A stretch of 43,524 nt of DNA from Candidatus Heimdallarchaeota archaeon (GTDB taxonomy: Archaea; Asgardarchaeota; Heimdallarchaeia; Heimdallarchaeales; Heimdallarchaeaceae): the NCBI GenBank assembly GCA_016840095.1, contig JAEOSZ010000047.1, forward strand, positions 1 to 43,524. Direction: 5' to 3'. A program made the position numbers and the translations under genes. Positions 1 to 43,524 of the stretch are shown one piece after another (position 1 is the stretch's first letter; the number at the start of each line of letters is the position of its first letter). The notes under the pieces are model-generated. The model saw only the letters and a program-made list of their open reading frames with translations, had not been told where the DNA came from and did not search any database.

Positions 1-1
1 A

Positions 2-430
2 GTACCTTTCATTAGTAAAGGCAGAGTTGTTTATTCCTATAGTTTTGTTGAAGATGTTATTGAAACTTTGATAAAAATGGAAGAAAGCGACAAATCAAAT
101 GGGGAAATTTTCAATCATAATAGTTATCTGATTGAAAGAAGAGAACTGTTTGAAACAGCTGCAAAAATATGTAAAGTAGAACTAAAGACTTTCAATCTCA
201 ATTATAGTATAGCAATGATAATTGGTTTCTTTGGAGAATTACAATGGAAACTTCTCAAGAAAAGACCTTTGTTAGATAGATATCGAGTAAAACAAATGGG
301 TAAGCCAAGAATGTTAAGCAATAAGAAAATAGAAGAATTATTAGAAATTACTCCAAAAAAATCGTTCGAAGAAGCATTAAGAGAGACCTATTCCTGGTAT
401 TTGAAAAACAAAAGAGAACAAGAAAGATGA
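2..430 (+). CDS. NAD(P)-dependent epimerase/dehydratase (extended SDR), C-terminal part
   Basis: The reading frame is open from the window edge: the codons before the first ATG at 68 encode a stretch containing YSFVEDVIE, the usual substrate-domain motif of extended SDR sugar epimerases and 3-beta-HSD-like proteins (V-x-D-V-I). It ends with the typical family C-terminus: a basic helix around RYRVKQMGKP, then an EELLEITPKKSFEEALRET segment and a short helix. The Rossmann NAD-binding half and the catalytic Tyr-x-x-x-Lys lie upstream of the window, so substrate cannot be judged. Roughly 140 C-terminal residues are visible. The gene runs toward the convergent minus-strand MBL-fold gene, with 14 bases between the two stop codons. 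Family assignment is fairly confident; the exact activity is unknown. Confidence 0.7.
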   Translation, partial: VPFISKGRVVYSYSFVEDVIETLIKMEESDKSNGEIFNHNSYLIERRELFETAAKICKVELKTFNLNYSIAMIIGFFGELQWKLLKKRPLLDRYRVKQMGKPRMLSNKKIEELLEITPKKSFEEALRETYSWYLKNKREQER

Positions 431-444
431 TTTCTTGTTCGAGA

Positions 445-1221
445 TTAATTAATTTTAAATTTAGTTGTTTCAAAATAATTCAGATGTACTAATTCACATC
501 CACAATTTTCTACTGCTGTTCCAAAATCATTAATGAAAGTAATATCTGCTCCTTCAGCATAATGAATAGGTACGAAATAAGATGGATTGATTATATCAAT
601 TGCATTGACAACATCAATTCCAGTCATAGTTTGACATCCTGGTCCTAATGGCAAAAGGGCAACATCTACTATTCCATCTAATTGTGAATACTCAGGTATA
701 TTGCCTGAATCTCCAGCATGGAAGAAAGTAAATCCATCGATGTCAATGAGATAACTTGTATAGTTACTTTCTGGAGGGTGACTGGGATCATATCCTTCAG
801 GTGCGAAGGTATACATGTAAAAACATTCAACTGAGATAGGTCCTATATTGAAAGTATCACCCGGCTTAACTCCTGTTCCGTTGAACCAAGAGATGTAGGA
901 GGTTATTATTTCAGGAAAGAAGAATTGTGTATCTTCTTTCGCTATAAGATTTAAAGCTACAGAAGAGCAATGATCCCCATGATCGTGAGTGATAAGAACA
1001 GCATCTGCTGGATAATCACTTTGATTACTAGGTAATTGATAAGGATCTATGTAAATTCTCAAACCTTTAGCTTCTATCATGACTCCCGCATTGTACAGAA
1101 GTGTGAATTTGATGGTATTATTCTGGTTCACTACAATAGTTGTTGGAACAACCACAGCTGTTGCAGTTACAACTGAACTAGCAACAATAATCAAAATTAT
1201 TGCATTCTTAGAAAGTGCCAT
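445..1221 (-). CDS. Membrane-anchored metallo-beta-lactamase-fold hydrolase (UlaG/UPF0173-like)
   Basis: A 258-residue protein. Residues about 7-31 form one hydrophobic segment after a short basic start, so the enzyme is probably tethered outside the membrane or secreted. The metallo-beta-lactamase signature is complete: HDHGDH at residues 79-84, a later histidine in the FFHAGDSGN segment (the bridging Asp follows) and a final histidine in VPIHY. The arrangement resembles the UlaG/UPF0173 group of MBL-fold hydrolases rather than beta-lactamases proper, so two metal ions and hydrolysis of a phosphoester or lactone are likely; the substrate is unknown. A box A (GATATAAG) lies about 25 bases before the ATG, suggesting a leaderless transcript. 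It is divergent from the TPR gene that follows. Confidence 0.8.
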   Translation of the reverse strand: MALSKNAIILIIVASSVVTATAVVVPTTIVVNQNNTIKFTLLYNAGVMIEAKGLRIYIDPYQLPSNQSDYPADAVLITHDHGDHCSSVALNLIAKEDTQFFFPEIITSYISWFNGTGVKPGDTFNIGPISVECFYMYTFAPEGYDPSHPPESNYTSYLIDIDGFTFFHAGDSGNIPEYSQLDGIVDVALLPLGPGCQTMTGIDVVNAIDIINPSYFVPIHYAEGADITFINDFGTAVENCGCELVHLNYFETTKFKIN

Positions 1222-1329
1222 AATATCTAGTCGGTGGTTGAGACACTTATATCTCTTACATCAAAAAATTAACATGAAAAATCTTGGGGTTTTTATATTG
1301 AACTTTTAGACTCTTTGTCGAAAGTAATC

Positions 1330-1770
1330 ATGCTTAATCTCGAGAAACAAGAAACAAAACAGCCAAAATTTCTTTCATTATTTGATTTTGAATATCAGGA
1401 GTTAGTAAATGTAGGGTTAGATCTAATTCAAGAAGGAGAAATAGATTCAGCAATACTGTTTTTTCAAGAGCTTTCACTCTCTTCACCACATTCTTCTCTC
1501 TCCTATTTCTATCTTGGAAATTTACATTCAATAAAAGATGATCTTGACATTGCAGTGGGGTATTATTCTCTTGCATATGAAGTCAATGACAATCCACTTC
1601 TAACAGCCAAATTGCCTTGTAAAGTTCTTTCAACATTGGTTTCCATGAATACTATGGATAAAGAATTGCTCTCTCTATGGTTGGAAAGAACAAGTGAATT
1701 TCATGATATATATTCCTGTGATGAGCTTCTCATTTGTGATTATGCTCAAAGAATAATTTCATTAAAATAA
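1330..1770 (+). CDS. Small TPR-like protein
   Basis: About 146 residues, mostly helical, with a TPR-like pair of helices in the first two thirds (an ALxLIQEGEIDSAILFFQEL-type unit, then a YFYLGNLHSIKDDLDIAVGY-type unit spaced about 34 residues). It probably works as a binding scaffold; no catalytic motif is visible. The frame also offers a TTG at 1315, but a box A (TTTTTATATT) at about 1290-1299 would place transcription start near 1320, which favours the ATG at 1330. It is divergent from the MBL-fold gene and convergent with the longin/V4R gene. Function unknown. Confidence 0.6.
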   Translation: MLNLEKQETKQPKFLSLFDFEYQELVNVGLDLIQEGEIDSAILFFQELSLSSPHSSLSYFYLGNLHSIKDDLDIAVGYYSLAYEVNDNPLLTAKLPCKVLSTLVSMNTMDKELLSLWLERTSEFHDIYSCDELLICDYAQRIISLK

Positions 1771-1818
1771 TGTATGAAAAAAACAGCTTATTCGTATTTT
1801 ACTCTATAGTTAATACTA

Positions 1819-3066
1819 TCATGTTTTTGCTTCTTCTTCTGTTTCGTATGTTATCTCACAAATTCTGTGTTTGCTTTTTAGAAGCGAAACTGGAACTTTA
1901 CTTGAATCTCTTATCCATTTTTCACAGGAATTGCAAATTACATCATTTGGATATCTCCAGTAATTGCAGACAACTAGAAATTTTACTTCTTCTTCAGTTT
2001 CTTGAATAAAATGATCTGAAATGAATGGAGCCTTATTGAAAAGCTGAATCAACCTTATCATGGGATCGAAATCATAGTAGAATTGTTCGCCAATATCATC
2101 TTTGATGAAATCCATAGTTTTTTGTCTATCCTCAATTGCCATTTCTCTAATAGTTTGATCCTCTCTATACGACGTAATTTCTCTATTTGAACCTCCCGGA
2201 GCTATTTGGAAGATGCAATCCTTTACGTAACTATATTCTGAAGCGCATCTCATCTCATCACAGATAATAGGTTCATCTAGAATCTTACTGAAAACTGCTT
2301 CCAACATTCCTTCAACAAAAGCGCAAGTCTTTGTAGCAATTACACCCAATGATTCTGTCCAAATTGAGCTATCTAGAGAAACTGTTGCTACTTTTTCTTC
2401 AGGGTCAAAATGAAGAATATTGATGTTTCCCCATCTGGAAATGATTGGAGATTTAACCAAGGCATCCAAATAGGTTCTTAGATTCTCAAATTCCCCTTCA
2501 TAGATTTGAGTCATAACTTGTCTTCCAGCTTCATAACCTATCTTTCCAAGAATTTGAGAAGTGGCATCCTTTGCACCCTCGAATTGTCCATAAAATAATT
2601 CTTGAAAGATATTTATTGCGTTCTCTCTTAAAGAGTTTAAACATGTTTCGACTTCAGGAAAATCATCTAGAACTGGATTAGAATAAGTTATTATAATGAA
2701 CATCTCAGAAAGCATCAACAGCTTACTAATTGTTTTCGACATCTCCTCCTCAAGAGATGAGATAGTAAGATATTCTGTTATAGTGGGATCAAAAATAACA
2801 AATGAAATCATAAATTGTTCAACCCCTCCTCGTGCCATAGGATTTGGAATAGAGAAAAACATACTAGAATATACAACATTTGCCATTGCATTGACTATTG
2901 CTTTCATTTCTTGAAGGAAATTGAAATCCATTAATCTAGTCAATGAGGCTGTAATTCTTGGATCTTGTATCTCAGCTACATTGAATAGTAGTCTGGGACC
3001 CAACCTCTGATCAAAATGAAATAACATCACATTGATCCTGTTTCTCAAATCTACTCTTTCAGTCAT
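1819..3066 (-). CDS. Longin-like plus V4R (TRAPP/Bet3-type) domain protein
   Basis: A 415-residue cytosolic protein without membrane segments. Residues about 10-130 start with INVMLFHFDQRLGPRLL, the beta-strand plus 'GP' pattern common at the start of archaeal longin- or roadblock-like domains. Residues about 172-290 fit a V4R domain: GYEAGRQ, then TKTCAFVEGML, a Cys at 269, another at 274 (EMRCASEY) and one at 284 (KDCIFQI), matching the family's 'C-x-x-x-x-G' and 'C...C-x-F' positions. V4R domains bind small hydrophobic ligands or metals in bacteria and archaea and form the core of TRAPP Bet3 subunits in eukaryotes. Residues 300-415 are unassigned and carry a CNSC pair. The ATG overlaps the 3' end of the upstream MfnF-like gene by 8 bases, so the two are translated from one transcript. 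Confidence 0.65.
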   Translation of the reverse strand: MTERVDLRNRINVMLFHFDQRLGPRLLFNVAEIQDPRITASLTRLMDFNFLQEMKAIVNAMANVVYSSMFFSIPNPMARGGVEQFMISFVIFDPTITEYLTISSLEEEMSKTISKLLMLSEMFIIITYSNPVLDDFPEVETCLNSLRENAINIFQELFYGQFEGAKDATSQILGKIGYEAGRQVMTQIYEGEFENLRTYLDALVKSPIISRWGNINILHFDPEEKVATVSLDSSIWTESLGVIATKTCAFVEGMLEAVFSKILDEPIICDEMRCASEYSYVKDCIFQIAPGGSNREITSYREDQTIREMAIEDRQKTMDFIKDDIGEQFYYDFDPMIRLIQLFNKAPFISDHFIQETEEEVKFLVVCNYWRYPNDVICNSCEKWIRDSSKVPVSLLKSKHRICEITYETEEEAKT

Positions 3067-4123
3067 CTGTTATCATCTTTTTTGAGGCATAAATATATGC
3101 TAAACTAAACGAGGGATTTATTTCAGCAGTTTTGATTATATCTGATGCTTTACTTATATCCTTGTATTCATTCTTCTCCATAAGATATTGGTAAAGTATG
3201 TTGGATCCAATACCTGTGATTATTATTTTATCTAGTTGATATTCTTCCATTTTTTTCTTTATGAGTCTGTTTATCTTTTCTAGCATTCTTACTTTAAGTA
3301 AATATGCTATTTTGATTAAATCTTGCTCATGAAAACAATCATCAACAATACAGAACATGCTTTTTATCCTGTTTAAAGCATCTTCTTTGAATTTAGCCTT
3401 TTTATCAGGAGTATTAGTAATATAGTCTGATGGTTGAATATCTTCAGTTACAAGAAAAACATCAGCTGTAATAGCATGGGTTTCAAATGGAAGATTATAT
3501 GTCTCTCCGTTGTATTCAAAGTTAGGTTGAATGAAAGCTGCATTTGTTTCCATTAATCCGTAGAAAATTAGCTCATCATTCTTCATCCTTTCATGATCTG
3601 ATTTTGAATTTGAGAGAATCTCTCCCTCTCGAATAGGAATAAAACTAGTAGTTCTTGTTGAAAAATCAACTACTAAACCTTCATGTTTTGTCATTTTCCA
3701 TAAGCCTTTACCCAATGCTTTCCAACCTACAGAAACAACTTGTGATGGGTTTTCTAATGCTTGTTTAATTGTAACAAATTCACCATCATGTGTATAGAGA
3801 ACTATATTTGCAGGATGTATGAAATTTGTAACAGAGTTGATGATAAATTCTATTGTTTCTTTTGCAGATGCAAAGAGAGGACTGGTTGTAGTCAAAATAA
3901 ATTTGCGAATATTGTAATCAGCATAAGATCGTAAAATAGTCTTTAGTTCTCCTTCAAGTTCTTGTCTTCTAGTTCTTAAGGGTAGGTAAATCCTTTGAGA
4001 ATGAAACGGTTCTTCTGGATGAGAAGGATCAACTATAACTATCTTAAGAGATGTAACTCCAAAATCCAGTACTGCGATATTTTTTTTGTTTACATTAAAG
4101 CTAGTTGTTTGGTTAGTTGCCAT
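3059..4123 (-). CDS. MfnF-like ASKHA-fold protein (hydantoinase/oxoprolinase-related), degenerate active site
   Basis: A 354-residue protein that follows, motif by motif, the archaeal MfnF / 'H4MPT-linked C1 transfer pathway' family: an N-terminal phosphate-1 strand (IAVLDFGVTSLKI, residues 16-28), a central VVDFSTRTTSFIPI (151-164), HERMKNDELIFYGLMET (177-193), and FETHAITADVFLVTEDI (213-229) followed by a T-P-D-K segment. In methanofuran-making enzymes the central motif reads D-x-G-S-T-T-T-D-I-I-P-I. Here Gly-Ser-Thr-Thr-Thr-Asp is replaced by Ser-Thr-Arg-Thr-Thr-Ser, and the usual Asn-Trp is Gly-Trp (133-134), so ATP-dependent catalysis may be lost or changed. It is the first gene of a two-gene operon with the longin/V4R gene. 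The fold call is good; the function is open. Confidence 0.6.
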   Translation of the reverse strand: MATNQTTSFNVNKKNIAVLDFGVTSLKIVIVDPSHPEEPFHSQRIYLPLRTRRQELEGELKTILRSYADYNIRKFILTTTSPLFASAKETIEFIINSVTNFIHPANIVLYTHDGEFVTIKQALENPSQVVSVGWKALGKGLWKMTKHEGLVVDFSTRTTSFIPIREGEILSNSKSDHERMKNDELIFYGLMETNAAFIQPNFEYNGETYNLPFETHAITADVFLVTEDIQPSDYITNTPDKKAKFKEDALNRIKSMFCIVDDCFHEQDLIKIAYLLKVRMLEKINRLIKKKMEEYQLDKIIITGIGSNILYQYLMEKNEYKDISKASDIIKTAEINPSFSLAYIYASKKMITDD

Positions 4124-4170
4124 CTATTTACAATCTATGATTTTCATTAATAAAAGCTAGGTTATTCTTC

Positions 4171-4827
4171 TCAACGTCTTTTCCTAAATCCAGCCCCTTC
4201 TGGCTCTTCATCAAAATCCTCTAACTTCTTGAGTTTCTTTGATTTAGCTAGTTCCTTTTCTTTCTTAGCTAACTCTGGAAATTCTTCCATTATGTTGGTA
4301 GTAAATTTTGCTTTTGGATGCATATGTCTTATATAAAGACAAATTTCTGATAAATCTTCATTAGAAATAAATTCACCGAAGAAGAACTCTTTTCCATCCC
4401 TGAGCTGGACTACTAGCATAGCTTTATTTTTGTACTTTTTCCACATATCTAAAGATAATTTTCTTGGAATTCTAGAGAGTCCATATCTTCTTAGTTCTTT
4501 GATTCGTATGGTCCCTTTCTTCGTTGCATATCCTGTCATCAGAAGAGGTGTTGAGCGATAGTGGATTTCAGTACCTTCAATCTTGATGAAATCCTTTGTA
4601 TAGGTTAATTCTCTATATGTTCTATTGCCAAAAATCAGAACAGGAAGTAAAGTTACTGCTGCAACTATCAAAGTTGTAGTTAAATCTATATCTTCATCTG
4701 GAGAGAGGAACACAAAAACTACAAAACTAGTTATCATAACCATACTGAAAAGAAGATTAAGAATAAAGTCCTTCCAACCAAATCTGGTTGCATTCTTAAC
4801 TAGAGTTACATCGTTTTCTTCACTCAT
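4171..4827 (-). CDS. Two-helix membrane protein with PH-like cytosolic domain
   Basis: A 218-residue protein with two hydrophobic segments (about residues 22-42 and 50-68) close to the N-terminus, followed by a beta-rich domain (about 75-170) of the type seen in bacterial PH (bPH) proteins: a short basic linker, alternating strands such as IKIEGTEIHYRS and AMLVVQLRDGKEFFFGEF, and a final helix. The C-terminal 45 residues are highly charged and lysine-rich (KKEKELAKSKKLKKLEDF) and look disordered. The domain would face the cytosol. Its ATG lies 6 bases after the stop of the URO-D-like gene, so the two are probably co-transcribed. PH-like is a pattern-level call; function unknown. Confidence 0.55.
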   Translation of the reverse strand: MSEENDVTLVKNATRFGWKDFILNLLFSMVMITSFVVFVFLSPDEDIDLTTTLIVAAVTLLPVLIFGNRTYRELTYTKDFIKIEGTEIHYRSTPLLMTGYATKKGTIRIKELRRYGLSRIPRKLSLDMWKKYKNKAMLVVQLRDGKEFFFGEFISNEDLSEICLYIRHMHPKAKFTTNIMEEFPELAKKEKELAKSKKLKKLEDFDEEPEGAGFRKRR

Positions 4828-4833
4828 AATCTT

Positions 4834-5829
4834 CTACCTTTTTCTATATTTCTTAATGGTCTGGGATATAACTTCAATATTTTCATCAGATGCAGTTATT
4901 GGAATTACACATCCTGGTGCAATAACTAATCTATTGTTGTTCTCTTCTGATTTTCTTAGCGATTCAAGAATATTCTTCCTGATATCATCAGGTTTTCCAT
5001 CAACTAATGTTTGTGTTTCATCAATACCGGCAAGCAATCCCTTAGGAAAAATACTTGCAGCTTCATCGATTTCAGGCCATGTTAATTGATCATGCCAATT
5101 CAAAGCATCAACGTCCATTAACTCTGCTGCTTCTTTAAAACGGATATCTTGACCATGAACATGCATTACAATGAATTCAGTTTTTCCTTTAATTTTTGAA
5201 ATAAGTTTCTTAAGAAATGGGATTTCAAATTTGAGAACCTCTTCCCAAGGTAATTCAGTTTTTCTGAAATGCTGGGATGCAAGAAAAAGACCATCAGCAC
5301 CTGCATCTATAGATGATTTTGCAAATTCAATGATATCATTTGTAATAGTAAAAAGAGATTCTCTGATTAACTCTGGCTTTTTACTTATATTAGAAACTAA
5401 ATTGGTATCCATTTTTGAAGCTACCATGAGAGGGGAAAACAAAGTCATCATTTTTGGTAGGCTTTCAAGTTCTTTACTAATTCGTTCAATAGCTTTCAGC
5501 TGCTTTCCTAATTCTCCTTCTCCAGAATCCACTGATTCAACAGTTTCCCAGTCATCTACTGAGGTTATACAACACTTATCACATCTTGTGCTTCCAGTAA
5601 TCGGGTCATAGTCACTTGCTACGATACATCCATAGTCAACAACAGGAAATCTACCATGAGGAGAAATTTTCATTAAATCGAATTCATGTTTTTTGTAGAA
5701 GTCTACGTGAATTTCAGCTAATGCATAAGGATCTCTGTCTATATCTGGGAAATGCTTCCATAAACTGAAAAGAGGTCTTTCTTCATTTTGACCCTTAAAC
5801 GTTTGGAGAAGGAGTTCAAGCTTGTCCAT
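4834..5829 (-). CDS. Uroporphyrinogen decarboxylase (URO-D)/MtaA-family protein
   Basis: A 331-residue TIM-barrel protein with the hallmarks of the URO-D superfamily: an early R-P-L-F-S-L-W-K-H segment, a GADGLFLASQHF strand, an ALNWHDQ strand, a LLAGID barrel strand and the C-terminal APGCVIPITASDENI motif that closes the barrel. The superfamily includes HemE and the corrinoid-linked methyltransferases MtaA/MtbA. The zinc-binding His-x-Cys of the methyltransferases is not present at the expected strand (HVHGQD instead), although the cysteine of the GC-x-x-P motif is kept, and a C-D-K-C-C cluster near residue 84 is unusual. Length and context do not support true HemE. First gene of a likely pair with the membrane protein. 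Function probably methyl or cofactor chemistry, not proven. Confidence 0.65.
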   Translation of the reverse strand: MDKLELLLQTFKGQNEERPLFSLWKHFPDIDRDPYALAEIHVDFYKKHEFDLMKISPHGRFPVVDYGCIVASDYDPITGSTRCDKCCITSVDDWETVESVDSGEGELGKQLKAIERISKELESLPKMMTLFSPLMVASKMDTNLVSNISKKPELIRESLFTITNDIIEFAKSSIDAGADGLFLASQHFRKTELPWEEVLKFEIPFLKKLISKIKGKTEFIVMHVHGQDIRFKEAAELMDVDALNWHDQLTWPEIDEAASIFPKGLLAGIDETQTLVDGKPDDIRKNILESLRKSEENNNRLVIAPGCVIPITASDENIEVISQTIKKYRKR

Positions 5830-5863
5830 AAAGGAACTTATATGAGATTATTATCAATATTGT

Positions 5864-5883
5864 GGTTTTTGATAACAAAAACC
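5864..5883. promoter_or_regulatory. Inverted repeat in the URO-D / S25e divergent promoter
   Basis: Two perfect 8-base arms, GGTTTTTG and CAAAAACC, are separated by ATAA. The repeat lies 35-54 bases upstream of the URO-D-family start and just before a box A-like CTTAAAAG (about 5895-5902) that would serve the S25e gene. Position and symmetry fit an operator or an AT-rich protein site shared by both promoters; a role is inferred only. Confidence 0.35.
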
Positions 5884-5933
5884 TTTCAATCGAATAACTT
5901 AAAAGTCAACACATAATCGCAAAAACGAGAGAA

Positions 5934-6236
5934 ATGTCTACACGTGAAAGGAAAGTAGTCAGAAAGAAGAAAAAGTTTGGTCTCGTAGTGGAATTTATTC
6001 CAACAGTACGTGATTTAAACCCTGATGAAGACACTAAGAAGAAAATTGATGCTGAGATTAAGAGAGCTAGGGGAATCACACCTGCTTACCTTGCTGATAA
6101 ATTCAATATCAGAGTAAGTACAGCAAAGAAATTTTTGCGTGAAGCTGAGGAAAATAAAATTGTTGAACAAGTTGTTTCTTCAAGAAGAACAAAGGTTTAT
6201 TCAGCAACCGCAGCTAAAGCTGCAGAAAGTAGTTAA
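5934..6236 (+). CDS. rps25e: Small ribosomal subunit protein eS25
   Basis: A 100-residue basic protein. A lysine/arginine-rich N-terminus (residues 4-15) is followed by a winged-helix segment, ITPAYLADKFNIRVSTAKKFL, then the wing IVEQVVSSRRTKVYSAT. This is the S25e pattern (helix-turn-helix ending in an aromatic Tyr). S25e occurs in eukaryotes and in TACK/Asgard-type archaea but not in Euryarchaeota generally, so it helps place the organism. The N-terminal tail is well developed. A box A about 30 bases upstream gives it its own promoter; the downstream T-rich stretch (6247-6285) probably ends transcription before the convergent radA gene. Confidence 0.92.
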   Translation: MSTRERKVVRKKKKFGLVVEFIPTVRDLNPDEDTKKKIDAEIKRARGITPAYLADKFNIRVSTAKKFLREAEENKIVEQVVSSRRTKVYSATAAKAAESS

Positions 6237-6301
6237 AATCCCCCTTCTATTTTAGATCTCTTTTAATTGTCTGTTGCTCTTTTATCAATTCTATGGATAA
6301 A

Positions 6302-7249
6302 TCACGTGTAAAAATCGGATGAAAATGGTGCATCTGTAAGACCACTTTCAGTTACATAGAACAAAGCTTCTCTTTCAGGCATTCTAGAACTATCAAACAA
6401 TCTTGCTATTCGTGAACTTCCTCTTGATTTTCTCACGAAAATTCTTTGTTGAGGTCTGTGTGCCCATGCGAAACCTAGTGCTGGTTCTTCAGGACTTCCA
6501 AAAAGAAACTCTTCTACGTTTGCTATAATTTGGTTTGTTACAAGAACGGCTAGGTCATATTTAACCGCTAAAGCAACTAGTTCTTCAGCAATCTGCATAA
6601 TTTTTTGTTGTCTTTCAACTAACCGTTCCTTACCAATATATTCAGATCTGAAGTGAGATGCGAAGGAATCTACTATAAGTAATTTTACGTTTTTCTCTTG
6701 AATGGTTTCTGCTAAAGAATCTACTATACTAAAGAGATGATGTGTGTTCACAGCTGAACTTATGTATATATTCTCTAATATGCTTTCAACATCTAATCCT
6801 CTAGAGGTTGCCATTTCAATAATTCTCTTAGGAGAAAAGGTTCTTTCTGTATCAATGAAAAAGGCAGTGCCATCTAATCCTCCTTCATCGAAAGGAAGTT
6901 GAACATTGATGCATAATTGAAAACATAGTTGTGTTTTTCCTGAACCAAATCCACCAGCAACTTCTGTAAGTTCCTGTGTCCATATACCTCCTCCCAAAAT
7001 TCCGTCAAACTCTGTAGAGGAGGTTGTAATCTTTCCTCGCTTTCGTTCAGATTCTAGAAACTGCAAAGCTGTAACTGGTTGGATACCTAACTCATTCTGT
7101 GCAGCAGAAAGAAGTTTCTTTGCATCTTTCTCGCTTATCTTAATCATGTCAATTAATTCGGTAACTGTTGATACAGCGATATTTTCTAAAGTTAACTCTG
7201 ATTCCTCTATTTTTTGAAGAATTTCTTTATCAATCCCTTTGAGTTCCAT
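6302..7249 (-). CDS. radA: RadA/Rad51-family recombinase
   Basis: A 315-residue RecA-fold ATPase for homologous recombination. An N-terminal helix-hairpin-helix domain (about 1-60) precedes the ATPase core with Walker A GGFGSGKTQ (99-107), the catalytic Glu in FIDTERTF (131-138), Walker B LLIVDSF (190-196), the VLVTNQI loop (235-241) and the C-terminal PEREALFYVTESGLTD stretch. Length and order match archaeal RadA. Substitutions are notable: GEFGSGKT is GGFGSGKT, the Gly after DTE is Arg, and the DNA-binding loop that normally reads GG-x-x-x-A-H is ALGFAWAH. It may be a divergent main RadA or a paralogue. Divergent from the flavodiiron gene; a box A-like element about 20 bases before the ATG suggests a leaderless message. 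Confidence 0.88.
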   Translation of the reverse strand: MELKGIDKEILQKIEESELTLENIAVSTVTELIDMIKISEKDAKKLLSAAQNELGIQPVTALQFLESERKRGKITTSSTEFDGILGGGIWTQELTEVAGGFGSGKTQLCFQLCINVQLPFDEGGLDGTAFFIDTERTFSPKRIIEMATSRGLDVESILENIYISSAVNTHHLFSIVDSLAETIQEKNVKLLIVDSFASHFRSEYIGKERLVERQQKIMQIAEELVALAVKYDLAVLVTNQIIANVEEFLFGSPEEPALGFAWAHRPQQRIFVRKSRGSSRIARLFDSSRMPEREALFYVTESGLTDAPFSSDFYT

Positions 7250-7363
7250 TTTCTACAAAGATACTATTTTGTTAAAGTTGTTAAGAATTTTGGTCAGAAG
7301 AACATTATTGAAATGTTTGAAAAAACCTAAGCTTTTTAAGCAAAGCTCAAGAGTTTCTAGTAG

Positions 7364-7391
7364 TTGATTCTGAGGAAAACCTCTCAATCAA
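7364..7391 (+). promoter_or_regulatory. Hairpin / inverted repeat in the flavodiiron 5' leader
   Basis: The arms TTGATT (7364-7369) and AATCAA (7386-7391) pair outside a 2x2 internal mismatch; GAGG (7372-7375) and CCTC (7380-7383) pair inside, with an AAAA tetraloop. It sits between a box A-like CTTTTTAAG (about 7332-7340) and the ATG at 7428, inside the probable 5' leader. It could be an RNA hairpin or an operator; only the symmetry is observed. Confidence 0.4.
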
Positions 7392-7427
7392 GACATTATG
7401 TGTAAAAACCAGGAATGTTGATTAAAA

Positions 7428-8606
7428 ATGAAAGAAGTAGTACCTGAAGTATATTATGTTGGAGTAAATGATCATCTAACAAAGCTTTTTGAAGGACTCT
7501 GGCCTATCCCTGAAGGAGTTAGCTATAACAGTTATGTCGTTAAAAGTGAAAAGACTGCTTTGATTGATACAGTGAAGATTCCATTTGTAGATGAGTTTTT
7601 GAAGAAAGTGGAAGAAGTTACATCCTTTGAAATTGACTACATTATCTTAAATCACATTGAACCAGATCATAGTAGTTCTTTGTTGCGTCTATTAGAAAAG
7701 GTTCCAAATGCCACAATCATGTGCTCGAAAAAAGCTGAAGGGATGATTGAAAGTCTTTATGGAATTACAGAGAATATTCACGTAGTTGAAGAAGGAGAGA
7801 AACTAGATTTAGGTGGAAGAGAATTAACTTTTTACATGGATCCATTGGTTCACTGGCCTGAAACAATGGTTACCTATGATAACAAAGATGGAATTTTGTT
7901 CTCTTGTGATGCTTTTGGTTCTTACAAAGCTCTGGATTTTGGTTTGTTTGATGATGAATGTGATCCAGATATTTTCTACGAAGAAACAATCAGGTACTTC
8001 AGTAATATTGTTGCTAAATATGTTAAATATGTAAAGAAAGCGATGGAAAAACTTGGTGGGTTGGATATCAAAATTATTGCTCCAGCTCATGGTCTTATTT
8101 GGAGAGAAAATCCTCAAAGAATAATTGAATTATACATCCAACTTTCAGATAGAATGGCACTACCTGGTGTAACAATCATCTGGGGTTCAATGTATGGAAA
8201 TACAGCTAAAGTTGTTAACCAAGTGGTAGAAGGAGTCAAAGAAGCAGGTCTTCCTGCAAAAGTGCTAAACTTCTCAAATGATCATCTTAGTTATTTGATT
8301 AAAGAAACTTGGAAATACAAAGGTGTTATTTTAGGTTTTCCAACTTATGATGGTGGACCATTCCTGAATACTTCTTATTATTTACACTTGATAAAGAGAA
8401 AAGATCTCAAAGAACGAATAGTTGGCTTCTTTGGGTCATCTATGTGGAGTGGAAGAGCATTAAAACAGGCAGCTGACATAGTTCAAGAATTAGATTGGGA
8501 CGTCGTAGAGCCGTTATTAGAATGGAAAGGTTCTCCAACAGATGAAATTCTAGAACAAGCAAAGCAGCTAGGAAAAGCTGTTGCTGAAAGAGTAAAATCT
8601 TCATAG
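7428..8606 (+). CDS. fprA: Flavodiiron protein (A-type flavoprotein, FprA-like)
   Basis: A 392-residue protein with the two-domain build of flavodiiron oxygen/NO reductases. The N-terminal metallo-beta-lactamase-like domain has all di-iron ligands: H76-x-E78-x-D80-H81 (HIEPDH), H142 (LVHWPE), D161 (CDAFGSY) and H221 (PAHG). The C-terminal flavodoxin domain begins at about residue 247 with the FMN phosphate loop SMYGNTAKV. There is no added rubredoxin or flavin reductase module, so electrons must come from a separate donor such as reduced F420 or rubredoxin. It reduces O2 to water (or NO to N2O) in the cytosol and protects oxygen-sensitive enzymes. Its own promoter and leader hairpin lie upstream; a pyrimidine tract follows the stop. 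Confidence 0.93.
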   Translation: MKEVVPEVYYVGVNDHLTKLFEGLWPIPEGVSYNSYVVKSEKTALIDTVKIPFVDEFLKKVEEVTSFEIDYIILNHIEPDHSSSLLRLLEKVPNATIMCSKKAEGMIESLYGITENIHVVEEGEKLDLGGRELTFYMDPLVHWPETMVTYDNKDGILFSCDAFGSYKALDFGLFDDECDPDIFYEETIRYFSNIVAKYVKYVKKAMEKLGGLDIKIIAPAHGLIWRENPQRIIELYIQLSDRMALPGVTIIWGSMYGNTAKVVNQVVEGVKEAGLPAKVLNFSNDHLSYLIKETWKYKGVILGFPTYDGGPFLNTSYYLHLIKRKDLKERIVGFFGSSMWSGRALKQAADIVQELDWDVVEPLLEWKGSPTDEILEQAKQLGKAVAERVKSS

Positions 8607-8615
8607 TTATACCTC

Positions 8616-8635
8616 TTTCCTTTTTTCTTATTTTT
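8616..8635 (+). terminator. Pyrimidine-rich termination tract after the flavodiiron gene
   Basis: Starting 9 bases after the stop codon there is an almost pure T/C stretch with runs of six and five T. Archaeal RNA polymerase terminates at such T tracts without needing a hairpin. No stem is visible. Confidence 0.4.
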
Positions 8636-8743
8636 GCATTACAGTAAATTCTCTAATTCTGTCCTTAAAACTGGTTTTAGCTGAAAATTAGTGTTTAGGA
8701 AAAACATTTTTAAAGAATTTAAGAAAAATACTATTGGGGGCAA

Positions 8744-8956
8744 ATGTCGTATACTCCACTTAAAAGAAAGAATGAAGGTGTGCCACTCACAACTGAAGTA
8801 GTTGACATCATAGTTGATGGTATGAATGACAAAAACAAAGAAGTGAGAGAAGCAGCTTATTCCACTTGGGTAGCTATCGTAGAGCTAGAATCTGATAAAG
8901 TAACTGATGATATGCTACAAAGAATTACCAGTGCTCTAAAAACTTATAGAGTATAG
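8744..8956 (+). CDS. Small helical (HEAT-like) hypothetical protein
   Basis: A 70-residue protein, probably two to three helices. The segment NKEVREAAYSTWVAIVELES resembles one HEAT-type repeat (helix with conserved V-R-x-A-A), too short for a confident family call. It has its own promoter: a box A-like TTTTTAAAG at about 8707-8715 and a GGGGG run just before the ATG. The gene stands alone between the flavodiiron gene and the convergent kinase-like gene. It is probably real, since it has a promoter, a good start and sensible composition. Function unknown. Confidence 0.55.
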   Translation: MSYTPLKRKNEGVPLTTEVVDIIVDGMNDKNKEVREAAYSTWVAIVELESDKVTDDMLQRITSALKTYRV

Positions 8957-8979
8957 TTTGAAGTCTTCTTTTCTATATG

Positions 8980-10056
8980 TTATTTTTCTAAAAGTTCCAA
9001 ACTATTTGCGTCTTCCAAAGTTGGAAAAGAATTTTCTAATCCCATCATAACAATAGAGATATGAGCTCCACCTTTCCACCAGGATACAACTCTGTAAAGA
9101 TTCATGAAAAGACTAAATCGATAATCCTGCCAACAATCTTCCCAACTATAGTTTTTCACACCAAAGTGTAATAGTGTTTCGTGATACTTTTTTATAAGTT
9201 CCTTTTCCATCAATTTCCTTCTTTCTGATGACCAGTAGAATCCTATCATATAAGCTAAGTCCATGGTACCAATACCTACCGTCCAATCTTCCCAATCTAT
9301 TAATTTTGTCTTGTACTTCTTACTATCAATATTTTTTGGATACATAAAATTGCAAAAATGCGCATCGTCATGTATAATTGTCATGTTTCCATTTTCCTTT
9401 CTTTCTTTAGCTAATTCAGGAAATTTAGAAAAGACTGTTTCGAATTTCTCTCTTCTAGCATCACTTATTCTGTCACCTAAGAAATCTAACATTAGTTCTA
9501 ACTCCTGATTTTTGTTAATTAACCAACCTAAAAATGATTTATTTGGGATTTCTTCGATTTTTTTATGATCCCATAAGGAAGCATGAAATTCTGATAAACA
9601 AGCTACAGCACTTTCACAATATTTCTTTAAAGGAGGTACTGGCCACCATTTAGAAAAACTATATTCATTATGAGTTTCAGATAAATCTTCAAGAATTATA
9701 TGTGATTGGTTTGTTTTATTGTTAAAGGCAGCATCAAAGCAAATTGGAACTGTTTCGTTTTTTATTGATTTAGCAATTAGATTGTAAAAGTCTACTTCAT
9801 TTTTTGCACTTGATTCTTTATTCATATTTTGTTGTGGGGTTTTTACGATTATACTTGAAACAATTTTATCTTCTTGAACATCTTCAGAAAAAGTAAGACT
9901 TACAAGGTGTAGATGAAATCCAGTTGATAGTAATGATTTCTCACATGTAATTTTAACAATCGTTCCTTTGGTTAAATATCCGTTGTTTACGAAAATTTTA
10001 GTCAAATATTCAGGTGTTAGTACATTTACATCTGTAATTATCCTATCTTCTTCCAT
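8980..10056 (-). CDS. Small-molecule kinase, ecdysteroid kinase-like/aminoglycoside phosphotransferase fold
   Basis: A 358-residue protein with the APH/choline-kinase fold. Visible motifs: IILEDLSETHNEYSF (the 'EDL' hinge typical of the EcKL and APH group), the Brenner-type catalytic loop IIHDDAHFCNFM (usual form H-G-D-x-x-x-x-N; Gly is Asp here) with catalytic Asp and Asn preserved, and the metal-binding LIDWEDWTVG (usual D-W-E/Q). The C-terminal helices contain a Trp-rich YRVVSWWKGG segment. It should phosphorylate a hydroxyl on a small metabolite with ATP; the substrate is unknown. Convergent with the small helical gene, 23 bases apart. Confidence 0.72.
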   Translation of the reverse strand: MEEDRIITDVNVLTPEYLTKIFVNNGYLTKGTIVKITCEKSLLSTGFHLHLVSLTFSEDVQEDKIVSSIIVKTPQQNMNKESSAKNEVDFYNLIAKSIKNETVPICFDAAFNNKTNQSHIILEDLSETHNEYSFSKWWPVPPLKKYCESAVACLSEFHASLWDHKKIEEIPNKSFLGWLINKNQELELMLDFLGDRISDARREKFETVFSKFPELAKERKENGNMTIIHDDAHFCNFMYPKNIDSKKYKTKLIDWEDWTVGIGTMDLAYMIGFYWSSERRKLMEKELIKKYHETLLHFGVKNYSWEDCWQDYRFSLFMNLYRVVSWWKGGAHISIVMMGLENSFPTLEDANSLELLEK

Positions 10057-10159
10057 TTGAATATCAAATGATTCGTTAAGAAGGACAATTAATAATCATT
10101 TCTCTATTTTAAAATAAAATACTTAAAAATTAGAAAGAAATAAAAAAAGGGAAGTAGGA

Positions 10160-11785
10160 TTAATAATCCTCGTCCATTCCGCCAGGACCACCTGGAGGCA
10201 TACCTGGACCACCAGATAATTCTTTAGCAGCGATAACATCATCAATTCTAAGAATCATTTCTGCAGCTTCAGCAGCACTGCTAATAGCTTGTTTCTTTAC
10301 AGAAATTGGCTCAAAGACATTGAGTTTAGCCATATCATCTACTTTTGCTTTGAATGGATTAACACCATAAACATATCCATCTTTTGAATGTTGAACATGT
10401 AGTTCAGATAGAACATCAATTGGGTCTAACCCTGCATTTTCTGCCAATGTTCTTGGAATGATTTCCATTGCTTTTGCAAACTTTTCAATTGCTAACTGAA
10501 CTTTGCTGGTATGACCCATTGCAAACTCACCAAGCTTTTGACTAATCCTTAATTCTGGAGCTCCTCCGCCTGGAACTACTTTTTTGTCATGAATTACTTG
10601 ACGAACAACACATAAGGCATCATGAATTGCTCTGTCTGCTTCATCAACTATCATTTCTGTTCCACCTCGAATTATCATAGAGACAGCTTTAGGATTATCA
10701 CATCCAGTAACGAATATCATATTATCGTCACCAATAGATTTCTCTTCAGCTACTTGGGCTTTGCCAATGTAACTCTCAAGATCATCTAAACTAGTTGAGA
10801 TTTTTGCACCAGTGGCTTTGGCTAGTTTTTCCATATCGCTTTTCTTGATTCTTCTAACAGCACCAATACCTTGCTTAGCAAGATAGTGTTGAATGATGTC
10901 ATCAATTCCTTTCTGACAAAGAACAACATTAGCACCTGAAGCGATGATTTTATCAGCCATTTCTTTAAGCATGTCATGTTCATTATCAAGAAATGCTTGA
11001 ATTTGGTCTGGACTTGTAATGTTAATCTTAGCATCAATTTCGGTTTTACTTAATTCTAAACCTTTGTCTAACAAAAGAATCTTTGCATTCTCAATTTTCT
11101 TAGGCATATCTGCATGAACAAATTCTTTGTCTAGAATGATACCATCAATTAATTCAGTATCAACTAAGCTTCCACCTTTTTTCTTCTGAATTTGAATATT
11201 GTCAATATCAGCGAACATTTCTCCATCTTTTTCCTCTGCAACAGATTTAACTGCTTTAACTATGAGTTTGGATAGAGCACCTTTTTCTCCACTAACTATT
11301 TTAGAAGACATAGAAGTTTCTGCAACTGCTTCAAGGATCTTATCGTCCTCAAATGAAACATCTTGAGCCATCTCTTCTAAGATTTTATCAGCTTGAAATC
11401 GGGCTAATTTGTAACCTTCAACTATTGAACTAGGATGAATATCCATATCTAATAATTCCTCAGCTTGTTTGAGTAACTCACCAGCAATAACTACAACGCT
11501 GGTAGTACCATCTCCTGTTTCTTGATCTTGAGTCTTAGCAAGATCAATAACAAATTTGGCAGCAGGGTGGCTTACTTCAATTTCCTTTAGGATAGTAGCT
11601 CCATCGTTGGTAACAGTGGTGTCACCAAAATTGTCAATGAGCATTTTATCCATACCTTTAGGACCTAGTGCTGAACGGATGGCTTCAGAAACAGCTCTAG
11701 CAGCTGTGATATTATTTCTCTGAGCATCTTTTCCTCTAGTTCTTTCGGTTCCTTCCTTTAAGATATAAACAGGTTGGCCGTACAT
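10160..11785 (-). CDS. thsA: Thermosome subunit (group II chaperonin)
   Basis: A 541-residue ATP-dependent protein-folding chaperone that builds a double ring in the cytosol. Diagnostic motifs are LGPKGMDKML (40-49), TNDGATIL (59-66), the nucleotide-binding GDGTTS (91-96), the hinge/apical ENAKILLLDKGLE region and VVPGGGAPE. The C-terminus ends in a Gly-Gly-Met/Pro-rich tail (GGPGMPPGGPGGMDEDY), like the tails of thermosomes and eukaryotic CCT that project into the cavity. No frameshift or truncation. Only one subunit gene lies in this window. A box A (11841-11853 region) and a palindrome at its expected start site suggest regulated, probably stress-responsive, expression; an AGAGGT ribosome-binding site precedes the ATG. 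Confidence 0.97.
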   Translation of the reverse strand: MYGQPVYILKEGTERTRGKDAQRNNITAARAVSEAIRSALGPKGMDKMLIDNFGDTTVTNDGATILKEIEVSHPAAKFVIDLAKTQDQETGDGTTSVVVIAGELLKQAEELLDMDIHPSSIVEGYKLARFQADKILEEMAQDVSFEDDKILEAVAETSMSSKIVSGEKGALSKLIVKAVKSVAEEKDGEMFADIDNIQIQKKKGGSLVDTELIDGIILDKEFVHADMPKKIENAKILLLDKGLELSKTEIDAKINITSPDQIQAFLDNEHDMLKEMADKIIASGANVVLCQKGIDDIIQHYLAKQGIGAVRRIKKSDMEKLAKATGAKISTSLDDLESYIGKAQVAEEKSIGDDNMIFVTGCDNPKAVSMIIRGGTEMIVDEADRAIHDALCVVRQVIHDKKVVPGGGAPELRISQKLGEFAMGHTSKVQLAIEKFAKAMEIIPRTLAENAGLDPIDVLSELHVQHSKDGYVYGVNPFKAKVDDMAKLNVFEPISVKKQAISSAAEAAEMILRIDDVIAAKELSGGPGMPPGGPGGMDEDY

Positions 11786-11805
11786 TTTATTAACCTCTTG
11801 TAAAG

Positions 11806-11821
11806 TTTAATAAGTATTAAA
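11806..11821 (-). promoter_or_regulatory. Palindrome at the thermosome transcription start
   Basis: Perfect 7-base arms TTTAATA and TATTAAA flank two bases. With the box A at 11841-11853 the expected start site is near 11822, so the palindrome covers about +1 to +16. That is where archaeal repressors that block polymerase recruitment bind, and AT-rich TTTA...TAAA sites are known for archaeal heat-shock repressors. An operator role is inferred. Confidence 0.4.
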
Positions 11822-11840
11822 TCAAGACATGTGTCTATTC

Positions 11841-11853
11841 ATTGATATATAAT
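11841..11853 (-). promoter_or_regulatory. Thermosome promoter (box A)
   Basis: On the minus strand this reads ATTATATATCAAT, a strong TATA element about 60 bases before the ATG. The leader would be about 37 bases and contain the AGAGGT ribosome-binding site. Confidence 0.5.
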
Positions 11854-11913
11854 CTTTACGCTTTTGTAAAAATCTAGAAATCTTCCAAAAATAACTTTTG
11901 ATAATATAAAACA

Positions 11914-11951
11914 GCTGACTACTCATATTCATAATTTGATGTGTAGTCAGC
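11914..11951. promoter_or_regulatory. Long inverted repeat upstream of the thermosome promoter
   Basis: The arms GCTGACTACTCAT (11914-11926) and ATGTGTAGTCAGC (11939-11951) pair at 12 of 13 positions with a single T/T mismatch, around a 12-base AT-rich loop. Both flanking genes point away from it, so it cannot be a terminator for a neighbour. It may be an operator, a protein-binding cruciform or part of a small RNA. Confidence 0.4.
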
Positions 11952-12148
11952 AAATAAATTGTGAGAAAACCTTTACAAAAAACCCTCTAATCTCAATTGC
12001 GGATTATTTTACTAGATATTGACAAAAATCTCCTAGCTTCATTCTTTACCTATCAGCAAATATTTTTAAGAGTCGAAGTGAATCTTATTTTGAAGGGGTT
12101 TTCTGACGATTCGCTATTGGCTATGAATCAGAGCAGACGTGAGCAACA

Positions 12149-13129
12149 TTGTTGGGGTCAAAAGAAAGTAATGAATGGGTATCATCAAGCAGAGATTTAT
12201 CTGTCTCAATTGCAGGTTTAGATGGAGTCGGAAAAACTGCTATTGTTAACAAGCTTTTGAGTGATGAAATTACAGAAACCTATTCAACATATGGTATAAA
12301 TCAAGAGATTGTTAAAATCAATGGATTGAATCTTGGTTTAACTGATCTAGGTGGGAAAGAACCCTTTAGAAATTCTTTATGGGAAAGTTATATTTCTCGT
12401 TCAGATGCTTTGATTTATGTTGTTGATGCAACTAAAGAAGACAAGCTAGATGAGTCACAACAATGGTTTGTTCGTGCTCTTAAGTGGATTAAGGACGAAT
12501 CCCCCGTTTTAGTTTTAATCAACACATGGGATCAACCTGTTAATGAAGAAGTAATCAAGTCCATTAATAGTATTTTCCAGAGTCCAAAAAATGGACATCC
12601 TATTGAATTTATCTCTATCTCCCCTTTATCTGGTAAAAACATCCATAAAACAGTAGACTGGTTAGCAAATACAATCATTACTAATCTGATAAGTGCAGGA
12701 ATTACTGTTGATTACTTTGTTGCTTATATTAAAACAGAACAAGGCTTGGTAGAAGCTCGAATAAGAACAGCTGATGACAAAGTTCTAGATAAAGGATTGT
12801 TTCCTGTAATTAGATATAAGTTCGCTTCCAGCACTGAATCTATTCTCGAATACATGAGGATTGGAGGAAGACAAATTGTTACAGCTGCAGATAGTCAAAC
12901 CTCATGCTGGTTAGTTACAACCAAAAATGATGAGTTCAAAGGAACTAATCTATTGATGAAATTATTAACTGAATTCATCAAGGAGATCCATGGATTAAGG
13001 GCTCAGAAAGGAACTGACTTATCAGAATCAGATTTAACCAGCTATCTTGTAAAATATATGATTGACAATCAGACATTCTGGTCAGAAACCCAACAACCTA
13101 TGTTTGAAATATCCTTCATTAACGAGTGA
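12149..13129 (+). CDS. Arf-like small GTPase with fused C-terminal longin/roadblock-like domain
   Basis: A 326-residue protein. Residues about 16-180 form a Ras-superfamily GTPase of the Arf/SR-beta type: G1 AGLDGVGKTA, a TYGINQE switch I (compare Arf T-I-G-F-N-V-E), G3 DLGGKEPFR (Arf D-x-G-G-Q; Gln is Lys here), then ESYISRSDALIYVVDATKED as in Arf. G4 is NTWD instead of N-K-x-D, and G5 SISPLSGKN is plausible. Residues about 190-326 are an alternating strand/helix domain (DYFVAYIKTEQGLVE ... NLLMKLLTEFIKEI) that resembles longin or roadblock domains, as on Rag GTPases. No in-frame ATG exists after the upstream TGA at 12140, so translation starts at TTG 12149 or 12152. There is no lipidation motif. 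Its role in membrane or nutrient signalling is inferred. Confidence 0.72.
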   Translation: MLGSKESNEWVSSSRDLSVSIAGLDGVGKTAIVNKLLSDEITETYSTYGINQEIVKINGLNLGLTDLGGKEPFRNSLWESYISRSDALIYVVDATKEDKLDESQQWFVRALKWIKDESPVLVLINTWDQPVNEEVIKSINSIFQSPKNGHPIEFISISPLSGKNIHKTVDWLANTIITNLISAGITVDYFVAYIKTEQGLVEARIRTADDKVLDKGLFPVIRYKFASSTESILEYMRIGGRQIVTAADSQTSCWLVTTKNDEFKGTNLLMKLLTEFIKEIHGLRAQKGTDLSESDLTSYLVKYMIDNQTFWSETQQPMFEISFINE

Positions 13130-13177
13130 AGTGCTATTTCTCTTGAACCAAAGTGTTAAATATTTTTTATTTCAACT

Positions 13178-14689
13178 ATGTTTGATTATATTATGGATTC
13201 TGAACTCAAAGAGATACTAAAAGGCATTAAAGGAAATAGAGATTTCTATCCAGAAGATTATGCAGAATACAAAGTTATATTCGATGCTATGCACAATGTA
13301 TCCAGACAATTTGGATATGAGTTATATGAAGGTCCAATTTTAGAATATGCAATGCTTATTGAATATAAATCAGGTCAATCACTAGCAACTGAAACTTATA
13401 GATTAATAGACAGAGAAGATCGTAAGTTAGTTCTTCGTCCTGAAATGACTCCTTCACTAGCTCGATTGATAGTTAATCAACATCAGAGGTATCCAAAACC
13501 AATTCGGTGGTATTGCCTTCCTAGAGTTTTCAGAGATGAAACGCCTCAAAGAGGAAGAGTTAAAGAACACTTTCAGTTCAATGCTGATATTATTGGGATT
13601 GATCATCCAGCAGCAGATGCCGAAATAATTGCATTAGCTACAAAGGTTATCAAGACAGCAGGATTGAACGATGGAGAGTTTGTTTGTGTAATAAATAGCA
13701 GAGAACTGCTTCAAGGATATTTGGAGTTTCTTGAAATAAATAACAAAGAAGAAGTAATCAGAATAATAGATGCTAAAGGTAAATTTGTTCAGAATGCTAT
13801 TGAATCAGATTTAAAAAAGAAAGGTTTCAAGGATTCAGAATCCAAAGTTCTTGCTCAGAAATTTAGAACAATTTGGCAACAAGATCCTAAGAAGGAAAAG
13901 AGCTATCCTGATATAGAGAACAATGAAGACTTAGCACAATATCTTGATGAACTAATGATAATTGAAGAAAAAGAAGTAAAAGTAGCATTAGAAGAGGTAG
14001 GTCTAAGTGAGGATCAAATATCTAAGGTGTATGATTTTACTTTAATCAAAGGAATACCCCAAGATGTTATAACAGCTGTTAAATCACTGGAAATTGGTGT
14101 AAAAGTTAAAAATGCTGTTGAAAATATGGAACAATTGATAGCATATTTAGAATCTCATGATGTTATCAAAAACTGTGAATTTGATATGTCAATCGCTCGT
14201 GGTTTAGATTACTATACTGGTATTGTTTATGAGTTTCTAGACAAGACAGGTTCAGTTGCAAGAGCAATAGCTGGCGGTGGACGTTACGATCAACTTGTCG
14301 AAAGCTTTGGTGGTGGTAAGATTCCAGCCACAGGTATAGGCATGGGTGAAACAGTTCTTCACTCTGTACTAAAAGCACTAAATAGATTCCCAACTTATGA
14401 ACATCCTGCTAAGATATATGTTGCAGCAATTTCAGAAGATGTTGTACAAACTGCTGCAGAAATCGCTCAAAAATTGAGAAATGATGTATCTGTAATCTTC
14501 AATCCTTTTGGTTGGAAACTATCAAGGCAGCTTGAAGATGCAGGAAATAGAAATGTTCCATTTATGATAATAGTTGGAAAACGAGATTTGGAAGAAAATA
14601 AAGTTACACTCAGAAACATGAAAACAGGAGATCAAACTCCAATTCTTATTTCAGAAATAAAAACCAAAATAATCGCGAAATTGGGATGA
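13178..14689 (+). CDS. hisS: Histidyl-tRNA synthetase
   Basis: A 503-residue class II aminoacyl-tRNA synthetase that charges tRNA-His. Motif 2 is FRDETPQRGRVKEHFQFNAD; the histidine-binding HisA loop is ARGLDYYTGIVYEF and HisB is AIAGGGRYDQLV; motif 3 GIGMGE closes the core. The C-terminal anticodon-binding domain (about 405-503) follows, with IYVAAISEDV and FMIIVGKRDLEENKV. About 90 extra residues between motif 2 and HisA (roughly 185-310, charged helices) make it longer than the bacterial enzyme, as in many archaeal/eukaryotic-type HisRS. A box A-like AATATTTTTT at about 13158-13167 would favour the second ATG (13193) as a leaderless start. Separate from the GTPase by 48 bases. Confidence 0.93.
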   Translation: MFDYIMDSELKEILKGIKGNRDFYPEDYAEYKVIFDAMHNVSRQFGYELYEGPILEYAMLIEYKSGQSLATETYRLIDREDRKLVLRPEMTPSLARLIVNQHQRYPKPIRWYCLPRVFRDETPQRGRVKEHFQFNADIIGIDHPAADAEIIALATKVIKTAGLNDGEFVCVINSRELLQGYLEFLEINNKEEVIRIIDAKGKFVQNAIESDLKKKGFKDSESKVLAQKFRTIWQQDPKKEKSYPDIENNEDLAQYLDELMIIEEKEVKVALEEVGLSEDQISKVYDFTLIKGIPQDVITAVKSLEIGVKVKNAVENMEQLIAYLESHDVIKNCEFDMSIARGLDYYTGIVYEFLDKTGSVARAIAGGGRYDQLVESFGGGKIPATGIGMGETVLHSVLKALNRFPTYEHPAKIYVAAISEDVVQTAAEIAQKLRNDVSVIFNPFGWKLSRQLEDAGNRNVPFMIIVGKRDLEENKVTLRNMKTGDQTPILISEIKTKIIAKLG

Positions 14690-14756
14690 CTTTCCATTTA
14701 TTATTTTTCTGCCTTCAAACAAAACAGATTTATTTATTTTGATGAAATGACCCACA

Positions 14757-16349
14757 ATGAAAGTTGCTCTACATAATTACTTGAAAGGTATAAAGATTGG
14801 TGAATTCGTATCAAAAGTAAAGGACCGAAGTAGTTTTGAAGAAATTCTAAATCATATTGGAATAGATCAAAATACATCAATAGAGCGATTTGTTGACCTT
14901 TTGCTTTATGAAAGTAAAACGCTTCTAAATGAAGAAAAACGAAAAGAAGCAACTATAATTTTGAAAGCAACAAAACCTCTACTTAGTTTAGTTCCAAAGT
15001 ATTTGAGTGCGTTTTTTTATCTGACTCTAACAGATTCCTTTCTATTGGCTAATGATTATGAAGGAGCAAATAAATCAGTAAGACGAGCAGATTCAATTGC
15101 AAAAGAATTGAATGATCCAAGACTCGAAGTTAGAGTTTTGAATATGATGTTTGTCATAAATAGAACAGTTGGGAAGGATAAAGCTGCAGAATATCTATTG
15201 AAATCAAGAGAGATTTCTGAGAAGAATGAATTCTTCGAAAACTTAGTTTTTTGTGAAGTTAATCTTGGATTATTACACTTCTTCAAGAAAGAGTACAATA
15301 AAGCTGCAGAATATTGTGAATCAGTTATGGATATTGTTAGTTCTAAGAAATATCCAAAAAATAAGATGATTATGCCAACTGATTATTTCCTTCAAATCTT
15401 CTCTGAAAGTCCTGAACTTGTAGCTAATAGAAAACATCACGAAATGATAAAGAAAGGTGTAAAAATAGTTCTTCAGACCATAAAACAATTTAAATCCGAT
15501 TATGAAGCCACTCGTAGGATAGCAATCCTTGTAGCCTTTTTGAAGATTTCTGAGGATCTCATGGATTCATCTTTGAAGGAAATAGACTCTTTTGTTGAGA
15601 AACTTCCATATGACAAAAGATCTCTGTATTATTATTCTATAGCTAATGGAGCTGCAAACTATAAGGATTTCAAAGTATCTCTCATTTACTTTGAAAAAGC
15701 AATGGGCTATATGAAGAACCTGAATGATGATGAGATAAGAAGAATAAAGAAAAATTATGCTTATACTCTTTCCATAATAATTGGTGCTTCAATGATCTAT
15801 GATTTGGATTCTTCTCAGCAGACTTCTCAACGTCTTAAAGGATTGAAAATAAAAACAATTGAAGATAATCTTGCAGGGAAAAAGGAAAAACAAATCAACT
15901 TCAGAAACTCAGTAAGTGATTCAGATGCTGTTTTTGCTGTGAAAAGAGAGTTTCTGGAGAAAAAACTTCTTCCAAGTATTAAGGACATGTATTCAAAAAG
16001 AAATATAGTTACTGGATTTTCTTATCAGAATAGTAGAGCAGATATTTTGAACCATCTTGAAATGTTTGCGATAAATGCTTTGAATCAGAATGATGAACTA
16101 CTATCTCTCCTCCTTGTAGGTACAACCATTAGTGAAAAAGATGCAAAGAAGAAGAAACGTACTTTCTCTGGGTATCAAATCCTAGGGCACAGAGTACCAA
16201 AATCGATTATAGATACTAAACACTTTGAAGAATTTGATATCAGATTTCTTTACGATCTAATTAATACTCCTCAGAAATTTAAGAAAATTGAAATCATAGC
16301 TCCCCATGAATCATTAGAAACAGACTACAAGATAATCTTTAGTAAATAA
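14757..16349 (+). CDS. TPR-like helical repeat protein
   Basis: A 530-residue, almost entirely helical protein. From about residue 85 to 320 there are TPR-type helix pairs about 35-40 residues apart (for example FYLTLTDSFLLANDYEGANK, LGLLHFFKKEYNKAAEYCE and ANGAANYKDFKVSLIYFEKA). The last 200 residues lack repeats and contain charged segments; no catalytic motif is seen. It probably acts as a protein-protein scaffold in the cytosol. Its stop codon is 3 bases from the stop of the convergent TPR protein on the other strand. Start at ATG 14757: an upstream ATG is closed at once by a stop. Function unknown. Confidence 0.6.
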   Translation: MKVALHNYLKGIKIGEFVSKVKDRSSFEEILNHIGIDQNTSIERFVDLLLYESKTLLNEEKRKEATIILKATKPLLSLVPKYLSAFFYLTLTDSFLLANDYEGANKSVRRADSIAKELNDPRLEVRVLNMMFVINRTVGKDKAAEYLLKSREISEKNEFFENLVFCEVNLGLLHFFKKEYNKAAEYCESVMDIVSSKKYPKNKMIMPTDYFLQIFSESPELVANRKHHEMIKKGVKIVLQTIKQFKSDYEATRRIAILVAFLKISEDLMDSSLKEIDSFVEKLPYDKRSLYYYSIANGAANYKDFKVSLIYFEKAMGYMKNLNDDEIRRIKKNYAYTLSIIIGASMIYDLDSSQQTSQRLKGLKIKTIEDNLAGKKEKQINFRNSVSDSDAVFAVKREFLEKKLLPSIKDMYSKRNIVTGFSYQNSRADILNHLEMFAINALNQNDELLSLLLVGTTISEKDAKKKKRTFSGYQILGHRVPKSIIDTKHFEEFDIRFLYDLINTPQKFKKIEIIAPHESLETDYKIIFSK

Positions 16350-16352
16350 AAC

Positions 16353-17169
16353 TCAGTTAAACATTGTTATAATGGTTTGTTTAAGCTGATTTATTTTTTC
16401 TGTTGAATATTGAAACCTTTTCATTTCATCTATAGCTTTGAACATATAATCCTTTGCTTTTCCTTTCTTATCTAACTCATAAAATACTCTTCCAATTAGA
16501 ATAGATAATGTTATTATCTGCTCTTTATCATTTTGCTTCTTATAATAATCAAGTGCATCCCGAAAAACTGTTAGAGACTCTTCAAATTTTGATTGTGAAA
16601 TTAAGAGATGTCCAAAATCATGTTCGACTTCAGCTTTTCTATCAAAAGCTTTGAGTTTCTTGTAAATTGCAATAGCTTTTCTATAAGCATTCAAAGCTCT
16701 TGCAGGATAGGCAGAATATTCAATTAAATCAGTTTGGTAGGTAAGAGCAAGTTCTTTCCATGTATCAGCAAGTTTTTCCAAATTATTCAGTGTAGTAAAG
16801 ATATCTATGGCTTGGGCTAAGTATTGCTTTCCTCTTTTGAAGTCTCCTTCTTCACGATAGATCTCTCCTAGAAGTAAAGCACATTCCCCTACTTTGGGTG
16901 AATGATTAAGTTCTTGGAATCTGTTAAAAGCTAATGAATAGAATTGTCTAGCTTGGGAAAACTGGTTAATTTTGTAGTAGGCTGAACCTAATAGTAATAA
17001 TGTCTCGGCGGATTGCTCTTTGTTACCAATTGAGGAAAAAATTTCTTGGGCATAGATGAGGTCCCTTATACAGTTTTGAAAATTCCCTTCTTGGAATTCC
17101 TGTCGTCCTCTCACAAAATAGTGTTTTGCGTTGTTTTCTTGTTCCTTCAACCATGGGCCCCCTAGCCAT
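16353..17169 (-). CDS. TPR-repeat protein, probable frame error at the 5' end
   Basis: A protein of about 265-271 residues made of five to six TPR units of roughly 40 residues, the longer spacing seen in LGN/Rapsyn-type TPRs (AKHYFVRGRQEFQEGNF, LLLGSAYYKINQFSQARQFY, LLLGEIYREEGDFKRGKQYL, FGHLLISQSKFEESLTVF, IGRVFYELDKKGKAKDYM). It is a binding scaffold with no enzyme motif. The repeat frame has no ATG; its only start is TTG at 17150. An ATG at 17169, correctly placed 14 bases after the start site expected from the box A at 17202-17213, is in another frame, and a run of five G lies between them. Loss of one G would join the two into one ATG-initiated gene. Confidence 0.7.
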
Positions 17170-17201
17170 TAGTAAGAAATTTCCTAAAATATTATGTGCT
17201 T

Positions 17202-17213
17202 CTTTTAATATAT
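17202..17213 (-). promoter_or_regulatory. Box A of the TPR gene
   Basis: The minus strand reads AGTATATATTAAAA here, a strong archaeal TATA element. It places transcription start near 17183 and supports ATG 17169 as the intended start codon. Confidence 0.45.
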
Positions 17214-17275
17214 ACTTTCTAATAGTTTTATCCGCAAATTGAAATATAAAGTAGTAGAAAAAAAAATGACAGAAT

Positions 17276-19066
17276 TTACCCAATAAAAAATAGGGTACTT
17301 TCTTCAAAACTAGTATTAACATTATCCCAGTCAATTTCCCTTGCTAATGTTCTTTTTCCTGAATCAATCAAGCTGTTTACTCTTCTGGCATGCAAAATTT
17401 CATTTGCTTTTCTAATCAGAGAACGTCTTTGATATTCTGGTTCTGGTCTTGCAATAGTCATCGCTGTTCTTGCTTGTTTTTCTGCTAATATGCCAATTAG
17501 AACCTTTTCCCCTCTAACAAATTCAACTAAACGATAGACATCTGGATTCAATTTACTTTCAAAGAATGCTTCTTCAGGAGTAATAGAAAGAATTTTTTCT
17601 TTGTAGCTCACAGATATGAACTTTTTAGTAACCTCTAAAATACCTATTACTGGATCTAAAAATTCGGTTGGGAATTTTATTGGTGATTCTGAATAGAATA
17701 CTGTTGGAGGTGTGGCTTCTTCAGTATAGAATGATGATGACTTATCTAGAATTTGTTGCGATTCAATCACTCCACTAATAACGAAATTATCTTCTCGATA
17801 CGAGTCATAAACCTCTTCTCCAACACCTATACCTGAGACACTTGTTAAAATTAATTCATCGAGAATCAATCTAGACCAAGCATCAATTGGAATTGTTTTC
17901 TTCACTGTTGATTTCTTAACTGTGGGTTCTTTTTTCTTCTTGAATGCTGCAAAGAGCTTTCCAAAGAATCCTTTAGGCTTTGGTGCTTCTTCAATTTCAA
18001 TCTTTTCTTCAGTAATCTCTCTTTCCTCTTTACCTCGTTTAAGAATATCCATTTGAGGTAGAATCTTACTATATTTTTCAATTGAGCCGATATCCTCCAA
18101 TTTCAGTTGTAATAAAGCTTCAACTTCTTTAAGATTAATATCATCAAGAGGACTTAACAATCCAATCCAACCTTCAGCAGTAGCTGTTTTTGCATGTACA
18201 ACAAAGAAATTGATTTCACTTGTTATTGTGTTAAGTTTGTTAGTAAATCTAATATATTTGAGCAGATGAGGATATTCTCCACTGAGAAGTTTTGTAGTGT
18301 TCTTGAACTCTTTTGAAACTTGTGAAGTCTTGAGTATTGGTATCAATGATTCAAATTTCTCACCTTTAGATTCTTCATCTTGCCATTTGAAATAATAAAA
18401 CATAGTTGATTCCTTGAAATAAGGAATAGGTACTGCTGGATTTGGTTCTCCTTCTGCAGTTTTTATGAAATGATTAGCAATAATTTGTGCAACTATACCA
18501 GATTTTTTTGACACTATGACATCATGAAGACCTTTCCAGTTTTCTTTGGATTTAGAAAAAATAGACTGACACAAAGCTGTTTCCATAAGAATTGAAATCC
18601 AACCAGTCTTAAGAGATGGCATCTTCTCTCTAACAAAACTCAATAGATGTCTGGTATAGTAATCAGCAACTAATGCAGCTGCAATATGTTTAGCTACACC
18701 TCTATCTAATAAATAATAATATCTCTTTCTTAGAATTGAGGAAACCTTGTAAGTGAAAGCTACAAGATGTGTTAACTCATACCAAGATTCCTCTCCAGGT
18801 ATCGACACTTTCTTCCAAAAGTCAATTATTTCTTGTCTTCTTACAGAATCATCTAACTCGAATTTTACTTCAGAAGACATAATAATGTAATCAGCAGTAT
18901 AGAGCGCAGAAACAACAAGATTGTTCGATATATCAAAATCAGCTTGGTATTCACCTATCAAGTCCTTACTCATAGTTTTATACCGATCAAAAAGGGTTTG
19001 AAGCTGATGAACTCTCTTAGCTTCTTGATATTCTTTCTCTAAAAATTGATAGATAATATCCTTCAT
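17276..19066 (-). CDS. Large unknown protein with basic amphipathic linker helix
   Basis: A 596-residue protein that I do not recognise. Residues 1-355 are predominantly helical and cytosolic-looking (no signal, no membrane span). Residues about 355-395 form a charged, Pro/Lys-rich linker that contains PKGFFGKLFAAFKKKK, a short helix with aromatic/hydrophobic residues on one side followed by lysines, as in peripheral membrane-binding helices. Residues 395-596 are mixed strand/helix and include ELILTSVSGIGVGEEVYD and IGILEVTKKFISVSYKEK. The two-part build with a membrane-targeting-like linker suggests a peripheral membrane scaffold, an inference. Neighbours are the TPR gene downstream and the candidate C/D sRNA upstream. 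Confidence 0.55.
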   Translation of the reverse strand: MKDIIYQFLEKEYQEAKRVHQLQTLFDRYKTMSKDLIGEYQADFDISNNLVVSALYTADYIIMSSEVKFELDDSVRRQEIIDFWKKVSIPGEESWYELTHLVAFTYKVSSILRKRYYYLLDRGVAKHIAAALVADYYTRHLLSFVREKMPSLKTGWISILMETALCQSIFSKSKENWKGLHDVIVSKKSGIVAQIIANHFIKTAEGEPNPAVPIPYFKESTMFYYFKWQDEESKGEKFESLIPILKTSQVSKEFKNTTKLLSGEYPHLLKYIRFTNKLNTITSEINFFVVHAKTATAEGWIGLLSPLDDINLKEVEALLQLKLEDIGSIEKYSKILPQMDILKRGKEEREITEEKIEIEEAPKPKGFFGKLFAAFKKKKEPTVKKSTVKKTIPIDAWSRLILDELILTSVSGIGVGEEVYDSYREDNFVISGVIESQQILDKSSSFYTEEATPPTVFYSESPIKFPTEFLDPVIGILEVTKKFISVSYKEKILSITPEEAFFESKLNPDVYRLVEFVRGEKVLIGILAEKQARTAMTIARPEPEYQRRSLIRKANEILHARRVNSLIDSGKRTLAREIDWDNVNTSFEESTLFFIG

Positions 19067-19122
19067 TACAAATAAGTTTACTATAGATAAATTAAATCTA
19101 TCGTAACTATCGTAAGAGAAAG

Positions 19123-19133
19123 TTTATTTTTAG
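19123..19133 (+). promoter_or_regulatory. Promoter (box A) for the candidate C/D sRNA
   Basis: TTTATTTTTAG preceded by purine-rich GAGAAAG (BRE-like). Its centre is about 25 bases before base 19152, the first base of the RNA's terminal stem, which is the normal archaeal box A-to-start distance. Confidence 0.45.
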
Positions 19134-19151
19134 AGACAAGAATATAGTTTT

Positions 19152-19223
19152 GCGCAGATAGTGATGTTGGTTTTACCGTTGGAGCTCGATGCAATGAAAA
19201 TAACGGCACCTCTGAATCTGCGC
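19152..19223 (+). ncRNA. Candidate box C/D guide sRNA
   Basis: This 72-base segment in a 162-base intergenic gap begins with GCGCAGAT and ends with ATCTGCGC, a perfect 8-base terminal stem. Just inside the stem are box C (GTGATGT, 19161-19167; consensus RUGAUGA) and box D (CTGA, 19212-19215). A weaker internal pair sits at D' TCGA (19186-19189) and C' CAATGA (19192-19197). The two guide intervals are of the usual 11-15 bases, and box A at 19123-19133 points at the first base. The RNA would bind L7Ae, Nop5 and fibrillarin and direct 2'-O-methylation. From the box D +5 rule, predicted targets are the G in AGGU-G-CCGUU and, less surely, a C in GCUC-C-AACGG. The tRNA alternative was tested and fails. 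Confidence 0.55.
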
Positions 19224-19228
19224 CTTAC

Positions 19229-20623
19229 TTATACATCTAGTTTAGCCTTTCTATTTTGCTTGTTCCAATAATTACGGTAAATTAATCCAGTTTTTACTTT
19301 TACAGGCATCTTCTCAATTTTCTTGATCCATTCACTGACTTTTTTTATGCTCTGATCAAAAGCCTCATTGGAGATTTGCGCCATTTTTTCAATTGTTTCT
19401 TCTGTTATCCTTTTATTTGCTGTTTTGATTATCTCTTCTGTTTTTTTCAAAAATTCTTCTTCCAGTGCATCTCGTTCTTCCTTGAAAGAAGACATTCTAT
19501 TTCTATAATCTAGATTTACTAATCTCTGGAACTTCTCATTAATCCACCAGAAACCTTCTGAGTTGTAAGTTCCATCTGATGGCTTTAGTTTAGTCTGTAA
19601 ACCAGGTTTAGGCAGATAGATTGGTTTGTATGTGCTTATACATGGAATAGAAGATCCAGTTACCCAATGAACCTGCATATCCTTCATTATATGTGATACT
19701 GAAGAACCTGCTGTTTGATCTGGAAGAGCGATATTAGTTGCATGATGACATGGACTTTTTGCTTTAGCTCTTGATGATGACCATTTCTTTTCTTCTTCAG
19801 CTGTGATGTTGTGGTTTCTGAGTACATCCATTACATCTTTTGGGGTAATTTTACCTTTTTTGCTTAGCATTAATTTAGTTGTACACTCTAGTCTTTTGCT
19901 TCCTTTGGTGAATTTATGAGATCTTGGGCTATTTTCAGATAATGCATGATATACTCTAAATTTAGGAATAAAATCTCTAGCAAAACTAAACTCCTTAGTT
20001 GACTTGCTATATCCTTTCTCAACTGCATGCTTTATCAAATCAGGGTGTATAAAATCATATTCTTTTTCAATTGTCAGAGTGTTTGAGATTGATCGGATAT
20101 CCTTTACTTTTTCAGCAATCCAATATTTGTCTGCTGTTTCAAGAACCCAAGCTTCTTCCTTATCCGCTATTATGAAGGAGTTATGGTAATTTCTTTTAGT
20201 CATGTTGTAAGAACAGGGACCTCCCTGCCCATACTTCTCTAAAAGTGTTGTAATAGTCTCTAGTGCTTTTTTTGCGGTAGATTCTCTTTCTAAAGCCAGT
20301 CTCATAAGATCCATTCCTAGTAAACCGGTATCACGAATTGGTTCCTTACTATAAACTGCTTCATTTCCAATAGTTACTCCATGCTCATTTGCTCCCATTT
20401 CACAACCAAACATCCAGAAAGGTTTCAAAAGAAGAACATCAAAAGTCTGTTCTACTTGCGGTACAGAGATGTAGGTACAATCGACTTTGGAATTAGCTTT
20501 GTGCTTCTTACCTTTAATATATTCTATATTATGAGCTTCATTTGGGAGTCTATTCGAATTCTTGCCTAGAATTACACTTCCATCTTTAGTTGCTTTTCCA
20601 ACAGCTACAACAGTATCACACAT
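19229..20623 (-). CDS. Secernin-family C69 peptidase-like Ntn hydrolase
   Basis: A 464-residue protein starting Met-Cys-Asp-Thr, so Cys2 becomes the N-terminal nucleophile after Met removal, as in the peptidase C69/secernin group. The following VVAVGKATKDGSVILGKNSNR matches the secernin N-terminus; other family segments are MGANEHGVTIGNEAV, LGMDLMRLALER, SFIIADKEEAWVLET and a late CHHATNIALPDQTAGSS. Family members are dipeptidases or regulators of exocytosis in animals; a cytosolic peptidase is the likely role here. The C-terminal 80 residues are a helical, charged extension. Located directly upstream (in transcription terms) of the sRNA locus but on the opposite strand. Length is slightly above the usual 410-450 residues. 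Confidence 0.85.
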   Translation of the reverse strand: MCDTVVAVGKATKDGSVILGKNSNRLPNEAHNIEYIKGKKHKANSKVDCTYISVPQVEQTFDVLLLKPFWMFGCEMGANEHGVTIGNEAVYSKEPIRDTGLLGMDLMRLALERESTAKKALETITTLLEKYGQGGPCSYNMTKRNYHNSFIIADKEEAWVLETADKYWIAEKVKDIRSISNTLTIEKEYDFIHPDLIKHAVEKGYSKSTKEFSFARDFIPKFRVYHALSENSPRSHKFTKGSKRLECTTKLMLSKKGKITPKDVMDVLRNHNITAEEEKKWSSSRAKAKSPCHHATNIALPDQTAGSSVSHIMKDMQVHWVTGSSIPCISTYKPIYLPKPGLQTKLKPSDGTYNSEGFWWINEKFQRLVNLDYRNRMSSFKEERDALEEEFLKKTEEIIKTANKRITEETIEKMAQISNEAFDQSIKKVSEWIKKIEKMPVKVKTGLIYRNYWNKQNRKAKLDV

Positions 20624-20672
20624 GGTAATGGGTGATGAAACTAGTAATAAAAAAAAGTTTGCACCGATTCTG

Positions 20673-22019
20673 TTAGAAACGGTGAATTAGATTAGCAATG
20701 ATCTTCATGCCAATTACAAAATCATCAATAAAGATATTCTCATTTGGGGCATGAGTATTTGAGTTTGAATGACCACAACCTATTGACACACAAGGAACTC
20801 CCTCAAATAGGTACATGGGACCTGATCCTCCCACTAAAGGCCATATATCTGGTTCTTTGTTTTCTACATCTTTTATAGATTCAATAACTTTCTGAGCAAA
20901 TGTATTATTAATAGAAGTTTTAGCTGCTGGGTAACCATCCCATTCTGTTATTTCAATATGCTCAAAGTTATTCTCATCCCAAAATTTCCTAATTTTCTGA
21001 AGTAAATCTACAGGTTCTTGACCAGGTACTAATCTAAAATCAATTTTTGCAAAAGCTTCCTTTGGAGTTACTGTTTTGCTACCTGGACCTTGATATCCAC
21101 TCCATAAACCACAAATATTACAAGTTGGTTCTAGAAAATATTTCGTTTTCATCTCTAGTCCTTCTAGGTTCAAACGAAACTTATCAATACCGAAGTTCTG
21201 TTTGAATAAGTCTTCCTTAAGATTAAAATTTTCAATATTCTTCATATCTTCTAGTGATGGTTCAGGGATATTATCATAGAAACCAGGAACAAGAATTTTG
21301 TCTTTTCTATTCTTCAAAGCTGATAATGCCCAACTCATCTCATAAGCTGCATTGTCAACAAATTGAGTAGAACCACTATGAGTATCTCTACCAATTGTTT
21401 CAGTCCTTAAGTGTAAGTAGAGGATACCTTTGACTCCTAAGTAAACACTTTGAATTCCTTCAACATCTCTACTACCAGATTCCCAGATACAAAGATCAGC
21501 ATCTGTTATGAACTCCTTATTCTTATCAATAAATTCCTTCAAATTTATGGAACCGATTTCTTCTTCTCCTTCAATCACAAATTTGATATTGACTGGAGGT
21601 TTTCCAAAGACCTTATTATATGCCTTTATTGCCTCAAGTCTGCATATTATATCCCCCTTGTTATCAGATACTCCTCTTGCGAATATCTTTTCATCTCTAA
21701 TTGTAGGTTTGAAAGGAGGTGAATCCCACAATTCAACAGGTTCTTCTGGTTGAACATCATAATGATCATAAAACAATAATGTTTTTTCTGCTCCAACATC
21801 CATTTCTGCACAGAAAACTGGATTACCAGCTGTTTCTCCAATAAAACAGGAAAAACCTGCTTCTTCAAAGGATTTACTTAGAAACTCTATAGCTTCTGTA
21901 CTACCCATTCCCTTGGCTGCTACACTAGGAATCTTGAGAAATTCTGAAAGAAGTTTTATTGAATAATCTTTTCTTTGTTCAATTAAATGATAAACATCGT
22001 CCAATGTCATTTGTATCAT
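20673..22019 (-). CDS. M20-family metallopeptidase (dipeptidase), copy 1
   Basis: A 448-residue di-zinc exopeptidase of the M20 CNDP/DapE group. Zinc-site motifs in order: YDHYDVQP (His and the adjacent catalytic Asp), ARGVSDNKG (bridging Asp), EGEEEIGS (Glu base and ligand), a DTHSG lid-domain histidine and the final CGHSNSNTHAPNE histidine. The lid/dimerisation domain occupies about 190-330. Expected activity is cleavage of dipeptides or N-acyl amino acids in the cytosol. It is a tandem paralogue of the next gene, alike throughout its length. A box A-like TTATTAATAAAG about 25 bases upstream of ATG 22019 suggests its own leaderless transcript; an ATG three codons later (22010) matches the start of copy 2. 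Confidence 0.88.
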   Translation of the reverse strand: MIQMTLDDVYHLIEQRKDYSIKLLSEFLKIPSVAAKGMGSTEAIEFLSKSFEEAGFSCFIGETAGNPVFCAEMDVGAEKTLLFYDHYDVQPEEPVELWDSPPFKPTIRDEKIFARGVSDNKGDIICRLEAIKAYNKVFGKPPVNIKFVIEGEEEIGSINLKEFIDKNKEFITDADLCIWESGSRDVEGIQSVYLGVKGILYLHLRTETIGRDTHSGSTQFVDNAAYEMSWALSALKNRKDKILVPGFYDNIPEPSLEDMKNIENFNLKEDLFKQNFGIDKFRLNLEGLEMKTKYFLEPTCNICGLWSGYQGPGSKTVTPKEAFAKIDFRLVPGQEPVDLLQKIRKFWDENNFEHIEITEWDGYPAAKTSINNTFAQKVIESIKDVENKEPDIWPLVGGSGPMYLFEGVPCVSIGCGHSNSNTHAPNENIFIDDFVIGMKIIANLIHRF

Positions 22020-22063
22020 CTAATAGAGGAAAGACCTTTATTAATAATTTCTTAATTATCGGT

Positions 22064-23404
22064 TTATCCAAACCGATGAATTAAATTTGCTATAGTTTTC
22101 ATTCCAATTACAAAATCATCAATGAAGATATTTTCATTTGGAGCATGAGCATTTGCATTAGCATGACCACAACCAATTGAAATACAAGGAACACCTTCAA
22201 ACAAATACATGGGACCTGATCCTCCAACCATGGGCCAAATAACAGGATCATGACCTTCAACTTCCTTTATAGTTTCTATTACTTTCAAGGCAAAAGAATC
22301 ATTGATTGATGTTTGTGCAGCTTCATACCCATCCCAACTTGAGATTTCTATGTGATTGAAACCAATGTCATCCCAATATTTTCGTATTTTTGCAGCTAAA
22401 TCCTTTGCATCTTGTCCAGGAACAAGTCGAAAGTCAACTTTGGCAAAAGCTTCATTTGGTGTAACTGTTTTTCCACCAGGTCCTTGGTATCCACTCCATA
22501 AACCACAGATGTTACAGGTAGGTTCTAAGAAATATTTCTTCTTCATATCCAAACCAGACATACCTAATCTGAAACTATCTACACCAAAATTCTCTTTGAA
22601 TAATTCCTCTTTTAGATTGAAATCCTCAAGAATTTTCATATCTTCAGGAGAAGGTTCAGGAATGTTATCATAGAATCCAGGAACAAGAATCTTGTCATTT
22701 CTATCTTTCAAGGCAGATAAAGCCCAGCTCATTTCATAGGCAGCATTGTTAACGAATTGAGTGTAACCACTATGGACATCTCTTCCTATGGTATTTGTTT
22801 TCAAATGAAGATAGAGAATACCTTTAACACCTAAATAGACTTCCTGAATACCGTCTCCATCTCTTCCTCCAAATTCCCAAATACATCCATCGGCATCTGC
22901 TATGAATTCTTTATTGTCTTTCACAAATTCATCTAGATTTGGTGAGCCAACTTCTTCTTCTCCTTCAATTACGAATTTGATGTTAACTGGAGGTTTTCCA
23001 AATATTTCATTATATGCTTTTATTGCTTGAAGTCTGCAAATTATCTCTCCTTTATTGTCAGAAACACCTCTAGCAAATATCTTTCCATCTCGAATTGTAG
23101 GTTCAAAAGGTGGAGAATCCCATAAATCTATTGGATCTTCAGGTTGAACGTCATAATGATCATAGAACAATAAAGTCTTGTCAGCTCCAACATTCATTTC
23201 AGCACAAAAAACAGGATTACCTGAAGTTTCTGCAAGAAAATATGTAAATCCTGCTTCTTCAAAATGTTTAGAAAGAAACTCTATAGCTTCTGGACCTCCT
23301 GTGTTCTTTGCAGCAATACTAGGTATCTTGAGCAACTCACAAAGTAAATCAACTGAAGCATCTTTGTTTTGTTCAATTATATTATATACATCTTCTAATG
23401 TCAT
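22064..23404 (-). CDS. M20-family metallopeptidase (dipeptidase), copy 2
   Basis: A close paralogue of the gene downstream, with the same zinc-site motifs: YDHYDVQP, ARGVSDNKG, EGEEEVGS, a DVHSG lid histidine and CGHANANAHAPNE. The frame is open up to 23431, but a box A-like TTTTTATG near 23425 would start transcription close to the ATG at 23404, and that start aligns exactly with copy 1 (MTLEDVYN against MTLDDVYH). So 446 residues is the preferred length. By eye about two thirds or more of positions are identical, so the duplication is fairly recent. The copies probably differ in dipeptide preference; nothing in the motifs says how. Confidence 0.88.
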   Translation of the reverse strand: MTLEDVYNIIEQNKDASVDLLCELLKIPSIAAKNTGGPEAIEFLSKHFEEAGFTYFLAETSGNPVFCAEMNVGADKTLLFYDHYDVQPEDPIDLWDSPPFEPTIRDGKIFARGVSDNKGEIICRLQAIKAYNEIFGKPPVNIKFVIEGEEEVGSPNLDEFVKDNKEFIADADGCIWEFGGRDGDGIQEVYLGVKGILYLHLKTNTIGRDVHSGYTQFVNNAAYEMSWALSALKDRNDKILVPGFYDNIPEPSPEDMKILEDFNLKEELFKENFGVDSFRLGMSGLDMKKKYFLEPTCNICGLWSGYQGPGGKTVTPNEAFAKVDFRLVPGQDAKDLAAKIRKYWDDIGFNHIEISSWDGYEAAQTSINDSFALKVIETIKEVEGHDPVIWPMVGGSGPMYLFEGVPCISIGCGHANANAHAPNENIFIDDFVIGMKTIANLIHRFG

Positions 23405-23468
23405 AACTCTCATTTTAGCATAAAAACTCAATCTTTAAGATTTTCTCAATAACTAGAAAAAGAAGAAG

Positions 23469-24236
23469 TTACTTAAGATTAAGTAGTTCCTCATAGAATC
23501 CTTTCACTAATTCTAAAATGATTTCTAAATCCATTGACTTAGTGAAGCTGAATTCAATACTTTTTTTCTCAATTTTCAAGTAGTTTAATGATTCGAATAT
23601 TTTTTTGAAATCATCATCTAAATCCAAAGTTTTCTTGAAATAATTCCAATCAGTAGATGCAGTATTTTCAAAATTGAAATCCTCTTCTAGATTAAGTGAT
23701 AGTAAGAAAGGTTGACTTTTCAAAAAAATACCATTGAAAATGAGATTATTTACTTCATCAATTTGTATAATACTTCCGATTACAAAATTAAGTTTAGATT
23801 TATCTGGAAAATTAAATGAAAAATTAGGTCCTGATTCATCGAAATAAAACTTTAAGTTTTCTACTTCAAGATGTAAAAGATTTTTTCTTAACTTCTCCAT
23901 GATAATTAAATCATCCTCTTCAAGAATCTCACTCATTCTAACCATCTTATCTTCAGAACCTCCAATGATTGATTCTTTCATCTCATAATTCCACATCTCT
24001 TTGTCATCTAGAATACTAAATGAAAAATCATCTCCAGTGCTAATATTACCAAAGAACACCCCCTTTTCTACACGTTTTTGATGAAGCCATTCTTGGTGTG
24101 TTACAACTCTTGGTTTTCCAGGTACTCTGTCAACTAAACCCTTTCTAGAAAGCTTAGAATCTGAAGTTTCTGGTATATCCTTTCTGAAAGAAGCTGTCTC
24201 TTCAATAACTTTTTTCTTTTTTTTCCTGTCCTTCAT
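23469..24236 (-). CDS. Unknown-domain protein, paralogue of the adjacent RING-like protein
   Basis: I do not recognise this protein, but its last 145 residues align with residues about 176-325 of the protein encoded immediately upstream: both contain an L-x-x-x-R-x-x-x-L-x-L stretch, a Y/F-D-E segment, F-x-F-x-F-P, N/K-F-x-x-x-G, then I-x-x-G-I-x-x-K/N-x-Q-P-F-x-L. The N-terminal part is very basic (RKKKKK) and probably disordered. Unlike its neighbour it has no membrane segment and no zinc finger. The frame extends to TTG 24317 and ATG 24296, overlapping the upstream gene by up to 52 bases. ATG 24236, 30 bases past that gene's stop, is a simpler start. The tandem arrangement and shared domain suggest partners in one complex. 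Confidence 0.55.
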   Translation of the reverse strand: MKDRKKKKKVIEETASFRKDIPETSDSKLSRKGLVDRVPGKPRVVTHQEWLHQKRVEKGVFFGNISTGDDFSFSILDDKEMWNYEMKESIIGGSEDKMVRMSEILEEDDLIIMEKLRKNLLHLEVENLKFYFDESGPNFSFNFPDKSKLNFVIGSIIQIDEVNNLIFNGIFLKSQPFLLSLNLEEDFNFENTASTDWNYFKKTLDLDDDFKKIFESLNYLKIEKKSIEFSFTKSMDLEIILELVKGFYEELLNLK

Positions 24237-24265
24237 TATCTTCTTAATCCCTGTTTTTTTGTGTG

Positions 24266-25531
24266 CTAGTATGATTCTTTTAGTTGATCTAACCATCTGG
24301 TTTGCACTTCTTGGCAATTAGGACATTTTTGATGATTATCTAACCACATTATCATGTGTAATTTGTGAGCATAAACTCCGCAGCATGGTGTTTGAACTAT
24401 ATCTTCTTTTTCTGAAGCATGAAGTGCCAACCTACAAATCATACAATATGGTCTAGGATTTCCACATGATGTACATTCAGTATCTTCAAAGCTTAATTTT
24501 TCACCACAACTAAGACACTTTAATTCTTCAACATCTAAAATCCCTATATCAATTCTTAATAGCTCAGAAGAGAGTTTCTTAACTAAATTTAGGTAGTTTT
24601 CTAAATTATCAATATCTGTTATATTTCCAGTTATATATTTCTTGTCAATCATTAAATGATCAATGAACTCATAATTCTCTTCTAATATCTGCTTAAATTC
24701 TTCTTTTGCTAGAATTCCTTCTTTGACAATTGAGAAACTGCTAATAACAGCAAATTTGTTCTCTTTTTCAAGTTCACTTTTGTGAAGAGTTAAGGAAAAT
24801 GGTTGGTATTTATTGAGAATTCCCTCTACAATAATCTTTTTATCAGATACTATGTTTAGAACTACTCCTGTAATAAAAGCAAACTTTCCTTCTTTTGGGA
24901 ATTCAAAAATGAGATTTATTTTTGCTTCGTCATAGGTAAGTTGGATATTCTTACCACCTAATTCAATTATTTTTTGTCTAGTATTCCCAAGAAATTGAAG
25001 AGTTTTCTTATCAAAAACTTGTTCTAGACTAGGATTATATCCAGAAGTTCTTACTTCTGCTGCACTTGATAAGAAATCTGCAAATCTACTAATTGCTGGG
25101 AAATCATTAAACGCTCCTCCAATTTTTCCATAATATTTCCTCTTTCTTACATCATCATCATGCATAATTTCAGCTGTACTAATCAGAACACTTACAGGCT
25201 GTCCATGGTCAGCTACAGGTCCTATATCTACAAATCCAGGGCTTGTATATCTAGATTGATCTTTATGAATAGAACGTGGAACTTGATGACTATCTCCTAC
25301 TCTTAAAAGTTTGTCGACTTCTTCTTTGGCACTTTTATTAGCAGATCTCCTTGATATAATAATTAAAGCAGGTAAAGATACGACTATTATCACTTCAACT
25401 ACTATAGCATAATATAGGTCAGGTATAGCTAAAAATATTATTACTGTTAAAACAATTAATAACACTGTTGCACTAATTTCCAATAGTCTTGATGTAAAGA
25501 ATTCTTTTATTCTATTAGCCCCATTCTTCAT
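24266..25531 (-). CDS. Two-TM membrane protein with zinc ribbon and RING-H2-like finger
   Basis: A 421-residue protein. Two adjacent hydrophobic helices (about 16-36 and 40-60) anchor the N-terminus. A linker leads to a domain (about 176-325) shared with the downstream gene's product, followed by two zinc modules. First is a zinc ribbon, C339/C342 and C353/C356. Second is a RING-like finger, C363-x2-C366, C383-C384-G, H389-x2-H392, W396-L and C403-P-x-C406. The spacing from the H/C pair through Trp-Leu to Cys-Pro-x-Cys is identical to eukaryotic RING-H2 fingers; the fourth ligand position is Val, but an extra Cys (383) precedes it. RING fingers recruit ubiquitin E2 enzymes, and Asgard archaea have ubiquitin systems, so a membrane E3-like role is possible; no E2 or ubiquitin gene is in this window. 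Confidence 0.6.
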   Translation of the reverse strand: MKNGANRIKEFFTSRLLEISATVLLIVLTVIIFLAIPDLYYAIVVEVIIVVSLPALIIISRRSANKSAKEEVDKLLRVGDSHQVPRSIHKDQSRYTSPGFVDIGPVADHGQPVSVLISTAEIMHDDDVRKRKYYGKIGGAFNDFPAISRFADFLSSAAEVRTSGYNPSLEQVFDKKTLQFLGNTRQKIIELGGKNIQLTYDEAKINLIFEFPKEGKFAFITGVVLNIVSDKKIIVEGILNKYQPFSLTLHKSELEKENKFAVISSFSIVKEGILAKEEFKQILEENYEFIDHLMIDKKYITGNITDIDNLENYLNLVKKLSSELLRIDIGILDVEELKCLSCGEKLSFEDTECTSCGNPRPYCMICRLALHASEKEDIVQTPCCGVYAHKLHMIMWLDNHQKCPNCQEVQTRWLDQLKESY

Positions 25532-25571
25532 TCTTGAGCTATATTAGGAATAATCTTCTATATATAAGCTC

Positions 25572-26387
25572 TCATTCAAAGGAACCTTGAGTAACATGCT
25601 GTTGACTCAGATATTCTACAGCAAGCTCATATTGATGAGGTTTATCAACATCCATAGCTACTTCTGCAAATGGAACAGTTAGACTCTTCCCTTTCAAACC
25701 CAAAGCTCTAGCAAAGATTTTTTCAGCTTGTTTCAAGGAGAGTTTTCCCCTCATAGCTTGAATTGATCTGAAAGGGGAGAGAAAGAAAGCTATCAAGAAG
25801 AAGTTCTTGCGTTTCTCTTGTATTTTTTGTAATTTTTTCTTCCATTTAGAAAATTTATGAGCTCTAAATAAATATAAATCTCCGGCACATATTCTGTTCT
25901 TCTTAAAATTGTAAAAGGATCTACCTGAACCTGGGAAAGTTTCATCCATCACTTCTTTGGTTACAATAGACTGTACAAAATCTGCATCAAGTTTAAGTGC
26001 ATTTTCTATGAAATGATCTACTGCAGTCGGTTTGATTGTTGGAATATCTCCACTTGCTACCGCAACATATTCAGGAGGTCCTCCTTCATTGCTAATAAAC
26101 CATTGATTCCAAGCTTCAAGCTTTTCTGTAATTTTACTTTCTGGTGGAAATGGGATATATATCACATCATCATCTGGAAATTGCTCTTTTTTCATTCCCA
26201 CAACGAATATTCTTCTAACAAATTTGCTCTTTTTTAATGCGCCAATTACCCATTCTAGCATAGGTTTACCACAAATTGGCAAAAGAGCTTTCAGAGGGAT
26301 TCTTTTCTTCTTACTCAGTTTGAAAAGATCAATATCATGTTTAGATCTGCCAACAAGTACAAGTGTATCGGTAGCCTTGCCCCCCAT
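25572..26387 (-). CDS. MobA/CobY-like nucleotidyltransferase
   Basis: A 271-residue NTP-transferase-fold protein. The family's KALLPICGKPMLEWVI segment (about residues 32-47) binds the base and sugar, ASGDIPTIKPTAVDHFI (about 111-127) holds the metal-binding Asp, and VAMDVDKPHQYELA near the C-terminus carries the second acidic metal site. The usual Gly-rich loop before Lys (L-A-G-G-x-G-x-R) is replaced by LVLVGRSKHDIDLF, so the nucleotide phosphate grip is altered. A basic, hydrophobic insertion (about 185-215, FFLIAFFLSPF) is unusual. Family members attach NMP to cofactors or sugar phosphates; the substrate is unknown. A box A-like TATTTATTAA lies about 27 bases before the ATG. Divergent from the PLP enzyme gene. 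Confidence 0.68.
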   Translation of the reverse strand: MGGKATDTLVLVGRSKHDIDLFKLSKKKRIPLKALLPICGKPMLEWVIGALKKSKFVRRIFVVGMKKEQFPDDDVIYIPFPPESKITEKLEAWNQWFISNEGGPPEYVAVASGDIPTIKPTAVDHFIENALKLDADFVQSIVTKEVMDETFPGSGRSFYNFKKNRICAGDLYLFRAHKFSKWKKKLQKIQEKRKNFFLIAFFLSPFRSIQAMRGKLSLKQAEKIFARALGLKGKSLTVPFAEVAMDVDKPHQYELAVEYLSQQHVTQGSFE

Positions 26388-26473
26388 AGGTCGCTTAATT
26401 TTGAAGATGTTAATAAATACTCAGTCGCAACGAAAGATGAAAAGTTTAAAAATTACATTTATCTCATTTGATT

Positions 26474-27670
26474 ATGGCAAAAAAGCAGAAAAGAGATTTC
26501 AATTTTGACACTCTTTGTGTTCATGCTGGACATGATGTATTAGAAACCAATACTATAACTCCCCCAATTTACCAAAGCGTTGCATATCCATTTGAAAGTG
26601 CGGAATATGCAGCTAAATTATTCCGTTATGAGATTGAAGGTTTCATGTATGGGAGAATGGATAATCCAACAAATAAGATGTTTGAAGATAGGTTAGCAGC
26701 TGTTGAACATACAGAGAAAGCCCTTGCAACATCTTCAGGAATGTCAGCAATATTTATTGCTTGTCTACAATTACTCAAAAAGGGTGACGGATTTCTTACT
26801 GCAGGTAAAATATATGGAGGAACAAGCAAACTCTTTTCAGAAACTCTTCCGAAAATGGGTTTTGAACCAATCTTTGTGATGGATCCATCAAACATGGATA
26901 ATTGGTCAGAAGCGATAAGTGAAAAAACTAAATTCTTGTATGTTGAATCTCCTTCCAATCCTAATTTATTTGTAGCTGATATCCCTGCGCTAGCAAAATT
27001 AGCTCATGAAAATAACCTTCCTTTGTTAGTAGATAATACTGTTGCATCTCCCGCTCTTCAACAGCCTGTTAAATTAGGCGCTGACATCATTATTCATTCA
27101 GCAACAAAATATCTGAGTGGTAATTCTTCTTGCATATCAGGAGTTATAGCTGGTTCTGCTGATTATATTGATGAGATAAGAGAAAAGGATTATCGTAATA
27201 TTGGTCCTTCAATAAGTCCATTCAATAGTTGGTTACTATTACTTGGAATGGAAACTTTAAGTCTAAGAATGAAAAAACATAGTGAAAATGCATTAGCATT
27301 TGCTGAATATTTAGAAGACCATCCTAAAGTAGAATCAGTACATTATCCTGGTCTTAAGAGTCATCCTCAACATGAACTAGCGAAAAAACAACTTAGTGGA
27401 TTCAGTTCCTTGCTTTCTTTTGTAACAAAAGGAGAGTTAGAAGATGCGAAGAATGTAATTGATGCATTTGATCTAATAATTCACACAGGACATCTAGGAA
27501 CAACTAAGACATTAGCTACTCATCCTGCTTTCACAACTCATCAACAGCTTACTCAAGAAGAAAGATTAGCTCTAGGAATCCCAGATACAATGATAAGAAT
27601 GTCCATAGGTTTAGAGGATATCAATGATTTAATTGAAGATGTTGATGAAGCTCTCTCCAAAATACGATGA
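26474..27670 (+). CDS. Cys/Met metabolism PLP-dependent enzyme (transsulfuration family)
   Basis: A 398-residue fold-type I PLP enzyme of the cystathionine gamma-synthase / O-acetylhomoserine sulfhydrylase / methionine gamma-lyase family. PLP-binding signatures are MYGRMDNPTNKMFEDRLAA, TSSGMSAIF, VDNTVASP and the Schiff-base lysine in IHSATKYLSGNSS. The substrate-loop MSIGLEDINDLIEDV completes the C-terminal domain. Motifs do not decide between sulfhydrylation and gamma-elimination; peptide-using archaea often have the lyase form. ATG 26474 is preferred over the TTG at 26468, because a box A-like GTTTAAAAAT (about 26443-26452) puts transcription start at or near that ATG. It is divergent from the nucleotidyltransferase. 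Confidence 0.9.
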   Translation: MAKKQKRDFNFDTLCVHAGHDVLETNTITPPIYQSVAYPFESAEYAAKLFRYEIEGFMYGRMDNPTNKMFEDRLAAVEHTEKALATSSGMSAIFIACLQLLKKGDGFLTAGKIYGGTSKLFSETLPKMGFEPIFVMDPSNMDNWSEAISEKTKFLYVESPSNPNLFVADIPALAKLAHENNLPLLVDNTVASPALQQPVKLGADIIIHSATKYLSGNSSCISGVIAGSADYIDEIREKDYRNIGPSISPFNSWLLLLGMETLSLRMKKHSENALAFAEYLEDHPKVESVHYPGLKSHPQHELAKKQLSGFSSLLSFVTKGELEDAKNVIDAFDLIIHTGHLGTTKTLATHPAFTTHQQLTQEERLALGIPDTMIRMSIGLEDINDLIEDVDEALSKIR

Positions 27671-27685
27671 AGAGAATGGTGAAAA

Positions 27686-28738
27686 TTATGTCTCACCATT
27701 CCATGAAGTAATGAACTCTTTTAGTACTTTGTAGAGATTTTCAAACACCTCTAAAGATGCAATTTCATATCCATGACTATTTTTCCTTACATGACCAAAT
27801 GTTGCTAGTTGATCTGCAAAACCTGTTAATCCAACTGAACTTGCATCACTAGCAGCTCCGCTGAAAATTGCCCTTTGAAGTTCTATTCCTATAGAACTAG
27901 CAGTTGCTGAGAGAGCATCTATTAACCCTTCACTATAAAATTGTCTTCTATCTCTTAACCAAATACCAGGACGTTCATCTAATTCTAATGGTGAGTGTGA
28001 AGCTAAAGGACTACCATCCACTGCAATGAAGTAGGTTGGCTTAATTTTCTGTGCAAGGGTTCTAGCTCCAAAACAGCTTGTTTCTTCCTGAACAGTAAAA
28101 GCTATGATTAAGTCTAACTTTGGTTTTATTCCTTCTTCCTTAATGGCTTTGAGTAATCTTAGAAGAGCAACAGCCCCCATTCTATCATCAAAAGTCCAAG
28201 CAGCTATAAGCGGATTTGTATCATCTCCTAAGATATGAGGACCACACTCTCCACGCAATGGAAGAATTCTTGTTCCAATTATGATTCCAAATTCATCTAA
28301 CTTTTCAGGAGAAAAACCCGTAACAATGTCAACTTCTTCCCATTTTAATTGGGATTCCGACTTCTTGCCGTGACCAGATCCCATAGAAATAATTCCTGTA
28401 ATGCTTTTATTTTTACCAAATATTTCCACTGGTCGTTCTCCATACTTCCATGGAAGGCTACCTCCCACACGTTCAACTTTAAGGGATCCGTCTGAATTAA
28501 TTTTTGAAACCATCAATCCTATCTCATCTATATGAGCTGCTAAACAGCATGAAATATCTGACCGTTCTCCTTGAATTTTTACGAACAGATTACCAGTATG
28601 ATCTTTCTCAGGTGCAAATCCCATTGATTGTATTTTTTGAGAAATGAAATCAGCAATTTTTTCTTCCTTACCAGAAGGAGCAGGAATTATTAACAATTCC
28701 GAGAATAGTGAAATTATTTCTTCTTGATAGTCTTGCAT
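27686..28738 (-). CDS. M42-family aminopeptidase (glutamyl/deblocking aminopeptidase)
   Basis: A 350-residue cobalt/zinc aminopeptidase, of the type that assembles into tetrahedral (TET) dodecamers and trims peptides after the proteasome. Metal ligands and catalytic residues are in place: AAHIDEIG, TFDDRMG, the QEET pair, VDGS and the final FGHVRKNSHGYE histidine. The frame continues to 28789, adding a hydrophobic 17-residue stretch, but a box A-like TAAATATTTTA (about 28760-28770) sits 25-30 bases before the ATG at 28738, making that the likely leaderless start and the extra residues unlikely. The PDZ-like lid domain of the family is about 70-170. Together with the M20 pair and oligopeptidase B it supports a peptide-degrading lifestyle. 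Confidence 0.88.
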   Translation of the reverse strand: MQDYQEEIISLFSELLIIPAPSGKEEKIADFISQKIQSMGFAPEKDHTGNLFVKIQGERSDISCCLAAHIDEIGLMVSKINSDGSLKVERVGGSLPWKYGERPVEIFGKNKSITGIISMGSGHGKKSESQLKWEEVDIVTGFSPEKLDEFGIIIGTRILPLRGECGPHILGDDTNPLIAAWTFDDRMGAVALLRLLKAIKEEGIKPKLDLIIAFTVQEETSCFGARTLAQKIKPTYFIAVDGSPLASHSPLELDERPGIWLRDRRQFYSEGLIDALSATASSIGIELQRAIFSGAASDASSVGLTGFADQLATFGHVRKNSHGYEIASLEVFENLYKVLKEFITSWNGET

Positions 28739-28809
28739 ATTTCGAGATGAAACTAGATTTATTAAAATATTTAGGAAAAGAATAAACAATAAAAAAAGAG
28801 GGGAGAAAA

Positions 28810-29391
28810 TTAGAAATCAAAAGCGTTGATTTCATCTAATGTGTTGTAAGTGTTTTCAACAGCTTGTCGAACTTGTTCCTCGGTTTTAGCTCCAGTACAA
28901 ACAAGGTTACCGGATTGGAACAATAGAAGCACAGTTTTAGGTTCAGCAAGCCTGTAAATTAAACCTGGAAATTGCTCTGGTTCATACATAGAATGTTCTA
29001 ACCATAATGCAGCTAATTCAAGATTTATTGTTCTATGATTGAAATGACCAGATGCTACAATGTTTTGAACAATTATTTCTGGTTCTTCAGTTATCTTTGT
29101 TCCTACAGTTCTAAGGATCTTAATCATTTGCTGAACTCCCTCATGAACCATCTGAGTTGATTTAGCACCAGTTAAAACTAGCTTTCCAGAGCTGAAAACA
29201 AGACTTGAAATCTTAGGTTTCTTTATTTTCAATATAAGTCCTGGGAAGGTTTCTGGATTATAACTGACAAATAAATCGTCATCATCGATGAGTGTTTGAT
29301 AAGCTGTAACTAAATCAATTGTGGTAAAAAGATTGATACTTGCTACAACGTTTTGGATCACAATACCATAATCTATTCCTTTTGGTGTCAT
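28810..29391 (-). CDS. tbp: TATA-box binding protein
   Basis: A 193-residue archaeal TBP, the platform of the preinitiation complex with TFB. Two homologous saddle halves are clear: repeat 1 (about 10-97) with YNPETFPGLILKI, SSLVFSSGKLVLTGAK, and repeat 2 (about 103-187) with YEPEQFPGLIYRL, VLLLFQSGNLVCTGAK. The paired F-P-G-L-I segments carry the phenylalanines that wedge into the minor groove. A short acidic C-terminal tail (EINAFDF) is typical of archaeal TBPs. Its promoter has a near-ideal box A (29408-29417) about 25 bases before the ATG, so the message is leaderless and could be self-regulated. Confidence 0.96.
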   Translation of the reverse strand: MTPKGIDYGIVIQNVVASINLFTTIDLVTAYQTLIDDDDLFVSYNPETFPGLILKIKKPKISSLVFSSGKLVLTGAKSTQMVHEGVQQMIKILRTVGTKITEEPEIIVQNIVASGHFNHRTINLELAALWLEHSMYEPEQFPGLIYRLAEPKTVLLLFQSGNLVCTGAKTEEQVRQAVENTYNTLDEINAFDF

Positions 29392-29407
29392 TTTATCCTA
29401 ACAATCC

Positions 29408-29417
29408 TTTATATATT
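29408..29417 (-). promoter_or_regulatory. TBP gene promoter (box A)
   Basis: AATATATAAA on the minus strand, followed by GG. Its centre is about 22-25 bases upstream of the ATG at 29391, giving a leaderless message. Confidence 0.55.
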
Positions 29418-29501
29418 GAGGCAACTAATTAACATCTATTTAAAAAGCTTTTTATCATAAGTTTTCTGGAAACCATTTCTGTAGCATCTAGGTGGCTTTT
29501 G

Positions 29502-29525
29502 CAAGGCTTTTAGAGAAAAACCTTG
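29502..29525. other. Hairpin-forming inverted repeat between MTA phosphorylase and TBP genes
   Basis: On the minus strand CAAGGTTTTT and AAAAGCCTTG pair over ten positions (one G-U wobble) around a CTCT tetraloop. It lies 30 bases after the MTA phosphorylase stop. A T-rich stretch precedes rather than follows it on that strand, which argues against a classical terminator. On the plus strand, a box A-like TATTTAAAAAG (29438-29448) could start a short RNA ending at this hairpin. Confidence 0.35.
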
Positions 29526-29554
29526 TTTATAGAGTATTTAAAGGGTTTTTTAAA

Positions 29555-30346
29555 CTACCCCTTGCAATCACATTTAATATCCAATTCAGTTTGAGTTACA
29601 ATATTTTTCATGATTTCTTTGATCGTATCTGTTTTTTCTTTGAAAAGTTCTACGACTTCTTCGTGAGTGATTTTTTCTTGTATCCCTGCACCATAATTTG
29701 TAATAAGACATAGAGTTGAATAACACATTTTCAACTCTCTTGCTAGAATTGCTTCAGGAACAGTAGTCATTCCTACAACTGTTCCACCCATTTTTTGGAA
29801 CATAGTTATTTCTGCTGGTGTTTCAAACCTTGGACCATCTGTACAGACATGCACACCCTTTGTATGCACCATTTCCCCAATATCTTCAACTGCTTTTATG
29901 TACTGTGCCCTCAATTTAGGACAATAGGGATTTGTATAATCTAGATGTACAACACCTTGTCTAGAAGATCCATCTGCAAAATTGATTTTTGTAGTTCCAT
30001 CGAAGAAAGTTAAAGGTCGATGCTTAGTCATATCAATTATTTGGTCAGGAATAACAAAATCTCCTGGATTAAGGCTAGTATCTATTGAACCTACAGCATT
30101 TGTAGCAAAAATTCTGGAAACCCCTACTTCGTGAAGTGCGTAAATGTTTGCTCTATAATTGATTAGATGTGGAGGAACAGAATGTTTAGGTCCATGTCTG
30201 GGTAAGAAATAGATGTCGTATGTTTTATGTTTGGCTTTAGTTAAATTGTCTACTTTCCCATATGGCGTTTTTATTGAAACTTTCTGTGATTTCTTAAATA
30301 ATCCATAAACTCCTGATCCACCTATAATAGCTATTTTGCTTTGCAT
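29555..30346 (-). CDS. mtnP: S-methyl-5'-thioadenosine phosphorylase (MTAP/PNP family)
   Basis: A 263-residue trimeric-type nucleoside phosphorylase. It splits 5'-methylthioadenosine (from polyamine and SAM use) into adenine and methylthioribose 1-phosphate. Motifs: phosphate-loop GGSGVYGL, LPRHGPKHSVPPHLINYRAN (phosphate and ribose binding), FATNAVGSID, and the base-binding GMTTVPEAILARELKMCY followed by CLITNYGAGI. All are typical of MTAP rather than purine nucleoside phosphorylases with a different base-site motif, though some archaeal enzymes of this group act on inosine/guanosine. A box A-like CTTTTAACTAA near 30376 gives a leaderless start. Confidence 0.9.
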   Translation of the reverse strand: MQSKIAIIGGSGVYGLFKKSQKVSIKTPYGKVDNLTKAKHKTYDIYFLPRHGPKHSVPPHLINYRANIYALHEVGVSRIFATNAVGSIDTSLNPGDFVIPDQIIDMTKHRPLTFFDGTTKINFADGSSRQGVVHLDYTNPYCPKLRAQYIKAVEDIGEMVHTKGVHVCTDGPRFETPAEITMFQKMGGTVVGMTTVPEAILARELKMCYSTLCLITNYGAGIQEKITHEEVVELFKEKTDTIKEIMKNIVTQTELDIKCDCKG

Positions 30347-30406
30347 TGACTATAAATGCATCATTAGTTAAAAGAGTTTTTCGGCTGAGATGGGCCCAAA
30401 AAGAAA

Positions 30407-32131
30407 CTAATTAAGAGAAACTTCTACTTTATCAATAGATTTCCACTTAACTTCGCAACCTATATGCTGACATATTGCTATTAATGCTTCTTTGAAGTCA
30501 GGAAATTGGACTTTTAAGTCTAATAATGAAGAAGTTTTAACTTCCTGCATATGTTCTTGAACCCTTTCAAAAACTATTGAATGAACTAAACCATAACTAG
30601 CTAAGAAAATTAAATCAAATTCCTGTAGAATCGCTATAACTTCCGTGGAAGCGAGAATTTTATTTGTTTCTTCTGTTGAATATGCATTGAATCTATTATT
30701 TAATTCATTTAGAGTTATACTTGTTCTATTCTCATTAATTTCTCTCCCAATTTCAGTTACTATTGCTTTGAAAACAGGTAGTCTCTCCTCAAAGTCTGAA
30801 TAATGCTGTTCTAATAATCTACTAAGTTCACTATTTGGTATAGTTGTTCCTGTATAGAAAATGTGATTGATTTTTCTCTTTTCTTGAAAATGGGGTTTTA
30901 GATTTTCATCAATCAAGTAGATAATTGGTATATTTACTCTATCTAATTCTTCCATCTGTTTCTTTTTCTTCAGTATATACTTATCAGTATAGAAACCAAC
31001 AATTTCCAAATAGATTGTATTGCTTCCTCTTTGAAGTAGAAAATCAGGAACATACATTTTCTTTCCAATAATTATCGCTTCAGGTTCAGGGATTGCCTTC
31101 CAACCATGATAGTTTCTCCAGGATTTAAGAAATTGATTCTCTACTTTTGAATCTACTTCTGGTCTGTATTTTACAACTTCTTCTTCTTCATCTGTTTTGA
31201 AAGTAGGAAGTAAAGGTAATCTTGAAGAATCAAGTGAAAATAACGCTTTTCTATTTCTTGGTTTAACTACTGCATTAATCTGAAATGAAATTTCTTCTCT
31301 CAAAAGAACTCGCAAAATATAAGTAGCAACATTTGAAATATTCTTACCCCATTTTCCTTGTTCTGTGTAAAGCTCTAATGGTGGATGAATAGTAATTCTG
31401 TAACCATCTTCTTCCAGATTGATATCAGTAAAAACATAATTCTTTTTCGAGAGATAGACAAGTTTCTTGGCTAAATATCCAGGTAATTTTTTTATTGTCA
31501 TCTGAAAATCTATTGAAAAACACAAAATGGTTTCAACAGTGTCATAGTTATAGAATCTGATTAATTCAATTGGGTCTGCAGTCTCATTTTTAAGAAGTAC
31601 TCTCTCAGAATCTATGTCTGCGTATATGAGTTCATCCAAGGAAGCTTCAGGTATTCCCAAATCATCTTCGAATTTTTTAACAACTTCATCTCTTATCTCT
31701 GAAGTAACAAAACCTCCAAGTTTTTTGTTAACCATTCCATATAATTTGGAACGAAACTGAGCTGGTATCATGTTTGCGAATTCACTAGTACTAGATACAC
31801 TTTCAGAAATAAAGGATGAAATATCACTAAAAGTCTTTTTAGGTTCATCTGATTTTGTGATTCCAAGAATATCATCTACAGATTTGGATGAGAAAGAATA
31901 GTATCTTGATGAAGATACATTGAGCGACTTGATTATTTTGAAAGATGGAAAGAAATCTTCTACAATTTCAAAGAGCACATCAGATTTCTTCTTACCTAAG
32001 TTATTTTCAAGGAATTGAATATATGCAAGTGTTTTATTTTTGTCCTCAGTTTGTAGGAAGAATGGAACAAATACTGCATTGTTGCCTGATCCCTTGATTT
32101 CAAACTCAATATCTGACAATGCTATTCTCAT
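30407..32131 (-). CDS. bax1: Bax1-type nuclease (DUF790), partner of XPB
   Basis: A 574-residue protein encoded directly downstream of XPB with stop and start sharing one base (TAATG), the archaeal XPB-Bax1 arrangement. The C-terminal third has the Bax1 nuclease core: VPDFLL, then TIYLEIVGFYTDKYILKKKK, a PD-(D/E)xK-like acidic/lysine constellation with the family's G-F-x-x-x-Y-x-x-K-K signature. The N-terminal half matches the DUF790 region that contacts XPB and DNA. Bax1 is a structure-specific endonuclease that cuts at the fork opened by XPB in archaeal nucleotide excision repair. Length is a little above the usual 400-500 residues. No frameshift seen. Confidence 0.85.
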   Translation of the reverse strand: MRIALSDIEFEIKGSGNNAVFVPFFLQTEDKNKTLAYIQFLENNLGKKKSDVLFEIVEDFFPSFKIIKSLNVSSSRYYSFSSKSVDDILGITKSDEPKKTFSDISSFISESVSSTSEFANMIPAQFRSKLYGMVNKKLGGFVTSEIRDEVVKKFEDDLGIPEASLDELIYADIDSERVLLKNETADPIELIRFYNYDTVETILCFSIDFQMTIKKLPGYLAKKLVYLSKKNYVFTDINLEEDGYRITIHPPLELYTEQGKWGKNISNVATYILRVLLREEISFQINAVVKPRNRKALFSLDSSRLPLLPTFKTDEEEEVVKYRPEVDSKVENQFLKSWRNYHGWKAIPEPEAIIIGKKMYVPDFLLQRGSNTIYLEIVGFYTDKYILKKKKQMEELDRVNIPIIYLIDENLKPHFQEKRKINHIFYTGTTIPNSELSRLLEQHYSDFEERLPVFKAIVTEIGREINENRTSITLNELNNRFNAYSTEETNKILASTEVIAILQEFDLIFLASYGLVHSIVFERVQEHMQEVKTSSLLDLKVQFPDFKEALIAICQHIGCEVKWKSIDKVEVSLN

Positions 32132-33534
32132 TAAATCACATCACTTTCTTTTCTTCTTCTAACTGTTCCGATTTCCAGACTTTCTGGAGTAACTAGCTCA
32201 TATAGGGTCGCTTTTCCTTCCTTAGGTCTGAGAATTCTACCTAATCGTTGAATAAACTGTCTTGCTTGACTAGTACCGCTGACAATTATACCTACATTTA
32301 CGTTACCACAATCCCAACCCTCATCCAAGACTTTCCCTGTAACTATTTTGGAATAAACACCTCGGCTGAATTTCTGAAGTATATCGCTCCGTTCTGAGCT
32401 TTTGGTTTCATGAGTAATTGCAGGAATTAGGTGTCTTCTACTAATATCGTAAACCATGTCATTAAATTCAGAGAAAATTATTATCTGATCTTCTAAATGA
32501 TCAACCAAAATCTCTTCTATCTTATGTAGTTTTGCTTTTGATGAGAAGACAAGATTTCTAGCATTTCGATGAGCATCTAATGCTTCTTTTGCTTCATGGT
32601 CTTGGTTTACTCTAAAAATGAGATATCTTTCATAATCTTCCGGTGTTCGGATTTGGATGTTTCTTTTTCTCAAATACTCTCTATAAGTTGACATAAGTTT
32701 GTTATATACTTCTCTTTCATCTTCGTCTAATGGAACTTTAATGGTCTTTTGTTCGTACTCTGCAACATAGCCTTTTTCAGATAAATCAGTTACACTAGCA
32801 ACCTTAATTGGTTTTCCTATGAGTTTGTATAATCTCTCCTCACCTTTATCTGAACGATCAGGAGTAGCTGTTAATCCAAGTCGGTAAGCTGAAGGAAGAC
32901 CTTCTAGTACCTTTATTGTTTCTTTTGCTCCTGCATGGTGAGCTTCATCAAGAATTACAAAGTTGAAATTCTTTCTAAGCTGATTTAGATTTAATCTAGC
33001 GCTATCATAAGTTGTTACAGTGATTTCTTTGATTTCCTTTATTTGATCTCCAAGTTGGCCAATTGAATCTCTAGAAAGAGAAGTATATTTTGCTAAATAT
33101 TCAATCCATTGATAAAGTAAATTCTTTGTAGGAACTATGATTATTGTCTTCTGTTTGAGTTTTTCAATTGCTTTTAACGCAATTACAGTTTTACCTGCAG
33201 CCGTTGGAAGAACAATTATCCCTTTTCCTTCATTATCCAAAAATTCAGTTAAAGCTCTTTCTTGATAATCTCTTAGAGATAATTTTACTTTGAATTTATC
33301 AAGATAAACTTGAGAAAGACTGCTGTCTTGCATAATTGAAGATTCAATCACAAACCCTTTCTCTTCTAGCTTGTGCATTATTTTAAAGTAATTTCTTGGA
33401 ACTGCCCTGTACTCATTTTCTTTCTTTGGATTTGCCTTAAGATAAGTTAACAATTCTTTGTCCTCAATCTTCTGACCTACCTCGAGGATTAAATCAAAAG
33501 CTACTCTAAAGAATATCTTAACATTGTTGGGCAT
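32131..33534 (-). CDS. xpb: XPB/Rad25-family DNA repair helicase
   Basis: A 467-residue superfamily 2 helicase. An N-terminal DNA-damage-recognition-like region (1-90) precedes the motor: Walker A LPTAAGKTV, motif Ia PTKNLLYQW, DEAHH (motif II), LTATPDRSD (motif III), then a thumb-like charged helical insert (about 235-320), IIIFSEFN, LDEGWDCGNV (motif V) and QFIQRLGRILRP (motif VI). Size equals archaeal XPB, shorter than eukaryotic TFIIH XPB. It opens DNA around lesions for Bax1, whose gene follows with a one-base overlap. A box A-like ATTTAAATATAAAA (about 33560-33573) is about 30 bases upstream of the ATG. Confidence 0.93.
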   Translation of the reverse strand: MPNNVKIFFRVAFDLILEVGQKIEDKELLTYLKANPKKENEYRAVPRNYFKIMHKLEEKGFVIESSIMQDSSLSQVYLDKFKVKLSLRDYQERALTEFLDNEGKGIIVLPTAAGKTVIALKAIEKLKQKTIIIVPTKNLLYQWIEYLAKYTSLSRDSIGQLGDQIKEIKEITVTTYDSARLNLNQLRKNFNFVILDEAHHAGAKETIKVLEGLPSAYRLGLTATPDRSDKGEERLYKLIGKPIKVASVTDLSEKGYVAEYEQKTIKVPLDEDEREVYNKLMSTYREYLRKRNIQIRTPEDYERYLIFRVNQDHEAKEALDAHRNARNLVFSSKAKLHKIEEILVDHLEDQIIIFSEFNDMVYDISRRHLIPAITHETKSSERSDILQKFSRGVYSKIVTGKVLDEGWDCGNVNVGIIVSGTSQARQFIQRLGRILRPKEGKATLYELVTPESLEIGTVRRRKESDVI

Positions 33535-33626
33535 AATTCTTCCTCCGTTTTATATACTTGATTTAAATATAAAAATACTATCAATTTAAGGAATTTGAAG
33601 TTTTAAAAAAGAAAAATTGAAAGAAG

Positions 33627-34658
33627 CTAAATTGAAAGCTTCCTAGGGTTGAGATAGAGATTTGATTCACTATCATCAAGTTTTACTTCTGAGTCAGAAA
33701 TTCTCAATTCTTTGAGTGCTTTCTTTATGTTTTTCTTTACTTCTTTAAAGAATCTAAGAGTTGAACTGAATAGAATTAGCATATTGTAGAAAGTTTTATC
33801 TTTAGCTAGTTTTTCTTCAAAAACATCGATTTTGTATTTTCCTCCAATATTCATAAATTGTCCATTTATTCTTGCTACAACTTTGTTATGAATATTTTTT
33901 ACTACCCAATCAGATCCGAATCTAATTCTTTTATCATCAATAACAAATGATTGGAAAATATCATGTTCATCTAAGTAACTAAAACCAAAGACTTGGCCTT
34001 GAAAACGTGGAAAATGAGCTAACTTGCGTATTCTATATAAATTACGAGTATGCTTGAATATACAGACATAAGCTGGACATGGTTCTCCAGTGGCATGAGA
34101 AATGGCAAAACTTTCACCTTGTAGTCTTTCAATACTCCCTCGCCAATAACCACTTGGTGAGAAGAGTTTCATTACAAATCTTCTCTCAAGGTGATCTTCT
34201 TGTTTCCAGAGATTCTCTCTGATTGCGAGCAGACCGTAATCTTCTCCACCAACTTTAACATCTCCAATAGTATCCATATCTCGAGTCCATTGTCTATCTT
34301 TTTGAGCTCTCTGAGCATCTAGTCTGATACCCCACTCCTCCTTGTGCATCTTTGTTCGCCATAAATCAACTTCAATGTTAAGATAGGATATCCGTTTTTC
34401 TTTTTTCTTCTCATCTACAGGTGGAACAGCTGTTACAGGAGTTACGGGTGCTTCTTTAACTACTTCTGGTTCCGGCTCTGGTTCTGGCTTGACTATTTCT
34501 TTTTCTTGTTCTGTAATTTTCTCTTGTTGTTCTTCAATTTCCTCTTGTTGTTCTTCAATTTTCTCTTTTTGTTCTTCAATTTCCTTTTGTAATTCACTCA
34601 TATATTCAGCTTTTTCTTGCTTCTCTTCTTCAATTTGCTTATTTTCTTCAAAAGACAT
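33627..34658 (-). CDS. Coiled-coil protein with LURP-one/tubby-like C-terminal domain
   Basis: A 343-residue protein. Residues 1-55 are an uninterrupted Glu/Gln/Lys heptad coiled coil, encoded partly by 21-base repeats. Residues 56-90 form a Pro/Glu/Val linker (PEPEPEPE). From about residue 155 the domain has strands like FAISHATGEPCPAYVCIFKH, FQSFVIDDKRIRFGSDW and KVVARINGQFMNIGGKYKIDVFEE, ending in a helix FYNMLILFSSTLRFF; this order of a D-x-x-x-x strand followed by V-A-x-I and Y-x-I-x-V is that of LURP-one-related / tubby C-terminal-like barrels, which bind membranes or lipids. The 90-150 segment is unassigned. Function unknown; a self-associating membrane-surface protein is plausible. 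Confidence 0.5.
   Translation of the reverse strand: MSFEENKQIEEEKQEKAEYMSELQKEIEEQKEKIEEQQEEIEEQQEKITEQEKEIVKPEPEPEPEVVKEAPVTPVTAVPPVDEKKKEKRISYLNIEVDLWRTKMHKEEWGIRLDAQRAQKDRQWTRDMDTIGDVKVGGEDYGLLAIRENLWKQEDHLERRFVMKLFSPSGYWRGSIERLQGESFAISHATGEPCPAYVCIFKHTRNLYRIRKLAHFPRFQGQVFGFSYLDEHDIFQSFVIDDKRIRFGSDWVVKNIHNKVVARINGQFMNIGGKYKIDVFEEKLAKDKTFYNMLILFSSTLRFFKEVKKNIKKALKELRISDSEVKLDDSESNLYLNPRKLSI
34506..34589 (-). repeat. Four tandem 21-base repeats encoding coiled-coil heptads
   Basis: Four consecutive 21-base units (34506-34526, 34527-34547, 34548-34568, 34569-34589) of the form TTGTTCTTCAATTT-C/T-CT-C/T-TT-G/T on the plus strand, differing at a few positions. Each encodes seven residues of the E/Q/K heptad coil at the N-terminus of the LURP-like protein, so copy number can change in whole heptads without a frameshift. 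Confidence 0.75.
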
Positions 34659-34750
34659 CTTAATCTACCTTATAACAGTAAATTATCGATTTCAATACTT
34701 TAAACTTTCTGTCTGGTTAAATTAAAAATAATGTTAAATAAAATAAAACA

Positions 34751-35566
34751 CTATTGATTTTCACTCTTTAAAGCTTCAACTAACCAAGGTAGTGTTTCAA
34801 CGACATCTCCTTTGACTCTATAATGGATTAAATGGTCATAGTAAGTTGGAGTCAAATTAAAGATGGCTTTTTTTGTAGAAGGAGGTGGCGCTAATACTAT
34901 ATCTGCCGCAGGAAAAACTCCTAAACTTGTTCCGATCCCAATCGCTATATCACTTTTTACAGCCAGTCTCATAGCTTTACTCATTATAGATGGATCTAAA
35001 AGTTCTTCAAAAAGAACTACTTTAGGTTTAAGTGGTTTTCCACATTTTGGACATTTAGGATATGGGCGAATTTTCAAGTGTTTATCTTCGTTAAGTCCCT
35101 CTTCAAAACCACACTTAATACAGTGCATATACTCTGCATTTCCATGAACTTCGTAGACATCTTTTGAACCTGATTTTATATGTAAACCATCGATATTTTG
35201 TGTTACAATATGAATTTTATCAACACCAAACATTTCTTGAATTTGAGTAACAGAATAATGTGCAACATTAGGTTTAGTATCACCAAAGTTTTCATATAAC
35301 TCTCTGAAAAATTCCCAAACTTTGTCAGGTTTTTTCTTGAATGCTCGGAGAGAAGAAATTTCAAAAGGGTCATACTTGTCCCATAAACCACCAGGAGAAC
35401 GGAAATCTGGTACTCCACTAGGAACACTAATACCTGCTCCACTGAAAATAACTACATTCTCTGCTTCTTTGATGTGTTGAGCAACAGTATTGATGATTTC
35501 AGTTATCGATGTCAAAGGATTCACTTCTACTAATATATTATTGAATAGCTTGTTTATATTTTTCAC
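34751..35566 (-). CDS. sir2: Sirtuin (Sir2-family NAD-dependent deacylase)
   Basis: A 271-residue sirtuin. NAD-binding GAGISVPSGVPDFRSPGGLW (43-62), TQNIDGLH (122-129), catalytic His141 (EVHGNA), the zinc tetrad C149/C152 and C172/C175, and GIGTSLGVFPA near the C-terminus are all present. The canonical V-x-F-G-E just after the zinc module reads VVLFEE, a small change. There is no Tyr/Arg pair of the kind used by desuccinylating sirtuins, so deacetylation of protein lysines (Alba-like or metabolic enzymes in archaea) is the expected activity, in the cytosol. The N-terminal 30 residues before the Rossmann core look like an extension. Divergent from the fumarase operon across 62 bases. Confidence 0.93.
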   Translation of the reverse strand: MKNINKLFNNILVEVNPLTSITEIINTVAQHIKEAENVVIFSGAGISVPSGVPDFRSPGGLWDKYDPFEISSLRAFKKKPDKVWEFFRELYENFGDTKPNVAHYSVTQIQEMFGVDKIHIVTQNIDGLHIKSGSKDVYEVHGNAEYMHCIKCGFEEGLNEDKHLKIRPYPKCPKCGKPLKPKVVLFEELLDPSIMSKAMRLAVKSDIAIGIGTSLGVFPAADIVLAPPPSTKKAIFNLTPTYYDHLIHYRVKGDVVETLPWLVEALKSENQ

Positions 35567-35617
35567 TAGGTTATGAAAGCGTTAAGTCCCCTTCGAAAAG
35601 TTAAATAGGATTATTCT

Positions 35618-35625
35618 GGAGGGGG
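35618..35625 (+). promoter_or_regulatory. Shine-Dalgarno-like element before the fumarase operon
   Basis: GGAGGGGG ends 3 bases before the ATG at 35629, unusually strong for this window. A box A-like AGTTAAATAG at about 35599-35608 would start transcription at the ATG itself, so either the SD is unused or the start site lies further upstream. Confidence 0.4.
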
Positions 35626-35628
35626 CTT

Positions 35629-36225
35629 ATGGAACATCATTTGAGTACACCTATCCCCCCTGAAGAACTTAAGAAGATCAAAATTGGGGATATTGTATAT
35701 GTTACTGGAACTGTTGTAACAGCCCGTGATGAAGCTCATCTCAAAGCTTTAGAATTGCATAAAGAGGGAAAACAACCTCCAGTAGATTTTCAAGGTATAG
35801 GTCTTTTTCATTGTGGTCCAGTAATGAAAAAGAATGAGCAAGGAGAGTGGACTGTCGTAGCAGCAGGTCCAACTACATCAGCTAGAATGGAAATTTTCCA
35901 AGATGAGTTTATTAAAACATTCCATCCAGGGATTATAATTGGTAAAGGGGGAATGGGAGAAAGAACAACCAAAGCATGTCAAGAAGAAACATGTATCTAC
36001 GGATACTTCACTGGTGGAGCAGCATTACTAGCCGCTGATAGAATAACGAAAGTAAAGGATGTTTTTTGGTTTGAAGAATTAGGAATGCCAGAGTGTCTGT
36101 GGGTTTATGAAGTAGAAGACTTTGGACCACTAACAGTTACTATTGATACACATGGTGGAAATCTTACTGATGAATCGAAGAAGAATATAGAAGCAAATAA
36201 AGAAAGGATACTACAGGAGTTGTAA
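35629..36225 (+). CDS. Class I fumarase, beta subunit (FumA C-terminal / TtdB family)
   Basis: A 198-residue protein equal to the C-terminal domain of iron-sulfur fumarases and to the beta subunit of L(+)-tartrate dehydratase. Family landmarks: an early KIGDIVYVTGTVVTARDEAH, LFHCGPVM with a conserved Cys, AGPTTSARM, IIGKGGMGE and a final FEELGMPECLWVYEVEDFGPL. It joins the alpha subunit to hydrate fumarate to malate. It is encoded 3 bases before the alpha gene, and here the beta gene comes first, the reverse of the usual alpha-beta order. Tartrate dehydratase activity cannot be excluded from sequence alone. Confidence 0.88.
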   Translation: MEHHLSTPIPPEELKKIKIGDIVYVTGTVVTARDEAHLKALELHKEGKQPPVDFQGIGLFHCGPVMKKNEQGEWTVVAAGPTTSARMEIFQDEFIKTFHPGIIIGKGGMGERTTKACQEETCIYGYFTGGAALLAADRITKVKDVFWFEELGMPECLWVYEVEDFGPLTVTIDTHGGNLTDESKKNIEANKERILQEL

Positions 36226-36228
36226 AAA

Positions 36229-37107
36229 ATGAAGGATATAGCACAAGTAGTAGAAGATACAGCTGCAAAATTACTTAAAATTGCAGCAACAAAACTTCCA
36301 AGTGAAGTTAAGGAAGCATTGATTGCTGGTGAAAAAGATACAGAAGGAAGTCTAGGTAAATCACAATTGAGTGCAATCAATGAAAATGTTGGTTTAGCAG
36401 AAACTTTCAGTAAACCAATGTGTCAAGATACTGGACTAGTTTCCTTTTTTGTAAAAATAGGTGATAAGTTTCCAATTAGATCTGAAGTGAAAACAGCTCT
36501 GATTAAAGCTACTAAGAAAGCAACAGAGAATGTTCCTCTTAGACCAAATGCTGTTGATATGTTCAAAGGTAACACAAAGAACAACGTAGGTTTGAGAGGT
36601 TTTGTACCTTGGTTCTATTTTGATCTTGTTGAAGGGGACAAATGTGAGATAATAGCTATGCCTAAAGGCGGAGGTAGTTCCAATGTTGGAAAAATGAAGA
36701 TGATACCACCTGGCAAAGGCATTAAAGGAGTAAAAGAGTTTGTAGTAGAAGCTTTAGCTGCAGCAGGACCTCTTGCATGCCCACCATATACTGTAGGTGT
36801 TGGTGTAGGTGGTGGAGAGGATATGTGCATGAATCTTGCTAAGAAAGCTCTTCTAAGACCATTGTATAAGTATCACAAAGATGAGAAAATAGCTGATCTT
36901 GAAAAGGAGCTCCTTGCAACTCTGAACAAACTTGAAATTGGTGCAATGGGACTTGGTGAAGGACCATCAGTATTAGATGTTCATATGGAGTTTGCCGCAA
37001 GACATCCAGCAAGTTTACCAGTTGGAGTTGTTATTTCATGTTGGGCATTAAGACATGCTGGAGCTACAATTGATAAAGAAGGAAATGTTGAATGGCATCC
37101 TCATTAA
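36229..37107 (+). CDS. Class I fumarase, alpha subunit (FumA N-terminal / TtdA family)
   Basis: A 292-residue subunit carrying the 4Fe-4S cluster. The three cluster cysteines are expected at MCQDTG, GPLACPPYT and ISCWALRH, all present. Other family blocks are MFKGNTKNNVG, KGGGSSNVGKMKM, the GVGVGGGEDM loop and GAMGLGEGPSVL. With the beta subunit it interconverts fumarate and malate; the oxygen-sensitive cluster fits a mainly anaerobic cell that also keeps a flavodiiron protein. A CAGGAG ribosome-binding site lies inside the end of the beta gene, 3 bases separating the two. The stop overlaps by 4 bases the end of the convergent, frameshifted methyltransferase. Confidence 0.9.
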   Translation: MKDIAQVVEDTAAKLLKIAATKLPSEVKEALIAGEKDTEGSLGKSQLSAINENVGLAETFSKPMCQDTGLVSFFVKIGDKFPIRSEVKTALIKATKKATENVPLRPNAVDMFKGNTKNNVGLRGFVPWFYFDLVEGDKCEIIAMPKGGGSSNVGKMKMIPPGKGIKGVKEFVVEALAAAGPLACPPYTVGVGVGGGEDMCMNLAKKALLRPLYKYHKDEKIADLEKELLATLNKLEIGAMGLGEGPSVLDVHMEFAARHPASLPVGVVISCWALRHAGATIDKEGNVEWHPH

Positions 37108-37657
37108 ATCTTTTTTAATGAATAAAATATTCCATTTCTTAGTTTTTCTCCATCGAAATATTTTCTCTTTTCCTTCTTTTCAAGAATAAAAATGTCTCTA
37201 ATTAGAGGTAGTGCTGTCTCAATTCGATTGAGCATCGTTTTTCCCTCTTTAATGCCAATTAGTAGTACTCCATCTTTCTTAGTTGCTCTATGAAGCTCTT
37301 TAACTAACTCTTGAAATTTCGGGTAGTTGTTCTGTCCTATTATACAACAAGTTACATTGTAGAGCATCACAATGTCTATTGTTTTATTTGCTAAAGGAAT
37401 TTCATTTTGATCTTCTAATTTTATTATCTCTATAATCTCTCCAAAATTGAATTTAATAACCTTAGAAGATAGCTGTTCAAGTTCTTCTTGATCTTCATCA
37501 ATAGCTATAACTTTTCCTTTTGGACATACAATTTTTGCAACTGGTAATGTATAATTCCATTTCCACAATCGAAATCTAAAATTGACATTCCTTTTTTAAC
37601 ACCCAATTCGATTAGATGTTGAGCTAAAAACTCTTGTACTTCTTCATTTACTGACAT
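37104..37657 (-). pseudogene. Class I SAM methyltransferase, frameshifted in motif I
   Basis: From ATG 37657 one frame encodes an N-terminal helix ending with VKKGMSILDFDCGNG, the start of motif I of a Rossmann SAM-dependent methyltransferase. The continuation, NYTLPVAKIVCPKGKVIAIDEDQEEL (shortened here in sense), is in a different frame, beginning at about 37555. Together they form one normal protein of about 184 residues with motif I (G-x-G-N), the acidic IAIDED (SAM ribose), DIVMLYNV (motif IV) and a YFDGEKLRNGIFYSLKK end. One missing A in the AATT stretch at 37554-37556 accounts exactly for the break. Either a recent inactivation or a sequencing/assembly error. The product would be a small cytosolic methyltransferase, substrate unknown. 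Confidence 0.75.
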
Positions 37658-37715
37658 TAGTAAGTTTTGTAAACTACACATTTATTAGTGCTTTTACGTA
37701 TTTCTTATTGATACA

Positions 37716-38372
37716 ATGATGTTTTGCTGTAGAAGAGTAAGAACAAATTTGGTTGTAGTTTCACTAATCTTAGTTGTATTATTATCAGTAAAAACATCTA
37801 ATGCTAATTCAGAATTAGACGGTGTCTTGAAATTAACTATTAGTTCAATAACATGGGAATTTGACTCGAAGACTGAGAACTATGCTTCGTTTGATATGTA
37901 TATTAACATAACTATAGACAATATTTCAGATAAAGCAATTGAAACTTACTTCCCTGATAGCTGTAAGTTTGATTCTTATATTAATTATCAACTAAATGAT
38001 TCTTCACTCACGCTTACCACACATGGAAATGATGTGTGTTTATTTGTAATTTTAGGTCTAATATGTCCTCCAGGAGCAACATTAGTACTTGACTATGAGA
38101 GAGTAAACATAAATGATTCTTCACTTACAACACTACCTAATGGATATTATGAATTAGTAGTTGGAGAACAGTTTACAGATTCAAATTCTTATTTTGAAAG
38201 CGAAGCCAGAACTACTTTTCAAATTTACGATAATTCGAGTTTCATAACTTTACCAGAAAGACCAACTTATCAATTGACTGAAGATACATATACAGTTCTA
38301 ACCTCTCTAATATTATTACCAATATTGTTTCGATTTTTCAGAAGAAAAAGAAACAATTCTAGGTTTCTATGA
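37716..38372 (+). CDS. Surface protein with signal peptide and C-terminal membrane anchor
   Basis: A 218-residue protein. Basic residues (RRVRTN) precede a hydrophobic stretch (about 11-25) that ends near an Ala-Asn-Ser, so a signal peptide is likely. The body, about 30-185, is strand-rich with many N-x-S/T sequons (NIT, NIS, NDS, NSS), typical of glycosylated archaeal exported proteins. The C-terminus has a second hydrophobic helix (about 192-208, VLTSLILLPILF) followed by a basic RRKRN tail, a stop-transfer anchor, so the domain faces outside. No enzyme motif. Divergent from the frameshifted methyltransferase across 58 bases. Confidence 0.65.
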   Translation: MMFCCRRVRTNLVVVSLILVVLLSVKTSNANSELDGVLKLTISSITWEFDSKTENYASFDMYINITIDNISDKAIETYFPDSCKFDSYINYQLNDSSLTLTTHGNDVCLFVILGLICPPGATLVLDYERVNINDSSLTTLPNGYYELVVGEQFTDSNSYFESEARTTFQIYDNSSFITLPERPTYQLTEDTYTVLTSLILLPILFRFFRRKRNNSRFL

Positions 38373-38415
38373 TAAATCTCCTAAGTTTTATTAATGTTTG
38401 ATTTTTCTTACAAAC

Positions 38416-38607
38416 ATGAATTTGGATTCAGAAATAAACAAAATCAAAGAGTTAGTGATGGAATACACAGAATACAATGAAACTTCTAACTGGGAAAGGT
38501 TTTCAGAACTTTGGCATCCTGAAGCTAGAAGATTAAACGTAGGAAATAAGAATGAACTACTAATTACTCCTACAGAAGATATTGAGAAATTCTTATTATC
38601 TCCTTAA
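38416..38607 (+). CDS. NTF2/SnoaL-like fragment, truncated
   Basis: A 63-residue product (from ATG 38416; TTG 38398 is less likely). It begins like the first half of a SnoaL/NTF2-like 'lumazine-binding' protein: a helix IKELVMEYTEYNETSNWERF then SELWHPEARR, with the usual His-Pro. Full members need about 120-130 residues for the cone fold, and here the frame stops after the second segment with 14 bases before the oligopeptidase gene. No continuation is visible in another frame. It looks like a decayed remnant, though a short dimeric form cannot be excluded. Confidence 0.45.
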   Translation: MNLDSEINKIKELVMEYTEYNETSNWERFSELWHPEARRLNVGNKNELLITPTEDIEKFLLSP

Positions 38608-38621
38608 ATTATGATTAAATC

Positions 38622-40667
38622 ATGAGTAAGAAAATTCAACCTCCTGTTGCTAAAAAAGAATTGAAAAAGCTTGAAATTCATGAAGTAGAAAGAGAAGATA
38701 ACTACTTCTGGCTTAGATTCAAAGAAAATCAAGAAGTAATTGATTACTTAACAGCTGAAAATGATTACACTAAGGAGAAAACTAAACATCTAGATTCTTT
38801 TACTGATGAATTATTCACTGAGATGAAGAACAGAATAAAAGAAGATGACGAAAGTGTTCCCTACAAATACAAAGACTACTTCTATTATGATAAAGATGTA
38901 AAAGATAAGGAATACAAAGTTTATTGTCGTAAGTATCTTTCTTTAGATGCTGAAGAGGAAGTGCTCCTTGATTTAAACGAACTAGCTAAGGATTTTGAAT
39001 ATTACAAACTGCGAACTTTTAAGATAAGTCCCAATCAGAAGTTACTGGCATATTCAATAGATACAACAGGCTATGAAAAGTTCGTTATTAATATCAAAGA
39101 TTTAGAAACAGGTGAAACCTATGCTCCAGGAATTGAAAACATAGGTTGGAACTTTGAATGGGGGGATGATAGCACTATCTTCTACAATGTAAGAGATGAA
39201 GCTCAAAGACCCTACATGCTAAGAAGACATGTTATAGGGATTCCATCAGAAAGAGACGCAATTATTTTTGAAGAAAAGGACATTGAGAGAAGAGTATCTG
39301 TAAGAAGAAGTAAAGATCAGAAATTTCTCTTCATGGACTCTGTATCAACATTAAGTTCTGAAACACACTTCTTAGATCTGAATCAACCTATGGGCGAATT
39401 CAAACTCTTCTATCCAAGAGAGGAGGAACATGAATATGTGCTCTCTCATAAAGATGACTACTTCTATGTTATTACGAATTCAGAGAATTCTACTAATTTC
39501 AGATTAATTAGAACTCCATTAGAAAAAACTGACAAAGAAAATTGGGAGGAGATTCTCCCTCATAATGAAGATGTAAGGCTTAGTTATGCTGAATCTTTCA
39601 AAGATTTCATGGTAATCCATAAACGTGAAGAAGGATTGCCCAAAGTTGATATCTTCTATGAAATGGATGATGAGAGAAATCATACTATTGAATTTCCTGA
39701 ATCTGTATATACCCTTTGGAGGGGAGATAATCTCGAGTACACAAGTGAAATATATAGAGTAGAGTATACATCTTTAATTACTCCAAAATCAACCTATGAT
39801 TATCATGTTTCATCTAATGAATTGGAATTAAAGAAACAAGATGAAATTAAGAATTATGACAAGGATGATTTTGTAACTGAAAGAAAGCTTATTGAAGCAC
39901 GAGATGGCACTCAAGTTCCAATCACAATTGTTCATAGAAAAGATATTAATTTTCCAGCACCAACATACCTCTATGGCTATGGCTCCTACGGAGTTAACAT
40001 GGACCCAGAATTCTCATCATCAATACTCAGCTTAACTGAAAGAGGGATTATATATGTTATATCTCATGTAAGAGGAGGTGGAGAATTAGGAAGACCTTGG
40101 TATGAAGATGGAAAAATGCTGAAGAAGAAAAACTCCTTCTATGATTTCATCGATACCGCAGAACATCTATTAAAAGAAAATGTAACAACAAAAGAACAAC
40201 TAGTTATTGCAGGTGGAAGTGCAGGAGGTTTACTAGTTGGAGCATGTGTTACAATGAGACCAGATCTATTTCACTTTGTTATACCTAGAGTTCCATTCGT
40301 TGATGTCGTGACAACTATGTTGGATGATAGTATCCCTCTAACAGCCCAAGAATGGAAAGAGTGGGGAAATCCAAATGATAAAGAGCAATTCGATTATATG
40401 TTATCTTATTCTCCCTATGATCAAATTAGAGCAATTGATTATCCTCATATGCTAGTTACTACTGGTTTAAATGATCCAAGAGTAGCTTTTTGGGAGCCAG
40501 CTAAATTTGTAGCCAAACTTAGGGCACTAAAAACAGATAATAATGATTTGGTACTTAAAACAAACATGGGAGCAGGACATCATGGTGCTTCTGGTAGATA
40601 TCAGTATCTAAAGGAAACAGCTTTTATTTATGCTAACATTCTCGACAAGGTTAACTTAGCAAAGTGA
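38622..40667 (+). CDS. ptrB: Oligopeptidase B-like serine peptidase (S9A)
   Basis: A 681-residue prolyl-oligopeptidase-family enzyme. The beta-propeller half (about 60-400) is followed by the alpha/beta-hydrolase half with the catalytic triad: Ser533 in GGSAGG, Asp618 in GLNDPR, and His653 in GAGHHGASG. The signatures YGYGSYGVNM, HVRGGGELGRPWY and TAQEWKEWGNP match oligopeptidase B, which cuts short peptides after Arg or Lys, more closely than prolyl oligopeptidase. No signal peptide, so cytosolic peptide turnover. It follows the NTF2-like remnant by 14 bases and is probably co-transcribed with it. Oligopeptidase B is mostly bacterial and eukaryotic, so lateral acquisition is possible. Confidence 0.9.
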   Translation: MSKKIQPPVAKKELKKLEIHEVEREDNYFWLRFKENQEVIDYLTAENDYTKEKTKHLDSFTDELFTEMKNRIKEDDESVPYKYKDYFYYDKDVKDKEYKVYCRKYLSLDAEEEVLLDLNELAKDFEYYKLRTFKISPNQKLLAYSIDTTGYEKFVINIKDLETGETYAPGIENIGWNFEWGDDSTIFYNVRDEAQRPYMLRRHVIGIPSERDAIIFEEKDIERRVSVRRSKDQKFLFMDSVSTLSSETHFLDLNQPMGEFKLFYPREEEHEYVLSHKDDYFYVITNSENSTNFRLIRTPLEKTDKENWEEILPHNEDVRLSYAESFKDFMVIHKREEGLPKVDIFYEMDDERNHTIEFPESVYTLWRGDNLEYTSEIYRVEYTSLITPKSTYDYHVSSNELELKKQDEIKNYDKDDFVTERKLIEARDGTQVPITIVHRKDINFPAPTYLYGYGSYGVNMDPEFSSSILSLTERGIIYVISHVRGGGELGRPWYEDGKMLKKKNSFYDFIDTAEHLLKENVTTKEQLVIAGGSAGGLLVGACVTMRPDLFHFVIPRVPFVDVVTTMLDDSIPLTAQEWKEWGNPNDKEQFDYMLSYSPYDQIRAIDYPHMLVTTGLNDPRVAFWEPAKFVAKLRALKTDNNDLVLKTNMGAGHHGASGRYQYLKETAFIYANILDKVNLAK

Positions 40668-40748
40668 ATCAGTTCCTCTCTTTTTCTTCATTATTTATTC
40701 TTGAAGATAAAATTAAATACTTCTTTCAATTACATCTAAGTGAGTACT

Positions 40749-41348
40749 ATGAATCTCACTGAACTAGCTAAGAAAAGACGTTCATATAGGAAACTAGAAC
40801 AAATTTCAATAACACCTGAAATTATAAAAGAATTGGTGGAAATAGTAGAATTTTCTCCATCTTGTGATAACAAACAGCCCTGGAGATTTATTTTTGTCTA
40901 TGATAAGGATAAATTAACAGAACTAAATGAGGTTTTTCATGAGAAAAATAGTTGGGTGAAGAATGCTTCATTACTTGTAGCTGTTTTTTCAAATCAAGAT
41001 TCTGGTTGTAATATCTCGGATAGAGACTATTACTTGTTTGACACTGGAATTGCTGTTTCATATCTAATACTAAGAGCAACAGAAATGGGTTTGGTAGCTC
41101 ATCCTACCTCATATTATGACGAAAAGAAAGCAAAACACATTCTAAATTTACCAGAAGAAATGGTTTTGATTACAATTTTAGCTATTGGCAAGCACTCTGA
41201 CTCTTCAGAAGTTATCCTTTCACCTGACCAAGAGAAAGATGAACGACAAAGACCAAGAAGACTCAGTTTACAGTATCTAAGCTATCTTGATAGGTATGTT
41301 GAAGATTATGAAGAAGATAAAAAAAGAATTGAGAAAATTTTCAAATAA
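40749..41348 (+). CDS. Nitroreductase-family FMN protein
   Basis: A 200-residue nitroreductase-fold flavoprotein. RRSYRKL near the N-terminus contacts the FMN phosphate, followed by EFSPSCDNKQPWRF (the usual P-S-x-x-N-x-Q-P-W-x-F) and TGIAVSYLILRATEMGL, then a LAIGKH strand. It should dimerise, bind FMN and use NAD(P)H or F420-type donors to reduce quinones or nitro groups; the substrate is unknown. The C-terminus is longer and charged (YEEDKKRIEKIFK). ATG 40749 preferred; GTG 40740 in the same frame is possible. A box A-like AATTAAATAC (about 40711-40720) lies about 30 bases upstream. Convergent with the membrane gene, 6 bases apart. Confidence 0.82.
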   Translation: MNLTELAKKRRSYRKLEQISITPEIIKELVEIVEFSPSCDNKQPWRFIFVYDKDKLTELNEVFHEKNSWVKNASLLVAVFSNQDSGCNISDRDYYLFDTGIAVSYLILRATEMGLVAHPTSYYDEKKAKHILNLPEEMVLITILAIGKHSDSSEVILSPDQEKDERQRPRRLSLQYLSYLDRYVEDYEEDKKRIEKIFK

Positions 41349-41354
41349 AATGCA

Positions 41355-42005
41355 TTAGTTCGAAGTTTGTATATTCTTTTCTTTTTCTCCTCTTTGTTTC
41401 TTTCTCTTAACTGATTTGTATCTTTTAAACACAAAAGAAGCTGTTACAAGTACTAACAAGGTAACATATAATGTTTTTAGGAAAATTGTTGCAGGTAGGT
41501 TTGGAGCGAGATCTGTTCCTATTAACATCCCATGGACAACACCAAATAGAAGTGCAATGTAATTCAATCCATGAATATACCTCCACCATTTCTTGATTCT
41601 TGGTTGGAGTATGCCTGCGATAACTGCTAATATAACTAAGTATAAAGCTGGTCTTCCAGCTAAGAACCAAAATGTTCTCCAATCATCAAATCGAGGAACA
41701 AAAACATCAGCTGAACCTGTTAAAATGGAAAGAAATACTGGATGTAAGATTATTAGAACTAATCCAGTATATGCAAATATATGATGGACTTTTTTGTATG
41801 GTTTTCCAAATATTTGATAAACTTCTTTAGTGAATGCTGCCATAATGCTTGAGATAAATAAAGTTAAGAGACCAAACAGAGCAAAAATTCTAAGGAAGTC
41901 ATATAGAACAACTGTCATTGGTCCAAGAATAAAAACTAGAAATACAGCTAGGTACAAACTAAGAATTACAGTTATAATTATGATTTGCTTGGTTCTTTTA
42001 TTCAT
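41355..42005 (-). CDS. Ferric reductase-like transmembrane heme protein (MsrQ/YedZ-like)
   Basis: A 216-residue integral membrane protein with six hydrophobic segments. Heme-coordinating histidines appear in the expected helices: HHIFAYTGLVLIILHP (third segment) and WRYIHGLNYIALLFGVVHGM (fifth), the paired His arrangement of the ferric-reductase-like domain shared by MsrQ/YedZ, FRE and NOX. No flavin or NADPH domain follows, so the protein should be a heme-only electron carrier like MsrQ. A basic, polar tail (KRYKSVKRKKQRGEK) faces the cytosol. No MsrP-like partner is next to it. Electrons and partner unknown; function inferred from the fold. Confidence 0.78.
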   Translation of the reverse strand: MNKRTKQIIIITVILSLYLAVFLVFILGPMTVVLYDFLRIFALFGLLTLFISSIMAAFTKEVYQIFGKPYKKVHHIFAYTGLVLIILHPVFLSILTGSADVFVPRFDDWRTFWFLAGRPALYLVILAVIAGILQPRIKKWWRYIHGLNYIALLFGVVHGMLIGTDLAPNLPATIFLKTLYVTLLVLVTASFVFKRYKSVKRKKQRGEKEKNIQTSN

Positions 42006-42049
42006 GTTATATAATTATCTTAACTTTAAATAAATATTTTTCAAAAAAA

Positions 42050-42310
42050 TTATAAAATTATTGGGAATTCATGTATCTTTGCTTCTGCTTTTAGTTGATT
42101 GGTATCAATGGTTTCTATTCCGATTAATTGAAGAAATTTTGTTAGATCTTTGATGATTTCTTCTCTATTTTTTTCAGATGCAAGACAATTCAATGCTTTA
42201 AATCTAATTATTTCTAAATCTGTGGGTATAAGGTTATCTCGTATGCAGATTTCTATTGAATTTTCAGTAAAATAAGGAATAACTATTTTGACAAATTGCT
42301 CATTTGTCAT
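42050..42310 (-). CDS. Small hypothetical helical protein
   Basis: An 86-residue protein that I do not recognise. It is mostly helical (about 3-20, 42-65) with one hydrophobic C-terminal end (EFPIIL) and no signal peptide. Composition and length are those of small cytosolic adaptors. It is on the same strand as, and 44 bases upstream of, the ferric-reductase-like gene, so the two may share a transcript. Confidence 0.4.
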   Translation of the reverse strand: MTNEQFVKIVIPYFTENSIEICIRDNLIPTDLEIIRFKALNCLASEKNREEIIKDLTKFLQLIGIETIDTNQLKAEAKIHEFPIIL

Positions 42311-42381
42311 GTTTACATTGAATGAAAATTGTATTTAACCTTTTTCTAGAAACACTAGTTAAAATTTCGAACTTTGAGCTA

Positions 42382-43326
42382 CTAATCACTTAAAGTGTAC
42401 TCAGTTGTAGTATATGACTCTCGAATACTCACTCTACCATTAGTATATTGTGTAGCAAATTGGCCACAATTTGTACCAATATCATTTTCCTCCCATTCTC
42501 CAATACTTATTGCAGCGCCAAAACCAAGTTTTCTAAATTCTTTTACTAATGGGAAGATATCTAGGTTTTCCTCAGTTATTCCACTTTGAAGTTTGTTGTC
42601 TTTTGCTTTGTTAGTGGGATTAACTGGAGTGAGTTTAATCCAATATTTTTCTGGGTCAAAAATGTGAGATACAATTTCTGGATTAATTGTAGAATCTGCA
42701 GCAACTGCAAAATTGAGAGTAATTTTTCTGTCTCCTTTCTTATACCATCTCTCACCATACTCTGCAATTTTAGCCAAATCCCAGATGTTGTTGGTCATCC
42801 ATTTTTCTCTTTCAGTTTGATCTGTAGAATGGATGGAAAACTGTAATTGAAAATTACCACTTGAATAATATCTATCTTTTATTTCAATCAGCTCTTCGAG
42901 AAATTCATCACCGTTCTTAGGAGCAATTGTACTTATACATGGCATTAATCCTGGAGCATCATATCTCTCAGGAAGTAACCTCAAAACCTCTAATACATTC
43001 TTGTTGAGTGTTGGTTCTCCCATTCGAGCGAATTGGATTTTAAACTTAGGAACTGGGATTTTGCCTTCTGGAAAGCGTTTCTTAATCATATAATCAATTG
43101 CTTCAAACATACCTTCAGTAGAAATTTTACCGTGATAATATTCTCCTGCATCACACATCAAGCATCCAACAGGACAGCCATACATAGTTGAAATAATCAA
43201 AACCCATTTCTCTTCTCTAGGAATTGGAGGTTGTAAGCTTTCGACAAATTCTACTATTTTGTCTTCTTGTTTAGCTATGTAAAGAATAGCTAAATCCTCC
43301 TTACCAAATCTCCCGAGAAGCTCCAT
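42382..43326 (-). CDS. RlmN/Cfr-like radical SAM enzyme
   Basis: About 314 residues from ATG 43326; the frame continues to TTG 43341, and residue numbers here count from that TTG. The SAM-cluster motif is C56-x3-C60-x2-C63 (YGCPVGCLMC), as in RlmN/Cfr. RMGEPTLN (about 106-113) corresponds to the G-M-G-E-P-L-x-N motif, FSIHSTDQTEREKWM to the S-x-H/S-x segment, and C292 in NDIGTNCGQFA to the second catalytic cysteine (RlmN Cys355, A-C-G-Q-L). Retaining both cysteines supports a two-cysteine methyl transfer to RNA, or a relative of it. The usual N-terminal RNA-binding domain is shorter here. It overlaps the end of the TrxR-like gene by 26 bases and is probably co-expressed with it. Confidence 0.75.
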   Translation of the reverse strand: MELLGRFGKEDLAILYIAKQEDKIVEFVESLQPPIPREEKWVLIISTMYGCPVGCLMCDAGEYYHGKISTEGMFEAIDYMIKKRFPEGKIPVPKFKIQFARMGEPTLNKNVLEVLRLLPERYDAPGLMPCISTIAPKNGDEFLEELIEIKDRYYSSGNFQLQFSIHSTDQTEREKWMTNNIWDLAKIAEYGERWYKKGDRKITLNFAVAADSTINPEIVSHIFDPEKYWIKLTPVNPTNKAKDNKLQSGITEENLDIFPLVKEFRKLGFGAAISIGEWEENDIGTNCGQFATQYTNGRVSIRESYTTTEYTLSD

Positions 43327-43524
43327 GATAACTTTCTTCAATAGTTACCTCTTTAACTATTTCCATAGCAGCTTTCATACCATCGCCCATAGCAATAGAA
43401 ACTTGACGATAGTTGTCTCTTTTCACATCTCCAACAAAATAGAGAAATCTATTTTCTGATTTTCCTTCATAAACAGAAAGTAGTTTATCCGAAACAATAT
43501 CTAGATTAGGTTCTCTCCCTATAG
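43301..43524 (-). CDS. Thioredoxin-reductase-like flavoprotein, C-terminal part
   Basis: The frame is open from the right window edge (it enters mid-codon) to TAA at 43301-43303. About 74 residues are visible. They show IGREPNLDIVSD, the strand that closes the NAD domain, then FVGDVKRDN and VSIAMGDGMKAAMEI, the FAD-binding G-D motif and helix that end pyridine nucleotide-disulfide oxidoreductases of the thioredoxin-reductase type. The redox-active cysteine pair lies outside the window. The stop overlaps the start of the radical SAM gene, which suggests one transcript and perhaps electron supply to it. Exact reductase type unknown. Confidence 0.7.
   Translation of the reverse strand, partial: IGREPNLDIVSDKLLSVYEGKSENRFLYFVGDVKRDNYRQVSIAMGDGMKAAMEIVKEVTIEESYHGASREIW

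What the first reader, a model, noticed from the sequence alone, without database searches (positions are those of the whole stretch)
24266..25531. Membrane-anchored RING-H2-like finger next to a finger-less paralogue
Seen: two N-terminal hydrophobic helices, a novel ~150-residue domain, a zinc ribbon (C339/C342/C353/C356) and a second finger C363-x2-C366...C-C-G...H389-x2-H392...W-L...C403-P-x-C406 whose spacing from the H-x2-H through W-L to C-P-x-C equals RING-H2. The fourth ligand is Val, but an extra Cys sits next to ligand three. The next gene encodes the same novel domain without membrane helices or finger. Known: Asgard archaea have ubiquitin pathways and RING fingers recruit E2s. Inferred: a membrane E3-like ligase with a soluble domain partner.
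Basis: partly seen in the sequence, partly recalled or inferred. Interest (0 to 1): 0.75.

Follow-up and report, generated by a model that had tools for sequence, protein, structure and literature searches.

The report
Archaeal membrane ubiquitin ligase family
An Asgard archaeon encodes a membrane-anchored protein that ends in a zinc ribbon and a finger resembling those of ubiquitin ligases, joined to a domain predicted to fold like CCDC47, a eukaryotic helper of membrane-protein insertion; it likely tags proteins at the cell membrane with ubiquitin.

Summary
Gene 24266-25531(-) encodes 421 aa: a two-helix membrane hairpin, a disordered linker, a domain, a zinc ribbon and a RING-like finger. 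The "missing" fourth ligand is a register artefact. Two adjacent cysteines (C383, C384) are invariant in 40 of 40 aligned sequences, so the finger has eight candidate ligands. Profile and fold searches match RING-H2 ligases and the ribbon-RING of GATOR2. The genome, related to records titled Ca. Heimdallarchaeota, has ubiquitin, E1, a UbcH5-like E2 and 16 zf-RING_2 matches. E2-contact positions are conserved, but the linchpin is Gln here. The "novel" domain has relatives. Models of this protein and of its fingerless neighbour both align best with the translocon subunit that I read as CCDC47 and with mycobacterial TtfA. A profile comparison supports kinship with Asgard CCDC47-like proteins (P 6e-5; 200 block shuffles reached at most score 20.1 against 35.9). 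At least five genes of this genome match the domain-plus-finger profile. Best reading: a membrane-anchored RING-type E3 candidate with a CCDC47-like client or partner domain. Ligase activity, clients and the neighbour's role are untested. A structural, non-ligase RING is the main rival. New variant of a known kind.

The parts
24266..25531 (-). 421-aa membrane-anchored ribbon-RING protein, candidate E3
   Evidence: six same-genus relatives 55-75% identical over the whole length, a seventh 34%
25352..25486 (-). transmembrane hairpin, about residues 16-60, basic residues on both outer flanks (both ends inferred cytosolic)
   Evidence: topology inferred from the positive-inside rule
25046..25306 (-). 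disordered linker, residues 76-162
   Evidence: pLDDT under 50 for 75-162
24539..25045 (-). CCDC47/TtfA-like domain, residues 163-331
24458..24523 (-). zinc ribbon C339/C342/C353/C356
   Evidence: aligned with WDR24 as part of 335-415
24314..24445 (-). RING-like finger C363-x2-C366 ... C383-C384-x4-H389-x2-H392-x3-W396 ... C403-P-N-C406
23469..24317 (-). fingerless tandem paralogue; the listed TTG start overlaps the E3 gene, and the database copy (P0044, 275 aa) starts 7 codons later; no membrane helices
23472..23948 (-). CCDC47/TtfA-like domain of the fingerless paralogue

Best explanation
The gene encodes a two-helix membrane anchor, a domain predicted to share the fold of CCDC47, a zinc ribbon and a RING-like finger with eight conserved candidate zinc ligands, and it likely works as a membrane-anchored ubiquitin ligase. 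Inferred steps: the hairpin would hold the protein in the cell membrane with both ends in the cytosol. The ribbon and finger would recruit the organism's UbcH5-like E2 charged with ubiquitin through I365, W396 and P404. The CCDC47-like domain would bind clients or a partner at the membrane, plausibly newly made membrane proteins. The fingerless copy next door would share clients or pair with the domain, and so modulate the ligase. Shown: architecture, conservation, the paralogue family and the presence of ubiquitin-system genes. Predicted: the folds. Untested: activity, client and pairing.
Confidence: 0.55

Rival explanations
1. The ribbon-RING is a structural docking module, as in GATOR2/SEAC or IFT-A: it would assemble a membrane complex, possibly by pairing RINGs of paralogues, without ubiquitin ligase activity.
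Against: E2-contact positions are kept in nearly all rows, and 25 of 39 rows have a basic linchpin. Ubiquitin-system genes are present, with a RING-like gene in one cluster. The finger profile scores RING-H2 ligases above GATOR2.
Confidence: 0.25
2. The RING is ligase-like, but the domain's likeness to CCDC47 is a shared common alpha/beta arrangement, not kinship, so no link with membrane-protein biogenesis follows.
Against: Models of two divergent paralogues share their top entries (TtfA, 6w6l, 7tm3), about 2 Z units above the next fold in the fingerless model. Profile score 35.9 against at most 20.1 in 200 block shuffles and 14.3 reversed, in the register seen earlier.
Confidence: 0.25
3. 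A pseudo-ligase or modulator: the finger would bind E2 but, with Gln at the linchpin, not activate it, and would act by competing with or pairing with other RINGs.
For: Gln407 in this protein and its six closest orthologues. A fingerless tandem copy suggests partner modules are used.
Against: Finger and tail are the most conserved parts. Other paralogues of the same build have Lys or Arg.
Confidence: 0.12

Closest known systems
RING-H2 E3 ligases (RNF165/ARK2C, Arkadia, RNF38, HRD1, AMFR)
   Same: C-x2-C, H-x2-[HC]-x3-W-L, C-P-x-C spacing; hydrophobic, Trp and Pro E2-contact positions; predicted fold. HRD1 and AMFR are membrane-anchored too (recalled).
   Different: Ligands 3 and 4 are an adjacent CC pair instead of C-x-H; a zinc ribbon precedes; Gln at the linchpin; CCDC47-like domain.
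Caldiarchaeum subterraneum srfp (archaeal RING E3)
   Same: Archaeal RING-H2-type E3 with an extra Cys (C3B) by ligand 3; E2-contact positions that I match to this finger (PMC5654768, passages).
   Different: Small RING finger protein encoded in the ubiquitin operon; a tested E3. No anchor, ribbon or CCDC47-like domain is described in the passages seen. Its sequence was not aligned here.
GATOR2/SEAC subunits (WDR24, MIOS, WDR59) and IFT-A subunits
   Same: C-terminal zinc ribbon followed by RING-like finger; best fold match. A WD-repeat chain of 8f5o, which I read as IFT121, shares the TPCCG stretch.
   Different: Beta-propeller and solenoid proteins (SEAC); no membrane hairpin; RINGs reported as structural in SEAC.
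CCDC47 (PAT complex of the multipass translocon)
   Same: Membrane-anchored, with a cytosolic globular domain of the same predicted fold; profile kinship through Asgard CCDC47-like proteins.
   Different: CCDC47 is single-pass with a C-terminal coiled coil reaching the ribosome exit, and no RING is described in the passages seen; the E3 has a hairpin and a ribbon-RING.
Mycobacterial TtfA
   Different: No zinc finger (recalled); accessory protein of the lipid transporter MmpL3 (title and abstract in the listing).

Membership tests
RING finger (zf-RING_2 / RING-H2) | Eight conserved candidate zinc ligands in RING order | tested here: met
   C363 C366 C383 C384 H389 H392 C403 C406 conserved in every row with letters there
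RING finger (zf-RING_2 / RING-H2) | Canonical C-x-H spacing of ligands 3 and 4 | tested here: not met
   Adjacent CC; position 386 is Val, Ile or Thr
RING finger (zf-RING_2 / RING-H2) | Profile score over the curated cut-off | tested here: not met
   17.4 or 22.4 bits against 27.3 for this protein; 11 of 16 matches in the genome exceed it, some of them of the same build
RING finger (zf-RING_2 / RING-H2) | RING fold in the predicted structure | tested here: met
RING finger (zf-RING_2 / RING-H2) | Cross-braced zinc geometry | not testable with these tools
   No coordinates or zinc in the models
RING-type E3 ubiquitin ligase | E2-contact residues (hydrophobic between ligands 1 and 2, Trp, Pro) | tested here: met
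   Val/Ile 40 of 40, Trp 39 of 39, Pro 38 of 39
RING-type E3 ubiquitin ligase | Basic linchpin after the last ligand | tested here: not met
   Gln407 here; K/R in 25 of 39 rows
RING-type E3 ubiquitin ligase | Host has ubiquitin, E1 and E2 | tested here: met
RING-type E3 ubiquitin ligase | Promotes ubiquitin transfer from E2 | not testable with these tools
   needs a biochemical assay
CCDC47 (PF07946) | Match to the Pfam family | tested here: not met
   not among this protein's 11 matches at E up to 10, nor its locus among the own-genome matches at E up to 1
CCDC47 (PF07946) | Same globular fold | tested here: met
CCDC47 (PF07946) | C-terminal coiled-coil latch | tested here: not met
   ribbon-RING stands there instead
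GATOR2/SEAC ribbon-RING subunits | Beta-propeller and alpha-solenoid before the ribbon-RING | tested here: not met
   hairpin, linker and alpha/beta domain instead
C. subterraneum srfp | Sequence homology to srfp | not tested
   srfp sequence not fetched

The most novel reading that the evidence does not exclude
Heimdallarchaeia built a family of membrane ubiquitin ligases on a CCDC47-type domain, beside a true CCDC47 homologue of their own: an early membrane-protein quality-control system at the archaeal translocon, from whose parts the eukaryotic PAT complex and ERAD-like ligases could descend.
Probability: 0.2. Interest if true: 0.88.

Novelty: new variant of a known kind. Interest (0 to 1): 0.6.

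Why it matters
Database records already name some of these proteins 'E3 ubiquitin protein ligase' (P0001, P0018, P0035), and Asgard archaea are reported to encode the whole ubiquitylation cascade (PMC9192718, passages). So a RING E3 in Heimdallarchaeota is not new by itself. New, as far as my searches went, are the architecture (membrane hairpin, CCDC47-like domain, zinc ribbon, CC-type RING), its multiplication within one genus, and a link between a ubiquitin ligase family and a domain known in eukaryotes from the multipass translocon. If true, membrane-protein surveillance by ubiquitin would predate eukaryotes. The enzymes can be tested in vitro now, because candidate E1, E2 and ubiquitin genes are in the same genome.

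Tried and rejected
Rejected: (1) that the finger lacks a ligand. (2) That the genome lacks E2 or ubiquitin. (3) That the domain is without known fold. (4) That the fingerless partner is soluble by nature: 4 of 8 database copies have the hairpin (P0041, P0042, P0043, P0045) and 4 do not (P0044, this genome's own; P0046, P0047, P0048). Whether the hairpin was lost or gained was not traced. (5) PHD finger: the W-L six residues before C-P-x-C fits RING better by eye, and no PHD model is among this protein's matches at E up to 10; no other PHD test was made.

Led nowhere or little: NCBIfam gave nothing of use. The viral structure library had no hit at E 0.001 or better; its best was a mimivirid E3 named LAP (1.3e-3), and an APC11-type RING-H2 protein came at 0.031. 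Sequence searches of the PDB with the CCDC47-like family found no CCDC47. The own-genome CCDC47-like protein alone has no Pfam match at E 0.1; relatives do. Comparing only the three fingerless sequences with that family showed nothing. Paper searches: CCDC47 with TtfA and CCDC47 with Asgard found none. Searches on Asgard/Heimdallarchaeota, ubiquitin and RING listed no paper whose title or shown abstract describes this architecture. The library is open-access only. One review reports finding no homologues of human E3 domains among Archaea by its method (PMC11354881, passages).

Rows dropped: of A4's 40 rows P0040 is gapped over the second half of the finger. The trimmed domain alignments kept 26 of 26 rows of A1, 12 of 12 of A9 and 35 of 36 of A8; hhalign itself used 24 of 26. 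In one search at most 9 candidates per genome were scored (9 of 33 for this genome), so paralogue counts from it are lower bounds, and its list of matches was cut.

Full report
What is there. The window is contig C22 (43,524 bases) of a 3.44 Mb, 165-contig genome, 89% complete and 7.8% contaminated. Its nearest named relatives are records titled Candidatus Heimdallarchaeota; the closest, AB_125, is 75% identical over this protein. The gene at 24266-25531(-) encodes 421 aa. AlphaFold2 with 40 sequences (mean pLDDT 68.3, pTM 0.47, so domain placement is not reliable) gives a helical hairpin (2-35, 39-81), a disordered stretch 75-162, an alpha/beta domain 165-327 (blocks of 67-92, mostly over 70) and a ribbon-finger region around 80. 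Basic residues flank the hairpin on both outer sides, so by the positive-inside rule the domain and finger lie in the cytosol (inferred).

The finger. In 26 family members from the same genus, C339, C342, C353, C356, C363, C366, C383, C384, H389, H392, W396, C403 and C406 are invariant. In 40 rows, the window protein and 39 database proteins, both cysteines of the CC pair are 40 of 40. Position 386 is Val 37 and Ile 3 of those 40, and Val 19, Ile 4, Thr 3 of the 26. Of four longer relatives aligned, three (L025, L027, L070) have C-x2-C there with the second cysteine at C384, and one (L026) has C384 only. The demonstrated archaeal E3, C. subterraneum srfp, is reported to have misaligned C3 and H4 and an extra cysteine C3B (PMC5654768, passages). 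The window protein alone scores zf-RING_2 at 17.4 bits or 22.4 bits, under the cut-off of 27.3, but all 26 members match at E up to 10, best 1.9e-7. A profile of 25 ribbon-finger regions finds RING-H2 ligases in the PDB at 2.7e-7, an IFT-type WD-repeat chain at 1.8e-6, and MIOS, WDR24 and WDR59 of GATOR2 at 1e-5 to 0.01.

E2 side. The genome has four UBC-fold genes, of which two look like catalytically dead UEVs by eye, two ubiquitin-like genes and three ThiF genes. One E2 aligns with UbcH5b at 7.1e-28 and keeps YPFKPP and W-[ST]-PA, the loops that RINGs contact (recalled). One ubiquitin-like protein ends in KGGL. Contig C159 holds, in order, E2, a JAMM-motif protein, a multi-helix membrane protein with a RING-like finger, a further membrane-protein frame, an opposite-strand frame, a ubiquitin-like protein and E1 (JAMM and finger read by eye). 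In the finger, position 365 is Val or Ile (40 of 40), 396 Trp (39 of 39), 404 Pro (38 of 39). The linchpin is Lys 19, Gln 13, Arg 6, Asn 1 of 39 and Lys 13, Gln 7, Arg 4, His 2 of 26; the seven Gln rows are this protein and its six closest orthologues, while the two more distant ones in the same gene slot have Lys and Arg. The Gln is the clearest mark against a fully active ligase; in srfp, changing the Arg that I match to it impaired the reaction.

Kinship. Pfam's CCDC47 family is found at E up to 0.01 in 27 of 195 genomes of the phylum, over the cut-off in 6, and in 0 of 14 control genomes; at E up to 1 two control genomes also gave matches, none over the cut-off. A family of about 300-aa proteins (membrane helix, domain, charged tail) is found by its own profile in 36 of 195. 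The likeness does not rest on the tail alone. Of seven sequences tested, six match at E up to 1, two of them over the cut-off (L111 at 1.5e-9 over residues 14-195; L110 at 1.1e-7); L073 cut free of its tail keeps 3.7e-5, under the cut-off. Compared with that family, the E3 family gave P 0.014 with 15 similar sequences, 4.8e-4 with 12 diverse ones, 1.1e-4 after trimming to the domain and 6.1e-5 with members of another Asgard family added (score 35.9, 98 columns). Controls: reversed 12.2 and 14.3; at most 18.3 in 150 column shuffles, 20.6 in 100 and 20.1 in 200 block shuffles. hhalign probability is 65%, so this is support and not proof. A fingerless-led alignment gave 4.9e-4 untrimmed and only 0.0016 over 41 columns when trimmed; the three fingerless sequences alone gave nothing, and the PDB's CCDC47 is not found by sequence.

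Family and evolution. All 23 genomes searched in the family, this one included, have some match. Eight of the 23 have a match of the whole or nearly whole protein: seven over residues 1-421 and one over 11-421. In eight related loci the gene lies between the PLP-enzyme gene and the M20 peptidase gene, except that one contig (L048) ends before the latter; the most distant, L054, is 30% identical. At least five genes of this genome match the domain-plus-finger profile (C22, C145, three on C11). The four besides C22 have a hydrophobic N-terminal segment. Of 19 RING-bearing relatives checked, one of them the C145 gene again, 14 have such a segment and 5 do not. Profile matches reach 94 of 195 phylum genomes at E up to 1e-5; among the listed ones outside the genus most cover the ribbon-finger part alone. 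Two relatives from another family of the order, L125 and L126, have a CC-type finger after a shorter N-terminal part. Flanking genes are mostly 75-98% identical among the close relatives where this protein is 54-75%; within it the finger (83-88%) and the tail (85-92%) are the slowest parts in the six closest orthologues. The fingerless copy stands in tandem here and in G004 (L049); in G012 (L024) it stands in the slot without a finger-bearing copy in the stretch read, beside only a short match to the PLP gene. Of 8 fingerless database proteins, 4 have the hairpin and 4 do not.

Mechanism. I commit to a membrane-anchored RING-type E3 with a CCDC47-like client or partner domain (0.55). The structural rival is real: the best fold match of the ribbon-finger is GATOR2, and in yeast SEAC the RINGs 'clearly play a structural role' (PMC9646525, passages). 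The link to membrane-protein biogenesis is inference from fold kinship only. The neighbours in the window look like metabolic genes by eye and give no operon support. Asgard ubiquitin systems have been described before; the survey behind PMC9192718 lists one InterPro entry, IPR018611, for E3 enzymes (passages).

Noticed in passing
L077:2927-3835(-) (G000:C25); also L073-L076, L078-L088, L106-L118, L127-L130: Asgard archaea have CCDC47 homologues (Pfam CCDC47, 1.5e-9 in L111, 2e-9 in L073), in several genomes of this genus next to a small-GTPase-like gene (by eye).
   Followed up: partly
L065:1866-7662 (G000:C159): Ubiquitin-type cluster: E2, JAMM-motif protein, multi-helix membrane RING-like protein, ubiquitin-like protein and E1, with two further frames between; so a membrane RING-like protein stands in the pathway's own cluster.
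   Followed up: partly
L070:1176-3128(-) (G000:C45): 650-aa protein with winged-helix/PCI-like matches and a C-terminal ribbon-RING with C-x2-C at ligands 3 and 4; frames of similar length (about 690 aa) recur in many of the related genomes.
   Followed up: partly
L067:2278-5283(-) (G000:C49): 1001-aa protein with a helicase-like P-loop (by eye) that ends in a RING-like finger.
   Followed up: no
20673-23431: Two tandem M20-type peptidase genes here, where the related loci that reach this far show one gene matched by both.
   Followed up: partly
25572-26387: Nucleotidyltransferase-like gene (by eye) directly upstream of the E3 gene; no tblastn match at 1e-6 in the related loci L048-L057.
   Followed up: no
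L122:883-1665(-), L123:537-1304(-), L124:815-1597(-): Fingerless relatives of the domain with hydrophobic N-terminal segments at another locus, next to an aminotransferase-like gene (by eye) in two of the three.
   Followed up: no
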